From: Actinomycetes bacterium
GTDB lineage: Bacteria > Actinomycetota > Acidimicrobiia > Acidimicrobiales > Palsa-688
Assembly (NCBI GenBank): GCA_021850325.1
Contig: JAJZMF010000047.1
Location: forward strand, 1-45,249
DNA: 45,249 bases
Reading direction: 5' to 3'
The position numbers were made by a program, and so were the translations under genes. Below are positions 1 to 45,249 of this stretch, in pieces. Within the stretch, counting starts at the first letter, position 1, and each line of letters starts with the position of its first letter. The notes under the pieces are model-generated. The model saw nothing but the letters and a program-made list of their open reading frames with translations. It ran no database searches and had not been told where the DNA came from.

Positions 1-346
1 ACGTACCCGCAAGCCTTCTCTCACCGTTCCTCCTGGCCTCGTGGTCGTCGGACCAGACAAGCCTGTCAGCGCGCGGGCGGCCCCAGGTGGATGCTCAGGG
101 GCGAACGTTGCCGGAAGGGGCACTAGGCCCGTCGCGCAACAACCTAGAGTACATGGTAGGTGCGTTGAAGCCCGCGTGGGTAGTGTTCCGCCCGTTCGAG
201 CTAGCTGCCTTCCGCCAAGAAGTGCCGGAGGTGGCCAAGGACTATCGGATTGAGCGGAAGTTCCAGTGGGGCCAGCCGTCCTTCTCATTTGGGGCGTGAC
301 GTATTACGACGGAGACACAGAATTCTTGGTGTTACGCCGGCGGTAG
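1..346 (+). pseudogene. Frameshifted C-terminal remnant of a membrane glycosyltransferase-like protein
   Basis: The left edge of the window cuts this gene. The reading frame through 87-296 gives a plausible C-terminal globular stretch (ALKPAWVVFRPFEL, then KDYRIERKFQWG) and stops at TGA 297-299. Adding one G to the G-run at 291-294 would join it to the frame that encodes GVTYYDGDTEFLVLRRR and stops at TAG 344-346. Endings of this kind (a DYxxxxxF segment, then a final FLVLRR) are familiar from the soluble C-terminal part of polytopic glycosyltransferase-like proteins in polysaccharide clusters. That assignment rests on memory of the family and is tentative. The shift may be a real mutation or a sequencing error. 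The region upstream of 87 shows no clearly better frame. GC is lower than in the bulk of the window. Confidence 0.4.
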
Positions 347-383
347 ACGCACGGGGACGGCGCATGGCGAGCCGGATTGGAGA

Positions 384-2387
384 CTATGCCGTACCGCTTG
401 AGAGACGTGGTAGTGGCACTGCGTAGAACCTGACTGTATACCTTCCACCATCAGTGACGATGTTGCGCTCGTAGAGCGTAAAGCTCTGAATGCGCGGCGG
501 GAGATACTGAGGGCTATAGCCGAAATGGGATGGCGTTGATAGCACGTGCAGGTCTGTGGCCGTGCCAGCAACGAACCGGAAGCTCGCCACGTTTGTGGTC
601 ATTTGTATAGCGCGTGCCTTGAGAAGGAGGTTCTCCGCCCGGTATGTGAGCGCGGTCCCGACCTCGGAAAGTGCGGCTACGAGGAGCGCATGCGGGGGGG
701 GCGACGGTACAGCGACCCGTGAGCCGAAGGACGCTGGTGTTGTTCGCAGGAGACGTGGTGCGCCGCAAAGGTCTGGGCCGCGGCGTAGGAGCTGCCATTG
801 GGGTGTGGCTGCTACCTGCCTGTAGTCGCAGAGCATCTGAAGGTCTGCCGAGGGCGACTCGAAGTACGGGTCCTGATTGATCCCTTCGTAGGCGACCGAC
901 GGCTGGTTCAGGATGAATTTGGGAGCTGACGGAGAGCGAAGGAACTGTGTGTTCAGGGCATCGAGGCTGCTGGTGTAGGCGCTGTACTGCTGGAGAACGG
1001 GCTCTGGGTCCCAGTGCAATTGCGGGTATGCCCACGCCACTGTGTTCTCGTATGGCTCTATGGCGACGGTGTGGCCAGCCATCTGGGCCAGCATGCTCTG
1101 TGGAAGGGCATAGGTGGAGACCAGCGCTGCTTGGGCCTGGCGCATGATTGTTGTGCCTCGTGAGCCCAGAGCAGCGCTGGCTTCGCCTTCGAAGCTGTGC
1201 GGGCCGGTCGCCAGAGATACGACGTTGGAAGGCACGGACCCAGCCGCGGTCCAAGTCAGGATGGACGCGAGCGCCGTCGTGGGCAGGAGGCGGCTTGCCG
1301 TTGCGAGCCGGTGCCAGGGGACCGATAGAAGGGCCACGGACATGAGACCGAAGAACTCGAGGTCATGGCCATCATGGCGTACGAAGCCCTCCTTCAGGGC
1401 GATCCAACTGAACCCGGCATAAGCGAGCCAAGTGGCCCACGGTTGCCTCGATGCGGTTGTGGCCGCTCCCCAGCGGAGCAGCAAGCCGAGAGCGGCTAGG
1501 AAGATCAGAGCATAGAGCCACTCGTCTGTTCGCCCGACCTCCAGCGACATTGCGCCGGAGTACCCGCTGGCCACGGAGACAGAGAGCCGAACGTACTGCC
1601 AGATATTGGCCGGGGAGTTGCCAGTCGCAACCCAGAGGAGAAGGAAGCTGGCGCTGTAGGAAAGGACGCTCGTGATGGCGGCTCTACGCCACCGGGTGCT
1701 TTGGGTGACAATTACCGCGAGCAGGAATACCGCAAGTAGCCCGACAGAGAACTTGACAAGGGTGCCCATGGCGGCAAACGCGGGAAAGAGAACGTGCGCA
1801 AGCAAGTTGCGTCGCTTGGTAGACCCTTCCGAATGTTGCCAGGAGACGTACAACAACAGGGCCGAGGCCATCAGGAGGTCTGCGCCGTCGACTACGGCGA
1901 TGGCGGTGGCGCCTACAAGGAAGGAGAGGGCGAGTGCGGTCGGCCAGGGGAGTTTCCGCAAGCACTCGCGCAGTAGGAGTAGGTACAGAAGCCAGCGGGA
2001 CGCGGCGAGGTACGTCAAGCTCAGGGCAGCGGTGAGGTGGTAATACAGCATAGGCACCACAAGGAACCCGAGGGGGCCGTATGTGAAATCGATGCGAGGC
2101 CCCCACTGGATGTGCTTTTCGAGCGCCATGGCCAATCCGGCCTGCCAGGACTGGTCCAGGCCGGATTGGGGAGCGAGTTGGGTGCCAGGCCAGGTAAGAA
2201 TGGTGTACGCAACTGCGAGCGCGATGAGCGCGGTGCCGCGGTGGCGCGACACGAGGCTGGCGAACCGGTGTGCCTTGGCCCCGAGCGGGCTGCCGGTCCG
2301 CGCGGTTGGTCCGCTCGCCCACCGGTAAGTCCGGCGGCGCTGGGCGAGGTTCAGCTGGGGCTTGGAGCGACGTTTTATGTGGTTCAT
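384..2387 (-). CDS. Polytopic membrane protein, putative GT-C-like (paralog of 21783-23921)
   Basis: This is a protein of about 667 residues with many hydrophobic segments from about residue 50 to 400 and a soluble C-terminal part. It is clearly paralogous to the protein at 21783-23921 along its whole length. Shared blocks are GLDQSWQAGLA, HIQWGPRIDFTYGPLGFL, ALKEGFVRHDGHD, YPQLHWDPEPVLQQYSAYT and a C-terminal SFTLYERN...RYTVRFY segment. An acidic residue in the first extracytoplasmic loop (DQSW) recalls GT-C glycosyltransferases, but no reaction can be assigned. It is the last gene of a minus-strand operon, 16 bp after the WecA-like gene, so a role in building or exporting a surface glycan is likely. 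The ATG at 2387 was chosen because an earlier start would overlap the upstream gene. No good ribosome site is seen. GC is lower here (about 55-70% in sampled lines) than in most of the window. Confidence 0.75.
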   Translation of the reverse strand: MNHIKRRSKPQLNLAQRRRTYRWASGPTARTGSPLGAKAHRFASLVSRHRGTALIALAVAYTILTWPGTQLAPQSGLDQSWQAGLAMALEKHIQWGPRIDFTYGPLGFLVVPMLYYHLTAALSLTYLAASRWLLYLLLLRECLRKLPWPTALALSFLVGATAIAVVDGADLLMASALLLYVSWQHSEGSTKRRNLLAHVLFPAFAAMGTLVKFSVGLLAVFLLAVIVTQSTRWRRAAITSVLSYSASFLLLWVATGNSPANIWQYVRLSVSVASGYSGAMSLEVGRTDEWLYALIFLAALGLLLRWGAATTASRQPWATWLAYAGFSWIALKEGFVRHDGHDLEFFGLMSVALLSVPWHRLATASRLLPTTALASILTWTAAGSVPSNVVSLATGPHSFEGEASAALGSRGTTIMRQAQAALVSTYALPQSMLAQMAGHTVAIEPYENTVAWAYPQLHWDPEPVLQQYSAYTSSLDALNTQFLRSPSAPKFILNQPSVAYEGINQDPYFESPSADLQMLCDYRQVAATPQWQLLRRGPDLCGAPRLLRTTPASFGSRVAVPSPPPHALLVAALSEVGTALTYRAENLLLKARAIQMTTNVASFRFVAGTATDLHVLSTPSHFGYSPQYLPPRIQSFTLYERNIVTDGGRYTVRFYAVPLPRLSSGTA

Positions 2388-2403
2388 CGGCCAGTTCGTA
2401 GCA

Positions 2404-3558
2404 CTAGTCGCGTGAAGTGTGCGTGGTCTCGATGGAGCGTCGGGTGCCTGAGCGTGGCCGGTGCAGCGGTGCTCTGTTGGCGGGAATGGCTGTTGTCCCA
2501 CGGCTGGCTGTGCCGAGAGCATCTGCCAGTGGGTAAGTGGGGACCCGACCCAAGGGGTACGCGGAGAGGGCGGTAACAGCCGCCAGGGCGAAGATGCCGA
2601 TCAGGCGTATCCCGTCGCCTACCTCGGCCATGCCCACGGCAGCGGCACCGAGGAGCACGCCGGCTGCGTAGATAGTCGCTACAGCCTGGCGTACCGAGAA
2701 GCCCAGTCTGAGAAGCCGGTGACTGGTGTGGTCCTTGCCACCCTGGAACGGGCTGCAGTGATGGGCAAGCCGGGAGATCGTGACGAGGGTGGTGTCGAAG
2801 AGAGCGACACCCGGTATGGCGAGGATGACCGCTATGGGTACCCGGGTCGGGGCGTTGCCGCGCAGTTTCAGGAGGAGGACTGCGATGACGAAGCCAAGGA
2901 ACAAGCTTCCGGCGTCGCCCATGTAGATCTTGGCGGGGTGGAAATTGGAGCGCAGGAAGCCGGCAGCACAGCCCGCCATGGAGAGAGCCAGGGCGGCCAC
3001 CAGGTACCGCTGCTGCAGGGCGGCGACCCCGAAGATGGCCAGGCAGGCAATGGTGGCGATCCCGGCGGACAGCCCGTCCATGTTGTCGAGCAGGTTGAAG
3101 GCGTTGGTGACACCGACTACCCAGAGCACGGTTATCACGTCGTTTGCCGCCGCTGGGAAGCCGGCGAGATGAGCGTTGGTCCCGAGGGCGCAGACAGCGA
3201 CAGCGGCACCGACCTCGAACGCCAGGCGCAGGAGCGGGCTCAGCCCGCCGGTCCGCAGGTCGTCGACCAAGCCGACGAGGGACAGGAGCACCCCCAAGCC
3301 GAGAAAGCCGACCAGCTGGTAGTAGCCGCTGGGCGGGGGGTCGATGGCGTTGCCGATCAGGACGACGGCGGCGAAGGCAATGACGATGGCGGCGCCGCCG
3401 AGGTAGGGCACCGCCTTGTCGTGGGATTTGGCTGGTCCTGGGTGGTCGAGCGCTCCGGTGCGCACCGCCACCGCGAGGGCCACGGGGACGAGCCCGAGGC
3501 TCAGGCCGAGGGAGCCCACCAGCACGACCAGGTACCCCCACGCCGGTATCGAGCTCAT
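2404..3558 (-). CDS. WecA/MraY-family undecaprenyl-phosphate sugar-1-phosphate transferase
   Basis: This 384-residue polytopic enzyme transfers a sugar 1-phosphate, usually GlcNAc-1-P from UDP-GlcNAc, onto undecaprenyl or decaprenyl phosphate at the cytoplasmic face of the membrane. That is the first committed step of many wall and surface glycans. Family signatures are intact: the DD pair in LVGLVDDL (99-100), NAFNLLDNMDGLSAG (152-166), the IYMGDAGSLF loop (211-220) and the DHTSHRL histidine motif (276-282). About ten membrane helices are visible. The last 50 or so residues form a hydrophilic, Arg- and Thr-rich tail. The gene sits between the nucleotide-sugar dehydrogenase (31 bp upstream) and the membrane protein at 384-2387 in one minus-strand operon. 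The motifs fit the WecA/TagO/Rv1302 branch better than MraY because the MraY-specific muramyl-pentapeptide context is absent. Confidence 0.9.
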   Translation of the reverse strand: MSSIPAWGYLVVLVGSLGLSLGLVPVALAVAVRTGALDHPGPAKSHDKAVPYLGGAAIVIAFAAVVLIGNAIDPPPSGYYQLVGFLGLGVLLSLVGLVDDLRTGGLSPLLRLAFEVGAAVAVCALGTNAHLAGFPAAANDVITVLWVVGVTNAFNLLDNMDGLSAGIATIACLAIFGVAALQQRYLVAALALSMAGCAAGFLRSNFHPAKIYMGDAGSLFLGFVIAVLLLKLRGNAPTRVPIAVILAIPGVALFDTTLVTISRLAHHCSPFQGGKDHTSHRLLRLGFSVRQAVATIYAAGVLLGAAAVGMAEVGDGIRLIGIFALAAVTALSAYPLGRVPTYPLADALGTASRGTTAIPANRAPLHRPRSGTRRSIETTHTSRD

Positions 3559-3589
3559 GCTGGCATCTCTGCGTCGACGGGTCGCGGGA

Positions 3590-4867
3590 TCATAGGTGCT
3601 CTACGTTGGGCCCGTGGCAGCGGTGGCGGGTGTCCAGCACCCTGGGTGCCTGCGAGGCCACGGCTTCGTAGTCGACGTTGTCGTGGTCGGTGAGCACGAC
3701 AACGAGGTCGCTCGCGGCCAGTTCGTCGTGAGAGGCCCCGGCTGGGAGCAACCGCGCGTCCAGGGATGCCACCTGCGCTCGAGGCACGTAGCTGTCGACG
3801 TAGCGGACCTCGGCTCCCAGGTCGGCCAGGCGCTGGGCCACCCGGAGCGAGGGGGACTCGCGCATGTCGGAGGTGTTGCGTTTGTAGGCCAGGCCGAGCA
3901 GCAGCAGGCGGCTGCCGTTCAGGGCCTTGCGGTCCAGGTTGAGCGCCCGGGAGGCCCGGGCCACGACGTAGTCGGGCATGTGCTCGTTGATGTCGTTGGC
4001 CAGCTCCACGAACCGGAAGCTGCGACCGACGCTGGCTCTCATGTGCCACGACAGGTAGCTCGGGTCGATGGGCAGGCAGTGGCCGCCCACGCCCGGTCCC
4101 GGGTTGAAGCGCATGAAGCCGAAGGGTTTGCTCGAGGCGGCGTCAAGGGCTTCCCAGATGTCCAGTCCCGCCTCGGCGGCGAAGATGGCCAGCTCGTTGA
4201 CCAGCGCTATGTTGACGTGGCGGAAGGTGTTCTCGATCAGCTTGGACAGCTCGGCCTCGGCGGGCCGGGCCACAGGCACGGTCCTGCGCACGAGGGCCGA
4301 GTAGAACTTGTCCACCGCGGCCAACGACGCAGCGTCGACCCCCGACACGACCTTGGGTATGTCCTCGAAGCGGTACTGGGTGTTGCCCGGGTCTATCCGT
4401 TCGGGGCTGAAGCCCAGATGGAAGCCCGGCCCCGCCTGCAGCCCCGACCCCTGTTCCAGCACCTCCCGCAATGCACCTTCGGTGGTGCCGGGGTAACTCG
4501 TGGACTCCAGCACGACCAGAGAGCCGGGACGGACGTGGGGTGCCAAGGTCCGGCCCGCGTCCAGGACGTAGGACAGGTCGGGCCCACCCTCACGGAGCGG
4601 GGTGGGCACGGTCACCACGGCCACGTCGAAGCCGGCCAGGTCGCGATGGTCCGAGGTGGGGACGTAACGTCCGCTGCCCAGGGCCGAGCGCAGCTGGCCG
4701 TCGGTGATGTCCTCGACGTACGAGCTGGCGGCCGCCAGGCGGGCCACCCGTGCCCCGTCGACATCGAAGCCGACGACAGCGTGGCCCACCTCGACGGAGC
4801 GCATGGCGAGGGGCAGGCCGACGTAGCCCTGGCCCACCACGGCCACCCGGGTGCGAGGCTCAGCCAC
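3590..4867 (-). CDS. Nucleotide-sugar (UDP-GlcNAc/UDP-Glc type) 6-dehydrogenase
   Basis: This 425-residue NAD-dependent enzyme oxidises the C6 hydroxyl of a UDP-hexose to the uronic acid in two steps. It shows the N-terminal Rossmann motif GQGYVGLPLA (12-21), the central ESTSYPGTT and FSPERIDPG segments, and the helix KLIENTFRHVNIALVNE. The catalytic cysteine is at about residue 264 in GVGGHCLPIDP, and a C-terminal UDP-binding domain follows (LGLAYKRNTSDMRESPS). The variant motifs, HCLPIDP and YKRNTSDMRESP, look more like the WbpA/WecC group acting on UDP-N-acetyl sugars than like classic Ugd. The exact substrate is open. The GTG at 4867 follows a very strong purine run (GGGAGGGGGGG) and overlaps the end of the O-antigen ligase by 8 bp, so translation is probably coupled. 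Confidence 0.9.
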   Translation of the reverse strand: MAEPRTRVAVVGQGYVGLPLAMRSVEVGHAVVGFDVDGARVARLAAASSYVEDITDGQLRSALGSGRYVPTSDHRDLAGFDVAVVTVPTPLREGGPDLSYVLDAGRTLAPHVRPGSLVVLESTSYPGTTEGALREVLEQGSGLQAGPGFHLGFSPERIDPGNTQYRFEDIPKVVSGVDAASLAAVDKFYSALVRRTVPVARPAEAELSKLIENTFRHVNIALVNELAIFAAEAGLDIWEALDAASSKPFGFMRFNPGPGVGGHCLPIDPSYLSWHMRASVGRSFRFVELANDINEHMPDYVVARASRALNLDRKALNGSRLLLLGLAYKRNTSDMRESPSLRVAQRLADLGAEVRYVDSYVPRAQVASLDARLLPAGASHDELAASDLVVVLTDHDNVDYEAVASQAPRVLDTRHRCHGPNVEHL

Positions 4868-7367
4868 GGCCCCCCCTCCCGCTGAGCGGGGCCGGTGCCT
4901 TGGCCGGTGGCGCCGAAGCCGCCTCGAGCTGGGCCAGCAGCGATTGGTAGGTGGTGTTGCGAGGGTTGTCGGCCAGGGCCTGCTTCGCCATGGCGATGCC
5001 CTGGGCGAGGTAGGGGCCGGCAGAGGCCGGCTGCAGGTGGGCCAGGTCCAGGTCGGTCTGGGCGAGGTTGGCCGGGTAGAGGGCCCACAGCGGCTTGTCG
5101 GCTGTCGCCTGTGCGTAGAGCGTGCGGGCACTGGTGAGCTCGCTCACCGCCTGCTGGGTGCTGGTGGCATGGGGGGCCAGCTCGGCCCAGACGTTGCCTT
5201 CGGCAGCGGGATAGGTGCCCTCCCCCGGGTTCAGTGAGATGGCGTGCTTCATGTTGGTGAAGAAGCTGGTGCCCACGGCGTTGCTGGTCGCGAGGGGGCT
5301 CATGGCGGCCCAATAGTCGTGGTCGGCCCGGTACGGGCGGTCTGCCTCCACGGCCAGGAAGACGACCGCCGCCGTGGCGAGCAGGGCCACCACGCTGGTC
5401 AACGCAGCAGCCGGTCGAGCCGGCGCGGCGGGCCGTCGCCTGCCCCCTGCCGGCCGTGCCGGCAGCTTCGGGCGGCCCGGTGCGGGTACCGTGCCCGGCC
5501 GCTCTGCCGTCCCGGCCTCGGTGCGTGCCACGAGGAGCGCCGGTCGGAGGCTCGCCGGCACCCCGGCCTGCCTGGTGGCGACCACCGAGAGGCCGACCAG
5601 GAGCCAGAAGGTGAAGCTGAGCGCGATCTGCTGGACGTCGAAGGAAGCTTGGACCACGTAGGCGGTCACCGCCGCGGCGAGCACGGCCACGGTGAGGCGC
5701 AACTGGTGTGCCTCCTCCGCCGCCGGCTCTCCGGGCGCCCCTTGCTCGCGTACGCGCAGGCGTCGCCAGGCCCCAACCGCCCGCAAGGCGAACAAGACGA
5801 GCAGCGCGAGGAAGAGCAGGAGGCCCACGGGGCCCTGGTCGGCCAGGTAGTTGAAGAAGATGTCGTGTGCCCCGTTGACCAGGTAGTTGGGGCCCAGTGC
5901 CTTCACCCAGGAGGCGCTCTGGTAGCGGGGGAAGATGAGGGCCAGGTTGTCCGGCCCCAAGCCGAAGAGGGGGTGCCTGCCGACCATGCTCAGCACGGCG
6001 CTCCAGATCTGGAAGCGCTGGCCGACCGAGCTGGTGCTGCCCGACTGGAACAGCGTGCTGAGGGGATGGGAGAGGAACCTCTGCCCACCCACGGCCAGCC
6101 CTCCCACCACGACGACCAGGACGGCGGCTGTGCCTGCGGCGTAGAGCTTCAGACGCCGCCTGACCTCGGGGGCGAGGAACAGGGCCAGCACGGCGAAGGA
6201 GACCAGCGTGGCCACCCACGCCCCGCGGGCCGAGCTGCGCACTATCTCCACTGCCGTCACCGCTGCCAAGAGCGCAGCCGCCACCTTGGCTGTCCTGGCC
6301 CGGGCGCTGAGCCCGAGCACCACCACCACCGGGAGCACCACCGAGAGGAACCCGGCCAGGTGGTTGGGGTTGCCCAGGGTGGAGAAGATCTCCCGGACGA
6401 AGGACGTTGCGTGCCAGTTGATGAAGTCCCAGCGGGCACCGGTGAGGAACTCGGTGTCGTGCAACTGGAGGAGGCCGTAGAAGACGACGACGCTCCCGCC
6501 CGCGAAGGCCACGGCAGAAAGGGCGCGGCGGACGTCCGCCGCGTCGAAGGCCTCAGCAGCAGCCATCATCACCACGACGAAGGCGCAGGCTGCGTAGACG
6601 CCGTCGTACGAGCCGTAGTTGCCGAGGAGGCTGACCTTGGTGTCGACCCCGGCCAGGGCGCTCAGGAACGCCCAGACCACCATGGCCACGACGAGCCAGT
6701 GCAGGCCGTTGCGCCAGCCCGGCAGCCGCTCCCTCTGGGTGGCGGCCACTGCCCAGAGCCCCGCCAGCACCAGGGCGCCGATGACCACCAGGGTGAACTT
6801 GGGCAGGTTGAACACGTCGCCCGTGTGCGGGTCGAACACGACCGGGACGTAGGTGGCCAGGACGACCAGGGCCCCGGCCCGGGCTGCTCTGAGGCCCTCC
6901 TTGCCGCTCACCGCGGCCACCACCAGGGCGGCCGTGCCGATGCTGGCGCTGAGCAGGGCTCCGAGGAACAGGGCGAAGCTCCATTTGGTGGCCCCCGCGA
7001 CCGCCAGCACGAGCACGACCAGCCACACGAGCCCGGCGGCCGCTGCCGCCCAGGTGGGCATGCCCAGCACCCGAGAAGCCAGCCCGGTAGGGGAGCGGCC
7101 GGCGGGTGCTCGCCCGGGCGCCGCGCCGGCCGGCGGCCTCTGCCGCCTGTCGACCGGGGCGTAGGGGTGAGGTTGGGCAGGCTGGGCCGTGCCGGCCCGA
7201 GGCCCGGCGCCCTGGCCCGAGGGAGCCTGGCCCGCGGGAGCCTGGACCGCGGGAGCCTGGACCGGGCCGGCCGGCGCCGGTGAGGCGGGCTGGGGGGTGA
7301 CGGCCTGGGCCGGACGGGGCCTTCGGGCCGCGGCCGACCGGCGCTTCTGCTGGCTGGCTCGTGCCAC
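4860..7367 (-). CDS. O-antigen ligase/polymerase family protein (Wzy/WaaL-like) with C-terminal helical tail
   Basis: This polytopic protein of about 835 residues has three parts. The first 100 or so residues are a Pro/Ala/Gln-rich, probably disordered tail containing QAP repeats. About 12 membrane helices follow with Wzy_C-type landmarks: STLGNPNHLAGFL, SSARGAWVA, GRHPLFGLGPDNL and NGAHDIFFNYLADQGPVGL. The last 150 residues contain a membrane segment and TPR-like helices (NTTYQSLLAQLEA). Proteins of this family polymerise or ligate lipid-linked glycans at the outer face of the membrane. It is the first gene of the minus-strand glycan operon and overlaps the dehydrogenase. The GTG at 7367 was chosen because TAACCT lies 7 nt upstream, as at other start codons in this window. 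An in-frame ATG at 7403 is the alternative. The divergent glycosyltransferase begins less than 70 bp away. Confidence 0.82.
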   Translation of the reverse strand: MARASQQKRRSAAARRPRPAQAVTPQPASPAPAGPVQAPAVQAPAGQAPSGQGAGPRAGTAQPAQPHPYAPVDRRQRPPAGAAPGRAPAGRSPTGLASRVLGMPTWAAAAAGLVWLVVLVLAVAGATKWSFALFLGALLSASIGTAALVVAAVSGKEGLRAARAGALVVLATYVPVVFDPHTGDVFNLPKFTLVVIGALVLAGLWAVAATQRERLPGWRNGLHWLVVAMVVWAFLSALAGVDTKVSLLGNYGSYDGVYAACAFVVVMMAAAEAFDAADVRRALSAVAFAGGSVVVFYGLLQLHDTEFLTGARWDFINWHATSFVREIFSTLGNPNHLAGFLSVVLPVVVVLGLSARARTAKVAAALLAAVTAVEIVRSSARGAWVATLVSFAVLALFLAPEVRRRLKLYAAGTAAVLVVVVGGLAVGGQRFLSHPLSTLFQSGSTSSVGQRFQIWSAVLSMVGRHPLFGLGPDNLALIFPRYQSASWVKALGPNYLVNGAHDIFFNYLADQGPVGLLLFLALLVLFALRAVGAWRRLRVREQGAPGEPAAEEAHQLRLTVAVLAAAVTAYVVQASFDVQQIALSFTFWLLVGLSVVATRQAGVPASLRPALLVARTEAGTAERPGTVPAPGRPKLPARPAGGRRRPAAPARPAAALTSVVALLATAAVVFLAVEADRPYRADHDYWAAMSPLATSNAVGTSFFTNMKHAISLNPGEGTYPAAEGNVWAELAPHATSTQQAVSELTSARTLYAQATADKPLWALYPANLAQTDLDLAHLQPASAGPYLAQGIAMAKQALADNPRNTTYQSLLAQLEAASAPPAKAPAPLSGRGGRG
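7221..7265 (-). repeat. Three tandem 15-bp units in the ligase N-terminal tail
   Basis: The core GGGAGCCTGG starts at 7221, 7236 and 7251, an exact 15-bp period. On the minus strand it encodes repeated five-residue QAPAx units in the disordered tail of the O-antigen ligase-like protein. Such a tract can change length by slippage without breaking the frame. Confidence 0.8.
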
Positions 7368-7374
7368 CTGCCCA

Positions 7375-7380
7375 AGGTTA
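7375..7380 (-). promoter_or_regulatory. -10 box TAACCT for a leaderless O-antigen ligase transcript
   Basis: On the minus strand TAACCT is followed by 7 nt and then the GTG at 7367. No ribosome-binding sequence lies between them. The arrangement matches those found before other genes here (8698, 23928, 28755, 30932, 33417, 40614). No clear -35 box was seen. Confidence 0.5.
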
Positions 7381-7433
7381 GAGCAGCGACGGCGCGCGAA
7401 CATGGCCCTGTGGCCACTGACCTTGGACCGGGG

Positions 7434-8609
7434 GTGCGGGAGGTCGCTGGGCCGGCGCGTCCGGACGGGGGGGTCCTGATGATCGCCACCCGGATGAACA
7501 TCGGTGGGCCCGCCCGCCAGATCCTGGAACTGGCCCGCCGCCTGTCCCCCGCACTGCCCGTCAGCGTGGCAGCGGGGCGTCCCGCCCCCGACGAGGGCGA
7601 ACTGACCGACCCCGAGGTGCCCGTCGCCGTCCTGCCCCTGGTCCGGCCGGTACGCCCGGCGACCGACGCGCACGCCCTGGTCGCCTGCCGGCAGCTGGTG
7701 CGGGCGGCGCGACCGGCTGTCGTGCACACCCACATGGCCAAGGCCGGGGCGCTGGGGCGCCTGGCTGCGCTCTCGCTCGGGCGGGAGCGGCCGAAGCTGG
7801 TGCACACCTTCCACGGCCACGTGCTGCAGGGCTACTTCGGCCCCGGCCAGCAGAGGGTGTTCCTGGCCTTGGAACGTGCTCTGGCCCGGCACACCGATGT
7901 CCTTGTGGCCGTCAGCCCAGAGGTGCGAGACGAGCTGGTGGACCTCGGGGTGGGCAGGCGTGAACAGTACGAAGTCGTCCCCATCGGAGTTGACCTCGAC
8001 CTCTACTCGAGGGTTAAGCCACGCCGCCCGGACGAGGCCGGTCCCCTGAGGCGCTCGATCGGCGTGCCGGGCGACGCCTTCCTCGTGGGCGTGGTCGGAC
8101 GGCTGGTGCCGGTCAAGGACCATGCCACGCTGCTGGAAGCACTGGCCCTGGTGCCGCAGGCGCACCTGGCGGTCATCGGTGACGGAGAACTACGCCCGAC
8201 GTTGGAGCAACAGGCTCGCCGGCTCGGCCTGGCCGGGCGTGCCCACTTCACGGGTTGGCGCCAGGACGTGGCCGGTGCCCTGGACGACCTCGACGTCGTC
8301 GTCCTCACCAGCCGCAACGAGGGCACCCCGGTGGCGCTCATCGAGGCCTCCGCCGCGGGCCGGGCGGTGGTCGCCACGGACGTGGGGGGCGTGCGCCACG
8401 TGGTCGAGCACGGCCGGACGGGCTGGCTCTGCCCCCCGGGGGACGCAGCTGCCCTGGCGGCTCGCCTGGCTGAGCTCGTGGCGCACCCCGGTTTGGCCGA
8501 GGTGGCCGGCCAGGAGGGCCGGCGCCTGGTCACAGCTCGTTTTGGGCTGCAGGAGGCGGCGGCCCGCCACCTCGAGCTGTACCGTTCGCTCATGGCCTCC
8601 CGTCCCTGA
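7434..8609 (+). CDS. GT4-family glycosyltransferase
   Basis: This retaining glycosyltransferase with GT-B fold transfers a sugar from a nucleotide donor to a lipid-linked or glycan acceptor at the cytoplasmic face. The N-terminal Rossmann domain begins with VLMIATRMNIGGPARQI and continues with HTHMAKAGALGRLAAL and HTFHGHVLQGYF. The C-terminal donor-binding domain has GVVGRLVPVKDHATLLEAL, VIGDGELRPTLE, and the EGTPVALIEASAAGRAVVATDVGG segment with the conserved glutamates. The gene is divergent from the O-antigen ligase operon and probably serves the same glycan. The start is uncertain. GTG 7434 keeps the first beta strand intact, ATG 7479 would truncate it, and GTG 7410 nearly touches the divergent gene's possible ATG. 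Confidence 0.85.
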   Translation: MREVAGPARPDGGVLMIATRMNIGGPARQILELARRLSPALPVSVAAGRPAPDEGELTDPEVPVAVLPLVRPVRPATDAHALVACRQLVRAARPAVVHTHMAKAGALGRLAALSLGRERPKLVHTFHGHVLQGYFGPGQQRVFLALERALARHTDVLVAVSPEVRDELVDLGVGRREQYEVVPIGVDLDLYSRVKPRRPDEAGPLRRSIGVPGDAFLVGVVGRLVPVKDHATLLEALALVPQAHLAVIGDGELRPTLEQQARRLGLAGRAHFTGWRQDVAGALDDLDVVVLTSRNEGTPVALIEASAAGRAVVATDVGGVRHVVEHGRTGWLCPPGDAAALAARLAELVAHPGLAEVAGQEGRRLVTARFGLQEAAARHLELYRSLMASRP

Positions 8610-8697
8610 GCGGCTGCACCTCCCCCAGGGGCCGCCAGGGGTGCCGTCCATGGTCCTCTGACCAGCTTCCTCCCGCGTGGCCGGGCCCGTGGGGGGC

Positions 8698-8703
8698 TAG
8701 CGT
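8698..8703 (+). promoter_or_regulatory. -10 box TAGCGT for a leaderless sigma-factor transcript
   Basis: TAGCGT is followed by 7 nt and then GTG 8711. No Shine-Dalgarno sequence lies in between. This favours 8711 as the start of the sigma gene over the in-frame ATG 8822, which has an AGAGG upstream. Confidence 0.45.
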
Positions 8704-8710
8704 TGGACGG

Positions 8711-9502
8711 GTGGCGCGCTCGTCCCGGAGGTTACGCACCCCGGGCGGAGAGCCGGCCCTGGGCGCGGTGACCGATGACCACCAGGCCGACCTGGTGGTC
8801 ATGCCGGCGCAAGAGGCGCACATGGCGCCACTCCTGGTGCAACCCGAGGCGTCCTCGGGGCCCCAGAGCCGAAGAGACGAGCCGGGCGCGGTGACGCGGG
8901 GGCCTCTCCGGCGTCATTCCGGCGGTCCTCGGGCCGATGAGGACGACGGGAAGACAGAGGAGAGCGGCATCCCCTTTGGCGACGGCCCCCTGGGGGCGGC
9001 CAAAAGGGGTGACCCGGCGTCCTGGGAGGCCGCTTACCTCGCCTACGGGAGCGCGCTGATGGGCTACTTGACCCTAAGGCTGGACAGCTGGGACGACGCC
9101 GCCGAGGCGTTGTCCGAGACCTTCACGCGCGCCATCGACAAGGTCGGCACCTTCCGGGGTGACGCCTACGCGTTCCGTGCCTGGTTGTTCAGGATCGCCC
9201 GCAACGTGTCCACCGACCAGCACCGCCAGCGCGCCCGGCTCGTGGTGGTGCCGGACCAGCCCGAGCCCCGTGGCCAGGCCGAGCCGTCCGGCGAGGACGT
9301 TGCCATCTTCCATGCCGACGTGGCCGAGCTGCGCCGGGGCTTCGGCCGGCTCAGCCAGGCCGACCGTGAGGTCCTCTGGCTCAGGGTCTGCAGCGGCCTG
9401 TCGGCGAACGAGGTGGGCGAAGTCCTGGGCAAGAAGCCCGGTGCTGTGCGCATGCAGCAGATGCGGGCGCTCGAGGCCCTCCGGGACCAGGTGCAGTTGT
9501 GA
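8711..9502 (+). CDS. ECF-like sigma-70 family RNA polymerase sigma factor
   Basis: This 263-residue protein has a disordered, charged N-terminal extension of about 95 residues. The sigma region 2 core follows (WEAAYLAYGSALMGYLTLRL, DDAAEALSETFTRAID, FRAWLFRIARNVSTDQHRQRAR). After a linker comes region 4 with its helix-turn-helix (LSQADREVLWLRVCSGLSANEVGEVLGKKPGAVRMQQMRALEAL read in parts). It should direct RNA polymerase to a small regulon. The next gene starts inside its stop codon (GTGA overlap, 9499-9502) and encodes a membrane protein that could be its anti-sigma factor. The surface-protein genes lie directly downstream. The N-terminal extension is longer than usual for ECF factors. A start at 8822 would shorten it to about 227 residues in total. 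Confidence 0.85.
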   Translation: MARSSRRLRTPGGEPALGAVTDDHQADLVVMPAQEAHMAPLLVQPEASSGPQSRRDEPGAVTRGPLRRHSGGPRADEDDGKTEESGIPFGDGPLGAAKRGDPASWEAAYLAYGSALMGYLTLRLDSWDDAAEALSETFTRAIDKVGTFRGDAYAFRAWLFRIARNVSTDQHRQRARLVVVPDQPEPRGQAEPSGEDVAIFHADVAELRRGFGRLSQADREVLWLRVCSGLSANEVGEVLGKKPGAVRMQQMRALEALRDQVQL

Positions 9503-10758
9503 ACGACCCCCGCCAGGACAGGGCCGATGCACTGGACCGGGCGCTGGACGGCGCACCTGCTCCCGGTGGGAGCCCTGACGGCCACGGTGGGGACGAGCTC
9601 GTACCTCTCGCCCAGGAGCTGCGTACTGCGCTGGTACGGCCGTCGCCCCCAGCCGGCGTGGCTGGTCAGGTCCGCGCCGCGGCGGCCGCCGCTCTACTGG
9701 CCAGGCGTCGGTCCCGGGTGCGCACGTTGGTTGCGGCAGTGGTCATGCTCCTGCTCGGCGCCATCGGGGGTGGGCTGGTCAACGAAGTGGTCGGGCCGCA
9801 ACCTCGAGCTGAGCTACAGGCTCAGCTCGCCACTGTGCACCGTCGCATCGAGGCCGCGCAGGTGGCCCTGAGCGCAGCCCTGCAGGCCAAGGACCCGGTA
9901 CGGGCCAAGCAGTTGCTGAGCCAGGCCGCCCGCGCCATCCAGGCCAATGCCGCCCCGCCGAGCTCGGGCACATCGGCTCCCACGACGGGCCCTGCGCCCC
10001 AGGCCCTCCAGGTGGCCGAGCTCCAGCGCCAGCTGGCGGAAGAGGAGCAGCGGTACGCCCAGGCTGTAAAAGCCCTGGCGGCAGCCCGGGCCAGTTCCTC
10101 GCAGCTGGCAGCACCCACTGCCAGCACGGCGGTGCCCACTACGGCGCAGGCCGCTACTACTACGACGGGGACGTCGGCGCCCACCACGCGCGAGCCCCGC
10201 CGTACGACCGTGCCCCGCCGTACGACCGTGCCCCGCCGCACGACAGTGCCCCAGCATCGCACCTCGCCCACGAGCCGGCCGACGGGTACGACGGCGCCAC
10301 CGCCTCCTTTGGGTGAGCCGACCACCACACGTGCTGGCCGCCCGACCACGTCCTCGACGCCACCGACGTCAAGGCCCACTACCACCCGTGCGCCGGTCAC
10401 GACCACCACCCGTGCGCGGCCCACCACCACCCTTCCCCAGCAGCGCCAGGTGCCCCCGCCGCCCCCACTGCCTCCTACCACGACTACCACCACGAGGCCG
10501 GCGACGACCACGTCGACGTCCACCACGTCGACGTCCACCACTACGACGTCGACGACGGTGCCCACCACCACCACCACGACGTCGAGCACGACGACCACCG
10601 TCCCCACCACGACGACGTCGAGCACCACCACCACGACCTCGAGCACCACGACCACCACAGCCGCCTCGGGTGGGCAGACCACGACGACCGCCATCAGCGG
10701 GCCCGCCACCACGACCACCTCGTCAGCAGCTGCTCCGCTCGTGCCTGCCGTCGGCTGA
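9499..10758 (+). CDS. Membrane protein with Thr-rich extracellular stalk, possible anti-sigma factor
   Basis: This 419-residue protein has a cytoplasmic N-terminus of about 75 residues (ALDRALDGA...LVPLAQELRTAL), like the short helical region ahead of the membrane in some actinobacterial anti-sigma proteins. One membrane helix follows (VRTLVAAVVMLLLGAIGGGLV), then a helical, possibly coiled-coil region of about 110 residues, then over 200 residues dominated by Thr, Ser, Pro and Arg. That last part includes three RRTTVP repeats and long TTTTSTSTT-like runs. It is coupled to the sigma gene by a 4-bp GTGA overlap. The zinc-binding HxxxCxxC motif of classic ZAS anti-sigma factors is absent. The Thr-rich part resembles a mucin-like, O-glycosylated stalk that could span the cell wall. 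The anti-sigma function is inferred from gene order and topology only. Confidence 0.65.
   Translation: MNDPRQDRADALDRALDGAPAPGGSPDGHGGDELVPLAQELRTALVRPSPPAGVAGQVRAAAAAALLARRRSRVRTLVAAVVMLLLGAIGGGLVNEVVGPQPRAELQAQLATVHRRIEAAQVALSAALQAKDPVRAKQLLSQAARAIQANAAPPSSGTSAPTTGPAPQALQVAELQRQLAEEEQRYAQAVKALAAARASSSQLAAPTASTAVPTTAQAATTTTGTSAPTTREPRRTTVPRRTTVPRRTTVPQHRTSPTSRPTGTTAPPPPLGEPTTTRAGRPTTSSTPPTSRPTTTRAPVTTTTRARPTTTLPQQRQVPPPPPLPPTTTTTTRPATTTSTSTTSTSTTTTSTTVPTTTTTTSSTTTTVPTTTTSSTTTTTSSTTTTTAASGGQTTTTAISGPATTTTSSAAAPLVPAVG
10195..10248 (+). repeat. Three tandem 18-bp repeats in the stalk coding region
   Basis: Units at 10195-10212, 10213-10230 and 10231-10248 share CCCCGCCGTACGACCGTG. The first two are identical and the third differs at two positions. 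They encode RRTTVP three times in the extracellular stalk. The low divergence suggests recent duplication by slippage. Confidence 0.9.
10480..10668 (+). repeat. ACC/ACG low-complexity tract encoding the poly-Thr stalk
   Basis: The tract is built almost entirely of ACC, ACG, TCG, TCC and AGC codons in imperfect short repeats. It encodes Thr/Ser runs with occasional VP pairs. Because the trinucleotide period keeps the frame, length variation between strains is expected. Confidence 0.8.
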
Positions 10759-10896
10759 CGCAGGCATCGGGCCGCCCCGACGCAAGGGTTGCCCGCGCTG
10801 CCACCCCGGCGCCCGGCGGGGGGCCACCCGGCACCAGGCCCGGGTAGGTGCGCCTGCGGGAAGGCGCCCCTGAGGGCCGATGGTGGCCCGGCCGAA

Positions 10897-10937
10897 TTGT
10901 GAGCAGCGGGTGAGGGCCTCGTGAGGGAACTGTGAAT
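10897..10937 (+). promoter_or_regulatory. Four 11-bp-phased GTGA repeats, probable OmpR/PhoP-type regulator site
   Basis: GTGA starts at 10899, 10910, 10921 and 10932, exactly 11 bp apart, and in the first three copies it is GTGAG. Read on the minus strand the half-sites are TCACAGT, TCACGAG, TCACCCG and TCACAAT, each separated by 4 nt. This is the layout of the mycobacterial PhoP box (TCACAGC-N4-TCACAGC). An exact copy of that box lies before the PhoP-like gene at 42409. The array sits about 60-95 bp upstream of the expected transcription start. Confidence 0.6.
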
Positions 10938-10982
10938 TACCTGCTGACCTGGTCGGACAGCCGGAAGGTCGCTGTGACGGGA

Positions 10983-10988
10983 TAGGGT
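10983..10988 (+). promoter_or_regulatory. -10 box TAGGGT of the surface-protein gene
   Basis: TAGGGT lies 45 bp downstream of the phased repeats and about 6 nt before the expected start near 10995. No recognisable -35 hexamer was found 16-18 bp upstream, which would fit an activator-dependent promoter. Confidence 0.4.
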
Positions 10989-10999
10989 CTCGCTCGTCT

Positions 11000-11032
11000 T
11001 ACTCCCGGCTTGTCTCGAGCAAGCCGGCAGTA
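11000..11032 (+). promoter_or_regulatory. 5'-terminal stem-loop of the surface-protein mRNA
   Basis: TACT pairs with AGTA and CCGGCTTG (11005-11012) pairs with CAAGCCGG (11020-11027). One C/C mismatch separates the two helices and the loop is TCTCGAG. It begins within a few bases of the expected transcription start, a position where stem-loops commonly protect very abundant mRNAs. It has no U-tract. It could instead be a palindromic operator. Confidence 0.55.
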
Positions 11033-11125
11033 GCACGGTGCCTTTGGTCCACCACGCGCCCGGTCTGAGCTGGCTAAAGTCGGATCCGGCCGTGGCCTGT
11101 GGGCCCAAAGGCGCACGGCAGAAGC

Positions 11126-11145
11126 GCCACCCAACAACGGGTGGC
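11126..11145 (+). promoter_or_regulatory. Leader hairpin upstream of the surface-protein ribosome site
   Basis: GCCACCC (11126-11132) and GGGTGGC (11139-11145) form a perfect 7-bp stem with a 6-nt AACAAC loop. It lies just after the 3' arm of the long-range pairing 11040-11047/11105-11112 and 18 nt ahead of the AGGAGGG ribosome site. Confidence 0.45.
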
Positions 11146-11180
11146 AAATGTTGACCCTACCTAGGAGGGAAACAAACTAG

Positions 11181-13844
11181 ATGCAAGAACCGATCAGATC
11201 GGCAGCAAGGCCGAGAGGTTGGGGACGCTCGAAGGCGCTCGGTGGCGCATTGGCGCTCACCATCGCAACCTTCGGCTCCGTGGCAGCCGTAACGGCTGGC
11301 ACGGCCTCGGCTGCTTCCACCTACTCGCCGGTGGTCACCCAGGACTACACCGTCGGGTCGGCCGCATCGAGCGTGAGCAGTGTCACGGCGTCGGTGAGCC
11401 CCACCACGCCCAACACGACCGCCAGCTACTCGGTCAAGTTCACGACTCCGGCGGCTCTCACCGTCGGTGCGTCGGCCAGCTCGATCCAAATCGCCGGCAC
11501 CGGCCTCACGGCCAACCCGACCTCAGTGAGCGTGGCCGACCTCAACACCGGCTTCGCCTCCACCGAGACCGGCACCGTGAACGCCGGCACGTTGACCGTG
11601 GTCCTGTCGACGGGCACCAGCACCTTCAACTCGGGTGACACCATCCTGGTGTCGTTCCAGGCCACCACGCCCAACGTGGTGTCGTCCACGTCGTACACCT
11701 TCTCGGTGACGACCAGTGCCAGCACCACGGCGGCGACGGCCAACTCCATCACCATCTCGCCGACGGTGACGGCTCCCAAGGCCGCTCAGTCCAGCCAGGT
11801 GCTGGGTGCCGGCTCGACCTACTCGCTGAGCAGCATCGCGGTGCTCACGAGCACGAGCAGCACTCTCACGTCGACCAACGTGACCCTGCTGGCCTGCCCG
11901 TCCTCGTCGGGTGCCTCCGGCACCGGCCAGTCCCTGAGCTTGCCGAGCGTCTGCGCCTCACCCAATGCCGGTGGTATCACCTGGTCCACCGCCCCGGGTA
12001 GTTATGCCGTCACGCAGTACACCTCGGCCGGCACCGCCACGGCGGCGATCACCGTCAACTCGGCGACCGCCACCACCAACGGCGTCATCCTCAACATCAG
12101 CGGTGGTACCGCCTCCGCCACCACCGGCATCCTGACCGCCGGTGACAACCTGACCGTGACCGGGACGGGCACCAACCCGACCTCGGCCGTCTCCGACGTG
12201 CTCGTGGCCGGCATCAGTGACCCGGCGCCCGCGTACTACGAGGAGTCGGGCAACACGGTCGCCTTCGGTGGCCAGATCACCGGTCTCACCGTGACCCCGG
12301 CGCCTGCCTCCTCGGGCTCCACCGCCATCTACACGCTCAACTTCACGACGAGCAGCTCCGGCGCTCTCGTGGCGGGCAACAGCATCACGGTGGTGGCTCC
12401 CAAGGGGACCTCGTTCACGAGCTCGGTCGGTGCGGTCGTGACCGACACCAAGACCGGGATCAGCGAGGTCGTGGCCGGTGCCAACAACGGCCTGACGACG
12501 ACCACCAACACCGATGACACCGTCGTGCTCCCGGTCAACTTCAACGTTGCTGCCGGGGACCCGCTGAGCGTGGTGCTCTTCAACGTGGTCAACCCCGCTG
12601 CCGGCTCCTACGGGGGCACGAGCGGGTTCACCGTCAGCACCAGCACGGACATCATCGCCGCCACCAACGCCACTGCGTACACGATCACGCCTGCCGAGGT
12701 CTCTTCGCAGTCGCCGACGGTGACCCTGTCCGACAGCGCCACCGGCGCCCTGTCCAACTACACGATCGCTTCGTTCAAGGCCGCCAGCGCGCTGGTGGGC
12801 GGGACCGACACGATCGAGGTCAAGGCTCCCACCGGCACCCTGCTGCCCAGCGCAGCAACCCTCACCGACTCGACCACCAGCACTGGCACCCAGACGATCA
12901 CCGCCAGCACTGGTGCGGGCACGGCTGACGCCACCTACAAGCTGAGCGCCAACGTCGCCGCCAACGACCTGCTCAGCCTGTCGCTGAGCAACGTCATCAA
13001 CCCCGGTACGTCCAGCACCACTGAGCAGATCACGCTCGGTGCTGACAACGCCACCACCAACGCCACGGTGGCCGGCACCCAGGGCCTGGCGACCATCCTG
13101 CCCAGCTTCCCGGCAGTGGCCAGCGCCGCTGGTTACCCGGACGCCGGCATCGTCAACTTCTCCGGCACGTTCTACGTGTTCGCCGGTGGGCATGCCTTCG
13201 GTATCCCCACCCCGGCCGCGCTGAACGCGATCAGGGCTGTTGACCCGGCCGTGCCGCAGAACGCTCCTTCGGGTGCGACTGTCCCGGCCACGGCTCCGGC
13301 CATGGGCACGCTGATCGTCGCCTACAACAACCCCACCATCTATGTGGTGGGTGCTGACGGCCAGCTGCACGGGTTCGCCACGACTGCTGAGTTCATGAGC
13401 CTCGGCTATGACCCGGCAGACGTGATCACGGTCCCGGGCACCGGTGGCATCAAGGTCGGTGCCAACCTCGGTACTCTCGGGGCTGCGGGCAACGCCTTCG
13501 CCACCGAGTCCAACGGCGCCATTGTCAACAGCTCCAACACGTTCTACGTGTTCGCTGGTGGCAAGGCGTTCGGCATCCCGGGCGTGAAGGCCCTGAAGGC
13601 GGTCCAGGCCGCTGACATGGCCACCACCCTGACGGGCGCCGTGACGACTGCTCAGACCAGCGCCACGCCCCGCAACGGCACCCTGTACACCTATGGTGGC
13701 GGGGTCTGGGTGGTCAGCGGAGGCAACCTGTACCAGTTCAAGGGCATGGTCCAGCTCAAGAACGATGGTTATGGTGGCACGCCTTCGTTCGTCATCCCCA
13801 ACACGGGTGGCCTCAGCATCGTCACCAGCTACAGCGGTTCCTAG
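11181..13844 (+). CDS. Secreted surface protein, S-layer candidate
   Basis: This 887-residue protein is exported by a Sec signal peptide (hydrophobic run ALGGALALTIATFGSVAAV, cleavage near TASA/AST). The body is extremely rich in Ser, Thr, Ala, Gly and Val and poor in charged residues and Cys, with at least three beta-sandwich-like repeats of about 130 residues (near 50-190, 380-510 and 510-640). The C-terminal 230 residues form four units in an A-B-A-B order: NFSGTFYVFAGGHAFGIP, NPTIYVVGADGQLHGFATT, SNTFYVFAGGKAFGIP and GGVWVVSGGNLYQFK. The B units end in DVITVPGTGG or PSFVIPNTGG. Codons are strongly biased to C-ending forms, the leader is structured, and two hairpins follow the gene, all as expected for a very abundant protein. 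An S-layer role is inferred. The AGGAGGG ribosome site lies 11 nt from the ATG. Confidence 0.8.
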   Translation: MQEPIRSAARPRGWGRSKALGGALALTIATFGSVAAVTAGTASAASTYSPVVTQDYTVGSAASSVSSVTASVSPTTPNTTASYSVKFTTPAALTVGASASSIQIAGTGLTANPTSVSVADLNTGFASTETGTVNAGTLTVVLSTGTSTFNSGDTILVSFQATTPNVVSSTSYTFSVTTSASTTAATANSITISPTVTAPKAAQSSQVLGAGSTYSLSSIAVLTSTSSTLTSTNVTLLACPSSSGASGTGQSLSLPSVCASPNAGGITWSTAPGSYAVTQYTSAGTATAAITVNSATATTNGVILNISGGTASATTGILTAGDNLTVTGTGTNPTSAVSDVLVAGISDPAPAYYEESGNTVAFGGQITGLTVTPAPASSGSTAIYTLNFTTSSSGALVAGNSITVVAPKGTSFTSSVGAVVTDTKTGISEVVAGANNGLTTTTNTDDTVVLPVNFNVAAGDPLSVVLFNVVNPAAGSYGGTSGFTVSTSTDIIAATNATAYTITPAEVSSQSPTVTLSDSATGALSNYTIASFKAASALVGGTDTIEVKAPTGTLLPSAATLTDSTTSTGTQTITASTGAGTADATYKLSANVAANDLLSLSLSNVINPGTSSTTEQITLGADNATTNATVAGTQGLATILPSFPAVASAAGYPDAGIVNFSGTFYVFAGGHAFGIPTPAALNAIRAVDPAVPQNAPSGATVPATAPAMGTLIVAYNNPTIYVVGADGQLHGFATTAEFMSLGYDPADVITVPGTGGIKVGANLGTLGAAGNAFATESNGAIVNSSNTFYVFAGGKAFGIPGVKALKAVQAADMATTLTGAVTTAQTSATPRNGTLYTYGGGVWVVSGGNLYQFKGMVQLKNDGYGGTPSFVIPNTGGLSIVTSYSGS

Positions 13845-13859
13845 TAGCACAGTTATGAG

Positions 13860-13891
13860 TACCCGCCGGTCATCTCGGTGACCGGCGGGTA
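13860..13891 (+). terminator. 13-bp perfect hairpin after the surface-protein gene
   Basis: TACCCGCCGGTCA (13860-13872) and TGACCGGCGGGTA (13879-13891) pair perfectly around a TCTCGG loop. It lacks a U-tract but stands 11 bp before a canonical terminator. It probably acts as a 3' stabiliser or as part of a tandem terminator. Confidence 0.75.
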
Positions 13892-13902
13892 GGGGTAACC
13901 AG

Positions 13903-13938
13903 GAGAGGGCGGCCTGCGGGCCGCCCTCTCTGTTTTTT
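13903..13938 (+). terminator. Rho-independent terminator
   Basis: GAGAGGGCGGCC (13903-13914) and GGCCGCCCTCTC (13919-13930) form a 12-bp stem around TGCG, followed by TG and six T (13933-13938). This is the only canonical intrinsic terminator recognised in the window. It separates the first surface-protein gene from its paralog. Confidence 0.92.
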
Positions 13939-14061
13939 CTCCCGCTCTGTTCCTCCTCGTGCGGCCCGGTCTTCCTCGTCCGGCGCGGTGCAGGGGTGCC
14001 GGCCGATCTGCGGCCCGTCCCGTGGAGCGCCCGGCTCGTTGCCGCGTCCGGCCTGGCCAGC

Positions 14062-14067
14062 TAGCCT
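14062..14067 (+). promoter_or_regulatory. -10 box TAGCCT for the second surface-protein gene
   Basis: TAGCCT is followed by 9 nt and then ATG 14077, with no ribosome site between them. The paralog upstream has a long leader with a ribosome site, so the two genes appear to be controlled differently. Confidence 0.45.
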
Positions 14068-14076
14068 TGGCGTGCG

Positions 14077-16515
14077 ATGAGGTCCGTACTCCCTGGGTGG
14101 CGTCGGCCCAGGCGCCTCTCGGTTTGGCGGGCAGCTGCTCTGGCCGGCCCGGTGCTCCTGGGGCTCGTCACGGCCCCTGTCCTCCCCGCTCCGCCTGCCT
14201 ATGCCGATGTGATCACGGCCCCCTACGGGATCGGGACAGGCGCCGGCGCTGTCGGGAGCCTGCTCGTACTGCCCGGGGCGGCTGCACCCGGGGCCTGGAG
14301 CGACTTCCTGGTGAGCTTCGTGGCGACCTCGCCCATCGGTGACGGTGGCACTGTCGGTGTGACCGGCCAGGGGCCCTTCGTCGGAGCGGTGGCCGGGGTG
14401 TCTACCTGGGACAGCGCCGGTGACTGCCCGGCAGGCGCCCGGGCGTCGACTTTTGACAGCCACGGCGGCCTTGTGGTCCAGCTCGGCCCTCATTGCCGGG
14501 TGCCGGTCGGGGACCGTCTGTACGTCGAGTTCGGCGCTCAGGCACCGACCACAGCCTTCTCGCTGCAGGTGGTGACGAGCGCCAACCCGACACCTGCTGT
14601 GTCCGGGGCCATCCCGGTGACCGCAGGCCCGGCGACGGTCGTGGCCTCCTCGGACCAGGCCGGGGCGCCGTCGGCCTACCTGATGAGCGACATCCCGGTG
14701 CCGGCGGAGGCCGCTGGGGCGAGCACCCTGACCCTGGCCGCTACGGCGCAGAGAGGGACGGGCACCGTGGCGTGGTCTGCCGGCGCGGCCGGCTACATGG
14801 TCACCTATGTACCGCCCGGGGGTTCCGGAGGGCTCGACCCGGTGGTGGCCTCCTCGCCCACGAGCCGCCCCGGTGAGGTCGTCCTGCACCTGTCCCAGCC
14901 CCTGTCGGGTGGAGGCGTGGTGTGCCTGGCGGCTCAGGGCTCCAACCCGCCGGCGGGAACGGGCGACACGTTCTCGGTAAAGGTGGGCGACGCAGCGCCC
15001 CGGGCCGCCGCCGAGGGTGTCGACTACCTGAGCGCTGTGGGCTCGCCCAGCGTCCTCGTGGCGCCCGACGTCTCGGGTGCGGTCGCCCTCTACACCGTGC
15101 AGTTCGCGGCGTCCCAGGCTCTGACCGGGGGTGACATCGTCCTGAGCCAGCCCGAGACCGACTTCTCCACCGTCTCGGAGGTCACCCTCACCGACCGCAC
15201 GACGGGCATCAACTACCCCGTGAGCGGGGCCACGTTGACCTACGGTAAGGCGGTCGTCCCCGTGCCGACGGGCTTGGGGCCGGGCGACGTGGTCAGGGTG
15301 ACGCTCTCGGGGGTGGGCAACCCGCCTGCCGGCACGGTGACGGACTTCGCCGTTTCGACCTCCGCCGACTCGCTTCCCGTGTTCGCTCCGGCTTATGACA
15401 TCGGCCAGGCCGGGGACGTGGTGACGGTGAGCGCCGAGCCTTCGACCCCGGGAGCGACTGCCGACTACGAACTGTCGGGGCTCGTCGCCAGCGCCAACCT
15501 GCCGGCCGATGTGGGCACGATCAGGTTGAGCGCGCCGGTGGGCACGGTGCTGCCGTCCAACCCGGCCGACTACTACGTGCGTGACGCCACGACGGCCGGC
15601 AGCTCGGGTACGGCGGCCCTGCTCACCGCAGGGGGTGGTTCCGCCTCGGTCACTTTCGCCGTGCCCCAGGCGGTGGCCGCAGGTGACGTCATGGACCTGG
15701 TCGTCCACGACGTGGTGAACCCACCCGCCAGCGGGGTGTACACGCTGGCCCTGGGCGGCCCGGTGACCGGGCCGGCAACAGGCACCAGTACGTCGTTCCC
15801 TGCTGCCAACATCTCGTACCCCGACGGTTCGATCATCGACTTCGGGGGCACGCTGTACGTCATGGCCGGAGGTCACGGCTTCGGCGTGGTGACCCCGGCT
15901 CAGGCGACGGGCGTGGAGGCTGTGGACCGGGCCGGCGTGCTGCAGGCCCTCCCCGGTGCCTCCGTGCCCTCGGCGCCTCCGGCGCCCGGCACCCTGCTGA
16001 CCCCCTTCAACAGCCCCACCGTGTACGTGGTCGGGGCCGACCGCCTCCTCCACGGTTTCGCCACGCCGGCCCAGTTGCTCTCGGACGGTTACGACCCGGC
16101 CCAGGTCATCACCGTGCCCAACCTGGGGGGCCTCAGTGTTGGGGCGACGGCGGGCTCCCTGGGCATGGCGGCCGATGCCCTGTCAACGGTGTCCAACGGT
16201 GCCATCGTGACGTCGGGCGGCGCCTTCTACGTCCTGGCCGGTGGCCGGGCGTTCGCCGTGCCCAACCAGCTGGTGCTGGCCCAGGTGCGCGCCGCCGACC
16301 GTGCGTTGCCCCTAGCGGGCTACGTACCCGGCCTCCTCACGAGCGAGCCGGTGTCTGACGGCACGCTGGCCACAGTGGGCGGTGTGGTCTACGTCGCCTA
16401 CGGCGGCCAGTTCTACCCGGCCACTTCACTGGCCGAACTGCGGGCAGCCGGCTTTGCCGGCACCCCGTCCATAGTGCTGCCGAGCACGGGGGGCGTGAGC
16501 ATCGCTGCCCGCTGA
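14077..16515 (+). CDS. Secreted surface protein, paralog of the S-layer candidate
   Basis: This 812-residue protein has a signal peptide (VWRAAALAGPVLLGLVTAPV, cleavage near AYA/DVI). Two or more beta-sandwich repeats share a VxNPPAGxxxxFxVSTS or VVNPPASGVYTLxLGG end with the upstream paralog. The C-terminus has the same A-B-A-B module: DFGGTLYVMAGGHGFGV, SPTVYVVGADRLLHGFATP, SGGAFYVLAGGRAFAVP and GGVVYVAYGGQFYPATS. The B units end in QVITVPNLGG and PSIVLPSTGG. Codon use is less extreme than in the paralog, and a leaderless -10 box replaces the long leader, so lower expression is expected. It could be a minor coat component or share an anchoring mode through the conserved C-terminal module. 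No enzyme motif was recognised. Confidence 0.78.
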   Translation: MRSVLPGWRRPRRLSVWRAAALAGPVLLGLVTAPVLPAPPAYADVITAPYGIGTGAGAVGSLLVLPGAAAPGAWSDFLVSFVATSPIGDGGTVGVTGQGPFVGAVAGVSTWDSAGDCPAGARASTFDSHGGLVVQLGPHCRVPVGDRLYVEFGAQAPTTAFSLQVVTSANPTPAVSGAIPVTAGPATVVASSDQAGAPSAYLMSDIPVPAEAAGASTLTLAATAQRGTGTVAWSAGAAGYMVTYVPPGGSGGLDPVVASSPTSRPGEVVLHLSQPLSGGGVVCLAAQGSNPPAGTGDTFSVKVGDAAPRAAAEGVDYLSAVGSPSVLVAPDVSGAVALYTVQFAASQALTGGDIVLSQPETDFSTVSEVTLTDRTTGINYPVSGATLTYGKAVVPVPTGLGPGDVVRVTLSGVGNPPAGTVTDFAVSTSADSLPVFAPAYDIGQAGDVVTVSAEPSTPGATADYELSGLVASANLPADVGTIRLSAPVGTVLPSNPADYYVRDATTAGSSGTAALLTAGGGSASVTFAVPQAVAAGDVMDLVVHDVVNPPASGVYTLALGGPVTGPATGTSTSFPAANISYPDGSIIDFGGTLYVMAGGHGFGVVTPAQATGVEAVDRAGVLQALPGASVPSAPPAPGTLLTPFNSPTVYVVGADRLLHGFATPAQLLSDGYDPAQVITVPNLGGLSVGATAGSLGMAADALSTVSNGAIVTSGGAFYVLAGGRAFAVPNQLVLAQVRAADRALPLAGYVPGLLTSEPVSDGTLATVGGVVYVAYGGQFYPATSLAELRAAGFAGTPSIVLPSTGGVSIAAR

Positions 16516-16521
16516 GGCCGC

Positions 16522-16541
16522 GGCCCGCCGGGGCGCGGGCC
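16522..16541. terminator. GC hairpin between convergent genes
   Basis: GGCCCG (16522-16527) and CGGGCC (16536-16541) form a 6-bp stem with an 8-nt loop in the 30-bp gap between two convergent stop codons. There is no T-run on either side, so the assignment rests on position only. Confidence 0.3.
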
Positions 16542-16545
16542 CGGG

Positions 16546-17049
16546 CTAGGGGCGAGTCTGCAGGGGCCCGAAGCCCTTGCGCACATCGGGCGGGCAGTAC
16601 AGGGGGTGGGCCTGCAGGCTGGAGTAGTCCACGACCGCCCAGGGGAAGCGCTTCTCGTGCCTGTCCCAGTAGTCGTACTTGACGGCGGCCGAATCTCCTT
16701 CGCTGAGGCCAAAATGCCGCAGCTCGGTGGTGTTGCCCCCGTAGCGCTCCTCCCAGCCGATGCGCTCGGCGCTGGCGTGCACCTCGTCCAGGTTGCGACG
16801 CATGAGCACCACGAAGATCCCGGGTGGCGGGTCGTCGACGACGTCCTTCAGCATGTGCGGGGCCTGGACGACGATGTTGTCACGCTCGAGCACCTTGCGG
16901 AACAGCTCGCTGTCCTTTATGAGGAAGTGGGTCTCGTCCACGAACTCATGGCCGGTGTCGGCCGCGATCATCTGGGCGCCGATGCGGGTACCCGAACGCT
17001 GTGGCCCCGTCACGACTATGCGCGTGTGCTCCCTCAGGTGCTCGAACAC
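16546..17049 (-). CDS. Sulfotransferase-like P-loop protein
   Basis: This 167-residue protein has a P-loop-like phosphate-binding motif near the N-terminus (VVTGPQRSGTRIGAQMIA, residues 12-29), as in the PAPS-binding 5'-phosphosulfate loop of sulfotransferases. A second segment, FVVLMRRNLDEVHAS, resembles the region that binds the 3'-phosphate (R followed by D/E and S). It is short for a full sulfotransferase (usually above 250 residues), so it may be a minimal family member. The substrate is unknown. Its position among surface-glycan genes suggests sulfation of a glycan or lipid, but this is inference. The GTG at 17049 has AGGGG 6 nt upstream. The gene converges with the surface-protein paralog. 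Confidence 0.6.
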   Translation of the reverse strand: MFEHLREHTRIVVTGPQRSGTRIGAQMIAADTGHEFVDETHFLIKDSELFRKVLERDNIVVQAPHMLKDVVDDPPPGIFVVLMRRNLDEVHASAERIGWEERYGGNTTELRHFGLSEGDSAAVKYDYWDRHEKRFPWAVVDYSSLQAHPLYCPPDVRKGFGPLQTRP

Positions 17050-17136
17050 CTGCCACCCCTGGTCTTCCCGGTCTGTGTCGGCATTGCCCTCCCGGCCCCA
17101 ACCCTAGCGGCCCACCCGGCCCGGCCCGGGCGACGC

Positions 17137-18525
17137 CTACCCGCGGCCGGCCAGGCTGTCCCGGCCTGCCGGCCCCGGGCCGTCCGTCGCGGCTCGGGCG
17201 CGCAGCGGCAGGCTGACCACGAAGCGGGCGCCGCCGTCCCTGCTGCGCCCCACGGTCACCGTGCCGGCGTGGGCTTGCACCAGGTTGTGCACGACGGCCA
17301 GCCCGATCCCGGCGCCCTGGGTGCCCCGGGCCGCCCTGCCCCGGTAGAAGCGCTGGAAGACCAGGCCGGCCTCGTCGGGCGGCACGCCGGGCCCGGCGTC
17401 CGACACCTCGAGGATCCCCTGGTCGCCCCGGCTGTACACGGCCAGGTTGACCGTGCCGCCCGAGGGTGTGTACTTCGCTGCGTTGGCCAGCAGGTTGGTC
17501 ACCACCTGGCTCAGCCTGCTCGGGTCGGCCCACAGGGGGGCCGGTTCGAAGGACTGGCTGAAGCTGATCCCGGCCATCTCGAACCTGGTGCTGAAGCTCC
17601 CCGCCACGTCCGCCGCCACGTCGGCCAGGTCCACCTCGGAGCGGGCCAGCTCGAAGCCGGCGGCGTCGGAGGAGGCCAGGGTCTGCAGGTCGTTGACCAG
17701 GCGGCCCAGACGGAGCACCTCGTGGTGCAGGGACTGGGCCGTCTCCATGGTGAGCGGCCGGAGGCCGTCCACTATCGACTCGGTCTCGGCCTGCAGGACG
17801 GCGAGCGGGGTCCGCAGCTCGTGGGCCACATCGGCAGCCATGGAGCGCCGTATCTGCTGCTGGGCCTCAAGCGCCCGGGCCATGGAGTCGAAGGTGGCGG
17901 CCAGTTCGCCCAGCTCACCGGGAGCAGTGCCTGCCACCGGGGAGACAGGGTCGCCTCGGGCCAGGGCCTTGGCTGCGGCCGAGAGCCTGCGCACCGGCCG
18001 CATGAGCGCCCTCACCACCAGGAGGGCCCCCACGACGGCGGCCAGGGCGGCTGCCAGGGCCCCGAAGAGCAGGGCCCGGGTCAGGGAGGCCGCGAAGGCC
18101 CGGTCGGCCTGGCTCAGGCTCCCGGCCGGGAAGGCCAGCTCGACCGTGCCCACCTGGTGGCCGGCGACGGTGACGGCGCGCACCTCGGTCGTGGCGCCGG
18201 CCGGTAGCGGCGTCGTCGCCTCGGAGCGCACGACGTAGGTGCCGTCGGGCCTCAGCACGCTGAGGCAGGCATGGTGGGAGGCGGCCACGGACAGGGCACC
18301 GCGTAGGTCGGCCTGGTCCCAGCCCTGGCCCGCCTGGTAGGTGCTCGTCAGAAGGGAGCTCACCGCAGCCGCCGTTTCGCTCCGCTGCCCGGCGGCCAGG
18401 GCGACCATGTCCGAGCGCTCACTGTAGAGGGCGACTGACATGACCACCACGTCGGTGGCGAGGGCCAGGCCGACGAAGACCAGCATGACGAGCCTGCCCA
18501 AGCGGCCCAGGCGCCAGTCGCGCAC
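17137..18525 (-). CDS. Two-component sensor histidine kinase
   Basis: This 462-residue membrane kinase has TM1 at about 10-32, an extracytoplasmic sensor of about 115 residues, TM2 at about 148-172, and a HAMP linker. The dimerisation domain has phospho-acceptor H235 in VAHELRTPL. The ATPase domain has the N box NLLANAAKYTP, G1 DAGPGVP, F box FQRFYRG and G2 GAGIGLAVV, all intact. It starts 3 bp after the response regulator stop, in the same operon. The sensor carries HHAC (84-87), which could bind a metal. The divergent neighbour is a metal-transport ATPase, so metal sensing is a reasonable but unproven idea. The C-terminal 20 residues are a disordered Gly/Arg/Pro tail. Confidence 0.92.
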   Translation of the reverse strand: MRDWRLGRLGRLVMLVFVGLALATDVVVMSVALYSERSDMVALAAGQRSETAAAVSSLLTSTYQAGQGWDQADLRGALSVAASHHACLSVLRPDGTYVVRSEATTPLPAGATTEVRAVTVAGHQVGTVELAFPAGSLSQADRAFAASLTRALLFGALAAALAAVVGALLVVRALMRPVRRLSAAAKALARGDPVSPVAGTAPGELGELAATFDSMARALEAQQQIRRSMAADVAHELRTPLAVLQAETESIVDGLRPLTMETAQSLHHEVLRLGRLVNDLQTLASSDAAGFELARSEVDLADVAADVAGSFSTRFEMAGISFSQSFEPAPLWADPSRLSQVVTNLLANAAKYTPSGGTVNLAVYSRGDQGILEVSDAGPGVPPDEAGLVFQRFYRGRAARGTQGAGIGLAVVHNLVQAHAGTVTVGRSRDGGARFVVSLPLRARAATDGPGPAGRDSLAGRG

Positions 18526-18528
18526 CGC

Positions 18529-19230
18529 TCAGCGGTCCCTGTCCACCCCGAGGCGGTAGCCGAGGCCCAGGACCGTCTCCACCAGGACCGGGTGCGCCGG
18601 CTCCTGCTCGATCTTCTGGCGCAGGTTCTTGACGTGCGAGTTCACCGTGCGCTCGTAACCCTCGTACTCATAGCCCCGGACCAGGTTGATGAGCTCGTAG
18701 CGCGAGTACGGGCGGCCCGGGGTGCGGGCCAGGGTGAGCAGTATCCCCCACTCGGTGGGGGTCAGCTCCACCTCCTGGCCCCGCACGCTCACCCGGTGGT
18801 GCTCCTCGTCGATGACCAGGTTGCCCTGTCCGTAGGAGGCAGGCCCCCGTTCGGGTTGGCCGTTGGGCACGCCTCTGCGGAGTATGGCCCGGGCCCGCAG
18901 CACCAGCTCCCGGGGGCTGAACGGCTTGGTCACGTAGTCGTCGGCCCCCAGTTCGAGCCCGGCTATGCGGTCCTTCTCCTCCGAGCGGGCCGTCAGCACC
19001 AGCACCGGGGTACTGTCCACCTGGCGCAGTTCGCGCAGCACCTCCTCGCCTGGCAGGTCAGGCAGGCCCAGGTCCAGCACGACGAGGTCCAGTGGGCCCC
19101 GGCGGCTTATGGCCAGTGCCTCGGCCCCCGATCCAGTGGTGTACACGACCATGCCGTCGCGTTCGAAGTAGGAACGCAGCAGCTGGCGGAGCTTGTACTC
19201 GTCCTCGACGACCAGCACCGTTGCGACCAT
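18529..19230 (-). CDS. OmpR/PhoB-family response regulator
   Basis: This 233-residue regulator has a receiver domain with the acidic pair E9-D10, phospho-acceptor D53 in VVLDLGLPD, and the conserved Lys at 102 in DDYVTKPF. A winged-helix DNA-binding domain follows (ELTPTEWGILLTLARTPG, ERTVNSHVKNLRQKIE, VLGLGYRLG). It partners with the histidine kinase downstream (3-bp gap). The ATG at 19230 has GGAGGG 5 nt upstream and gives the usual N-terminus (MVATVLVVEDE). An in-frame start at 19272 would add 14 atypical residues. The gene is divergent from the P1B-type ATPase, so it may regulate both itself and that transporter. Confidence 0.92.
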   Translation of the reverse strand: MVATVLVVEDEYKLRQLLRSYFERDGMVVYTTGSGAEALAISRRGPLDLVVLDLGLPDLPGEEVLRELRQVDSTPVLVLTARSEEKDRIAGLELGADDYVTKPFSPRELVLRARAILRRGVPNGQPERGPASYGQGNLVIDEEHHRVSVRGQEVELTPTEWGILLTLARTPGRPYSRYELINLVRGYEYEGYERTVNSHVKNLRQKIEQEPAHPVLVETVLGLGYRLGVDRDR

Positions 19231-19281
19231 GGCGGCCCTCCAAGGGCTAGTCAACCACGAGTGCCCGCCCAAGCGCGCCCC

Positions 19282-19418
19282 TGCGGGGCCGGTTGGTGAC
19301 TTTTGGCCCTGTCACGGCGGTGCCGGGCCCTGCTCCGTCCGGGCGGCGGCCTTGCAGGTCGGGGCCTCCACGCGCTCTCCACCTGGCCTGCACCCGGGCG
19401 GTGTGCGGGGCCGGTTGG
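19282..19418 (+). repeat. Two direct copies of a 15-bp sequence in the divergent region before the ATPase gene
   Basis: TGCGGGGCCGGTTGG occurs at 19282-19296 and again at 19404-19418, 122 bp apart on the same strand. The second copy ends 9 nt before the ATG at 19428. Placed between a response regulator and a metal ATPase, it is a candidate operator. Chance similarity in GC-rich DNA cannot be excluded. Confidence 0.45.
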
Positions 19419-19427
19419 CTCCAGCTC

Positions 19428-21794
19428 ATGCCCGGACATCGCAGGCGCGCCCGGACCGGCCCCGGTGACCCCGAGGCGGCCCTACAGCCCAACCCGAGGC
19501 AGAGGCCGGCCGCGGGTTACCTGGCGGTGGCGCTCCTCGCCCTCTCGGTCGCCGGCCTGGCCGGAGGCGGGGCCATGTGGGCAGTCGGGCTCCAGACGGG
19601 GGCGCACTGGGCCTGGGCCGGCGTAGGAGCCTGTGGCGCGGCCTTCTCGCTGGGCGCGGCGCTCGATGCTGTGCGCCGGCGCCGCCTCGGGGTCGATGTC
19701 ATCGCCTTGTTGGCCCTGGTGGGGGCGCTGTCGGTGGGCGAGTACCTGGCAGGTGCCGTGGTCGCCCTCATGCTGGCCAGTGGCCGGGTGCTCGAGGCCT
19801 GGGCCGGTGCACGGGCCTCCGACGACCTCTCGGCGCTGGTGGCCCGGGCGCCCCGCTCGGCCCACCGCTACGAGACCGGGGGCCTGGTCGACGTGGCCGT
19901 GGGCCTGGTCGCCCCGGGCGACCGGCTCCTTGTCCGCCCGGGCGAGGTCGTGCCGGTCGACGGGCGAGCCGTCGGGCCAGCGGTGCTGGACGAGTCCGCG
20001 CTCACCGGTGAGGCGGTGCCCTGCGAGCTGGCACCGGGCGCGGACGTGCCGAGCGGCGTGGTGAACGCCGGTGGCTCCTTCGACATGGTGGCCACGGCGG
20101 GTGCCGACCAGAGCACCTACGCCGCCCTGGTCCGCATGGTCCGCCAGGCCCAGTCCAGCCGGCCTCCCATGGTCCGCCTGGCCGACCGTCTGGCCTTGTG
20201 GTTCCTGGCCTTCACCCTGGTCCTGGCCGGGGGGGCGTGGGCCATGGCCGGGCCGGGCCGGGCGGTGGCCGTGCTCGTCGTCGCCACCCCCTGCCCCCTG
20301 ATCCTGGCCACGCCGGTGGCCATCGTGGCCGGCCTCTCGCGGGCGGCGCGCCGGGGGGTCGTGGTGAAGGACGGTGAGGCCTTGGAACGCCTGGCCGCCG
20401 CCCGTGCCCTGCTGGTGGACAAGACGGGGACCGTCACCAAGGGCAAGCCCGTGGTCAGCCACGTGGCCACGGCGGAGCACATGACGAGGTCACAGGTCCT
20501 GGCCCTGGCCGGGTCGTTGGAACAGGCTTCGGTCCATGTGCTGGCCCGGGCCATCGTGCTTGCGGCCCGCCAGGCAGGCCAGGTCCTGGTCGTGCCCGAG
20601 GCCTTCACCGAGGTCCCGGGCCAGGGGGCCCACGGGCTGGTGGGGGGCCACGCGGTCAGTGTGGGCAACGCCGACCTGGTCGGGGTGCCCGTGCCCCCGG
20701 ACTGGGCCAGCCGGGAGCTCGCGGCCAGCGCCCGCGCCGGGTCGACGGCCGTGTTCGTGAGCGTTGACGGGGCGCTGGCGGGGCTGGTGGTCCTGGACGA
20801 CCCCATACGTCCCGAAGCCCCCCGCACGGTCCGCTCCCTGCGCCGGTTGGGCGTGGAGAAGGTGCTGGTGGTCAGCGGGGACAGGCCCGAGCCGGCACGG
20901 GCCATAGGTGCTCTGATCGGGGCGGACGAGGTGCTCTCGCGTTGTTCGCCGAGCTGCAAGCTGGAGGTGGTGCGTTCGCAGAGCGCCGCTCTGCCCACGG
21001 TGATGGTCGGCGACGGGGTCAACGACGCGCCTGCCCTGGCCCTGGCCGACGTCGGGGTCGCCATGGGGGCGGCCGGGGCCACGGCGTCCTCCCAGGCGGC
21101 GGACGTCGTGGTCCTGGTCGACCGCTTCGACCGGGTGGCCGAGGCCCGGGGGATCGCGCTGCGCACCCGTCACGTGGCGGCCCAGAGCGCCCTGGCCGGG
21201 CTGGGCATGTCGCTCGCCGCCATGGGCGTGGCCACCTACGGTGCCCTGCCTGCCGTATGGGGGGCCCTGCTCCAGGAGGCCATAGACGTGGCCGTCATCC
21301 TGAACGCCCTGCGCGCCCTGCGCCCCCAGCACGGGGCCCGGGCTGCCTCCAGCGCCGACAGCACCGTGCTCGAGCAGTTCCGGACCGAGCACACCGAGGT
21401 GGAGGAGGCCATAGCCGAGGTCCGGGCGGTGGCGGACTCCCTGGGCCGGCTGCCTGCGGGCCGGGCCATCGAGCAGGTACGCAGGGTACACGCCGACCTG
21501 GCGGAGCGGGTCAAGCCCCACGAGCTGGCCGAGGAGTCCGTCCTCTACCCGGTGGTGCGCAGGATGCTGGGCGGTGAGGACCCCACAGGGCCCATGAGCC
21601 GTGCCCACGCCGAGATCTGCCGGCGCATCGACGCCCTGGGCGAGCTCCTCGGGGCCCTGGGCCAGCGTGCTCCCGAGGCGCAGGAGGTGGACGAGCTCCG
21701 GGCCATGCTCTACGGGTTGCACGCCATACTCAGCCTGCACACGGCCCAGGAGGAGGAGAGCTACCTCTCGCGGGCGGACGAGCTACCGGCCTGA
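19428..21794 (+). CDS. P1B-5-type metal-transporting ATPase with fused C-terminal hemerythrin domain
   Basis: This 788-residue pump moves a transition metal across the membrane using ATP. Intact P-type landmarks are SALTGEAVP in the actuator domain, phosphorylation site DKTGTVTKG (about residue 330), and the hinge GDGVNDAPALALADVGVAMG. The intramembrane motif is ATPCPLILATP (about 286), that is TPC rather than the CPC of Cu or Zn pumps or the SPC of Co pumps. From about 644 to the end is a hemerythrin-like four-helix domain with a full set of likely iron ligands: H in RTEHTEVE, HELAEE, H in SRAHAEI, and LHAILSLHTAQEEE. TPC plus hemerythrin defines the P1B-5 group, for which Ni and Fe have been proposed as substrates. 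No N-terminal metal-binding domain is present. The start is uncertain: ATG 19428 or GTG 19293. Its end overlaps the convergent gene by 12 bp. Confidence 0.88.
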   Translation: MPGHRRRARTGPGDPEAALQPNPRQRPAAGYLAVALLALSVAGLAGGGAMWAVGLQTGAHWAWAGVGACGAAFSLGAALDAVRRRRLGVDVIALLALVGALSVGEYLAGAVVALMLASGRVLEAWAGARASDDLSALVARAPRSAHRYETGGLVDVAVGLVAPGDRLLVRPGEVVPVDGRAVGPAVLDESALTGEAVPCELAPGADVPSGVVNAGGSFDMVATAGADQSTYAALVRMVRQAQSSRPPMVRLADRLALWFLAFTLVLAGGAWAMAGPGRAVAVLVVATPCPLILATPVAIVAGLSRAARRGVVVKDGEALERLAAARALLVDKTGTVTKGKPVVSHVATAEHMTRSQVLALAGSLEQASVHVLARAIVLAARQAGQVLVVPEAFTEVPGQGAHGLVGGHAVSVGNADLVGVPVPPDWASRELAASARAGSTAVFVSVDGALAGLVVLDDPIRPEAPRTVRSLRRLGVEKVLVVSGDRPEPARAIGALIGADEVLSRCSPSCKLEVVRSQSAALPTVMVGDGVNDAPALALADVGVAMGAAGATASSQAADVVVLVDRFDRVAEARGIALRTRHVAAQSALAGLGMSLAAMGVATYGALPAVWGALLQEAIDVAVILNALRALRPQHGARAASSADSTVLEQFRTEHTEVEEAIAEVRAVADSLGRLPAGRAIEQVRRVHADLAERVKPHELAEESVLYPVVRRMLGGEDPTGPMSRAHAEICRRIDALGELLGALGQRAPEAQEVDELRAMLYGLHAILSLHTAQEEESYLSRADELPA

Positions 21795-23921
21795 GCGACC
21801 CGTCCCGGCCGGTCTCACGGCCACCTCGTAGAAGCGCGCCGTGAGCCGCCCCGTTCCCGCTCGCCACCCGCCGCCGCTCAGCTCGAACGAGTGCAACTGA
21901 GGTGGCGTGTAACCGAGGGAGTAGCCGAGCGAGCGGGGTGTGGTCATCACGTGCGCTTCCCCGGCGGTGGCGCTCACCAGCCGGTAGCGGACCGGGACGG
22001 CCGGCCGTCCGGCCAGGCCCTCGAGGTGGACGGGTGGTGGCTTGAGCAGCACGCCTTCCAGGGCCGCCCCCAGGGGCTGGCCGAACGACAGCTCGGCCAC
22101 CACCATCTCGCCGGGCGAAGTGGGCGCCGGGACCTGCACCGTGTGCCCGAACGTGGTCGTCACGCTGCCCAGGGCCCGGGCCGGGCCACAGCGGTCGGGG
22201 ACCAGGCCGAGCACCTGCCAGGCGCTCTCGCCCAGTACCGGGGTGGGGGGGTTGGTGGCCCGGTGGGGGGCGGCAGCCACGGTCGCCAGCTGGCGGTAGC
22301 GGCAGAGCATGGCCTCGCTGGCAGCGGGAGGCACCCACCAGGGGTTGCGCCCGTCCACGGTGGCCGGTTGGAAGAGCAGGCGTCGGGGTGCCCGGGGCCC
22401 GAGCAGGAAGCCGGCGTCCAGGTGGTCGAGGTAAGGCGTGTACGCGTTGTAGGACTGGACCACGGGCAGGGGGTCCCAGTGCAGCTCCGGGTAGGTGAAG
22501 GCCAGCGAGTCCTCCCAGGGCGCGGCGGCCATGGTGACCCCCGACAGGTCGTGCAGGAGCCAGCCGGGCAGCACCCCTCCGAGCAGGCGTTCCTGGAACC
22601 GGCCGACGGCCTGGGTGTGCGCCCAGTCCCGGCCCAGGCCCAGGTCGGCGACCTCGGTGGCAAAGGACCTCACGTCGGACCAGGGAGCGCCCAGCGAGGC
22701 CGGGAGGCCTCCGTTGGCCAGCACCACCATCAGCCCGCTCAGGGCCAGTGCCGCCGCCTGGGTGGGGACCGGGCCCCGGGGCAGGCCCACCAGGCCGGCG
22801 AGGGCGATGGCGACCATGACCAGGGAAAGGAACACCACGTCGTGGGTGTCGTGGCGGACGTAGCCCTCCTTCAGTGCCGCCCAGCCCCACCCGGCGAGCA
22901 TGACGGCGGCGGACAGCCTCACGGCCCTGCCCTGGTGGCGCAGGGCGGACCAGGCCGTCACGGCCAGCAGGACGGCTTCGCCCAGGCCGAACCAGTCCTC
23001 GGCCACCCGGCCTGTCGAGGTGGCCATGGCCGGGGCGTAGCCCAGCACCACCTGGAACGAGCCCACCAGGTAGCTGCCCAGGTTGCCCAGGCTCTGCCCG
23101 CCCGCTGCCAGGGCGACGAGCGGAAGCCCGACGAAGGCGCCCACAGCGGCGAGGACCGTCCTGAGCGGGCCTGCGCTCAGCGGGCCTGCTCTCACTGGGC
23201 GAGGGCGCGCCGGGCCGGGGCCCTGAGGGAGGGCCCGGCCACCCCGGAGGACGAGGTAGGCCATGCTCACCGCGAACAGGCCGGTACAGACCAGCCCGGC
23301 GCTTATCTCGACCAGTACCTCGAAGCCGGCCAGGGCGCCCAGAGCGGCGCCCAGGCGGGCCTGGGCACGCTGGCTGGAGACGCTCAGGCAGGCCAGGGCG
23401 AGGCCGAGGGCGACGGCGGTGGCCAGTTGGGAGGTCTCGAGGGTGTTTGAGGCCAGGCACACCACGGCCCAGGTGGCCAGGCTCGCCGGCACCGTCCCCC
23501 AGGAGGGCCGCAGGGCGCTCAGCACCAGAGCGGCCGAGGCCCAGCTCATGGCGAGGGCGAAGGCCAGGCCGATGGCAGCCGTGGCCCGGAAGTAGGGCAG
23601 CACGTCCTCGGCGAAGCCGAAGGGGCCGAAGGTGAAGAGCACCTGCGGTCCCCACTGGAGGTGGTGCTGGTAGCCGAGCGCCAGGGCCGCCTGCCAGGAG
23701 TCGAGCCCCGGGGCAGCCACCCTCCAGGGCACCGAGCGCCACCCGAGGAGGGTGGCTGCGAGGCTGAGGAGCGCAGTGGCCGGCCAGGGCAGAGGGGCCC
23801 GTCCCTCCCGCCGGCCTGGGGCCGGCCCGGGCGTCATGGGGGGGGAGGGGTGTCGGAAGTGCCGTGGGACGTGCCGGCGCCGCCCGGTGCCCGCTGGTCG
23901 GAGTACCGGGGCCCGCGTCAC
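21783..23921 (-). CDS. Polytopic membrane protein, putative GT-C-like (paralog of 384-2387)
   Basis: This protein of about 712 residues belongs to the same family as the one at 384-2387. Shared blocks are GLDSWQAALALGYQHHLQWGPQVLFTFGPFGF, ALKEGYVRHDTHD, YPELHWDPLPVVQSYNAYTPYLD, TFGHTVQVPAP and a C-terminal LHSFELSG...RLTARFYEVAV. About 12 hydrophobic segments occupy the first 60%, followed by a soluble domain. An aspartate in the first outer loop (LDSW) and a KEGxVRHDxHD signature could be functional. A glycosyl transfer role is possible but no reaction is known to me. TAGCGT lies 6 nt before the GTG at 23921, supporting that start. ATG 23837 is the alternative. GC and codon use here match the rest of the window, unlike the paralog. 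Confidence 0.75.
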   Translation of the reverse strand: MTRAPVLRPAGTGRRRHVPRHFRHPSPPMTPGPAPGRREGRAPLPWPATALLSLAATLLGWRSVPWRVAAPGLDSWQAALALGYQHHLQWGPQVLFTFGPFGFAEDVLPYFRATAAIGLAFALAMSWASAALVLSALRPSWGTVPASLATWAVVCLASNTLETSQLATAVALGLALACLSVSSQRAQARLGAALGALAGFEVLVEISAGLVCTGLFAVSMAYLVLRGGRALPQGPGPARPRPVRAGPLSAGPLRTVLAAVGAFVGLPLVALAAGGQSLGNLGSYLVGSFQVVLGYAPAMATSTGRVAEDWFGLGEAVLLAVTAWSALRHQGRAVRLSAAVMLAGWGWAALKEGYVRHDTHDVVFLSLVMVAIALAGLVGLPRGPVPTQAAALALSGLMVVLANGGLPASLGAPWSDVRSFATEVADLGLGRDWAHTQAVGRFQERLLGGVLPGWLLHDLSGVTMAAAPWEDSLAFTYPELHWDPLPVVQSYNAYTPYLDHLDAGFLLGPRAPRRLLFQPATVDGRNPWWVPPAASEAMLCRYRQLATVAAAPHRATNPPTPVLGESAWQVLGLVPDRCGPARALGSVTTTFGHTVQVPAPTSPGEMVVAELSFGQPLGAALEGVLLKPPPVHLEGLAGRPAVPVRYRLVSATAGEAHVMTTPRSLGYSLGYTPPQLHSFELSGGGWRAGTGRLTARFYEVAVRPAGTGRSGR

Positions 23922-23927
23922 CTCCAG

Positions 23928-23933
23928 ACGCTA
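23928..23933 (-). promoter_or_regulatory. -10 box TAGCGT for a leaderless membrane-protein transcript
   Basis: On the minus strand TAGCGT is followed by CTGGAG and the GTG at 23921. The hexamer is identical to that before the sigma factor gene (8698). A GGGGAG further upstream is too far away to be a ribosome site. Confidence 0.45.
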
Positions 23934-24074
23934 GCTCCCCGGGCCGCCCGCGCACATGGGAGCCCCCCGTTGCAGGTAGCGCCACGGAGGGCCGTGGGGT
24001 GGGGCCGGGGTGGGGGTGCAGAGCGCGAAACAGGCTGGGCCGGCCGGGCAGCGCTCGCTACCCTCGCTACCTGC

Positions 24075-25559
24075 ATGCCCTTTACTGCCTCGCTGCTCTC
24101 GCGCCTGCTGGTCCTGCCCGTGGCTGCCTTCGGCCTGGCCCCGCCGGCCGGCCTCCCGACGTCCCGGCCGGCGCAGCCGCCGCACCTATTGAGCGCAGGC
24201 ACCGTCCCTGTCCCGGTCTTCCACCTCAGCTGGGCGAGGGCCCTGCCCGACGCGGGCCACCCCGTCGCCCTGTCCTCCCCCAACCTGGCCCAGCTGCCGG
24301 GAGGCCCGTCGGTCGTGGTGGGCGACCGGGCCGGGCACGTCTATGCCCTTTCCCTCTCCGACGGGCGGGGGCAACCGGGATGGCCGGCCAGTACCGGGGG
24401 GGTGCCCGTCGACTCCTCCCCTTCGGTGGCCGTCCTGGCGGGCCAGCGTTACGACACGGTCTTTGTCGGGGTGGGCAACGCGGCCACGCCGGGGGAGGGG
24501 GGTTACGAGGCGTTCAGCCCCGATGGCGCCGAGCGCTGGTACACCCCGGTCCACAACCCCCCGACCGACCCCGCCCGGGGGGCGACCTCCGCCGTGCCGG
24601 CCTCGCTGGCCGTGGGCGAGCTTCAGGGGCACCTGGCCGTGGTGGCGCCCTCAGCCGGCCAGGAGCTCTACGCCCTGGACGCCGCCACGGGCCGGCCTCT
24701 GACCGGCTTCCCCTGGTTCACCTCGGACAGCGGGTTCTCGACCCCGGCCATCGTCGACCTCTACGGCACGGGCACGAACGAGGTCGTCGTGGGCGGGGAC
24801 CAGACACCTGGCCTGGCCTACGGGGTGCACTACAGCCGGGGTGGCCACCTGCGGGTGGTGGGCGCCACGGGCATGGCCGGCACGGGTAGCCCGGCCGGGG
24901 GCCTGCGCTGCCAGTACAGCCCGGACCAGGTCGTCCAGTCCTCCCCGGCTGTCGGCCCCTTCCTCGGCGGGGGCCGCCTGGGCATCGTGGTGGGCACGGG
25001 CCGGTTCTGGCCCGGTGCCGCGGCGACGGACGAGCTGTTCGCGCTCACGGCCCACTGCCAACTGGCCTGGTCGGTGCACCTGGACGGGCTCACGGGGTCG
25101 AGCCCGGCCCTGGTCGACCTGGGCCTGGGCGGCCTCAGCGTGGTCGAGGGCACCGACAACGCCCACGGGGGTGGGTCCGTGTACGCACTGGACGGGCGCA
25201 ACGGGGCCGTGGCCTGGCACACCCCGCTGCCGGGCGAGGTCATCGGCAGCGTGGTCAGCGTCGGCACCCCAGCCGGGTACCAGGACGTGGTCGCTCCCAC
25301 CACGGGCGGGGCCTTCGTCCTCGACGGCCGCACGGGCCGGCTGGTGGCCACCATCGAGCACTACGTCGGCCTGCAGTCGGCCCCCCTGGTCACCTCGCAG
25401 CCCGGCGGCGCCGGGCTGACGCTGGCCGGCTACAACAGCTCGGACGCCGGAGAGGTGCTGCACTACAGCTTGAGCGGGTGGACCGCCGGGGGGCCGGGCT
25501 CCTGGCCCCAGTTCCACCACGACCCCAGCCTCAGCGGCTACAGCGCCACGGCCGGCTGA
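24075..25559 (+). CDS. Secreted beta-propeller (PQQ/FG-GAP-like repeat) protein
   Basis: This 494-residue protein has a signal peptide (LLSRLLVLPVAAFGLAPPAG) and repeats typical of PQQ-like or FG-GAP beta-propellers. Examples are GDRAGHVYALSLSDGR, ELYALDAATGRPLTGFPW, TPAIVDLYGTGTNEVVVGG, SVYALDGRNGAVAWHTPLPG and FVLDGRTGRLVATIE. No PQQ-dehydrogenase catalytic residues were recognised, so a binding or scaffolding role outside the cell is more likely than an enzyme. It is divergent from the membrane protein at 21783-23921 and followed by glycosyltransferase genes. No ribosome site precedes the ATG. TACCCT lies 10 nt upstream, slightly further than in the other leaderless candidates. Confidence 0.75.
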   Translation: MPFTASLLSRLLVLPVAAFGLAPPAGLPTSRPAQPPHLLSAGTVPVPVFHLSWARALPDAGHPVALSSPNLAQLPGGPSVVVGDRAGHVYALSLSDGRGQPGWPASTGGVPVDSSPSVAVLAGQRYDTVFVGVGNAATPGEGGYEAFSPDGAERWYTPVHNPPTDPARGATSAVPASLAVGELQGHLAVVAPSAGQELYALDAATGRPLTGFPWFTSDSGFSTPAIVDLYGTGTNEVVVGGDQTPGLAYGVHYSRGGHLRVVGATGMAGTGSPAGGLRCQYSPDQVVQSSPAVGPFLGGGRLGIVVGTGRFWPGAAATDELFALTAHCQLAWSVHLDGLTGSSPALVDLGLGGLSVVEGTDNAHGGGSVYALDGRNGAVAWHTPLPGEVIGSVVSVGTPAGYQDVVAPTTGGAFVLDGRTGRLVATIEHYVGLQSAPLVTSQPGGAGLTLAGYNSSDAGEVLHYSLSGWTAGGPGSWPQFHHDPSLSGYSATAG

Positions 25560-25665
25560 GGCCCGGCCCGACCGGCCCGGCGGGCGCCGTGGCGGGTGCC
25601 TCACCGAGAGGGTGGCGCCGCGGGTGCGAAGATGGACTGCCAGCCGTGACCAAGAGGAGCAGTCT

Positions 25666-26751
25666 TTGAGGATCGACCAGTACCTGCCCGGGTTCGCCCC
25701 CCACGACGCCATCGGCAACCACACCCTCCAGATCCGCCGTGTGCTGCGCAAGGCCGGTTACGAGAGCGACATCTGGGCCGAGCACATGCTCCCCGGTGTG
25801 GAGCGGGAGGCCGACCCCTACCTGGAGGACACCCACGGGCCGGACGACGGGCGCGCCCTGCTCTACCACACCTCCACGGGCTCGCCCATGGCGGCCTGGC
25901 TCAAAGCCCGGGCGGACCAGGGCGAGCGGCTGATCGGTGACTACCACAACATCACGCCGTCCCGGTACTTCGCCCGCTGGGAGCCGCGTGTCGTGCCCTC
26001 GATGGACGACGCCCGGCGCGAGCTGGCCATGCTCGCGCCCGTGACGCAGTTCTCCTTCGCCGACTCCGCCTACAACGAGTCAGAGCTGGTCGAGCTCGGT
26101 TACCGCTCCACCATGGTCTGCCCCCTGCTCGTGGACCTGGACCAGTACCACCGGCCGCCCGACCGGGGGTTGCTCGCCCGCCTGCCCCGCCGGGGGGCCC
26201 GGTGGCTGTTCGTGGGACGGGTGGCGCCCAACAAGTGCCAGCACGAGGTGGTGGCGGCCTTCGCCGCCTACCGCCGGGTCTACGACCGCAACGCCCGTCT
26301 CACCCTGGTGGGCGGTGCCACGTCGCCCCGCTACCGGGAGGCCATCGAGCAGATGGCGGCGGAGCTCGGCCTGGGCGACAGCCTGGAGATGCCGGGCAAC
26401 ATCAGCGACGCGGAGCTGCTCGCCTACTGGGCAGCGGCGGACTTCTTCGTGTGCATGTCCGAGCACGAGGGCTTCTGCGTCCCCCTGCTGGAAGCCATGG
26501 AGCTGGGCGTGCCCATAGTCGCCTACTCCTCCAGTGCCGTACCGGGCACCCTGGCCGGCGCCGGCCTCCTGCTGGAGGACAAGGACCCCCTCTGGGTGGC
26601 CGAGGCGGTGCACGGCCTGGTGCAGGACGGGGCCAGGCGCGACGAGCTGGTGGCGGCGGGACGGGCCAGGGCGGAGGACTTCTCCCTGGAGAAGACGTCC
26701 AAGTTGTTCCTCTCCGGCCTCGAGTCCTACCTCGAAGCCACCTCGGCCTAG
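25666..26751 (+). CDS. GT4-family glycosyltransferase with TTG start
   Basis: This 361-residue GT-B glycosyltransferase has an N-terminal acceptor domain beginning IDQYLPGFAPHDAIGNHTLQIRR (read in parts) and YESDIWAEH, with GDYHNITPSRYF. The donor domain has LFVGRVAPNKCQHEVV, LTLVGGATSPRY, and the EHEGFCVPLLEAMELGVPIVAY segment with the EX7E-type glutamates. AGGAG lies 6 nt before TTG 25666, so this rare start is well supported. No ATG lies nearby in frame. It is followed after 8 bp by a second glycosyltransferase, forming a small glycan operon. The acceptor and the sugar are unknown. Confidence 0.88.
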   Translation: MRIDQYLPGFAPHDAIGNHTLQIRRVLRKAGYESDIWAEHMLPGVEREADPYLEDTHGPDDGRALLYHTSTGSPMAAWLKARADQGERLIGDYHNITPSRYFARWEPRVVPSMDDARRELAMLAPVTQFSFADSAYNESELVELGYRSTMVCPLLVDLDQYHRPPDRGLLARLPRRGARWLFVGRVAPNKCQHEVVAAFAAYRRVYDRNARLTLVGGATSPRYREAIEQMAAELGLGDSLEMPGNISDAELLAYWAAADFFVCMSEHEGFCVPLLEAMELGVPIVAYSSSAVPGTLAGAGLLLEDKDPLWVAEAVHGLVQDGARRDELVAAGRARAEDFSLEKTSKLFLSGLESYLEATSA

Positions 26752-26759
26752 CCCGGCCC

Positions 26760-27932
26760 GTGAGGCTGGCGTTCGTCACCCCCCGCTCGGGGCCAGGGGC
26801 CCTCGGTGGTTCGGAGGCCTTCATGCGCGAGGCTGCCGAGGGCTTTGCCTCCCGGGGCCATGAGGTCGAGGTCCTCACCACCCGGGCGCTCGACCACTAC
26901 ACCTGGGAGAACGTCCTGCCCAGGGGGGCCAGCGAGGAGGGGCGGCTGCTGGTGCACCGGTTCTCCGTGGTGCGCCAGGCCAGCCGCGCCGCTCTCGCCG
27001 CCCAACTGGCGGTGCAGGCGGGACGGGGGGCCGAGCTGAGCCTGGACGACCAGGTGAGCTGGCTCGGCTTCCAGTTCAGCTCCCCCGGGTTGTTCGAGCA
27101 CCTGTTGCACCAGGGGGACAGCTACGACGCCGTCCTGTTCTCCCCGTACCTGTTCTGGAGCACCAGCGCCTGCATGCCCCTGGTGGCCGAGAGGGCCGTC
27201 GTGGTGCCCTGCCTGCACGACGAGGTCTACGCCCGCCTCCCGGTGCTTCGGCCCGTGCTCTCGGAGCCGGCGGCAGTCTGGTTCCTCTCCGGCCCCGAGC
27301 ACGACCTGGCTCACCGGTTGGGCCCGGTGGCCCCCCGCCACAGCGTGACCGGGGCGGGCGTGAGCGTGCCCCGGGGCTACGACCCGGAGGGCTTTCGGCG
27401 CAAGTACGGCCTGGACAGGCCCTTCGTGCTCTTCGCCGGGCGCCGGGAGCACGGTAAGGGCGGCGAGTGGCTGGGCCCGCTCCGGCGCTGCGCCCCGGCG
27501 GGCCACGAAGTGGTGGTGATCGGCCGGGGACAGGGCCCCGCCGCGTCGGAGGACGCCGGGCCCGGCCTGGCCCCGCTGCGCGACCTGGGCTACGTGTGCG
27601 ATGCCGACCGGGACGACGCTTTTGCCGCCGCCGCCGTCTACGTGCAGCCGAGCAGTATGGAGAGCTTCTCGCGCACGGTGATGGAGTCGTGGCTGGCGGG
27701 CACGCCGGTGGTGGCCCTGCAGGGCGGGGAGGTGGTCGCATGGCACTGCCGGCGCTCGGGCGGCGGCCTGCTCTTCGGGGACGACCGGGGCCTGCGCGAG
27801 GCCCTGGAGGCCGCCACGACCGGGGGCCGGGGCGCGGCGATGGGCGCCGCCGGCCGGCTCTACGTGCTGGACAACTACACCTGGCCCGCGGTCCTGGACC
27901 GCATGTCGGCCAGCCTGGAAGCGGTGCTCTGA
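26760..27932 (+). CDS. GT4-family glycosyltransferase
   Basis: This 390-residue protein begins with a typical acceptor-domain strand (VRLAFVTPRSGPGALGGSEAF), then HEVEVLTTRALDHYTWEN. Its C-terminal half shows LFAGRREHGKGGEWLGPL, VVVIGRGQGP and the donor-site segment VYVQPSSMESFSRTVMESWLAGTPVVAL. In the last segment an S-E pair occupies the usual E-x7-E region, which is somewhat degenerate. The GTG at 26760 follows the upstream stop by 8 bp and has no strong ribosome site, so it is probably coupled. The downstream gene begins immediately after its TGA. Confidence 0.85.
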   Translation: MRLAFVTPRSGPGALGGSEAFMREAAEGFASRGHEVEVLTTRALDHYTWENVLPRGASEEGRLLVHRFSVVRQASRAALAAQLAVQAGRGAELSLDDQVSWLGFQFSSPGLFEHLLHQGDSYDAVLFSPYLFWSTSACMPLVAERAVVVPCLHDEVYARLPVLRPVLSEPAAVWFLSGPEHDLAHRLGPVAPRHSVTGAGVSVPRGYDPEGFRRKYGLDRPFVLFAGRREHGKGGEWLGPLRRCAPAGHEVVVIGRGQGPAASEDAGPGLAPLRDLGYVCDADRDDAFAAAAVYVQPSSMESFSRTVMESWLAGTPVVALQGGEVVAWHCRRSGGGLLFGDDRGLREALEAATTGGRGAAMGAAGRLYVLDNYTWPAVLDRMSASLEAVL

Positions 27933-28688
27933 GTGGCCCGGCGTTGCCTGGTGGTGGGCAGCTACCCTCCGGTACCGGGGCCGGCCTCGGCCGCCACCCT
28001 GGCGGCGGTGGAGCGGGCCCGGGAGGCGGGCTACGAGGTACGGGTCATCTCGCCCCGGCCCAGTGCCGCGGCACGCGTGATGGCCTTCGACGGCCCGGGG
28101 TTCGGCGCGGAACTGGAGCGGCGGTGCCGGCTGAACGCCTATGACCGCGTGGTGGTCTGTGCTCAGCCGGGCTGGCCTTTCCCGGCCCGTCCCGGCCTTC
28201 TGAGCGGGCCGGCACGGACGGCCCGACGGCTGGCCCGGGCCCTGGCTGTGGCCCGCGAGGCCGAACTGGTGCTGACCGGACCGGTGGCCGACATGGCCCC
28301 GGTGATCGTCTCCCTGCCCCTGCTGTGGCCGGCCGTGGGGACTGTGAGCGCCAGTTCGGCGGCGCTGCAGGCGGTGGCGGAGGCGGTCGTGCCCCAGGCG
28401 CAGGTCCGCCTGGCGCCTCCGTCCACCCGGCGCCTGCCCCTGGAGGACCTCCTCGGAGCTGCCGGGAGCCGGGGGGTCGGGGCCATGGAGCCGGGCCAGG
28501 GCTCGGCGCCGGCCCGCGCCCGGCGCTTGGCCGGCCGTACCGCCCGGCGCCTGCTGGGCCGGCACGAGCCGGCTGCCCGGGCGGCTGTCCTGGGGGCTGC
28601 CGGCCGGGCCAGAGGAGGGCTCGGCCAGGTGCCCGGCCTGCGGAGGGCGCTGGGCCTGGCCCGTTCCCTGAGGGGTGGGCGGGGTTGA
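27933..28688 (+). CDS. Half-length glycosyltransferase-like protein of unknown function
   Basis: This 251-residue protein starts with a Rossmann-like strand and loop (RRCLVVGSYPPVPGPASAATL), then a helix and YEVRVISPRPS. That is the usual beginning of the N-terminal domain of GT4 enzymes. The C-terminal donor-binding domain is missing. Instead there is an Arg- and Ala-rich basic tail of about 80 residues (RARRLAGRTARRLLGRH). It starts at the base after the TGA of the previous glycosyltransferase (27930-27932), so translation is coupled. It may be an accessory subunit of that enzyme or a decayed glycosyltransferase. No catalytic motif was found. Confidence 0.6.
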   Translation: MARRCLVVGSYPPVPGPASAATLAAVERAREAGYEVRVISPRPSAAARVMAFDGPGFGAELERRCRLNAYDRVVVCAQPGWPFPARPGLLSGPARTARRLARALAVAREAELVLTGPVADMAPVIVSLPLLWPAVGTVSASSAALQAVAEAVVPQAQVRLAPPSTRRLPLEDLLGAAGSRGVGAMEPGQGSAPARARRLAGRTARRLLGRHEPAARAAVLGAAGRARGGLGQVPGLRRALGLARSLRGGRG

Positions 28689-28714
28689 GCCCCGGCCGTC
28701 GCCGTTGAGCACCG

Positions 28715-28738
28715 CCGGGCCGCGCACAAGCGGCCCGG
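28715..28738 (+). terminator. GC-rich hairpin after the glycosyltransferase operon
   Basis: CCGGGCCGC (28715-28723) and GCGGCCCGG (28730-28738) form a perfect 9-bp stem with a GCACAA loop, 27 bp after a stop codon and before the next promoter. No T-run follows. Such U-less hairpins are common terminator candidates in GC-rich actinobacteria. Confidence 0.5.
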
Positions 28739-28754
28739 AGAGCCGGTAGGTGCC

Positions 28755-28760
28755 TAGGTT
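28755..28760 (+). promoter_or_regulatory. -10 box TAGGTT for a leaderless epimerase transcript
   Basis: TAGGTT is followed by GATGGC and ATG 28767, a 6-nt gap with no ribosome site. It lies just after the hairpin that closes the previous operon. Confidence 0.5.
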
Positions 28761-28766
28761 GATGGC

Positions 28767-30116
28767 ATGATCGTCCAGCGCAGCGTTGTGCACCACCCCC
28801 TCGAAGAGGTGTTCGCCTGGCACGAGCGCCCGGGGGCCTTCTCCCGCCTCTCCCCGCCCTGGCTGCCCGGTCGTTTGGTGCACGAGGCCTCCTCACTGCG
28901 CGACGGGGAGGCCGTCATAGGCCTACCCGGAGGGCTGCGCTGGGTGGCCCGGCACCGGGCTGACGGCTACGACCCACCGCACAGCTTCGTCGACGAACTG
29001 GCCGCCGCCCCCGGCCTGTGGCGCCACACCCATGTCTTCGCCGCCCAGGGCCCGCACGCCACCTTGGTCGAGGACAGGGTGGCCACCCCGGTCCCCGCAG
29101 CCGCCCTGCGCCAGATGTTCTCCTACCGCCACCGCCAGCTGGCCGACGACCTGGACGTCCATGACCGGGCCAGGGCCCTTTCGGGAGGAGCACCTCTCAC
29201 CGTGGCCGTCACGGGGTCGTCCGGCCTGGTGGGCTCGGCCCTGTGCGCCCTGCTCACCACCGGTGGCCACCGGGTCGTGCGCCTGGTCCGCCGGGCCCCC
29301 GGGGGCCCGGACGAACGGCGCTGGGAACCGTCCTCGCCCTCGCCCTCGGCCCTGGAGGGGGTGGACGCTGTCGTCCACCTGGCCGGGGCGTCGATCGCGG
29401 GCCGGTTCAGCGAGGCCCACAAGGCCGGGGTGGCAGGGACGCGGGTCGAGCCCACCCGGGCGCTGGCGCGCGCCGCGGCCCAGGCTGCGGCGGGCGGTCA
29501 CGGGCCTGCCGTCTTCGTCAGTGCCTCGGCGGTGGGCTACTACGGCTACGACCGGGGTGACGAGCCGCTGGCGGAGGACGCGGCCCAGGGGCAGGGGTTC
29601 CTTGCCCAGCTGGTCGCCGACTGGGAGGCCGCCACGTCACCGGCGGCCGAGGGCGGCCTCCGGGTCTGCCAGGTGCGCACGGGTATCGCACAGTCGCCCC
29701 GGGGCGGTGCCCTGGCCATGCTCTACCCGCTCTTCCTGGCAGGCCTGGGGGGCCGCCTGGGCAGGGGCGACCAGTGGACCTCGTGGGTGGGCATCGACGA
29801 CCTGGTCGACGTGTACCTGCGCGCCCTGGTCGACTCCCGGGTGTCCGGCCCGGTCAACGCCGTCAGCCCGGAAGCGGTCACGAACACCGTCTATACCGAG
29901 GTCCTGGCCCGCGTCCTGCGCCGCCCGGCCTTGTTCAACGTCCCTGCGCCCGCCATCGAGGTGGTGCTGGGAGCAGAGGGTGCAAAGGAGTTCGCCCTGG
30001 CCAGCCAGCGGGTCGTGCCCTCGGTCCTCGTCGGGCTGGGCCACCGGTTCCGCCACCCGGGGCTCGAGGTCGCCCTGCGCCACCTGCTGGGCCGTTGGCC
30101 GGGGGAGGAGGGGTGA
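28767..30116 (+). CDS. SRPBCC domain fused to TIGR01777-type NAD-dependent epimerase
   Basis: This 449-residue fusion has an N-terminal SRPBCC/polyketide-cyclase-like domain (about 1-140: VQRSVVHHPLEEVFAWHERP, FVDELAAAPGLWRHTHVF, TLVEDRVATPVPAAALRQMF). An atypical short-chain epimerase domain follows, beginning VAVTGSSGLVGSALCALL (about 146-163), with VVHLAGASIAGRF, SASAVGYYGYDRGDEPL, RTGIAQSPRGGAL and a C-terminal RRPALFNVPAPAIEVVLGE-like region. This domain order is known for the YfcH/TIGR01777 family in actinobacteria. The substrate is unknown. The downstream short-chain dehydrogenase overlaps it by 4 bp (GTGA), so the two are co-translated. Confidence 0.9.
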   Translation: MIVQRSVVHHPLEEVFAWHERPGAFSRLSPPWLPGRLVHEASSLRDGEAVIGLPGGLRWVARHRADGYDPPHSFVDELAAAPGLWRHTHVFAAQGPHATLVEDRVATPVPAAALRQMFSYRHRQLADDLDVHDRARALSGGAPLTVAVTGSSGLVGSALCALLTTGGHRVVRLVRRAPGGPDERRWEPSSPSPSALEGVDAVVHLAGASIAGRFSEAHKAGVAGTRVEPTRALARAAAQAAAGGHGPAVFVSASAVGYYGYDRGDEPLAEDAAQGQGFLAQLVADWEAATSPAAEGGLRVCQVRTGIAQSPRGGALAMLYPLFLAGLGGRLGRGDQWTSWVGIDDLVDVYLRALVDSRVSGPVNAVSPEAVTNTVYTEVLARVLRRPALFNVPAPAIEVVLGAEGAKEFALASQRVVPSVLVGLGHRFRHPGLEVALRHLLGRWPGEEG

Positions 30117-30934
30117 GCCGGGCCGCACCTGCGCCCGGGCGCCAGGCCGGCCCGAGGTCCCTCGCCGGCCTGCGGGCCGTGGTCACAGGGGCCACCAGCG
30201 GTCTGGGCGAGGCCATGGCCGACGCGCTGCTCGGCGCCGGGGCCACGGTCGCGCTGGCCAGCCGGCCCACGCCCCGCCTGGTGGAGGCGGTCTCACGGCG
30301 GGCCGCCATGGGCCTTTCGGCCAAGGCCCTGCCGGTCGACGTGCGCGACCCGGCCTCGGTGGCTTCGGCGGCGGCCCAGGCCCTGTCCGACATGGGGGGC
30401 GTCGACCTCGTGGTGAACAATGCGGGCATCGGTATGCGCACCGTGAACCCACGGTTCTTCGAGGCCCCGATGCCCTTCTTCGAGGTGGCGCCGGCGGCCT
30501 TTGCCGATGTCGTCGCCACCAACCTGACGGGTTACTTCCTGGTCGGGCGGGCGTTCGCCAAGGTCTTCGTCCACCAGGGCCACGGCCGCCTGGTCAACGT
30601 CTCCATGAACCACGAGACCATGCGCCGCCGGGGCTTCGTCCCCTACGGCCCGTCCCGGGCGGGGGCAGAGGCTCTCAGCCTCATCATGACCGAGGACCTC
30701 CGGCCGTTCGGGGTCTGGGTCAACATGCTCCTGCCCGGAGGTGCCACGGCTACAGGGATGGTCCCCGAGGACCTGCCGGCCCCGGCCCGGGCCCGGCTGC
30801 TCGCCCCTTCGGTCATGGCAGCCCCGGTGCTCTGGCTGGCCTCGCCCGAGGCGGAGGGCGTCACCGGTGAGCGCCTGGTGGCGAAGGACTTCGACCGCTG
30901 GCTGAGCGAGCACCGCTCCCGCACGCTCACCTAG
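30113..30934 (+). CDS. Short-chain dehydrogenase/reductase with Arg in place of the catalytic Lys
   Basis: This 273-residue SDR has the cofactor motif TGATSGLGEAMA (about 24-35), the structural NNAG and a serine in LVNVSMNHE. The active-site motif reads YGPSRAG, where the usual YxxxK has become YxxxR. Arg might still lower the Tyr pKa or bind the nicotinamide ribose, but activity is not assured. The C-terminal lid contains LPGGATATGMVPEDLP, typical of SDRs that have a T-x-M motif. The GTG at 30113 lies inside the upstream stop (GTGA) after a strong GGGGGAGGAGGG run. Its own stop TAG forms the first bases of the -10 box of the next gene. Confidence 0.88.
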   Translation: MSRAAPAPGRQAGPRSLAGLRAVVTGATSGLGEAMADALLGAGATVALASRPTPRLVEAVSRRAAMGLSAKALPVDVRDPASVASAAAQALSDMGGVDLVVNNAGIGMRTVNPRFFEAPMPFFEVAPAAFADVVATNLTGYFLVGRAFAKVFVHQGHGRLVNVSMNHETMRRRGFVPYGPSRAGAEALSLIMTEDLRPFGVWVNMLLPGGATATGMVPEDLPAPARARLLAPSVMAAPVLWLASPEAEGVTGERLVAKDFDRWLSEHRSRTLT

Positions 30935-30937
30935 CAT
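30932..30937 (+). promoter_or_regulatory. -10 box TAGCAT overlapping the SDR stop codon
   Basis: TAGCAT begins with the TAG stop of the dehydrogenase and is followed by 8 nt and GTG 30946. A leaderless transcript for the next gene could therefore start inside this very short 11-bp gap. Confidence 0.45.
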
Positions 30938-30945
30938 CGGCCCGC

Positions 30946-32253
30946 GTGCGGGAGCGGGGAGCGGCCCTGGGAGGCGAGCGCCTGGAGGTGCTGACCGGGC
31001 GCCAGGCCCGCTGGCTGGCCGTGGCGGCCCAGGGCCTCGACCAGCCCCTGCCTGCCACGGCATCCGCCAGGCCCGGGCCTCGGGGCCGGGAGCGGGCGCT
31101 GGAGCGCTTGGCCGGGGTCATGGCCCGGGTCGGCACCATCCAGGTCGACGCCGTGAACATCGTCGCCCGTGCCCACCACCTCGTGCCCTTCAGCCGCCTG
31201 GGTGCCTACCGGCCCGACGACATGACCGCTCTGGCCGGGCCGGGCGGCCCCTGGTTCGAGCACTGGGGCCATGCCGCCTCCCTGTTGCCGGTGGAGCTCT
31301 ACCCCCTGCTCCGTTGGCGTATGGAGGCGTCCCGCCACGACCTGGGCCCGGGCGGCCGGCCACTGGAGCACCGCCGGGCCTGGCGGCGCGAGCACGCCAC
31401 GTACCTGGCGCAGGTCCTGGACGAGGTGGCCGAGCGCGGCCCGCTCAGTGCGGCGGCCCTGTCCGACCCCCGGCGCCAGAAGGGGCAGTGGTGGGACCGC
31501 CGCAGCCTGGGCCGACGTGCCCTGGAGCTTGCCCTGGCCGACGGCCTGGTGTGCGCCTGGAGGACGGCGAACTTCGAGCGGGTGTACGACCTCACCGAGC
31601 GGGTGCTGGCGCCCGAGGTCGTCGGCGCCCCCGTCCCGCCTGTGCGCCAGGCCAAGCAGGGGCTGCTCGAGGTGGCTGCCCGCTGCCTGGGGGTCGCCAC
31701 GGTGGCCGACCTGGCCGACTACTTCTGGTTGCCCCCGGCCGAGGCCCGGGACCTGGTGGCCGACCTCGTCCAACAGGGCCGCCTGGTGCCGGTGGCGGTG
31801 GAGGGCTGGGCCCAGCCTGCGTTCATGGTGCCGGGGGCTGAGCCGGCCCGGCCCCGGCGCCGGGAAGCGGCTCTGCTGTCACCGTTCGACTCGCTCATCT
31901 GGACCAGGCCCCGGGCCGAGCGCCTGTTCGGCTTCCACTACCGGGTCGAGATCTACGTCCCCGCCCCCCAGCGCCGTCACGGCTACTACGTGCTGCCCAT
32001 GCTGCTGGGGGACGCCCTGGTGGGCCGTCTGGACCTCAAGGCGGACCGGGCGGCGGGCGAACTGGTCGTACGGGGTGCCTATGCCGAGGAGGGCACCTGC
32101 CCGGCCCGGGTGGCCGGCGCAGCGGCCCGGGCGCTCGAGCGTGCCCGGGCCTGGTTGGGCCTCGACCGGGTGACCGTCGTGGGCCGGGGTGACCTGGCTC
32201 CGGCCCTCATGCGCCTCACGGCGTCGTCGGCCCTGCGCCAGGAGCCCCTCTGA
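30946..32253 (+). CDS. YcaQ/AlkZ-like winged-helix DNA glycosylase
   Basis: This 435-residue protein of the HTH_42 superfamily contains the catalytic-type motif QVD (66-68, in GTIQVDAVNIVARAHHLVPFSRLG read in parts). It corresponds to the QxD/QxQ motif of AlkZ and YcaQ, enzymes that unhook DNA interstrand crosslinks and excise bulky alkylated bases. Other family blocks are FEHWGHAASLLP, the winged-helix region with KGQWWDRRSLGRRALELAL, and ALLSPFDSLIWTRPRAERLFGFHYRVEIYVP near the C-terminus. The last block is highly characteristic. Assignment to the family is firm and the lesion specificity is not known. It ends 2 bp from the stop codon of the convergent YeiH-like gene, with no room for a separate terminator. 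Confidence 0.88.
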   Translation: MRERGAALGGERLEVLTGRQARWLAVAAQGLDQPLPATASARPGPRGRERALERLAGVMARVGTIQVDAVNIVARAHHLVPFSRLGAYRPDDMTALAGPGGPWFEHWGHAASLLPVELYPLLRWRMEASRHDLGPGGRPLEHRRAWRREHATYLAQVLDEVAERGPLSAAALSDPRRQKGQWWDRRSLGRRALELALADGLVCAWRTANFERVYDLTERVLAPEVVGAPVPPVRQAKQGLLEVAARCLGVATVADLADYFWLPPAEARDLVADLVQQGRLVPVAVEGWAQPAFMVPGAEPARPRRREAALLSPFDSLIWTRPRAERLFGFHYRVEIYVPAPQRRHGYYVLPMLLGDALVGRLDLKADRAAGELVVRGAYAEEGTCPARVAGAAARALERARAWLGLDRVTVVGRGDLAPALMRLTASSALRQEPL

Positions 32254-32255
32254 GC

Positions 32256-33305
32256 TCACAGGAGCTGGCAGGCCAGGCTGGTGAGGCCCACGGTGGCCCA
32301 CAGGGCCATGCCGAGCAGCATGGGGCGGCCGCCGGCGGCCCGCATCTGGGCCGGTCGGGCCGACAGGCCGATGGCAGCCAGGGCGGCGGTTATGGCCCAG
32401 GTCGAAAGGTCCCCCAGCACATGGTGCCCCCAGCCCGGGACCACCCCGGTCGAGCTGATGGCCACGGCCACGAGGAACCACAGCACGAACATGGGCACGG
32501 CGGGGCCTCTCCGGCGGGGCCGGGCCGCAGCATCCCCTGTCCCGGCCGCGGGGCCTGCCCCGGCCCGGCGCCGCCGCCAGGTGGCGAGGACCAGGGTTAT
32601 GGGCACGATGGCCAGGGTGCGGGTCAACTTGACCACCACTCCGTAGGCGGCTGCGGCATGGCCGTAGATGGTGGTGGCGGCCACCACCGAGGACATGTCG
32701 TTGATGGCGGTCCCCGCCAGCAGGCCGAAGCCGTGCTGGGACAGGCCGAGCAGGTGGCCCAGGGTGGGGTAGGTGAGCACCGCCACCACGTTGAAGGCGA
32801 AGATGGTGGCGATGGCGTAGCTCACATCGGCCTCCTCGGCGTCGATCACGGCGTCTGTGGCTGCGATGGCCGAGGCACCGCAGATGGCCGTGCCGACCGA
32901 GATCAGCACCCCCAGGTCACGCCGCAGGTGCAGTGCGCGCACCATCACCCAGGCCACTATGAAGGTGGCCGAAAGCGTGGCCAGCAGGACCGGGAGCGAG
33001 CGCAGCCCGGCCGCGGCCACCTCACTGGCCGACAGCCCCGTGCCGAGCAGGACCACCGACGCCTGCAGCACCTGGCGGGCCGTGAAGGAGACCCCGGGTG
33101 CTGCGGCCGGAGCCAACGGGCGGCGCAGGGACACGAGCAGGCCGCCCACCACGGCCAGCACCGGGGCCCCGACCACGGGGACCAGGCCCCCGAGCAGGGT
33201 GGCGGGCAGGGCCACGGCGGAGACGGCCAGGGCGCCGGGGAGCAGCGCCGCGGCCCGGCCAGGGAGCCGGCGCTTGGCATCAGGTGGTGCGGTACGGGTT
33301 TCCAC
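32256..33305 (-). CDS. YeiH-family putative sulfate exporter
   Basis: This 349-residue protein has about ten membrane helices. Family landmarks are VVLLGTGLSASEV, VGTAICGASAIAATDAVI, AIATIFAFNVVAVLTYPTLGHLLGLS, FGLLAGTAINDMSSVVAA and KLTRTLAIVPITLVLA. YeiH proteins (UPF0324) are annotated as putative sulfate or organosulfonate exporters. The transport substrate is not established by sequence. The GTG at 33305 has GGAGG 9 nt upstream. The divergent LysR-type gene at 33429 is the expected regulator, as with the yeiE/yeiH arrangement in enterobacteria. A Gly/Ala/Pro-rich cytoplasmic loop near residue 240 is longer than usual. Confidence 0.9.
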   Translation of the reverse strand: METRTAPPDAKRRLPGRAAALLPGALAVSAVALPATLLGGLVPVVGAPVLAVVGGLLVSLRRPLAPAAAPGVSFTARQVLQASVVLLGTGLSASEVAAAGLRSLPVLLATLSATFIVAWVMVRALHLRRDLGVLISVGTAICGASAIAATDAVIDAEEADVSYAIATIFAFNVVAVLTYPTLGHLLGLSQHGFGLLAGTAINDMSSVVAATTIYGHAAAAYGVVVKLTRTLAIVPITLVLATWRRRRAGAGPAAGTGDAAARPRRRGPAVPMFVLWFLVAVAISSTGVVPGWGHHVLGDLSTWAITAALAAIGLSARPAQMRAAGGRPMLLGMALWATVGLTSLACQLL

Positions 33306-33327
33306 TTCGGTTTGCCTCCGGTCAGTG

Positions 33328-33364
33328 GTACAGCAGGTACGGGGCGGGGTACTGCGGTACGTAC
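33328..33364. promoter_or_regulatory. GTAC-rich array in the yeiH/lysR-type intergenic region
   Basis: GTAC occurs at 33328, 33337, 33349, 33357 and 33361, and again at 33391. Two of the spacings create similar arms (GGTACAGCAGGTAC and GGTACTGCGGTAC). GTAC is self-complementary, so the array can be read on both strands. It lies in the yeiH promoter area and may bind the LysR-type activator. Confidence 0.35.
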
Positions 33365-33414
33365 ACCGTGCCCCGGGACGGCTGTGCCGTGTACCAGGCC
33401 GTTGGTGAGGACGC

Positions 33415-33431
33415 CATAAGCTCGCCTTATG
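33415..33431 (+). promoter_or_regulatory. LysR-type palindrome overlapping -10 box and start codon
   Basis: CATAAG (33415-33420), CTCGC and CTTATG (33426-33431) form a perfect inverted repeat with the T-N11-A layout of LysR boxes. The right arm contains the ATG of the LysR gene. TAAGCT at 33417-33422 is 6 nt from the ATG and would be the leaderless -10 box. A regulator bound here would block its own promoter, a standard LysR autorepression layout. Confidence 0.6.
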
Positions 33432-34343
33432 GCACTGCCTCAGCCGCTGCCGGACCTGCAGTCCCTGGACGTCCTGGTCAGTGTCAGCCAACTGGGCTCC
33501 ATCAGCGCTGCCGCCCAGGCCCACGCGATGACCCAGCCGGCTGCGAGCATGCGGCTGCGGGCGCTGGAGCGGGTCTTCGGGCTGCAACTGCTGGAGCGCC
33601 GCCCGAGCGGTTCGCGGCTCACCCCAGCCGGCGAGGCGGTCGTCGAATGGGCGAGCCAGGTCGTGGGCGCGGTGGGGGAGCTGATGGCCGGGGCGGCCGC
33701 CCTGCGCACCCGCGACCGGGGGCGGCTCCGGGTGGCGGCCAGCCTGACGGTCGCCGAGTACCTGGTGCCGGGCTGGTTGCGCCAGCTGGCGGCGGCCTGG
33801 CCGGCTACGGCCGTCTCCTTGGAGATGGGCAACACCACCCATGTGGCCGAGCTGGTGAGGCAGGGCCGGGTCGACTGCGGTTTCACCGAGGGGCCGGCGC
33901 CTCCGGGGCGGTTGCGCTGGCGCGACGTGGCCCACGACGCGTTGGTCGTGGTGGTCGCACCACGCCACCCCTGGGCCCGCCGCCGGCGGCCGCTGCAGGC
34001 GGCCGAACTGGCCGCCACGCCGCTGCTGGTGCGCGAGGTGGGCTCGGGGACGCGCGAGACGCTCGATGCCGCCCTGGCTGCGGCCGGGCTGGTGCTCAGG
34101 CCCCTGATGGAGCTGGGCTCGACCACGGCCCTGAAGGCTGCTGCCGGCGCGGGCAGCGGGCCGGCCGTGCTGTCGCGCCTGGCGGTCGGGCCCGAGGTGC
34201 GGGCCGGTGAGCTCGTCGTGGTGCCCTGCGCCGGTGTGGAGCTGGGTCGGACCATACGGGCCGTGTGGGCAAGGGAAAGGCCTCTGTCCGAACCGGCCAA
34301 GGGCCTGCTGGCCGTAGCCTCGGCCAGGGCCGGGCAGAGCTGA
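33429..34343 (+). CDS. LysR-family transcriptional regulator
   Basis: This 304-residue regulator has an N-terminal winged helix-turn-helix (LQSLDVLVSVSQLGSISAAAQAHAMTQPAASMRLRALE in parts, residues 10-48; then LLERRPSGSRLTPAGEAV). The periplasmic-binding-like effector domain contains GRLRVAASLTVAEYLVPGWL, VAELVRQGRVDCGFTEG, HPWARRRRPL, REVGSGTRETLDAAL and GPAVLSRLAV. REVGSGTR is typical of the CysB/YeiE-like branch that senses sulfur compounds or similar anions. It is divergent from the YeiH-type exporter, which it probably controls. A palindrome covers its start codon, suggesting autoregulation. The quinone reductase gene follows after 19 bp with its own ribosome site. Confidence 0.93.
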   Translation: MALPQPLPDLQSLDVLVSVSQLGSISAAAQAHAMTQPAASMRLRALERVFGLQLLERRPSGSRLTPAGEAVVEWASQVVGAVGELMAGAAALRTRDRGRLRVAASLTVAEYLVPGWLRQLAAAWPATAVSLEMGNTTHVAELVRQGRVDCGFTEGPAPPGRLRWRDVAHDALVVVVAPRHPWARRRRPLQAAELAATPLLVREVGSGTRETLDAALAAAGLVLRPLMELGSTTALKAAAGAGSGPAVLSRLAVGPEVRAGELVVVPCAGVELGRTIRAVWARERPLSEPAKGLLAVASARAGQS

Positions 34344-34362
34344 CAACCATGGGAGGTACGAG

Positions 34363-35331
34363 ATGAGAGCAGCGCTCTACCGTAGGACCGGCGGGCCCGA
34401 GGCCCTGGTGGTGGAGGAGGTGCCCACCCCCGAGCCGGGCCCGGGCCAGGTGAGGGTACGGGTGGCCCTGTCCGGTGTCAACCCCACCGACTGGAAGTCC
34501 CGCTCGGGTATGACGGGGGGGCAGCCGGACGGCTTCCAGGTGCCCCACCACGATGCTGCCGGGGTGGTTGACGCGCTGGGCGAGGGGGTGGTCGGGCTGA
34601 CCGTCGGCCAGCGGGTCTGGACGTACCTTGCCGCGGCCGGCAACCGTTACGGTACGGCCGCCGAGCTCAGTGCCCTGCCCGCACAGCGGGTTGTAGCCCT
34701 CCCCGACGGGGCATCGGACGAACTGGGCGCCTGCCTCGGGGTGCCGGCCCTCACCGCCGCCCACTGCCTGGGGAGCCCCGGAGCGGTGGCCGGCCGGCTG
34801 GTGCTCGTGGCGGGCGGGGCAGGCGCGGTCGGGCATTACGCCATAGAACTGGCCAAGTTCGCGGGCGCCCAGGTCGTGGCCACGGTGAGCAACGAGGACA
34901 AGGCCCGCCTGGCGAGCGCCGCGGGCGCCGACCATGTGGTCAACTACCGCGACGCCGATGCGGCGCAGCAGATCCTGTCCGTCGGGCGGCCCGACCGGGT
35001 GGTCGAGGTCGCCCTGGGGGCCAACCTGGCCCTCGACCTGGCGGTGTCGCACCCCGGGACGGAGGTCGTCGTGTACGCCAGTGAGGCGTCGGACCCCGTG
35101 GTGCCGACCCGGGCCATGATGGGGGCGAACATCACGGTGAGCTGGGTGCTGCTCTACGGTGTGGGGGAGCGGCGCCTGAGGGACGCCACGGAGTGGACCG
35201 GTGCCGCACTGGCGGCGGGCGCGTTGTCGGCCCTGCCCGTGCACGTCTACCCGCTGGACAGCGTGGCCGCCGCCCAGCAGGCGGTACAGGACGGGGCAGT
35301 GGGCAAGGTGCTGGTCGACCCGCGACGCTGA
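34363..35331 (+). CDS. Zinc-independent MDR-family NADPH:quinone reductase-like protein
   Basis: This 322-residue medium-chain reductase has the N-terminal GroES-like domain (MRAALYRRTGGPEALVVEEVPTPEPGPGQV in parts, then SGVNPTDWKSRSG). The Rossmann domain carries LVAGGAGAVGHYAIELAKFAGAQVVATVSNEDKA in parts. No structural or catalytic zinc cysteines are present. The C-terminus ends in LDSVAAAQQAVQDGAVGKVLV, the standard family ending. It should reduce quinones or enones with NADPH in the cytoplasm, and the substrate is unknown. GGGAGG lies 6 nt before the ATG. It probably shares a transcript with the LysR gene, 19 bp upstream. Confidence 0.9.
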   Translation: MRAALYRRTGGPEALVVEEVPTPEPGPGQVRVRVALSGVNPTDWKSRSGMTGGQPDGFQVPHHDAAGVVDALGEGVVGLTVGQRVWTYLAAAGNRYGTAAELSALPAQRVVALPDGASDELGACLGVPALTAAHCLGSPGAVAGRLVLVAGGAGAVGHYAIELAKFAGAQVVATVSNEDKARLASAAGADHVVNYRDADAAQQILSVGRPDRVVEVALGANLALDLAVSHPGTEVVVYASEASDPVVPTRAMMGANITVSWVLLYGVGERRLRDATEWTGAALAAGALSALPVHVYPLDSVAAAQQAVQDGAVGKVLVDPRR

Positions 35332-35382
35332 TCACCAGGGCGGGAGGGCGAGGGGCCCCGTCTCTCCCGGGGAGGCCTGGGG

Positions 35383-35388
35383 TAGGAT
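35383..35388 (+). promoter_or_regulatory. -10-like TAGGAT before the Vms1/eRF1-like gene
   Basis: TAGGAT lies about 78 nt before ATG 35467, so the expected transcript has a leader of about 70 nt. The leader contains the hairpin at 35416-35435. No -35 box was recognised. Confidence 0.35.
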
Positions 35389-35415
35389 CGAGGCAGGGCC
35401 TGGCGGATTTTGGAG

Positions 35416-35435
35416 GCCCCGTCGACCGACGGGGC
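35416..35435 (+). promoter_or_regulatory. Perfect 8-bp hairpin in the leader of the Vms1/eRF1-like gene
   Basis: GCCCCGTC (35416-35423) and GACGGGGC (35428-35435) enclose a GACC tetraloop. It could end the transcript of the upstream reductase (no T-run follows) or act as a leader element for the downstream gene, whose start lies 31 nt further on. Confidence 0.5.
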
Positions 35436-35466
35436 TTGGAGCAGGCCGCCCGGCCCGGGTGGTGCG

Positions 35467-36630
35467 ATGGTGCATGCACGCAGGAACCAGGTCCGGGAGC
35501 GGCCCGTACAGTGGCCGGTCCTCCCGGAGGGCGGGCCGGGCCCGTCCGAGTACCCCGAGCTCGTCGAACTGTGCCGCCAGGCGGAGCCGGTGGTCAGTTG
35601 TTACCTCAATACCGAAGCGGAGACCGAGGACGCCTGGCGTCGCACCGGGATCCGCTGGAAGGACGCCAGCCGCGACCTGGAAGGGGCCGGGGCGGACGCC
35701 GCCACGTTGGCTGCCGTGGGCCAGGCGGTGGAGGACCTGCGCCGGCTGGGGCCGAGCGTGTGCGTCCTGGGGGCGGGGGGACGTGCCCTGCTGGCCGAGG
35801 TCGGCCCGTGGCCGCTGCCCCGGGACCTGGTCCATGTGGGGCCCCTGCCCGTGCTCGGCCCCCTGCTCGGCTGGCGCCAGCACCAGGTCGCCTACATAAC
35901 GGTGGCCTGCGACCATGCCGGTGCCGACGTGGCCGTGGTGGGCCCGGGGGCGAGCTTCGCCGCCAGCGTCGGCGACCAGGACCGCCATGACCCCGAACTG
36001 CACAAGGTCCCCGGTGGGGGGTGGTCGCACCGTCGGTTCCAGCAGCGGGTGGAGAACGCCTGGGACCGCAACGCCCGGGAGGTCCTGGACCTGGTCGACC
36101 GGCTGGCCACCCGGCTGCAGCCCAGGCTGGTCCTCTACGGGGGCGAGCCGCGGGCCTGCGGCCTGGTCGAGGAGCACGCAGCCCCGGCCCTGCGGCCCTA
36201 CCTGCAGCGCGCCGCCCTGAGCCGGGCAGCCGACGGGTCCTGGGGCCACGACCTCCTCTCGGTACGCAGGGCTGTGGAGCGGGCCGTGGAGGCCGACACC
36301 GCCGCGGTGATCGCCCGCCTCGGTGACGCCCGGCCCAGGGGCCTGGGGGTGAGCGGTGCCGCGGACGTGCTGGGCGCCCTCGGTGCGGCGAGGGTGGAGG
36401 TGCTGGTCGTCGACGACGGGGCCGCCGGTATGCGCCGGGCGTACCTCTGCCGGGGCCCTCTGGGTGCGGCCCTGGAGCGCGACGAACTGGCCAGCCTGGA
36501 CGGCCCCCTGGTGGAGGACCACCTGGCCGATGTGGCCGTCGCCGCCGCCCTGCTCGGCGGGGCGTCGGTACGCGTGGCTCCCGGGGCGGGCCTGCCCGAC
36601 GGGCTGGGCGCCCTGCTCCGCTTCGCCTGA
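35467..36630 (+). CDS. Bacterial eRF1/Vms1-like protein (Rv2629-type, baeRF family)
   Basis: This 387-residue protein resembles the bacterial eRF1-like (baeRF) family that includes mycobacterial Rv2629. It is related by fold to eukaryotic release factor eRF1 and the peptidyl-tRNA hydrolase Vms1. An N-terminal domain (PVVSCYLNTEAETEDAWRR in parts) is followed by VAYITVACDHAGADVAVVGPG. A glycine-rich loop GGGWSHRRFQQR (about 183-194) occupies the place of the GGQ loop. Then come LVLYGGEPRACGLVEEH and a C-terminal domain ending VRVAPGAGLPDGLGALLRF. A role in stalled-ribosome or peptidyl-tRNA handling, perhaps in stress or dormancy, is suggested by the family and not shown here. The start at ATG 35467 is moderately supported. 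TTG 35410 would add 19 residues and include the leader hairpin. Confidence 0.75.
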   Translation: MVHARRNQVRERPVQWPVLPEGGPGPSEYPELVELCRQAEPVVSCYLNTEAETEDAWRRTGIRWKDASRDLEGAGADAATLAAVGQAVEDLRRLGPSVCVLGAGGRALLAEVGPWPLPRDLVHVGPLPVLGPLLGWRQHQVAYITVACDHAGADVAVVGPGASFAASVGDQDRHDPELHKVPGGGWSHRRFQQRVENAWDRNAREVLDLVDRLATRLQPRLVLYGGEPRACGLVEEHAAPALRPYLQRAALSRAADGSWGHDLLSVRRAVERAVEADTAAVIARLGDARPRGLGVSGAADVLGALGAARVEVLVVDDGAAGMRRAYLCRGPLGAALERDELASLDGPLVEDHLADVAVAAALLGGASVRVAPGAGLPDGLGALLRFA

Positions 36631-36689
36631 CACCGAGCCGGACCTGAGCCGGGCACCGGGGGCGAGCAGAGGCGCGCCTGCCCCAGGGC

Positions 36690-36695
36690 TACAAT
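36690..36695 (+). promoter_or_regulatory. -10 box TACAAT of the amino-acid ABC operon
   Basis: TACAAT is the closest match to the sigma-70 consensus seen in the window. It lies 55 nt before ATG 36751, leaving a leader of about 50 nt that contains a GGAGG ribosome site. No good -35 box is visible. Confidence 0.5.
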
Positions 36696-36750
36696 CCCAC
36701 AGGCCCCGGGTCGTGGGCCGGTGGCCGGATCGGGAGGTCGACGGAGGAAC

Positions 36751-37608
36751 ATGCGTACTCACAGTGCAAGTCGGACAAAGCGCCTGGGCGCCGCCACGGT
36801 CGCCGCGCTGTGCGCGGCCACCGGCTCGGCCATCGGCACGGGCACGGCCTGGGGCGCTGCCGCCAAGGCCGGCGCCATCAAGGTCCCGGCCAAGTACGCC
36901 CACGGCATCCGGGTGGCCGTAGACGCCACCTACCCTCCCGACGAGTTCATGAAGGGGGGCAAGATCGTCGGCTTCGACGCCGACCTGGCCCAGGCCCTGA
37001 GCAAGGTGATGGGCGTCAAGCTGCAGTTGCAGGACGCGACGTTCGACACCATCATCACCGGCATCGAAGACGGCAAGTACGGCATCGGGAACTCCTCGTT
37101 CACCGACACCAAGGCCCGGGAGAAGCAGGTGACCTTTGTCGACTACTACGTGGCCGGCGAGGGTTTCTACGAGCGTTCGACCAGCCATCTCGTCTTCAAC
37201 GGCCTCAAGTCCCTGTGCGGGCACACGGTCTCGGTCGAGACCGGCACCACCGAGCAGAGCGACGCCGAGGCCCAGGCCAAGCACTGCAAGGTCAACGTGG
37301 AGTCCTTCTCCGACCAGAACCAGGCCAACCTGGCCGTCTCCTCGGGCCGGGCGGACGTCGGGTTCGCAGACTCGCAGGTGGCGGCCTACATCGTCCACCT
37401 CTCCGGAGGCCTGTTCAAGCTGACGGGCAAGCCCTTCTCGACCGCCCCCTACGGCTTCATCGTCGCAAAGAACAGTGGCTTGGCCCAGCCGCTCATGGAG
37501 GCCTTCCGCAAGATCATGGCCAACGGCCAGTACATGGCCATCCTCAAGAAGTGGGGTGTGCAGCAGGGCGCGGTCAGCGCTCCCACCCTCAACGGCGCCA
37601 CTAGCTGA
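36751..37608 (+). CDS. Amino-acid ABC transporter substrate-binding protein
   Basis: This 285-residue exported binding protein belongs to the SBP_bac_3 (polar amino acid) family. A Sec signal peptide (LGAATVAALCAATGSAIGTG, cleavage near AWGA) is followed by IRVAVDATYPPDEFMKGGKIVGFDADLAQALSKVMG in parts. Then come DATFDTIITGIEDGKYGIGNSSFTDT in parts, and the typical SVETGTTEQSDAEAQAK. Two cysteines (SLCGHTV and KHCKV) probably form a disulfide. There is no lipobox cysteine at the signal end, so attachment to the membrane is not evident. GGAGG precedes the ATG by 3 nt. It is the first gene of a binding protein-permease-ATPase operon. Confidence 0.92.
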   Translation: MRTHSASRTKRLGAATVAALCAATGSAIGTGTAWGAAAKAGAIKVPAKYAHGIRVAVDATYPPDEFMKGGKIVGFDADLAQALSKVMGVKLQLQDATFDTIITGIEDGKYGIGNSSFTDTKAREKQVTFVDYYVAGEGFYERSTSHLVFNGLKSLCGHTVSVETGTTEQSDAEAQAKHCKVNVESFSDQNQANLAVSSGRADVGFADSQVAAYIVHLSGGLFKLTGKPFSTAPYGFIVAKNSGLAQPLMEAFRKIMANGQYMAILKKWGVQQGAVSAPTLNGATS

Positions 37609-37641
37609 GCCCGCGGTGGGCGGCCCGCAAGTGGGGCTCTC

Positions 37642-38685
37642 ATGAACCAGGAGCCGCCGGCGGGGAGGGGAGCGCGCCAAGCTCCCCTCCCCGCCGGCGC
37701 GCCGAGAGTGGTACCCGTCCGCCACCCGGGGCGCTGGGTGGCGGCGGCCGTCCTGGCCCTGCTCGGGGTGATGCTGGTCCACTCGTTGTTCTTCTCCCAC
37801 GTGGACATAGGGGGAGTGCGCCGGGAGCGGTTCGAGTGGTCCGTGATCGACCACTACCTGTTCAACCCCGCTGTGATGCAGGGCGTGCGCAACACCATCC
37901 TGCTCACCGTCATCGCCATGGTGGGCGGGGTGGTCATCGGGGTGCTGCTGGCCGTGATGCGGCTTTCGCCCAACCCCATCGTCAGTGGTTTCGCCTGGGT
38001 CTACATCTGGTTCTTCCGGGGCACCCCCGTACTGGTGCAGCTGTTGTTCTGGTTCGCCGCCGGCTACCTGTTCCCCACGTTCACCATCGGCGTGCCCTTC
38101 GGTCCCGCCCTGTTCCACATAGACCTGAACGCCACCCTCACCCCGATGGTGGCGGCCAGCATCGGGCTCTCGCTCAACGAGGGCGCCTACATGTCGGAGA
38201 TCGTGCGGGCCGGGATAGTCTCGGTCGACGAGGGCCAGCTGGAGGCGGCACAGACCCTCGGCATGTCCCGTCTCAAGGCCATGCGCCTGGTGGTGCTGCC
38301 CCAGGCCATGCGGGTCATCATCCCTCCCACCGGCAACGAGACCATCTCGATGCTTAAGACGACGTCGCTCGCCTCGGTGGTGACGGTGCAGGAGCTGACC
38401 TTCGCCGTCGAGCAGATCGCAGCTGCCAACTACAAGACGGTGCCTCTCTACATCGACGCCAGCATCTGGTACCTCGTGGTCACGACGGTCATGATGGTGG
38501 GCCAGTACTACCTGGAGCGCTACTACGCCCGGGGCTCGGTCCGCCAGCTCCCGCCCACCCCCTGGCAACAGATCCGCTCCGGCGCCTTCCTGCGCCCCGG
38601 GCGGGGCCGGTACGGCCGCTTCCCCGGGGTGATCGGGGGGGAGTGGGCGCCGGTGCTCGCGGGCCAGGACGAGGGGGTGCTCTGA
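37642..38685 (+). CDS. Amino-acid ABC transporter permease
   Basis: This protein of up to 347 residues has about five or six membrane helices and the HisM-type permease motifs: NTILLTVIAMVGGVVIGVLL, FFRGTPVLVQLLFWF, and the EAA loop AYMSEIVRAGIVSVDEGQLEAAQTLGMS with the G at its expected spacing. A final TGNETISMLKTTSLASVVTVQEL segment is also typical. As the only permease gene in the operon it probably acts as a homodimer. The start is ambiguous. ATG 37642 places a perfect 18-bp hairpin inside codons 5-19, while GTG 37708 would leave that hairpin in the intercistronic gap and still keep the whole membrane domain. The C-terminal 50 residues are an unusual hydrophilic Arg/Gly/Pro tail. Confidence 0.88.
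   Translation: MNQEPPAGRGARQAPLPAGAPRVVPVRHPGRWVAAAVLALLGVMLVHSLFFSHVDIGGVRRERFEWSVIDHYLFNPAVMQGVRNTILLTVIAMVGGVVIGVLLAVMRLSPNPIVSGFAWVYIWFFRGTPVLVQLLFWFAAGYLFPTFTIGVPFGPALFHIDLNATLTPMVAASIGLSLNEGAYMSEIVRAGIVSVDEGQLEAAQTLGMSRLKAMRLVVLPQAMRVIIPPTGNETISMLKTTSLASVVTVQELTFAVEQIAAANYKTVPLYIDASIWYLVVTTVMMVGQYYLERYYARGSVRQLPPTPWQQIRSGAFLRPGRGRYGRFPGVIGGEWAPVLAGQDEGVL
37656..37698 (+). promoter_or_regulatory. Perfect 18-bp hairpin between binding-protein and permease genes
   Basis: GCCGGCGGGGAGGGGAGC (37656-37673) and its exact complement (37681-37698) flank the 7-nt loop GCGCCAA. There is no T-run. In ABC operons a hairpin after the first gene often stabilises or partly terminates the mRNA so that more binding protein than permease is made. 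It overlaps the annotated permease start and argues for the later GTG at 37708. Confidence 0.8.
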
Positions 38686-38688
38686 ACC

Positions 38689-39468
38689 GTGCCCGAGCAC
38701 GGCCCCCGCGACCTGATGGTGCAGGCGCAGGCTGTCAGCAAGCACTTCGGGGCCCTGCAGGTACTTCGCGGCATCAACCTGGAGGTCAAGCGGGGCGAGG
38801 TCATGTGCATCATCGGCCCGTCGGGGTCAGGTAAGTCCACCTTCCTGCGCTGCATAAACCACCTGGAGAAGGTGGACGGGGGCCGGCTCATGGTGGACGG
38901 CCAGATGGTCGGCTACCGCGAGCACGGGGGCCGGGTCTACGAGCTGAAGGACCGGGAGGTGTGCCGCCGCCGGGCCGAGGTGGGCATGGTCTTCCAGCAC
39001 TTCAACCTGTTCCCCCACATGACCGCCCTGCAGAACGTCACCGTGGGCCCGGTCAAGGTCAAAGGCGAGACCAGGGCGCAGGCCGAGCAGCGGGGCCGTG
39101 AGCTGTTGGCCCGGGTGGGCCTGGCGGACAAGGTGGACGCCTACCCCCGTCAGCTCTCGGGCGGGCAGCAGCAGCGGGTGGCCATCGCCCGGGCGCTCGG
39201 CATGCAGCCCAAGCTCATGCTCTTCGACGAGCCGACCTCTGCTCTCGACCCCGAACTGGTGGGCGACGTGCTCCAGGTCATGCGCCAGCTGGCCGAGGAC
39301 GGCATGACCATGGTCGTGGTGACCCACGAGATCGGCTTCGCCCGCGAGGTGGGGGACAGCCTGGTGTTCATGGACGGGGGCGTGGTCGTGGAGTCGGGCG
39401 TCCCCCGGGAGGTGCTCGCCAACCCGTCCCAGGAGAGGACCAAGGCTTTCCTGTCGCGCATCCTCTGA
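38689..39468 (+). CDS. Amino-acid ABC transporter ATP-binding protein
   Basis: This 259-residue ATPase energises the permease encoded just upstream (3-bp gap). It has Walker [10 protein letters not shown] (43-51), the Q-loop [13 protein letters not shown], signature LSGGQQQR (155-162), Walker [14 protein letters not shown] (175-187) and the switch His in [13 protein letters not shown]. All are intact. The sequence is of the GlnQ/HisP type for polar amino acids. An insertion after the first beta hairpin ([16 protein letters not shown]) is longer than in GlnQ. The gene is convergent with the unrecognised gene at 39478-40569, with only 9 bp between the stops. Confidence 0.95.
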
Positions 39469-39477
39469 GGGGCCGGC

Positions 39478-40569
39478 TCAGGCGGCGTCGGTGGCGGCCA
39501 GGGCCCACGAGCGGGGGCCCGAGCGTCCGGGGACCTCGACGGCCAGCCGTAGCACCCAGCCCGTAGCCGGCTCGTCGGCTCCCCAGCAGTACCACCGGCA
39601 CCTCTCCAGCACCTCGCCCAGCCTCCGGGGCGCCACGGGCCAGTCGTCGGCCAGGTCCCCCAGGGCGGCGAGCACCCACCAGGCCCCGAAGCGGCCCGGC
39701 GCACTGCCCCGCCGGCGCCCGTGAGCCCCGCCACTGGCCCCGGCCCATGCCATGAGGGCCATTGCCGTCCGGCCGTCCAGCTCGGCCAGTGCCGGCCTGC
39801 GCACCCCCAGCGCAGCGATGGCATCGGTGGCACCCCCCTCGGCACCTACGGCCTCCGCCCGCCCGTTGGACTCCTCGGTCCAGATGCCCACCAGGTCCTG
39901 GAGGGCGCGGGTGGGCTCGTCCGGGCTGAGGGGCTCCTCCACGGGGCCGTCCCCGGCCCCGCCCTCCCAGCCCGTGCCGTCCCACTCCCCGTCACCGCCC
40001 ACTTCCCTGCTCGGAGCCGCCCTCCGTCCGAGGGCGGGGAGCTTGGGCGCCGGGGCGTCCAGTGCATCGGGTGTGTACCCGGCCAACGGGTAGGCCGGCT
40101 CCCAGCTCTGCAGACGGAGGGGCAGCTCGAGCACCTCGGGCAGCTCCCGGGCCGACCTGTCCCTGCTCAGGTCCTCACCCCGCATGACCCGCTCGTGGGC
40201 GAACATCGCGGCTTGGGGCGTGCGGTGCAGGTGGGGTGCCACCTCGTCCCAGGTGTGGGCTGAGGCCGCCACCTCGGGCAGAGGCCCCAGGCTGAAGCGG
40301 CCGGTTCCCACCTCCAGCATGAGGGCGGCCCACTCGGCCGGGCCCTGCAGGCACAGGCGGTACTCGACATGGGAAGCCACCGGCCACAGCTGCTTGCCCC
40401 GCTCGACCGCCACGCGGCACCGCTCGCGCAGAGCGGCCAGCTCCTCCCACCGTCCCTCGGCCACCAGGCCGTTCACCAACATGGTCAGCTCGTCCAGGTC
40501 GCCGCGCTCGACGACCTGGCTGGAGCGGGGCGACAGTTCGAGGGGACCGGAGGTGCTCAAGGCCCACAA
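39478..40569 (-). CDS. Uncharacterised protein
   Basis: I do not recognise this 363-residue protein. It is soluble, without signal peptide or membrane segment. The N-terminal 120 residues look helical (DELTMLVNGLVAEGRWEELAALRERC, then VASHVEYRLCLQGPAEWAALML). The middle is acidic and disordered (about 190-240). The C-terminal part contains ALAELDGRTAMALMAWAGASGGAHGRRRGSAPGRFGAWWVLAAL in parts, followed by CRWYCWGADEPATGWVLRLAVEVPG. The TTG at 40569 was chosen because GGAGG lies 6 nt upstream. TTG 40560 is an alternative. It is divergent from the prfC leader, with 44 bp between the TTG and that gene's -10 box. The bases upstream of 40569 that continue its frame are not coding. Confidence 0.6.
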   Translation of the reverse strand: MWALSTSGPLELSPRSSQVVERGDLDELTMLVNGLVAEGRWEELAALRERCRVAVERGKQLWPVASHVEYRLCLQGPAEWAALMLEVGTGRFSLGPLPEVAASAHTWDEVAPHLHRTPQAAMFAHERVMRGEDLSRDRSARELPEVLELPLRLQSWEPAYPLAGYTPDALDAPAPKLPALGRRAAPSREVGGDGEWDGTGWEGGAGDGPVEEPLSPDEPTRALQDLVGIWTEESNGRAEAVGAEGGATDAIAALGVRRPALAELDGRTAMALMAWAGASGGAHGRRRGSAPGRFGAWWVLAALGDLADDWPVAPRRLGEVLERCRWYCWGADEPATGWVLRLAVEVPGRSGPRSWALAATDAA

Positions 40570-40613
40570 ACTACCCCTCCCGGGAGGCCGGCAGCGGCCC
40601 GGGCCGGGCCCGG

Positions 40614-40619
40614 TAACCT
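40614..40619 (+). promoter_or_regulatory. -10 box TAACCT for the upstream ORF and prfC
   Basis: TAACCT is followed by 8 nt and the ATG of a 17-codon ORF at 40628. The hexamer is identical to that before the O-antigen ligase gene. The predicted transcript would be leaderless for the small ORF and carry prfC behind it. Confidence 0.5.
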
Positions 40620-40627
40620 GGCTCGAG

Positions 40628-40681
40628 ATGACCTCCCTGGGAGAGCAGAGAGCGCGTTGCGCGCCCGGGGACCGTAGGTGA
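40628..40681 (+). CDS. 17-codon upstream ORF overlapping the prfC start
   Basis: ATG 40628 opens a frame encoding MTSLGEQRARCAPGDRR and stopping at TGA 40679-40681. The TGA shares three bases with the prfC start GTG 40678-40680 (GTGA). A TAACCT box lies 8 nt upstream of the ATG, so the small ORF could be translated from a leaderless mRNA and couple to prfC. RF3 itself recycles release factors after termination, so termination at this TGA could feed back on prfC translation. The peptide has four arginines and a run of rare-looking CGT and AGG codons near its end. Conservation is unknown. Confidence 0.45.
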   Translation: MTSLGEQRARCAPGDRR

Positions 40682-42300
40682 GCCCGGTGGGCGAGACCAC
40701 GGGCGGTGAGCGCGAACTGCCCTCGGCCGAGGCGGCCAGGCGGCGGACCTTCGCCATCATCAGCCACCCCGACGCCGGGAAGACCACCCTCACCGAGAAG
40801 TTCCTCCTCTATGCCGGCGCCGTGGCCGAGGCCGGCGCCGTCAAGGCGCGCGGCAACCGCCGGCGGGCAACCTCGGACTGGATGGCCATGGAGCAGGAGC
40901 GGGGCATCTCGGTCACCTCGACGGTCCTCCAGTTCTCCTACCGGGACCACGTGGTCAACCTCCTGGACACCCCCGGCCACCGGGACTTCTCCGAGGACAC
41001 CTACCGGGTCCTCGCTGCAGCCGACGCCGCGATCATGGTGCTGGACGTGGCCAAGGGAGTCGAGGCCCAGACCCTCAAGTTGTTCGAGGTGTGCCGGGCG
41101 CGTTCCATGCCCGTGCTCACCTTCTTGAACAAGTGCGACCGACCGGGCAAGGACCCTCTTGCACTGCTGGACGAGATCGAGGACCAGATCGGGCTCCGGC
41201 CGACCCCGGTCACCTGGCCGGTGGGCGTGCTCGGTGACTTCCGGGGAGTGGTCGACAGGCGCAGCGGGGAGATGGTCCGCTTCTCCCGTACCGCTCACGG
41301 GGCCAGGGTGGCGGTCGAGGAGCGCCTCGACGCCGCCCAGGCGGCCCGGGAGGAGGGCGACGCCTGGGCCCAGGCCGTCGAGGAGGTGGGCCTGCTCGAC
41401 GCGGTGGGGGCGGACTTCGAGGAGAAGTCCTTCCTGGCCGGTGAGACGAGCCCTGTCTTCGTGGGCTCCGCCCTCACCAACTTCGGGGTCAGGCACCTGC
41501 TCGATGCCGTGGTCGACCATGCGCCCGCCCCGGGGCCGAGACCCGACGCCGAGGGCCGCGAGAGGGGCCTGGACGCTGCCTTTTCGGGCTTCGTGTTCAA
41601 GATCCAGTCCAACATGGACCCGGCCCACCGTGACCACCTGGCTTTTGTCCGGGTCTGCTCGGGCCGCTTCGAGCGGGGCATGACCGTGTCCCACGAGCCG
41701 AGCGGACGGCCTTTCACCACCAAGTACGCCACCTCGGTCTTCGGGGCGGAACGGGACACCATCGACGTGGCCTACCCGGGGGACGTGGTCGGCCTGGTGA
41801 ACGCCAGCGACCTGCGCATCGGCGACACCCTCTACGCCGAGGGGCCGGTGCGCTTCCCGCCCATACCGAGCTTTGCCCCTGAGCTGTTCGCCCAGGCCAG
41901 GCCTTCCGATACGGGCCGGCACAAGCAGTTCCGACGCGGTTTGGAGCAGCTCGAGCAGGAAGGCGTCGTACAGGTGCTCTACGACCCGGACGGGGACCGG
42001 TCCCCGGTCCTCGCCGCAGTGGGGCGCATGCAGTTCGAGGTTTTCTCCTACCGCTTGGCTCATGAGTTCGGGGCCAGCGTCGAGCTCTCGCCCACCCCCC
42101 ACACCCTGGCCCGGCGCACCGACGAAGCCACCGCAGCCGAGCTGCGCAGGACCGGGAGCCGCGTACGGATCCTGGTCCGGCGGGACGGGGCCCTGCTGGC
42201 CCTGTTCGAGAGCCCGTACTGGCTGGCCCGGCTCCAGAGCGACCACCCGGACTGGTGCTTGGAGCCCGTGCTGGAGGAGATGGCCGGCTCCTCGTCCTGA
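40678..42300 (+). CDS. prfC: Peptide chain release factor 3
   Basis: This 540-residue GTPase removes RF1 or RF2 from the ribosome after peptide release. The G domain shows ISHPDAGKTTLTEK (28-41), the switch region GISVTSTVLQFSYRDHVVNLLDTPGHRDFSEDTYR in parts, and NKCDRPGKDP. RF3-specific parts follow: GFVFKIQSNMDPAHRDHLAFVRVCSGRF in parts, KYATSVFGAERDTIDVAYPGDVVGL in parts, and the C-terminal domain with VLAAVGRMQFEVFSYRLAHEFG in parts. Length and order match the family. The GTG at 40678 overlaps the stop of a 17-codon upstream ORF. Another in-frame GTG at 40687 is possible. The PhoP-type box and the response regulator gene follow downstream. Confidence 0.96.
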   Translation: MSPVGETTGGERELPSAEAARRRTFAIISHPDAGKTTLTEKFLLYAGAVAEAGAVKARGNRRRATSDWMAMEQERGISVTSTVLQFSYRDHVVNLLDTPGHRDFSEDTYRVLAAADAAIMVLDVAKGVEAQTLKLFEVCRARSMPVLTFLNKCDRPGKDPLALLDEIEDQIGLRPTPVTWPVGVLGDFRGVVDRRSGEMVRFSRTAHGARVAVEERLDAAQAAREEGDAWAQAVEEVGLLDAVGADFEEKSFLAGETSPVFVGSALTNFGVRHLLDAVVDHAPAPGPRPDAEGRERGLDAAFSGFVFKIQSNMDPAHRDHLAFVRVCSGRFERGMTVSHEPSGRPFTTKYATSVFGAERDTIDVAYPGDVVGLVNASDLRIGDTLYAEGPVRFPPIPSFAPELFAQARPSDTGRHKQFRRGLEQLEQEGVVQVLYDPDGDRSPVLAAVGRMQFEVFSYRLAHEFGASVELSPTPHTLARRTDEATAAELRRTGSRVRILVRRDGALLALFESPYWLARLQSDHPDWCLEPVLEEMAGSSS

Positions 42301-42305
42301 GCTCC

Positions 42306-42323
42306 TCACAGCCGGCTCACAGC
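42306..42323 (+). promoter_or_regulatory. PhoP box TCACAGC-N4-TCACAGC
   Basis: Two exact TCACAGC half-sites (42306-42312 and 42317-42323) are 11 bp apart, start to start. This equals the direct-repeat consensus known for mycobacterial PhoP. It lies 85 bp before the ATG of a PhoP-like response regulator and starts 5 bp after the prfC stop, so autoregulation is likely. A CAGGAT at 42341 could be the -10 box. Confidence 0.75.
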
Positions 42324-42408
42324 CACCCCCCAGGTTGCAGCAGGATGGGCAGGGCACGCTGGTCCCGGTCGCGGGCCCGGGTGCCCGGGTGCAAGGAGGC
42401 TGGGGCGG

Positions 42409-43098
42409 ATGAGTGCAATGGGCAGGATCCTGGTGGTGGACGACGAGCCGTCGATCGTCGACTCCGTGTCCACTGTGCTGCGCTACGAGGGCTTCGACGT
42501 CGACACCGCGGCTACGGGGCGGGCTGCCCTGGCCAAGGCCCAGGAGGGCCGCTACGACATGGTCGTCATGGACGTCATGCTCCCCGACCTGGACGGCCTG
42601 GAGGTGACCCGGCGGATCCGGGCCGATGGGCTGGGGGTCCCGGTCCTGTTCCTCACGGCCAAGACGGAGGTGGAGGACCGGGTGGCGGGCCTGACCGTGG
42701 GTGGGGACGACTACGTGACCAAGCCCTTCTCCCTCATCGAGATCGTGGCCCGGACCAAGGCCATCCTGCGCCGGGGGGTGCCTGCAGTGGAGGGCGACCG
42801 CAAACTGCGCTTCGCGGACGTGGTCATGGACGAGGAGAGCCATGAGGTCTGGCGAGCCGGGAGCCCGGTCAAGTTGACGGCCACCGAGTTCAACCTCTTG
42901 CGCATCTTCCTGCTCAACCCGCGCCACGTGCTTTCCAAGGACCAGATAATCGACCACGTCTGGCACTACGACTTCGGCGGGAACCAGAACATCGTCGAGA
43001 CCTACGTGCGCTACCTGCGCAAGAAGCTGGAGGTCCTCGGCCCGCCTCTCATCCACACCATCCGCCTGGTCGGTTACGTGCTACGCGAGCCGGAGTGA
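42409..43098 (+). CDS. OmpR/PhoB-family response regulator, PhoP-like
   Basis: This 229-residue regulator has a receiver with D11/D12, phospho-acceptor D55 in VVMDVMLPD and K105 in the block GGDDYVTKPFSLIEIVAR. The winged-helix domain contains DEESHEVWRAGSPVKL, TEFNLLR, VLSKDQIIDHVWHYDFGG, VETYVRYLRKKLE and HTIRLVGYVLREPE. Several of these blocks match the mycobacterial PhoP sequence as I remember it, notably GGDDYVTKPFSL, HEVW, DHVWxYDFGG and GYVLREP. Orthology versus another paralog of this subgroup is not proven. AAGGAGG lies about 11 nt before the ATG. An exact PhoP-type box lies upstream. The kinase gene overlaps its stop (GTGA). Confidence 0.93.
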   Translation: MSAMGRILVVDDEPSIVDSVSTVLRYEGFDVDTAATGRAALAKAQEGRYDMVVMDVMLPDLDGLEVTRRIRADGLGVPVLFLTAKTEVEDRVAGLTVGGDDYVTKPFSLIEIVARTKAILRRGVPAVEGDRKLRFADVVMDEESHEVWRAGSPVKLTATEFNLLRIFLLNPRHVLSKDQIIDHVWHYDFGGNQNIVETYVRYLRKKLEVLGPPLIHTIRLVGYVLREPE

Positions 43099-44681
43099 CC
43101 AGCCGGCTCTCGCTGCGGGCGCGCCTGTTGCTGGCTGTCGCCGCCGTAGTGGTCGTGGCCTTCGCCCTGGCGGACTTCTTCGTCTACAGGGAGCTTGCCA
43201 CCTACCTGGACAACCAGGTGGACGCCACCCTCGAGGTGTCCCATCACGCCGTGGAGGCCACGGCGCTCAACCCCCTGGCTGCCGCCCAGGGCGGCTCGGT
43301 CTTCGTACCCGGGAGGGACAACGCCCAGCCGTCCGGCGGTGACGAGGCGCCGGCCCCCGTGCAGGTCCGAACGGCCCCGGCCGCCCCCCCGGGCGGGGAG
43401 GCCCCCGAGGGGCGCTCGGCCTTCTGCGCCCTGGGCCGGGAGAGCGCGCCGGGCCTCTTCATCGAGGTGCTGAACCCGAACGGGACGGTCGTCACCGGCC
43501 CCGCCGGGCGGGAGATCTGCCCCGCCTTCCAGCCCGGGAGCGCCAGCTACACCCCGGCGCTGCCTGCCGGCTTCGCCGGCCTGGCCGCCGCGGGCCGCCC
43601 GCGAACCGAGCCGCAGGCCTACCTCACGGTGGGCGCTGCCGGGGGCAGCGGGCCATCGTTCCGGGTGCGGGCCTCCGCCCTGCCCAACGGCCAGGTCCTG
43701 GTCCTGGCTGCGCCCCTCTCCAGTGTCTCCAGCACGCTCTCGCAGCTGGTCGGGGTGGAGGTCGTGGTGACCGGGGCCGCCGTGGTGGCCGCAGTGGTGC
43801 TGGGCGGCTGGATGGTGAGGGTGGGCCTGCGCCCACTGCGCGACGTGGAGCGGACGGCCGAGGCCATCTCGGGCGGCGACCTGGTGCACCGGGTGCCCAA
43901 CCCCAACCCCCGCACCGAGGTCGGCCACATGGCGACCGCCTTCAACGTCATGGTGAGCCGGGTCGAGGAGCTGGTGGAGGACCTGCGCTCGTCGGAGGCA
44001 CGCCTGCGACGTTTTGTGGGGGACGCCTCCCACGAGCTGCGCACCCCGTTGGCCGCGGTGTCGGCCTACGCCCAGTTGTTCGAGCGGGGGGCCGCCTCGC
44101 ACCCCGAGGACGTGGAGCGGGCCATGGCGGGCGTGCGCACCGAGTCGGCCCGCATGGCCCGCCTGGTGGAGGACCTGCTCACCCTGGCCCGTCTGGACGA
44201 GCACGCAGAGCTGGCACTGGAGCCGGTCGAGCTGGTCGACCTGGTCACCGAGGCAACCGGCACGGCCCGCCTGGTCGGGCCGGCCTGGCCGGTCGGCTTC
44301 GTGGCCCGGGAAGCCGTCGAGGTGATGGGGGACCGGGGCGCACTGCGCCAGGTCGTGGACAACCTGCTGGCCAACGTGCGCGCCCACACCCCACCGGGCA
44401 CACGGGCCACGGTCACAGTCGAGCGCCGGGGCTCGCAGGCCATGATCGAGGTGGCCGACAACGGCCCCGGCATCACTGCCGAGCAGGCCGCCGTGGTCTT
44501 CGAACGGTTCTTCCGCGCCGACCCGTCGCGCTCGCGCCAGACCGGCGGGGCCGGGCTGGGCCTGTCCATAGTGGCCTCGATAATGCAGGCCCACCAGGGC
44601 CGGGCCGAGGCGGAGCCGGCCCCTGGAGGCGGCGCCGTCTTCCGGGTCTGGCTGCCCGCCCTGCCTCCCGAGGAAACCTAG
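43095..44681 (+). CDS. Two-component sensor histidine kinase, PhoR-like partner
   Basis: This 528-residue membrane kinase has TM1 at about 10-30 and a large extracytoplasmic sensor of about 180 residues with two cysteines (FCALGRES and EICPAFQPG). TM2 lies at about 214-240 (VVVTGAAVVAAVVLGGWMV), followed by HAMP. The dimerisation domain has H313 in GDASHELRTPLAAVSAYAQLF. The ATPase domain has NLLANVRAHTPPG, DNGPGIT, FERFFRADPSRSRQTGG and GLGLSIV. The N box reads NLLANVRAHTP, typical of the actinobacterial PhoR/TrcS/TcrY group. The GTG start lies inside the regulator's TGA, so the pair is co-translated. The sensor middle is Pro/Ala/Gly-rich, and no ligand can be suggested. Confidence 0.94.
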   Translation: MTSRLSLRARLLLAVAAVVVVAFALADFFVYRELATYLDNQVDATLEVSHHAVEATALNPLAAAQGGSVFVPGRDNAQPSGGDEAPAPVQVRTAPAAPPGGEAPEGRSAFCALGRESAPGLFIEVLNPNGTVVTGPAGREICPAFQPGSASYTPALPAGFAGLAAAGRPRTEPQAYLTVGAAGGSGPSFRVRASALPNGQVLVLAAPLSSVSSTLSQLVGVEVVVTGAAVVAAVVLGGWMVRVGLRPLRDVERTAEAISGGDLVHRVPNPNPRTEVGHMATAFNVMVSRVEELVEDLRSSEARLRRFVGDASHELRTPLAAVSAYAQLFERGAASHPEDVERAMAGVRTESARMARLVEDLLTLARLDEHAELALEPVELVDLVTEATGTARLVGPAWPVGFVAREAVEVMGDRGALRQVVDNLLANVRAHTPPGTRATVTVERRGSQAMIEVADNGPGITAEQAAVVFERFFRADPSRSRQTGGAGLGLSIVASIMQAHQGRAEAEPAPGGGAVFRVWLPALPPEET

Positions 44682-44813
44682 GTGGGACGCCCGCCCGTCA
44701 GCGCAGCACCGCGGCGGCGGGACCTGTGCGGCCCGGCCCGGTCACGGCCTTGGGCCAGGCCCCACCACCTGTCGTCCATGCGGCTTCCCGGTGCCACCAC
44801 CGGGCGTCCCACA
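44682..44813. repeat. 12-bp inverted repeat after the kinase gene, with an internal hairpin
   Basis: GTGGGACGCCCG (44682-44693) starts directly after the kinase stop codon and is exactly complementary to CGGGCGTCCCAC (44802-44813). The arms are 108 bp apart. A separate hairpin CCCGGTG/CACCGGG (44788-44805, CCAC loop) overlaps the right arm, so the two pairings compete. Possibly a terminator region; no T-run is present. The small frames in 44682-44945 look non-coding. Confidence 0.4.
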
Positions 44814-44945
44814 CAGCTAATACCCTTTGCCGCCCCGCCCGGTTCCACCGGGCTCCGGGCGCCCGCCTGACGGCCCGAAGGTGACCGGTCCGCCCCATTG
44901 GGGAAGGACCAGGTTAGGAAAACCGAACGCTGAGGGGGTTGGGAC

Positions 44946-45249
44946 GTGAAAAAGACGCTGGTCCCGTTCGTCACTGCCGTTGCCGCGCTGAGCCTGGCGG
45001 CCTGTGGGGCGTCGTCCACCAAGACCGGTGCCGCCGCCGGTACGACGACCACCGGTCCCAGGACCAGGGCCGCCAGTTCCCCGTCGACCAGACCGGGCCC
45101 CCGGGTGCCGCAGGGGCGACGGACCACCATCGTGTGGTGGGCGAGCCCCATCTCCACCAGCGGCCCCGACCTGCGCAAGGTGCTCATCACCGACTTCGAG
45201 AAGGCCAACCCGAGCATCAAGGTCACCCTGCAGACGGCCCCCACCAACA
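44946..45249 (+). CDS. Sugar-type ABC transporter substrate-binding lipoprotein, partial
   Basis: The gene starts at GTG 44946 after GAGGGGG (about 8 nt upstream) and runs off the window. The first 101 residues show a lipoprotein signal peptide, MKKTLVPFVTAVAALSLAAC, with the lipobox LAAC. A Thr/Ser/Arg-rich spacer follows, then TIVWWASPISTSGPDLRKV and ITDFEKANPSIKVTLQTAP. The segment IVWWxSP...FEKANPxIKV is typical of family 1 extracellular solute-binding proteins for sugars or related compounds. No stop codon lies within the window. Substrate and partner permeases would be encoded beyond the right edge. Confidence 0.85.
   Translation, partial: MKKTLVPFVTAVAALSLAACGASSTKTGAAAGTTTTGPRTRAASSPSTRPGPRVPQGRRTTIVWWASPISTSGPDLRKVLITDFEKANPSIKVTLQTAPTN

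Follow-up and report, generated by a model that had tools for sequence, protein, structure and literature searches.

A strictly phased repeat upstream of a surface-protein gene raises two questions: whether the repeat is an operator and, if it is, which regulator reads it. The window analyzed here, 45,249 nucleotides in full, is an entire contig (C5) of its own genome (3.18 Mb). The gene concerned (11181-13844, + strand) encodes a secreted S-layer-like protein of 887 aa and is accompanied by a tandem paralogue of 812 aa (14077-16515, + strand; 37% identity). No Pfam, NCBIfam or PDB sequence match was obtained for the 887-aa protein, and its predicted model was beta-rich with a pLDDT of 44. A PDB search with this model returned the Ig-like domain protein PrgB as its first weak match; given the poor model and the weak matches, assignment of a fold was rejected.

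The phased array upstream of the surface gene

The sequence-only reading of this DNA had placed GTGA starts at 10899, 10910, 10921 and 10932, and all four were present on the + strand with zero deviation from 11 bp. The half-sites (TGTGAGCAGCG, GGTGAGGGCCT, CGTGAGGGAAC and TGTGAATTACC) occupy 10898-10941 and carry TCAC on the minus strand, where the units read ATTCACA, CCTCACG, CCTCACC and GCTCACA. Relative to the -35 element of a probable ECF-type promoter (see below), the array spans 33 to 76 bp upstream, and its tandem half-sites with an 11-bp period are as expected of a direct-repeat operator of the OmpR/PhoB family. It is the sole 4x11 GTGA array in the window, and the genome search proposed in the sequence-only reading, when run with the four-unit 11-bp GTGA pattern over all 3,177,012 bases, returned the window's own array and no other (1 forward, 0 reverse; 0 for a reversed-pattern control).

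The frequency of GTGA predicts 1.1e-5 such arrays in a window, both strands counted. Judged without a prior choice of word, the array is no more than modestly improbable by chance: dinucleotide shuffles of the window contained a 4x11 array of some 4-mer in 7/200 cases and an array of any 4-mer at any period from 7 to 15 in 79/200, and the 4-mer scan of the window itself also yielded one period-12 array and five period-15 arrays. Since comparable arrays arise in these 7 and 79 shuffles, the array alone cannot carry the case.

Orthologous surface loci were compared in four relatives. The same-genus orthologue (G001:C103), of which the contig holds just the first 11 codons, has no array (best four-unit score 9/16, no pair within 2 mismatches) and retains the core promoter and leader despite this. 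At the G022 locus the best pair has 2 mismatches and falls where the upstream gene ends (-298 relative to the ribosome-binding motif), and the best pair at the G004 locus has 3 mismatches; G017 is the only one of the four with an exact two-unit site. Absence of the phasing in close relatives, named in the sequence-only reading as evidence against it, was thus found in the same-genus orthologue, while G017 keeps an exact pair.

A probable 11-bp TGTGA operator across the family

TGTGA-N6-TGTGA with at most one mismatch occurred 35 times in the own genome, against 5 times for the reversed pattern. When TGTGA pairs with spacers of 2 to 12 were scanned in 32 family genomes, period 11 accounted for 39 among the 150 matches listed, which come from 8 genomes, and each of the ten other periods for 6 to 20. 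The same pair lies upstream of 13/38 surface-gene homologues, each other spacer being found in 0 to 4 genes; counted as hits in these 38 upstream regions, spacer 6 gave 19 and the ten other spacers 0 to 5 each (16 in total). The set of 38 was restricted to homologues that reach the N-terminal end and have upstream sequence, and so omits, for example, L009, L012, L013, L021, L022, L024, L026, L029 and L031, as well as stretches L211, L212, L218, L219 and L220. Many of the family sites, and some of the 13 genes, are mutually orthologous, so that the counts are not independent. At 11/13 of the operator-bearing surface genes the coding strand carries GTGA; the reverse orientation is seen at F5/8 and DUF5666 genes, as well as at the gene for the PhoP-like regulator (see below). 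A surface paralogue with the operator is present in the own genome (contig C17) and in the same-genus relative (G001:C105).

A longer form of the operator, TGTGATGGTYCTGTGA, searched with one mismatch, gave 27 sites in 12/32 family genomes, against 1 for the reversed control, and 10 sites in the 286 genomes outside the family that belonged to an order-level sample of 298. Of the ten family genomes that contain a surface homologue (E below 1e-20), nine carry this form (the exception is G010), and 3/12 of the genomes that bear it (G002, G006 and G020) have no such homologue. The flanks of these sites, which played no part in the search, carry TGTGA (4 of 5 positions or better) at offset -22 in 17/27 sites, compared with a mean of 0.57 per offset and with 4 each at the next best offsets, -44 and -11, which makes the operator, like that of the window, an array of several phased units. 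If the association with surface genes holds, TGTGATGGTYCTGTGA plus the unit at -22 would serve as a sequence handle for listing the surface regulon of the family.

Genes beside TGTGATGGTYCTGTGA sites include surface homologues (L226, L228, L235 and L244), relatives of a Thr-rich F5/8 type C protein (L232, L237, L239 and L242), secreted-looking proteins divergent from uvrC, a WhiB-like protein (L238) and a PAS-SpoIIE protein (L035), the labels WhiB-like and secreted-looking having been assigned by eye from the sequences. By a crude signal-peptide rule, a secreted-like neighbour is present at 15/27 sites; 16/38 listed neighbours pass this rule, and 22/126 genes do so at other loci. DUF5666 proteins adjoin other TGTGA arrays, a third case (L136) being under the Pfam cut-off.

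Several individual sites were recorded beside these. TGTGATGGTCCTGTGA lies at positions 1692-1707 of L063 (G000:C17:51000-56000), between uvrC and a divergent gene for a secreted-looking protein, and a site between uvrC and the divergent gene recurs in G001, G002, G004, G018, G022 and G026. Six TGTGA-like units with spacings of 11/10/11/10/11 precede a sulfotransferase-domain gene at about 2195-2253 of L062 (G000:C45:7000-12500), and five TGTGA units with spacings of 11/11/10/11 lie at about 1845-1892 of L126 (G022:C9), between a DUF5666 secreted-protein gene and a divergent gene.

The family-wide distribution of period, word and gene class supports an operator of the OmpR/PhoB response-regulator type, built of 11-bp direct repeats and linked to these surface genes. 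As a family the operators seem real, and the copy in the window appears to be young or to have been lost in other lineages. We consider it probable, by a modest margin over even odds, that a response regulator of the OmpR/PhoB family uses the array as a multi-unit operator, set beside the ECF-type promoter of the S-layer-like gene. DNA-binding domains of the regulator would sit head to tail on the 11-bp half-sites, and the core promoter would probably be read by the ECF sigma factor whose gene lies two genes upstream. The effect of the regulator on transcription of the S-layer-like gene would be one of tuning, most likely activation.

Candidate readers of the operator

Two proposals that name a particular type of reader are narrower versions of this operator explanation. 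The better placed, which we regard as a real possibility at somewhat over one chance in three, is that the operator is read by another winged-helix regulator shared by the operator-bearing genomes, be it MtrA-like, MprA-like, KdpE-like, RegX3-like, of the helix-DRTVDAHVRQLRKKL type, or a SARP; the first four names are labels that we take to fit the helix sequences. In the own genome the MtrA model had ten matches with E up to 1e-50, all of them short of its cut-off, and RegX3-like, KdpE-like and DRTVDAH types are present in the own genome, G017 and G022. An MtrA-like helix is found in the own genome, G001, G004 and G017, but is not among the six G022 hits examined. The helix comparison covered the regulators that passed its filters and most of those that did not. 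Precedents for the period exist: the M. tuberculosis MtrA box is a direct repeat of G-T/A-n-A-C/T, also with an 11-bp period (PMC6265350), and the SARP AfsR binds two 11-bp direct repeats (PMC10936776). The base after GTNA in MtrA half-sites is, however, C or T, whereas the fifth bases of the array units are G, G, G and A, so that the array departs from the MtrA box.

The OmpR-family regulator nearest to the surface genes (18529-19272, - strand; histidine kinase at 17137-18525, - strand) is one of the ten MtrA-model matches of the own genome. Its recognition helix, YERTVNSHVKNLRQKIE, is not PhoP-like; as a PhoP-type reader it was rejected on this ground, its helix being of another type, and it is a possible reader of some other site.

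The actinobacterial PHO box, bound by PhoP/RegX3, consists of GTTCACC repeats. Like the array it is built of 11-bp direct repeats, and it differs in half-site and in strand: the array units do not follow the GTTCACC consensus, and repeats of that type are found instead at the own pst promoter, for which reasons the array was rejected as a classic PHO box. A RegX3-like regulator more likely serves these pst repeats, which counts against it as reader of the array. GTTCA/GTTMA-type units at 11-bp steps, resembling a PHO box, were seen upstream of pstS in L119 (G000:C32), and PHO-box-like units at the same steps are also present at the pst promoters of G001 and G017.

The second proposal, that of the sequence-only reading, is that the PhoP-like regulator of the window (42409-43098, + strand; partner sensor histidine kinase at 43095-44681, + strand) binds the array and so brings the surface coat into its own regulon. 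The exact PhoP-type box said to precede this gene was found at 42306-42323 (+ strand; TCACAGC-N4-TCACAGC). The best solved relatives of the regulator are M. tuberculosis PhoP chains (E about 6e-82). PhoP reads bases through Asn212, Val213, Glu215, Ser216, Tyr217 and Tyr220 (PMC4832192), and the recognition helix of the PhoP-like protein has identical residues at 4/6 of these positions and conservative replacements at the remainder (V to I, S to T). Arrays of three or four tandem TCACAGC units, which occur in some promoters, have a higher affinity for PhoP than pairs do (PMC4832192). The array shares with the M. tuberculosis PhoP box the 11-bp period, the TCAC core and tandem units of up to four; the period is also that of the regulator's own box, and GTGAG is common to 3/4 array units and that box.

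The array nevertheless differs from the PhoP box in its half-sites and its strand. Read on the TCAC strand, its units agree with TCACAGC at 6, 4, 4 and 5 of 7 positions, two of them in TCAC alone, and it has GTGA rather than TCAC on the coding strand, the orientation opposite to that of the regulator's own box. TCACAGC-N4-TCACAGC with up to 3 mismatches occurs 5 times in the window (5.17 expected), and the array is not among these matches; with more than 3 mismatches it was rejected as a plain PhoP box, and only 42306-42323 has TCACAGC half-sites with a 4-bp spacer. Against TGTGATGGTYCTGTGAA, array units 3-4 differ at 4/17 positions.

Orthologues of the PhoP-like regulator were sought in 14 relatives, to which the operator-bearing G006, G020 and G026 did not belong. 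Two of the 14 gave clear ones, at 74% identity or more: G001:C70 (89%) and G003:C190 (74%); with the own genome these make 3/3 orthologues preceded by the exact box. Remaining regulator loci are 49 to 56% identical, and none of the 15 examined for boxes has the exact box, L148 alone having a TCAC pair of 11-bp period (17/19 regulator loci were examined in all, the two others being L159 and L163). Among the eight operator-bearing relatives searched, G001 is the only one with a clear orthologue; none was found in the other seven (G002, G004, G017, G018, G022, G025 and G028), several of which are incomplete assemblies. Conversely, the regulator is present in G003, a genome that lacks both TGTGATGGTYCTGTGA sites and surface homologues. 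The missing orthologues and the weak match to TCACAGC speak against control of the surface coat by the PhoP-like system, which we consider unlikely, at about one chance in five, the retained base contacts and the shared period notwithstanding.

The sequence-only reading had also noted that no description of PhoP-type control of S-layer genes had come to its attention. Searches of the open literature returned no description of a PhoP-type operator at such genes, and a search pairing S-layer with Acidimicrobi- returned no title or abstract on the control of such coats. WalR of Clostridioides difficile, an OmpR-family regulator, raises the RNA of six S-layer-protein genes (PMC9210968), and response-regulator control of these genes is therefore not new. 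The available account of WalRK does not separate direct from indirect action (PMC9210968). The likeness to the window lies in an OmpR-family regulator acting on S-layer-protein genes; the phylum and the type of regulator are different.

Core promoter, sigma factor and leader RNA

A candidate ECF-type core promoter, TGTGACG-N15-CGTC, lies at 10973-10998 (+ strand), with GTGACG (10974-10979) as -35 and CGTC (10995-10998) as -10 element. The array had been described as lying upstream of a -10 box, and it does lie upstream of the promoter; the box itself, probably TAGGGT at 10983-10988 (+ strand), is doubtful, as it falls inside the ECF spacer and is not conserved, reading TAGAGT, TATGTT, CAGGTT and TAGTGT in four orthologues. 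GTGACG-N15-CGTC, by comparison, is identical in five aligned orthologues (own, G001, G017, G022:C196 and G004) and is kept at 5/6 loci that share the leader. The sixth, L071 (G022:C80), has the 3' part of the leader, and its upstream sequence does not align and contains no GTGACG-N15-CGTC. With one mismatch the motif occurs 4 times in the window and 4.33 times in shuffles, which is chance frequency, so that the case for an ECF promoter rests on conservation. No sigma-70 promoter and no terminator was detected when 10600-11300 was scanned for them.

The ECF sigma factor gene (8711-9502, + strand; start codon unsettled) encodes a protein whose nearest NCBIfam model, TIGR02952 (BldN family), scores 93 bits against a cut-off of 206.45, outside that family. 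Next to it, and syntenic with it, a gene at 9499-10758 (+ strand) encodes a membrane protein with one apparent span (by eye) and a Thr-rich tail, a candidate anti-sigma factor; this protein matched no family, those of anti-sigma factors included. Sigma homologues at E up to 1e-25 are present in 6/32 family genomes, the own genome included, the other five being 62 to 79% identical, and these six comprise all 5 promoter-bearing genomes; the distributions of sigma gene and promoter thus match, and in the sixth, G028, the leader motif was not found. The sigma and Thr-rich genes lie upstream of the surface gene in the own genome, G001 and G022, and in G004 the sigma gene shares a contig with the surface genes. 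Fixed-spacing -35 and -10 words in sigma-bearing genomes, L071 and G028 being the exceptions, are as expected of an ECF promoter, and the core promoter is probably of ECF type and read by the sigma factor encoded two genes upstream.

A second GTGACG-N15-CGTC, at the 5' end of the sigma gene (8891-8915, + strand), is either a possible autoregulatory promoter or the first codons of the gene. The same 10 promoter bases are found at 5/5 loci with upstream sequence, the GTG being in frame with the sigma protein at all 5. In the own genome no in-frame ATG, GTG or TTG follows between this motif and 9059, inside sigma region 2, and the GTG may therefore be the start of the coding sequence. As the motif is in frame, and as the N15 spacer is not commoner than others in the fetched loci (12, vs 4 to 14), it was rejected as proof of autoregulation.

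Downstream of the core promoter, a conserved structured 5' leader RNA was modelled at 10995-11183 (+ strand) by folding and by alignment of orthologues; on the ECF reading its true 5' end is probably near 11005. Surface genes of four genera are preceded by this leader (window 10995-11183, L073, L077, L079 and L075), which is about 186 nt long and carries ACCCTACCTAGGAGGG around its ribosome-binding site. In the own genome the leader folds better than 200/200 shuffles (z -5.55); the corresponding values are z -3.88 in G004, -2.53 in G001 and -1.60 in G017, the last not unusual. The alignment comprised five loci, L071 being excluded because its 5' half does not align, and gave a shared predicted structure of 50 pairs, 15 of them changed on both sides, with 86.6% of cells paired against 80.0% for column shuffles and 38.7 to 47.1% for slid versions and with a slightly unfavourable RNAalifold covariation term (+1.32). 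No Rfam match up to E 1 was found in 10700-11300, and a covariance model gave 3 matches in 248 sampled genomes of the order, all of them training sequences, and no new member. Leader-motif hits away from surface genes (L072, L076, L078, L080 and L081) were set aside as chance.

Conservation of promoter and leader without the array, like its absence from the same-genus orthologue and the 4x11 arrays in 7/200 shuffles, would fit a chance arrangement in a GC-rich intergenic stretch, with the ECF promoter and leader alone running the gene, but we think this improbable, at about one chance in five, given the GTGA-specific expectation of just 1.1e-5 and the family-wide enrichment of the same word, period and gene class. 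Beyond the operator explanation for the window, we tentatively put forward, as somewhat less than an even chance, that a clade of Acidimicrobiales-like actinobacteria has a dedicated surface-protein regulon with multi-unit 11-bp TGTGA operators read by a response regulator, its targets being S-layer-like, F5/8-type and DUF5666 proteins, to which the main S-layer gene would add a dedicated ECF sigma factor and a structured leader. One coat gene would then join three layers of control, by response regulator, ECF sigma factor and RNA leader.

A comparable described arrangement is that of Streptomyces, where sigma-BldN and RsbN control chaplins and rodlins (PMC4255298). There too an ECF sigma factor with an adjacent anti-sigma gene controls coat genes, the counterpart in the window being the candidate anti-sigma gene; the window differs in a sigma factor far below the TIGR02952 cut-off, in a neighbour matching no anti-sigma family, and in having in addition the response-regulator-type array and the leader RNA. 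The BldN promoter, CGTAAC-N16-CGTTGA (PMC2375139), resembles GTGACG-N15-CGTC of the window in its layout.
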